Shown here one piece after another: positions 1 through 10,332 of a stretch of DNA of 10,332 nt. Within the stretch, counting starts at the first letter, position 1. Each line of letters begins with the position of its first letter. The position numbers and the translations under genes are program-made. The stretch is from Candidatus Endomicrobiellum dinenymphae (GTDB lineage: Bacteria > Elusimicrobiota > Endomicrobiia > Endomicrobiales > Endomicrobiaceae): positions 1 through 10,332 of the forward strand of contig JAIXNA010000021.1 of the NCBI GenBank assembly GCA_020328135.1, read 5' to 3'. Under the pieces are notes generated by a model. That model saw nothing but the letters and a program-made list of their open reading frames with translations. It made no database searches and was not told the origin of the DNA.

Positions 1-32
1 GAGGGAATATTGAACCGAGGGAATATTGAACC
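1..32. repeat. Two perfect tandem copies of a 16-bp unit inside rpoA
   Basis: Positions 1-16 and 17-32 are identical (gagggaatattgaacc). The array may continue left of the window. Sixteen is not a multiple of three, so one extra copy shifts the rpoA frame and three extra copies would keep it. Confidence 0.9.
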
Positions 33-644
33 ATCGGTCCATATTTCCATAACAAGCCTGTCATAGTTAAGAGCCTGCTCTACACGAGTGTTTTCAACTT
101 CATAATTAACTTTTGTTACAGGAGAAAACAACGAGTCTAGAAGTATTGTCCCTACAGAATGCTTGTTTGATTTAAGCTCTTCGGAAAGAACATATCCCTT
201 TCCTACAGATACTTCCAATTCCATTTCAAGAGTTGCACCGTTATCTATATTTGCAATTTCCTGTTCAGGATTCATTATCGAAACACTAACGTTTGACCCT
301 ATATCTTTTGCAGTTACTCTCCCTGATTTTTTAACTTTTAAATAAAGTCTTTCCGTCATACCAGAGTGTAACTTTACTCTTATTTTTTTCAAATTTAAAA
401 CGATTTGAGCTACATCTTCTTTAACGCCCTTTAAAACTGCAAATTCATGCAAAGCTCCTGTAATTTTTGCAGAAGTAATGGCAGCGCCTTCAAGACTTGA
501 AAGAAGAATTCTTCTCAGAGAATTCCCTACAGTGTGACCGTAACCGCGCTCAAACGGCTCTGCGGTAAAACGACCATAAAATTTTGTTGCAGTTTTTTCT
601 TCTAAAACAAGTTTGCGTAATTTTTCTAAATCTGGCGCTTTCAT
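1..644 (-). CDS. rpoA: RNA polymerase alpha subunit (RpoA), 3' end outside the window
   Basis: The alpha subunit dimerises to nucleate RNA polymerase assembly. From the ATG at 642-644 the frame is open for 214 codons to the window edge. It shows the family hallmarks: an N-terminal ERGYGHTVGNSLRRILLSS segment (dimerisation core), GMTERLYLKVKKSG, and LNYDRLVMEIWTDGSI near residue 200. The C-terminal DNA-binding domain would lie to the left of the window. The ribosome site GAGG sits 9-10 nt before the ATG. It is the last visible gene of the ribosomal cluster, 40 nt after rpsD. The last visible codons fall in a 16-bp direct duplication. After WTDGSI the frame reads FPRFNIP, unlike the acidic start of the linker that normally follows, so a frameshift at the edge is possible. 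Identification is very secure; intactness of the 3' end is unknown. Confidence 0.95.
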   Translation of the reverse strand, partial: MKAPDLEKLRKLVLEEKTATKFYGRFTAEPFERGYGHTVGNSLRRILLSSLEGAAITSAKITGALHEFAVLKGVKEDVAQIVLNLKKIRVKLHSGMTERLYLKVKKSGRVTAKDIGSNVSVSIMNPEQEIANIDNGATLEMELEVSVGKGYVLSEELKSNKHSVGTILLDSLFSPVTKVNYEVENTRVEQALNYDRLVMEIWTDGSIFPRFNIP

Positions 645-660
645 TCTTTATAACCTCACT

Positions 661-682
661 TAACAGACCATCACGGCTGTTA
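661..682. other. Short inverted repeat in the rpsD-rpoA spacer
   Basis: TAACAG (661-666) and CTGTTA (677-682) are perfect inverted arms around a 10-nt loop, between the rpsD stop codon and the rpoA ribosome site. There is no T-run, so it is not a convincing terminator. It could be an mRNA hairpin that tunes rpoA translation or a processing site. The evidence is only the six-base arms. Confidence 0.3.
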
Positions 683-684
683 GT

Positions 685-1311
685 TTATTTTGAATAGTAC
701 TCGACAATAAGTTGACTGTTTATAGGATGCGAAACTTCTCCTGCGAGCGGCTCGCCTACAACTGTCCCGACAACTTTGTTTTTATCAAAACTCAACCACG
801 TAGGAACAGTTGATACTGTTTTTTCAATAAGTTTTTTTATAACAACGCCTGCTTTATATTTTTCAGATACTGTTATAATGTCGCCGACTTTTACTTGATA
901 ACGCGGAACATCTATTTTTTTTTCGTTAACCAGAACATTGCCGTGGTTAACAACCTGTCTTGCCATTTTCTTAGACGAAGCAAGACCCAAACGTGAAACT
1001 ACATTATCAAGCCTCATCTCAAGAATTTTAAGCAAATTATCACCGGTAGAACCTTTCATTTTTTCAGCTACCTCATAGTAATGACTAAACTGCTCTTCGG
1101 TTAAGTCGTATATTCTCCTTGCCTTCTGCTTTTCACGCAAATGTTTTGCATAGTCGGACATCTTGCTTTTTGCAGCTCCATGCTGTCCGGGACCATTTTT
1201 GCCTCTCTTTCTTTCAAGAGTGCAATTTGAAGAACATCTTTCCCCTTTCAGGAAAAGTTTTTCTCTTTCGCGACGACACAGCTTACATGCTGACCCTAAA
1301 TAACGTGACAT
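685..1311 (-). CDS. rpsD: Small ribosomal subunit protein uS4 (RpsD)
   Basis: uS4 is a primary 16S rRNA-binding protein that nucleates 30S assembly, and in many bacteria it represses its own operon. The 208-residue product has the family's usual length. It begins MSRYLGSACKLCRRE and carries a zinc-type cysteine set (C9, C12, C26, C30), followed by GKNGPGQHG. The S4 RNA-binding domain is at about residues 98-160, with MRLDNVVSRLG and ARQVVNHGNVLVNEKKIDVP. It ends IVEYYSK. A strong GGAGG lies about 10 nt before the ATG. The second cysteine pair is C-X3-C; the spacing I remember for this family is C-X4-C, which may be lineage variation. It lies between rpsK and rpoA as in the standard alpha operon. 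Confidence 0.97.
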   Translation of the reverse strand: MSRYLGSACKLCRREREKLFLKGERCSSNCTLERKRGKNGPGQHGAAKSKMSDYAKHLREKQKARRIYDLTEEQFSHYYEVAEKMKGSTGDNLLKILEMRLDNVVSRLGLASSKKMARQVVNHGNVLVNEKKIDVPRYQVKVGDIITVSEKYKAGVVIKKLIEKTVSTVPTWLSFDKNKVVGTVVGEPLAGEVSHPINSQLIVEYYSK

Positions 1312-1393
1312 CTATTGAAAACCTCCAAGATTATTTGCATTTACTCGAATAAACATCCCAGTCAAGCAGCCGTTGTGCCGAATATCGTTTTTG

Positions 1394-1786
1394 TTATACT
1401 CTTCTGGGCTTAGGCGGACGACATCCATCGTGAGGAACAGGAGTAACATCTTTTACAGCCGTTATGCCAAGACCGGAACTTTGCAAACCTCTGATTGCCG
1501 TTTCTCTGCCTGGACCGGGACCGTTTACAAAAATTGCAATTTGCTTAACGCCAATGTCCACAGCTTTCTTACCCACTGCCGCCGCCGTCATCTGAGCCGC
1601 AAAAGGAGTTCCCTTTTTTGCGCCTTTAAATCCCGAGCCGCCGGCTGAAGCCCAAGACAATGTGTTTCCTCTTTCGTCTGTTATATTAACAATCGTATTG
1701 TTAAACGTCGACGATACATAAGCCCTTGCCACACTGCCGGTATATTTCTTCTTCTTAGATCCACCGGTCTTTTTTTCTTCTGCCAT
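1394..1786 (-). CDS. rpsK: Small ribosomal subunit protein uS11 (RpsK)
   Basis: uS11 is a platform protein of the 30S subunit near the mRNA exit channel. The 130-residue product has a basic, lysine-rich N-terminus (residues 1-16) followed by the conserved core: [56 protein letters not shown] and the C-terminal [18 protein letters not shown]. The length and all blocks are normal. A clear GGAGG lies about 5 nt before the ATG. It sits between rpsM (119 nt upstream) and rpsD (82 nt downstream). These spacers are longer than usual for this operon but contain no gene. Confidence 0.97.
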
Positions 1787-1905
1787 ACATCCTCCGTATT
1801 TTATTTACGTTTTATTTATTTTTGCATAAACCAATTACTACCTTCTTTAAAATAAACAGATGAGCGAAGATTTGTGACGTAAAAATTCAAAAACTAAGCG
1901 TCAGC

Positions 1906-2301
1906 TTAACCTTTCTTGCCAGGAGTTGCAGCAACTGCCTTGCCCGCCCCCACAGTCTTCCTCTTTCCACGTCTCGTACGACCATTGGTTTTAGATCTCT
2001 GACCCCTTACGGGAAGATTTCTTCTGTGACGAGAACCTCTGTAACTTCCTATTTCTATAAGTCTTTTAATATTTGCTTGGATTTCTCTCCTGAGATCTCC
2101 CTCAACTTTTAAATTTTTGGTTATAATATTGTTCATTTTATTGACTTCTTCTTCTGTTAAATCTTTAACTCTTTTTGCAGGATCTAAAGCAAGCTCTGCG
2201 ATAATTTCGTCTGATATAGCGGATCCGATACCGTAAACATATCTTAACGCTATATCAAGTCTCTTGTTCTTTGGTAAATCCACTCCAGCTACACGAGCCA
2301 T
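1906..2301 (-). CDS. rpsM: Small ribosomal subunit protein uS13 (RpsM)
   Basis: uS13 is a 30S head protein that contacts the P-site tRNA and forms bridges to the 50S subunit. The 131-residue product starts [19 protein letters not shown] and has the helix-hairpin region [14 protein letters not shown]. It continues with [19 protein letters not shown] and the basic tail [20 protein letters not shown]. The tail ends with an alanine/glycine-rich stretch of about 15 residues ([19 protein letters not shown]), a little longer than in common model species. A GGAGG site lies 8 nt before the ATG. It is preceded by rpmJ and followed by rpsK, as expected. Confidence 0.97.
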
Positions 2302-2436
2302 TATCTATCCTCCGGATTTTTTACTTCTTTTTCTATCCTATTGCTATCTCGACACTAAAAAGCCTCTCAAAAAAACCATTTCAGAGAAAGCAAAGAAACA
2401 CCACCAAACCCATTTTACAAACCTCAACCAGAAACA

Positions 2437-2550
2437 CTACCCCTGTCTCTGTTTGTGCCTTGGATCCGAACACACTACCCTTACTACGCCTCTGCGTTTT
2501 ACTACTTTACACTTCTGACAAATTGGTTTTACTGATGCTCTGACTTTCAT
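2437..2550 (-). CDS. rpmJ: Large ribosomal subunit protein bL36 (RpmJ)
   Basis: This 37-codon gene encodes a product starting [20 protein letters not shown] and ending DPRHKQRQG, the full normal length of bL36. It is the zinc-binding type, with C11, C14, C27 and H32. bL36 is a small zinc-ribbon protein of the 50S subunit that stabilises 23S rRNA near the peptidyl transferase region. A GGAG ribosome site lies 6 nt before the ATG at 2548-2550. It sits between infA (124 nt upstream) and rpsM (135 nt downstream), the conserved order. The identification is essentially certain despite the small size. Confidence 0.97.
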
Positions 2551-2674
2551 TTCAAACTCCATTTTATTTCTACGCTTTACTACAACCTGTACATTACATA
2601 TCACAAAAGAACAACTTTACATCCTTAAGTTTTACACCTAAATAACATTCGTCGTTATTTTACGTCGCTAATTC

Positions 2675-2896
2675 TTACTTCTCTCTGTATGTTATTCTGC
2701 CTCTTGTTAAGTCATAAGGCGAAAGTTCGACTTTCACTTTATCACCGGGAAGGATTTTTATATAATGCATTCTCATCTTACCGCAAATATGCGCCAAAAT
2801 AATATGACCACCCTCTATAATTTCCACTCTAAAAACTGCATTCGGCAGAGATTCCAAAATTTTTCCATCAACAATAATTTTCTCTTCTTTGCTCAT
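2675..2896 (-). CDS. infA: Translation initiation factor IF-1
   Basis: IF-1 is a single OB-fold protein that binds the 30S A site during initiation. The 73-residue product is full length. It shows the family pattern: [60 protein letters not shown] and [13 protein letters not shown]. The start is decided by an AAGG site just upstream that lies inside the end of map. The ATG begins one base after the map TAG stop, so the two genes are almost certainly translationally coupled. Confidence 0.97.
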
Positions 2897-2897
2897 T

Positions 2898-3677
2898 CTA
2901 TACCTTTGTTAAAATTTCGTAGCCATCTTCTGTTATTGCAACGGTATGCTCAAAGTGAGCGCTTAAACTGCCATCTCTTGTAACAACCGTCCAGTCATCG
3001 TTCAGCATATAAACTTCATAGCTACCGGCATTCACCATAGGCTCTATTGCAAGCACCATGCCCGGAAGAAGTTTAACACCTGTGTCTGCTTTGCCGTAAT
3101 TGGGGATTTGAGGATCCTCATGTAAAGATCTTCCTATCCCATGTCCAACAAAGTCTCTTACGATAGAAAACCCGCCATTTTCCGCCGTTTCCTGGACTGC
3201 ACAAGAAATATCGCCAAGTCTATTACCCGGCAATGCTTGCTCAATCCCTTTCTGCAAAGATTGTTCTGTAACTCTAAGGAGCCTTGCGGCGGTGTCGGAG
3301 ATACTGCCGACCGCGTAGGTTCTTGCTGCATCGCCATAATAGCCTTCGTAAAGCACTCCCATATCTACAGAAACTATATCACCTGATTTAAGCACACGCG
3401 AAGCGTTAGGAATCCCATGCACTACCTCGTCATTTACTGACACACATGCTGAAGACGGAAAAGGATATTTCATCCCTTGTACGCCAAAAAATGCAGGCAA
3501 CATCTTCAATGATCTTATATATTTTTCTGAAAAAACATCTATATTTTTCGTCGTTATTCCAGGTTTTATTATCTCGGAAAGCTTCTCCAAAATCTCGCCA
3601 ACAACCTTGCCAGCAACTCTCATTTTTTCAATTTCTTTTGCTGTTTTTAATTCTATATTCTGTTTTTTAAAAAACAA
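2898..3677 (-). CDS. map: Methionine aminopeptidase, type I
   Basis: This cytosolic metallopeptidase removes the initiator methionine from nascent proteins. I place the start at the TTG at 3675-3677 (259 residues) because AAAGGGA lies 9 nt before it and family members begin just before [17 protein letters not shown] seven codons further upstream is in frame but overlaps that ribosome site. The five metal ligands are all present: D105 (SVDMG), D116 (GDAART), H179 (GHGIGR), E212 (AIEPM) and E243 (FEHTVAIT), plus the substrate-binding H87 (VVHGIP). It follows the broken adk by 125 nt and is coupled to infA. The gene appears fully functional, so loss of adk has not spread downstream. Confidence 0.95.
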
Positions 3678-3769
3678 TTTGCTTTCCCTTTGACACACAG
3701 ATTACCCACAGTTATAGCCAAATCGCTTTAAGTTGCTCTGTTAAGTTTTAGCGCCACCTTGTTGCCACT

Positions 3770-3798
3770 GCGAGACTTGCGATGTTTGCAAGTCGCGG
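3770..3798 (-). other. Hairpin immediately after the adk stop codon
   Basis: GACTTGC (3774-3780) and GCAAGTC (3788-3794) pair across a 7-nt loop, and the stem can be lengthened with GCG/CGC using a two-base bulge. It begins a few bases after the adk stop. There is no T-run on the minus strand, so it is more likely an RNA processing or stability hairpin than an intrinsic terminator. Any transcript of map could still pass through it. Confidence 0.35.
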
Positions 3799-4406
3799 TA
3801 ATCTAGACAACAACTTTGATATACTTGCTTATTCGCTCAAACACTTCCGATTCACTATTCAATCCGTCTATACCTATGAGCGACCCTGATTTCTTATAAT
3901 ATTTAATCAAAGGCTTTGTTTGCTTTTCATAAACAGAAAGTCTATCCCTTACGATATCCTCTTTATCATCATTTCTTTGAACAAGCTCTTTGTCGCAAAG
4001 ATCGCATCTGTTCACTTCCTTTGGAGGAAGCATTGTTACATGATAACTCGCTCCGCAAGAGCAAACTCTTCTTCCCACTATTCTTTTTACCGCTTCTTCG
4101 AAACGGACGTCTATAAAGAATACTACATCTATTTTTATATTTTCTACCTTAAGCATTGCATCCAACTCTTCTGCTTGCTTTACTGTTCTGGGAAATCCAT
4201 CCAAAAGAAATCCTTTTTTTACGTCATCTTTTGTAAGACGATTCTTAACCATGTTAACAACTATCTCGTCAGGAACAAGCTGCCCCGATGCAAGAAGTTT
4301 GCCTATAACTTTATCTGACTTTTTTACTTCTCTAAACATGTCGCCCGTTGATAAATGCATTACGCCAAACTTTTCTACAATTCTCTTAGCCTGCGTGCCT
4401 TTCCCT

Positions 4407-4573
4407 GCTCCGAGGGCGTTGCTCTGTTTTTATTGCTAAAACCGTGAAAAAATCCTTATTTATCAATATAAAAATTGCAAAAATGTGTCGAAACGCAAAA
4501 ATAAGGAATTATCGCCTGTAAATAAAGAAATTCTTAAATTTCACAACTAAAAACAAAGCAACGCCGCTCCGGG
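4407..4573. mobile_element. MITE-like 151-bp inverted-repeat element with 8-bp target duplications
   Basis: The element proper is 4415-4565. Its left end, GGCGTTGCTCTGTTTTTA (4415-4432), and right end (4548-4565) are inverted repeats matching at 17 of 18 positions. It is flanked by GCTCCGAG (4407-4414) and GCTCCGGG (4566-4573), an 8-bp direct repeat with one difference. A second, inner pair of inverted segments (about 4451-4460 and 4499-4510, ccttatt/aataagg) would let the whole element fold as a long imperfect hairpin. It encodes no protein. The insertion splits adk exactly. By structure it is a non-autonomous element moved in trans by a transposase not seen here. I do not recognise its family. 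Confidence 0.85.
4465..4491 (-). promoter_or_regulatory. Possible sigma-70-type promoter inside the element
   Basis: On the minus strand, TCGACA (5 of 6 to the -35 consensus) and TATATT (5 of 6 to the -10 consensus) are separated by 15 bp, pointing toward the adk remnant and map. The short spacer and AT-rich background make chance occurrence likely. It would be meaningful only if transcription starts are mapped there. Confidence 0.25.
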
Positions 4574-4597
4574 AGGGTCCACAAGTACACAATTCGC

Positions 4598-4731
4598 TGC
4601 CGCACTCCTGTTATTATCTTGCGTTAATTTTGTGCCAACTTTTACGCATGAACACAAAACAAAAATAAACAGAACAACAATATTACTGCATTTCTATCTT
4701 ACTATCCGGAAATATCCATCAAATTTTCAGA
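4598..4731. other. Spacer between adk and the sugar-porter pseudogene
   Basis: This holds only the old adk ribosome site (CTCCT at 4605-4609 on the plus strand) and AT-rich sequence. I see no gene, terminator or promoter that I would defend. secY, which precedes adk in many bacteria, is absent here. Confidence 0.6.
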
Positions 4732-6072
4732 TTAAATTGTTTTTGATTTTTTGTATAGAGTAATTTCTATATTTTCTAATGTTCTACCGCGAGTTTCAAA
4801 AACTTTGTGTTTTATAAATAAAATCGACACTACCACCATAACTGCGTAAAACATAAATAAAGTCGCCCCATGCTTTTTCAAAGAAAACCTGAAACGATAA
4901 TGTAACTATCAAATTTGCTAACCAATTTGCGACACACTTATACCACACCAAGCCTTCTTACTCTTAAAGGGAACATCTCGCCTATCACATTATCCATATT
5001 ATAGAGTAAAAAAGAATATATATGCATAGATAACACATAAGGTAACATGCCCCAAAATAGCACTCGTCGAAAAATGAAAAAATGATGAAAAAGACAAAAA
5101 TATCAAAGAGATTGCCATTCCAATGCCTCCGATGGTAAGCATCTTCTTGCGATCAAATTTATCCATAATAAATAAAGTAAGAACGGTAACAAAAACATTT
5201 AGAATACCTACACTGATAGCGTCTAACATTGCCGATGAAGTCCCAAGTCCGATAGAGATAAAAATAGTCGGAGCGTAATAAAATTACCGTATTAATACCT
5301 ATCAATTGCTGCGACATGGCAAGACCTATGACCAATGCGGATCTACCCATTTTTGCATTAATTCTTTTAAGCCGCCACTTTTTTCTTCGTCACTTGCGTT
5401 TTTAATTTCAGAGAGTTCTTGAGCAATTTCAGCAGCAGTGCTTTGACTTCTTAAAAAATTCAAAATCTCTATTACGTTTTTTCTCTACTTTTACTGACAA
5501 GCCATCTCGGGCTTTCAGGTAAATATAGATCTCCACAAAACAATATCCCTGAAAGGATTACAGCAAAGCCAAGCATTATGCATCATCCGTCCGTAAAACC
5601 TTTAAAGGACATATCAACTAGATATACCGATAAAATGCCAAGTGTAATACCATCAACTGATTCAATATGTTGATAGCACGCCGTGTGCGGCGAGATTTCA
5701 CAGGAGCTATTCCTGCCAGGTACAGAGACGCCAATGCAGATGCTCCTCCAACAGCAGTTCCTAAAAATATTCTTGCCAGCGTCAAAGTAACTGCATTTCC
5801 TGCACACGCTGATGACAAAGATCCTGCAGTAACAACGCGGCTGTCAACACCATTTTTCTACGTCTGTATCTATCGGATAGAAGAATGGTAACTGCAGTGC
5901 CTACTATGGTGCCAAGTAGTATGGTGCACAACAACCCCTTGTTCAAAAGAAGTCAAGACCACATCATTTTTAATAAATACTATCGCTCCGGATATAACAC
6001 CGGTATCGTAACCGAAAAGAAGTCCGCCTAAAGCATCAAAAAATAAATAACACCTCTGCTAATCTTTTTCAT
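4732..6072 (-). pseudogene. MFS sugar porter (XylE/GLUT-like), multiply frameshifted
   Basis: Sugar-porter family proteins are 12-helix secondary transporters for hexoses or pentoses. Fragments in all three minus frames follow the family order over a normal full length (about 445 codons). ATG at 6070-6072 begins MKKISRGV, and a shift leads to [17 protein letters not shown]. Next come [20 protein letters not shown] (the loop 2-3 signature), LARIFLGTAVGGASALASLY with LAGIAPVKSRR, GITLGILSVYLVD, GLAMSQQLIGINTVI, GILNVFVTVLTLFIMDKFDR, GEMFPLRVRRLGV and NWLANLIVTLSFQVFF. The C-terminus is VFETRGRTLENIE before the stop at 4732-4734. I count at least six frameshifts or stops, including one in a T-run near the start. 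It is beyond function. Its substrate cannot be told from the sequence. Confidence 0.9.
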
Positions 6073-6119
6073 AAGTCTTTCTTGGTAGTTTAATTTACTT
6101 TAAACAACGCGCTGCAACT

Positions 6120-6782
6120 TCAATATTCCAACTGTCCAAAATAGTTAAATAACTCTCGATGATTACTAAATATTTCATCTGCTTCCGCAAGATTTTCTCT
6201 AGATAAACTTGTGGCTACCGCGCAACAAAACATTTTTGCCGCTTTAGCCGCTTTTACACCGTAAGGAGCATTTTCCACAACCATGCAATTTTTGGGTAAA
6301 ACATTTAAGTTTTTTGCTGCAGTTAAATATGATTCGGGATTAGGTTTTGCCTTCTTTACCATATCTCCAGCAACAACGGTATCAAATAAATTGTATAACT
6401 CTTCTGGAAGAATGCACTGTGCTTCCCTTGAGGCAGATCCGGTAACAAGACCAACTAAAATTCCTTGATTTTTCAACGATTTTATGAATTCAGGAATGCC
6501 CGTAAAAATAAATCTTTTAAAATATTTTTTAAATATTTTCTCTCTTTCATGGACTACTTTGTTCATTATTTTGGATTGCAATGATATGCCCGATTGTTTA
6601 AACGCAAATTCTATTACTTCGCCCCACTTTGCGCCTTCCATCTCAAAAATAAGCAAGGGAACGATGCGCACATCATGTTGTCTTAAAACTTCAAACCAAG
6701 AAATAAAATGATACGGCATTGAATCCACCACCACTCCGTCCATGTCAAAAAACACTGCTTTGCGACACTGCTTTGAAGACAT
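6120..6782 (-). CDS. HAD-superfamily hydrolase, beta-phosphoglucomutase/sugar-phosphatase-like
   Basis: The 220-residue product is a complete HAD subfamily IA enzyme, a cytosolic phosphotransferase using an aspartyl-phosphate intermediate. Motif I is FFDMDGVVVDS with nucleophile D13 and acid/base D15. The helical cap spans about residues 22-90. Motif II is LVTGSAS (T114). Motif III is KPNPESY (K146). Motif IV is VVENAPYGVKAAKAA (E170, N171), a known variant of the commoner ED pair. The cap and motifs resemble beta-phosphoglucomutase and small sugar-phosphate phosphatases, but these cannot be separated by eye. AAAGGTGG lies 8 nt before the ATG. It starts 39 nt after the CoA-binding gene, so the two are probably cotranscribed. 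Its neighbours (sugar porter, SemiSWEETs) favour a sugar-phosphate substrate; that is inference. Confidence 0.85.
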   Translation of the reverse strand: MSSKQCRKAVFFDMDGVVVDSMPYHFISWFEVLRQHDVRIVPLLIFEMEGAKWGEVIEFAFKQSGISLQSKIMNKVVHEREKIFKKYFKRFIFTGIPEFIKSLKNQGILVGLVTGSASREAQCILPEELYNLFDTVVAGDMVKKAKPNPESYLTAAKNLNVLPKNCMVVENAPYGVKAAKAAKMFCCAVATSLSRENLAEADEIFSNHRELFNYFGQLEY

Positions 6783-6821
6783 TTACTTTTCCACCTTTCT
6801 GTTCTAATTGCAATAAAATAA

Positions 6822-7196
6822 TTACCAAACTCCGCGTGCAACCATAAAACAACCGCGATCTGTAATTTTTATTCCTGCATCTTTTGCTTTTTTTGCCGCT
6901 GTTTCCGACACAGAACCGGGCTGCATCCAAACTTCTTTTATGCCAAGTGCTATAGCGTCGTCAACAGCTTGATCAGTAACAACAGGAGGAACCACTGTTA
7001 AAACTATATCCGGTTTGGTTGGTAAATTTTTTAATGATCTATACACCGTTTGTCCTGCGACTTTGCCGCCGCGTGCTCCCACAGCAACAGCTTTAAAACC
7101 TGCGCCAAGTAAATCTGTAAAAATCCTATATCCAAATTTATCGGGATTTTCTGAAACACCAACTACGGCAATGAGCTTATTTTCATCCACACACAA
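6822..7196 (-). CDS. CoA-binding domain protein (YccU-like)
   Basis: The 124-residue product is a single Rossmann-like CoA-binding domain of the YccU type. It shows KLIAVVGVSENPDKFGYRIF, a GYxVxPVNP-like segment read here as GFKAVAVGARGGKVAGQTVY, SLKNLPTKPDIVLTVVPPVV, GIKEVWMQPGS and the terminal GIKITDRGCFMVARG. These line up with the domain family, whose cellular role is poorly known; some members bind CoA. The start is not an ATG. TTG at 7194-7196, 6 nt after GAGG, is my choice, and GTG two codons on is possible. It lies directly upstream of the HAD gene and probably shares its transcript. Confidence 0.8.
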   Translation of the reverse strand: MCVDENKLIAVVGVSENPDKFGYRIFTDLLGAGFKAVAVGARGGKVAGQTVYRSLKNLPTKPDIVLTVVPPVVTDQAVDDAIALGIKEVWMQPGSVSETAAKKAKDAGIKITDRGCFMVARGVW

Positions 7197-7242
7197 TACA
7201 TCCTCTCTTATAGTCGAACAACTTTATTGCATATCTCTGCTA

Positions 7243-7314
7243 TTACGATACTGCCACAAAAATACCGCAATAACTTACGGCAATTAATAATACCAAAAAC
7301 AATAAAACATGCAT
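7243..7314 (-). CDS. Possible micro-ORF, 23-residue single membrane helix
   Basis: ATG at 7312-7314 opens a 23-codon frame, MHVLLFLVLLIAVSYCGIFV plus three residues. It is almost entirely hydrophobic and is preceded by AAGG at a 7-nt spacing. Two stop codons follow in tandem. The next bases in the same frame (QRYAIKLFDYKRG) also read like protein, so this could be the start of a longer small membrane protein broken by a stop. I recognise no family. Chance is a real alternative in AT-rich DNA. Confidence 0.3.
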   Translation of the reverse strand: MHVLLFLVLLIAVSYCGIFVAVS

Positions 7315-7418
7315 AAAACAACCTTATTTTTTCTCGCACATTGTTTTCTCCATCGTGGTTCGAAAGAGAATTACTACAGCGTTTTTATTCTCCCTTCTGT
7401 TTCTGTATCTACCTGATA

Positions 7419-7974
7419 TTATTTCTCACTGTCTTGTTTAAATGATATAAAACAAGTTTCGTATTCAATTTCTAACGCTTTCCTCTGACAGTTTTCTTTT
7501 TGCTCTGAGAGCTGCATATAAACATGCGTCATCACCAGCGCTGAAACCGGCAAAATAAATACTATATCTACTATCAAATTCATTCCAATGTAATCCATTA
7601 GAGCGAGCAGCAACACCGACATAAAAATAAACTTGCACATATTGCCTTTGAGTGTTTTTTGAATTGTTTTTAAAAGAGTCTAAAATAGCTTTACCTTGTA
7701 AGATGCCAAAATAAAACAACAGAATCTGTGACAAGAGATTAGTATCGGCATAGAAATTACAAAAAGCCACGCCCTGTCTAATGTTTCGTCAGTACGGAAA
7801 GTCGTCCTCTCACTGGAAATTACGGACGACGATATCATGGCAACAGCGGCAGGTACGATAAGAAGCATTGTCATTGACACAACAAAAAAACTAAGATATG
7901 TAGAACTCTAATCAAACTTCTTATGGCTTTCTTTTTGTTTGTTTTGCACACGCCTTTGCTCTTTGTTCGGACAA
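7419..7974 (-). pseudogene. Small multi-pass membrane protein, frameshifted and with an amber stop
   Basis: I do not recognise the family. A TTG at 7972-7974, 7 nt after GGAAGG, opens MSEQRAKACAKQTKRKP, a basic cytoplasmic N-terminus, which stops at 7921-7923. Adjacent frames continue with AIRSLIRVLHILVFLL, then SFFVVSMTMLLIVPAAVAM, AWLFVISMPILISCHRFCCF, an in-frame TAG at 7680-7682, and in the same frame TLLKTIQKTLKGNMCKFIF. The last segment is LLLALMDYIGMNLIVDIVFI with LPVSALVMTHVYMQL, and the tail is hydrophilic. About four membrane helices and roughly 184 residues are implied. The breaks occur near an A-rich run and a T7 run. A 101-residue frame over 7465-7770 is a shadow. It lies downstream of the SemiSWEET genes. 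Confidence 0.6.
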
Positions 7975-8043
7975 TATTTTTCCTTCCAAAATTACGCTTG
8001 ATTTTTCAACTTATTATACTTGGACTACGCCAAAATTCTTTCT

Positions 8044-8313
8044 CTATTTCTCGCATGCTGTTCTGTCGTATTTTACCTTTAAGACAATTTGAGTAACTGA
8101 AAGAACAAATCCAACCGTGTTTGATACATAAATAGGCGGCCTGCCAACCATTATACCATAGGTTATCCATGACAAAGTGGTTATCGTGGAAATAATAAAC
8201 ATTTGGATCGAAACACTTTTTGCGGATTTTGTTTTCCATGTTTTATAAACCTGCGGGACATAAGTTGCTGCAGAAAAACAACCGGCAAGAAAACCTATCA
8301 CGGAAGCAACCAT
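8044..8313 (-). CDS. SemiSWEET sugar transporter, copy A
   Basis: SemiSWEETs are three-helix PQ-loop proteins that dimerise in the inner membrane and let sugars flow down their gradient. The 89-residue product has three hydrophobic segments at about residues 3-20, 35-55 and 60-80. The PQ motif is in VPQVYKTWKTKSA (P20, Q21). A tryptophan in helix 2 (W49) and an asparagine in helix 3 (N65, YVSNTVGF) sit where the family's substrate-facing residues lie. AAGGAGAT lies about 6 nt before the ATG. It is a tandem paralogue of copy B, 117 nt upstream, with which it shares long identical runs (VPQVYKTWKTKSA, VSIQMFII, YGIMV, LKVKYDR). The transported sugar cannot be inferred. Confidence 0.92.
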   Translation of the reverse strand: MVASVIGFLAGCFSAATYVPQVYKTWKTKSAKSVSIQMFIISTITTLSWITYGIMVGRPPIYVSNTVGFVLSVTQIVLKVKYDRTACEK

Positions 8314-8430
8314 TTTTTATCTCCTTATTAATTAATATCCTGTACGTTTTTCTCGTAAGGAAAAATTCTATTACACATATATATCACCTTCTTCCGCCAA
8401 AAACAGGATACTCACTCTGATCGTCTATTT
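8314..8430 (-). repeat. Leader of SemiSWEET A, homologous to the leader of SemiSWEET B
   Basis: Reading toward the gene, this spacer has the blocks CCTGTTTTTGGCGGAAGAAGG, AATAGAATTTTTC, and GTACAGGATATTAATTAATA, ending in AGGAGATAAAAAATG. The same blocks, at similar spacing and with scattered differences, precede copy B (8716-8895). This shows that the duplicated unit was gene plus leader. The hairpin seen in the B leader has lost its left arm here. Confidence 0.75.
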
Positions 8431-8715
8431 TCAACAGGACATAACCTTCTTTTTATCCGCTCTGTCGTATTTTACTTTTAAAATGATTTGGATAGCTGAA
8501 AGAAAAAACACAATAGTGTTTACCATGTAAACAATTGAGTCGTGGACCATTATGCCGTAAATTGACCACAATGAAGCATTTATTATGGCAATAATAAACA
8601 TTTGAATTGAAACATCGCCTGCGGATTTTGTTTTCCATGTTTTATAAACCTGTGGGACAAAAGTTACTGCGTTAAAAAAAGCAGCGCTCCAACCTACGAT
8701 TTCTGGAATAGTCAT
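8431..8715 (-). CDS. SemiSWEET sugar transporter, copy B
   Basis: This 94-residue three-helix PQ-loop protein is paralogous to copy A. Helices are at about 5-20, 36-56 and 61-80. The PQ motif is FVPQVYKTWKTKSA (P21, Q22), with W50 in helix 2 and N66 in helix 3 (YMVNTIVF). The helix 2-3 loop lacks the prolines found in copy A (HDSIV instead of GRPPI), and the C-terminus is longer and lysine-rich, ending KKKVMSC. GAGGAGAT lies about 7 nt before the ATG. Both copies look intact, so they could form homodimers or a heterodimer. The DNA 5' of it carries a hairpin with a T-run and the tail of a further copy. Confidence 0.92.
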   Translation of the reverse strand: MTIPEIVGWSAAFFNAVTFVPQVYKTWKTKSAGDVSIQMFIIAIINASLWSIYGIMVHDSIVYMVNTIVFFLSAIQIILKVKYDRADKKKVMSC

Positions 8716-8761
8716 TTTTTTATCTCCTCACTAGTTAATGTTCTGTATGCTTTTCCCACAG

Positions 8762-8793
8762 AAAAAAATCTTATTGCATGCGATGAATAAGAT
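8762..8793 (-). terminator. Hairpin plus T-run ahead of SemiSWEET B
   Basis: On the minus strand, ATCTTATT and AATAAGAT (arms 8786-8793 and 8768-8775) pair across a 10-nt loop and run straight into seven T (8762-8768). The stem is AT-rich and therefore weak. It lies about 50 nt before the start of copy B. It could terminate transcripts arriving from metF or from the lost upstream copy, or act as an attenuator for copy B. Confidence 0.5.
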
Positions 8794-8869
8794 GCACATC
8801 TCATACATAGCTAGCATCCTTTTCCATCAAAAACAGCACGCTCGCCCTCGAGTATAACATTTTAGCTTT

Positions 8870-8912
8870 TAGCAGGACACAACTTAATACAAAGCTCGTA
8901 TTTTGCACACCA
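8870..8912 (-). pseudogene. Probable 3' tail of a third, lost SemiSWEET copy
   Basis: Minus-strand blocks AAAATACGA and TTGTGTCCTGCTAAAAG match the end of copy B (AAAATACGAC ... TTATGTCCTGTTGAAAA) in the same order and are followed by the same leader. The body of the gene is not recognisable further upstream (8913-9022). The remnant is short, so it rests mainly on the shared order with the leader duplication. Confidence 0.5.
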
Positions 8913-9022
8913 GCCCCAGCTTCATTGTATCAAATTTAACAGTATTTCGGAATCATACGCATAAAAGGAGAGAAGCACTAAAACCGTTATGATTCTGTTT
9001 TTACTTATCATGAACAGGCATC

Positions 9023-9880
9023 CTATAAACTATTTTTTATTATTTTAGGAATACATTCTTCTATACCAATCGCCATAATGTGTACACCATCTGCAAAAGA
9101 CCGTAGATCTCTAATAATTTCGGAACATACTTTTATGCTTTCTTCCAGCGGATTCGAAGCGAAATTGATTCTATCTCGTATTTTCTGCGGAATATTTACA
9201 CCCGGCAAAGCCTGCATAAACCGCATAAATTGAGGTGATTTAATGAGAATTATTCCGGGCAGCGTTTTTATTTTTAAATGTTTTATTTTAGCGAAAAATT
9301 CTTTATACTGCTGTACATCAAAAATCGCCTGCGTTTGAAAAAATTCTGCTCCTGCTTTTATTTTTTTTTCAAACATTAAAGTCTGCAAATCGCTAGGCTG
9401 CACAGATGGATTCACAACTGCCCCAACACAAAATTTTGGATTGCCAAATAATTTCTTACCTGCCAAATCAACACCTGTTTCTAAAAGTCTTGCAGTTTTT
9501 ATAAGGTGTATAGTGTCCAAATCATATACAGCTTTTGCTGTAGAATACTCTCCTGTTTTAGGATGATCTCCGCTCAAAAACAAAACGTTTTCTATACCTA
9601 AAATATTTGCGCTCAACATTTCAGACTGCAAAGCAATTCTATTTTTATCCCTTGCGGTAATCTGTACAATAGGCTCTATCCCGCGATCAACTAATACCTT
9701 GCTCATCGCAAGAGACCCTGCTCTCATAGATGCTCTTTGATTATCTGTAACATTTACCGCGTCAAGATCAGCAAGGCAGTCCGCCCTACGCAAAAAAGAA
9801 GAGACATCTATCCCCTTTGGAGGAAACAGCTCTGCCGTTATTAAAAACTTATCTGATTTTATCTTTTCTTTAAATTTCAA
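9023..9880 (-). CDS. metF: 5,10-methylenetetrahydrofolate reductase (MetF)
   Basis: MetF is a cytosolic flavoenzyme that reduces methylene-THF to methyl-THF for methionine synthesis. I choose the TTG at 9878-9880 (285 residues): AAAGGA lies about 10 nt before it and the protein then begins MKFKEKIKSDKFLITAEL, as family members do. A longer frame with TTG at 9943 adds 21 residues not typical of MetF. Key residues are E17 (TAELFPPKG), VNVTDNQRASMR, QITARDKNRIALQSE, D105 (FLSGDHPK) and Q182/Q184 (AEFFQTQAIFD). These match the catalytic Glu, flavin-side Asp and folate-side Gln of E. coli MetF. The TIM-barrel end (GVHIMAIG near residue 270) is complete. It directly follows a MetV-like fragment. 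MetV/MetF pairing is known in acetogens and relatives, where MetV partners the reductase. Confidence 0.92.
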   Translation of the reverse strand: MKFKEKIKSDKFLITAELFPPKGIDVSSFLRRADCLADLDAVNVTDNQRASMRAGSLAMSKVLVDRGIEPIVQITARDKNRIALQSEMLSANILGIENVLFLSGDHPKTGEYSTAKAVYDLDTIHLIKTARLLETGVDLAGKKLFGNPKFCVGAVVNPSVQPSDLQTLMFEKKIKAGAEFFQTQAIFDVQQYKEFFAKIKHLKIKTLPGIILIKSPQFMRFMQALPGVNIPQKIRDRINFASNPLEESIKVCSEIIRDLRSFADGVHIMAIGIEECIPKIIKNSL

Positions 9881-9965
9881 AATCTCTTTATCCTTTGAAA
9901 AACAGCTTCCGTACATGGCAAGCAACACAGGCTCTCTACGCAATAAATTTTTAAATTTGCGCAGA

Positions 9966-10332
9966 TTATTTCTTTGGCGCTATATATTGATTAACAAATT
10001 TTTCAAGAGTATCGCTTTCTTTTAATTTTTCGTAAATCAATACCCATACGCAATCTTTTGTATAATCTGCCCCGCACTTGCCGTCAACGAAACTTCCACA
10101 GGGCCCGTTAACGAGCCCTTTGGCGCAACCTGTCTTTGGATATTCTTTCTGCAAAATTTTTCTATTATGTTCTTTTCCTTTCATTGTTTCTTCCAGCAAA
10201 AAACAAATATTATCATCAAAAATTTTTAAATCAACAGATATAGATTCAGACTTTATATTCCTTCCATAAAACACTGCGGGAATTTTTCCGCTTTTTCTCA
10301 AAGCCGCCAAATTTCCTTTTGATTCTAACTTT
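9966..10332 (-). pseudogene. Chimeric ORF: bL25 (rplY) N-terminus fused to MetV/MTHFR_C C-terminus; 5' end outside the window
   Basis: The frame is open from the window edge. Its first part, KLESKGNLAALRKSGKIPAV then FYGRNIKSESISVDLKIF, is the N-terminal domain of ribosomal protein bL25 (5S rRNA-binding). From about 10130 down it reads YPKTGCAKGLVNGPCGSFVD, GKCGADYTKDCVWVLIYEKL and a tail ending APKK. This is the C-terminal part of the MTHFR_C/MetV domain, with the CAK..NGPCG, GKC and DCVW cysteines. The upstream cysteine-rich half that normally carries CxxCGxC-type motifs is missing, and the Cys expected before PKTGC is Tyr. The junction lies between about 10218 and 10130. The simplest reading is an in-frame deletion joining rplY to metV, leaving neither gene complete. 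A functional fusion is less likely but not excluded. An internal TTG (10308) preceded by AGGA is in frame. Confidence 0.75.

Follow-up and report, generated by a model that had tools for sequence, protein, structure and literature searches.

The window (the whole stretch of 10,332 nucleotides analysed here, part of contig C159 in the Candidatus Endomicrobiellum dinenymphae draft genome, G000) carries an adenylate kinase gene, adk, interrupted by a short MITE-like element whose ends are 18-bp inverted repeats (17/18 matching) flanked by 8-bp direct repeats (7/8 matching). The features of this region are listed in Table 1. When the whole window was scanned for 18-bp inverted pairs with at least 17 of 18 positions matching, 60-599 bp apart, the pair delimiting 4415-4565 was the single one found, and 40 dinucleotide shuffles of the window gave none, even with the direct repeat ignored. 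The ends and repeats described in the first-pass annotation are thus borne out by the sequence.

Table 1. Features of the interrupted adk region, in window positions
Feature	Position	Strand	Basis or remark
adk body following the element, with ADK and ADK_lid domains	3803..4412	-	First 131 bp identical to the secY-linked adk on C65
Left 8-bp target-site duplication copy (GCTCCGAG)	4407..4414	+	Sequence; empty C65 site is GCTCCGGG
MITE-like element, 151 bp	4415..4565	+	Sequence; end scan; family match with the window copy omitted, E=6.3e-21
Left terminal inverted repeat	4415..4432	+	17/18 complementary to right end
Right terminal inverted repeat	4548..4565	-	17/18; identical 18 bp on contig C227
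Right 8-bp target-site duplication copy (GCTCCGGG, likely ancestral form)	4566..4573	+	C65 comparison
5' remnant of second adk copy (adk2), GCG at start codon position	4566..4597	-	ATG in C65 and G020
Broken sugar-transporter gene upstream of adk2	4999..5818	-	Sugar_tr fragments 4999-5229 and 5618-5818; syntenic with G020 C5

There is no ORF of 60 aa or more within the element, and several stops are met across it on the adk strand, which leaves the downstream adk frame (185 aa from the next ATG, still matching ADK and ADK_lid) without the Walker A loop. Removing the element together with one repeat yields PPGAGKGTQ. A phage origin of the element was rejected, as the phage collection holds no match to window 4300-4680. 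The two fragments of the upstream transporter gene match Sugar_tr separately, in different parts of the profile. Further along the minus strand, the adjacent small ORFs 8044-8313 and 8431-8715 both match MtN3_slv and PQ-loop, and are predicted to be SemiSWEET-type sugar transporters.

Empty sites and the two adk loci

Three real uninterrupted alleles, one on contig C65 of the same assembly and two on contigs C5 and C81 of the sister genome G020, confirm the boundaries of the 151-bp insertion originally proposed. The same three bear out the claim that excision of the element and one repeat joins PPGA to GKGTQ, as PPGAGKGTQ exists as real sequence on C65 and SPGAGKGTQ on both G020 contigs. The target octamer is GCTCCGGG on C65 and GCTCCAGG on G020 C5; because C65 carries GCTCCGGG, the right repeat is likely to be the ancestral one and the left to have been substituted. 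The C65 site is paralogous, the last 131 bp of that contig being identical (131/131) to window 4412-4282. The C5 site, linked to the transporter gene, is orthologous: C5 shows synteny with the right half of the window (88.2% identity across 3191 bp and 90.1% across 2458 bp), positions 4566 and 4411 of the window adjoin each other on it with no element between them, and the ATG is present. C81 represents the secY-linked locus, likewise without the element.

The insertion was first described as splitting the Walker A motif of adenylate kinase. It does lie in Walker A codons, but the gene it splits is probably not the cell's only adk, and loss of the only adk is disfavoured: on C65, recognised ribosomal-protein genes are followed by a SecY-matching gene and then by an uninterrupted adk start. 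This secY-linked adk is intact for 52 codons, where the contig ends, so that its full frame is unseen on one contig. An adk protein search gave matches in 35 of 40 genomes, in two places in G000 (C159 and the end of C65) and in four in G020. Contigs C5 and C81 of G020 have 170 bp in common at 99.4% identity, and C57 and C65 of that genome 163 bp, also at 99.4%; judging from these overlaps, G020 would hold near-identical adk sequences with two upstream and two downstream neighbourhoods. The corners in G000 are the right of C159, C65, the left of C159 and C227. A parA/parB region is common to G000 C227 and G020 C65 (by Pfam matches for the C227 genes); it comes after a map piece in G000 and after an adk piece in G020, the latter breaking off around residue 133 in the 185-aa frame, which is close to codon 160 of adk.

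Identity at adk is diverged on one side of the element and complete on the other. In the region upstream of adk, the window is similar to G020 C5 (88-90%) and not to C65. The 32-bp coding remnant has 8 differences from C65 and 9 from G020 C5; the 131 bp after the element show no difference from C65. The 5' and 3' parts of adk around the element appear, by sequence comparison, to derive from two different adk loci. The interrupted gene is probably a second, decaying copy beside the broken sugar transporter, with alternative upstream start codons possible. The adk body at 3803..4412 is probably common to, or collapsed from, the two loci, and C159 probably joins them through it, with locus 2 on the right and locus 1 on the left. 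We infer that either gene conversion has kept the interrupted copy similar or the assembly has collapsed it.

A dispersed family among congeners

A search with the window element gave matches at E<=0.01 in 28 of 59 genomes, those with E<1e-5 being confined to G000, G010, G032 and G033. A 16-copy model (window copy included; 75 candidates scored per genome under strict filters, so that weak copies may be missed) gave 28 matches in G010, 27 in G032, four in G033 and one in G000 at E<=1e-4, not all of them full length, and none in the 37 other congeners, G020 included, among the 41 congeneric genomes searched at that threshold. A 15-copy model built without the window copy finds that copy at E=6.3e-21; the best of seven control sequences (the window reversed, two G000 contigs and four G020 contigs) reached 0.28, and the element piece on contig C227 reached only 0.48. 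The family is thus present in three congeners, and a scan for its core pattern named Endomicrobiia bacterium MS502-22 and MS499-36 (G010 and G032) as carriers.

Full-length congener copies measure about 140-155 bp, making this a family of about 150 bp. Their ends are related to those of the window copy in G010 and G032, with a weaker family likeness in G033; end sequences vary among copies, and in some both ends differ together. Duplications are mostly unreadable in the older congener copies, one G032 copy showing TCACCATG/TCACCCTG (7/8) provided that two changed bases are counted into its right end. For another G032 copy, on C9, the exact empty site is unreadable: orthologous flanks with a shorter spacer exist in G000, G020, G030, G033 and G016, and the spacer read in the first four of these holds no copy and is too diverged for a duplication to be recognised, while the search in G010 returned no orthologous flank pair. 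Further copies, in the genome or in relatives, had been anticipated from the window alone. The multi-copy family does exist, but in the congeners; in G000 itself the searches found a single full copy and the piece on C227, and no donor copy (the draft is 90% complete, and the shortest of the five small contigs taken whole has 3034 bases, so that shorter contigs may have escaped the searches).

Some family copies in G010 and G032 are halves; those at L118, L126 and L159 adjoin a different dispersed repeat, which begins at about ACTAACATA..AAAAGTACAATAGAAGTACTATGAAACA and at L159 is followed by degenerate tandem repeats. Half elements followed by an ATG were considered as an autonomous partner and rejected, as no long reading frame begins at that ATG in the loci examined.

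Flanks may have been exchanged at a family copy. A unique right flank, B, adjoins left flank C in G032 (L189) and left flank A in G010 (L185), and flank A in G032 (L182), like flank C in G010 (L188), runs into other sequence, which has no more than its first few dozen bases past the element in common. The C side GTAGCCGG (L188) matches the B side GTAGCTGG (L185) at 7/8, with a boundary uncertain by one base, which suggests that C-B is the older join. Read from draft assemblies, this exchange is a hint of recombination between copies, and so of rearrangement via the element.

The first-pass annotation reasoned that a non-autonomous element implies a transposase elsewhere in the genome. No partner was found in the five Pfam families searched. 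PF13610 (IS6/IS240-type) was above cut-off in none of 39 genomes, with one weak match in G013. In the five genomes G000, G010, G020, G032 and G033, PF01609 was above cut-off in none (one weak match, in G032), and the same was true of PF01610 and of PF00872. As no IS6/IS240, ISL3, IS256 or IS4/IS5 transposase is above cut-off in the MITE-holding genomes, a derivation from these types finds no support. PF12762 (IS1595) occurs in 6 of 39 genomes, with one full-length gene, in G010, and pieces in the five others. The draft genomes being incomplete, the helper could have been lost or missed.

That gene belongs to a full-length IS1595-type element at L169 (G010 C25), 1261-2020, with GGGGCTGACATAGATAAATT ends and the 8-bp repeat TATACTTA on both sides. 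It resembles the MITE in having ends that begin with GG and in its flanking 8-bp repeat, but the ends themselves do not match those of the MITE, and it was rejected as a partner. The five-family search yielded no insertion sequence with the matching ends that the annotation had anticipated. The same contig bears a phage-type integrase gene, and may be foreign.

Origin of the insertion and its meaning

We consider it probable that a non-autonomous transposon of the MITE kind, moved by a transposase acting in trans, inserted at GCTCCGGG, among the Walker A codons of a second, redundant copy of adk, with 8 bp of target duplicated. This copy, adk2, would have lain beside the broken sugar-transporter gene and has lost the ATG from its start position; the functional adk would have stayed in the operon behind secY, and the insertion would postdate the split from the G020 lineage. 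Several observations speak against this account: the searches recovered neither a transposase with matching ends nor a second full copy in the same genome that could have been the donor, C65 ends 52 codons into adk, the fold-back on C227 at the same target is explained only as an artefact, the duplications of the older family copies are mostly unreadable, and the 32-bp remnant is at least as far from G020 C5 as from C65.

If instead the assembly of C159 is correct, it is the adk of the map-rpoA operon that the element interrupts, recombination between the adk copies has swapped their flanks, and the intact 5' end on C65 continues into the other locus. The contig as assembled favours such a reading, as does the flank exchange at repeated DNA between the sister genomes G010 and G032. 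We nevertheless think it unlikely, since secY-adk-map is the usual bacterial order, G020 falls into four separate corners (C5, C81, C57 and C65), as expected of a collapsed repeat, and an intact adk 5' end exists even so.

Another possibility is that the junction of element and adk is a chimera from whole-genome amplification or assembly. The draft has 1,121,256 bases in 229 contigs, with completeness 90.15. Its contig C227 (L044) is 3 kb long. Within the first 91 bases of this contig, part of the element is followed by the element end and the target site seen at adk, both oppositely oriented, and a piece of map comes next; the last 108 bases (L044 2966-3073) are strand-flipped relative to G020 C65. 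Strand flips at either end of a contig are typical of amplification chimeras, which these resemble, and the fold-back piece is probably an amplification artefact. The genome also resembles the Repli-g amplified drafts of PMC8809381, five Endomicrobium genomes obtained from single cells of Reticulitermes flavipes protists, with completeness of 93.3 to 96.6. A chimeric origin of the junction would, on the other hand, make a coincidence of the 7/8 duplication at the exact element ends, the copies of the same length elsewhere and the matching empty sites, and we hold it to be highly improbable.

It is just as improbable that the repeat is a conserved regulatory or RNA element, and an RNA element was rejected: the window copy folds far better than shuffled sequences (z=-6.4 and -6.3), but much of that fold is long pairing between the end repeats, the alignment of 16 copies has no consensus fold (a weak test, its ends being poorly aligned), window 4200-4800 has no Rfam match at E<=1, and the element sits inside coding sequence with a target duplication and with empty sites that speak against such a role.

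The preferred reading, a MITE inserted into a redundant adk2, agrees with what was found of the element: it has no coding capacity, and it has terminal inverted repeats, a target duplication with an empty site, and dispersed copies. Its best label is a new orphan MITE family in Endomicrobia, of a known kind. Prokaryotic MITEs are similarly short and non-coding, with terminal inverted repeats and direct repeats, are moved in trans and inactivate dispensable genes (review PMC10969869, in its accessible part); they are divided into type I and type II, an assignment that would need a related autonomous insertion sequence, and none was found here. Another MITE in an intracellular symbiont genome is MITECca01 of Cardinium cOegib, of about 240 bp, for which the accessible text of PMC9769881 gives an IS982-family parent and 169 copies; here no parent was found, and there is one full copy in the genome itself, with 28 and 27 matches in two congeners. 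The literature search found no paper joining Endomicrobium with miniature inverted-repeat elements and none on pseudogenes in Endomicrobiia genomes; one Endomicrobium study (PMC11257099) identified insertion sequences via ISsaga, and the accessible part of its main text does not use the term MITE.

A more specific version, which we find rather doubtful, is that an orphan Endomicrobia MITE dependent on a transposase type outside those tested entered this genome from outside as a single copy, that its copies reshuffle symbiont chromosomes, and that the adk insertion bounds ongoing gene conversion between the adk copies.

The insertion is an ordinary route of gene decay. It shows cleanly how a very small mobile element can bring such decay about, since empty sites are available both within the assembly and from a sister genome. 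The case also cautions that, in a draft, an essential gene that looks broken may be a duplicate with the wrong neighbour attached. The MITE family itself may help to trace rearrangements among Endomicrobia.
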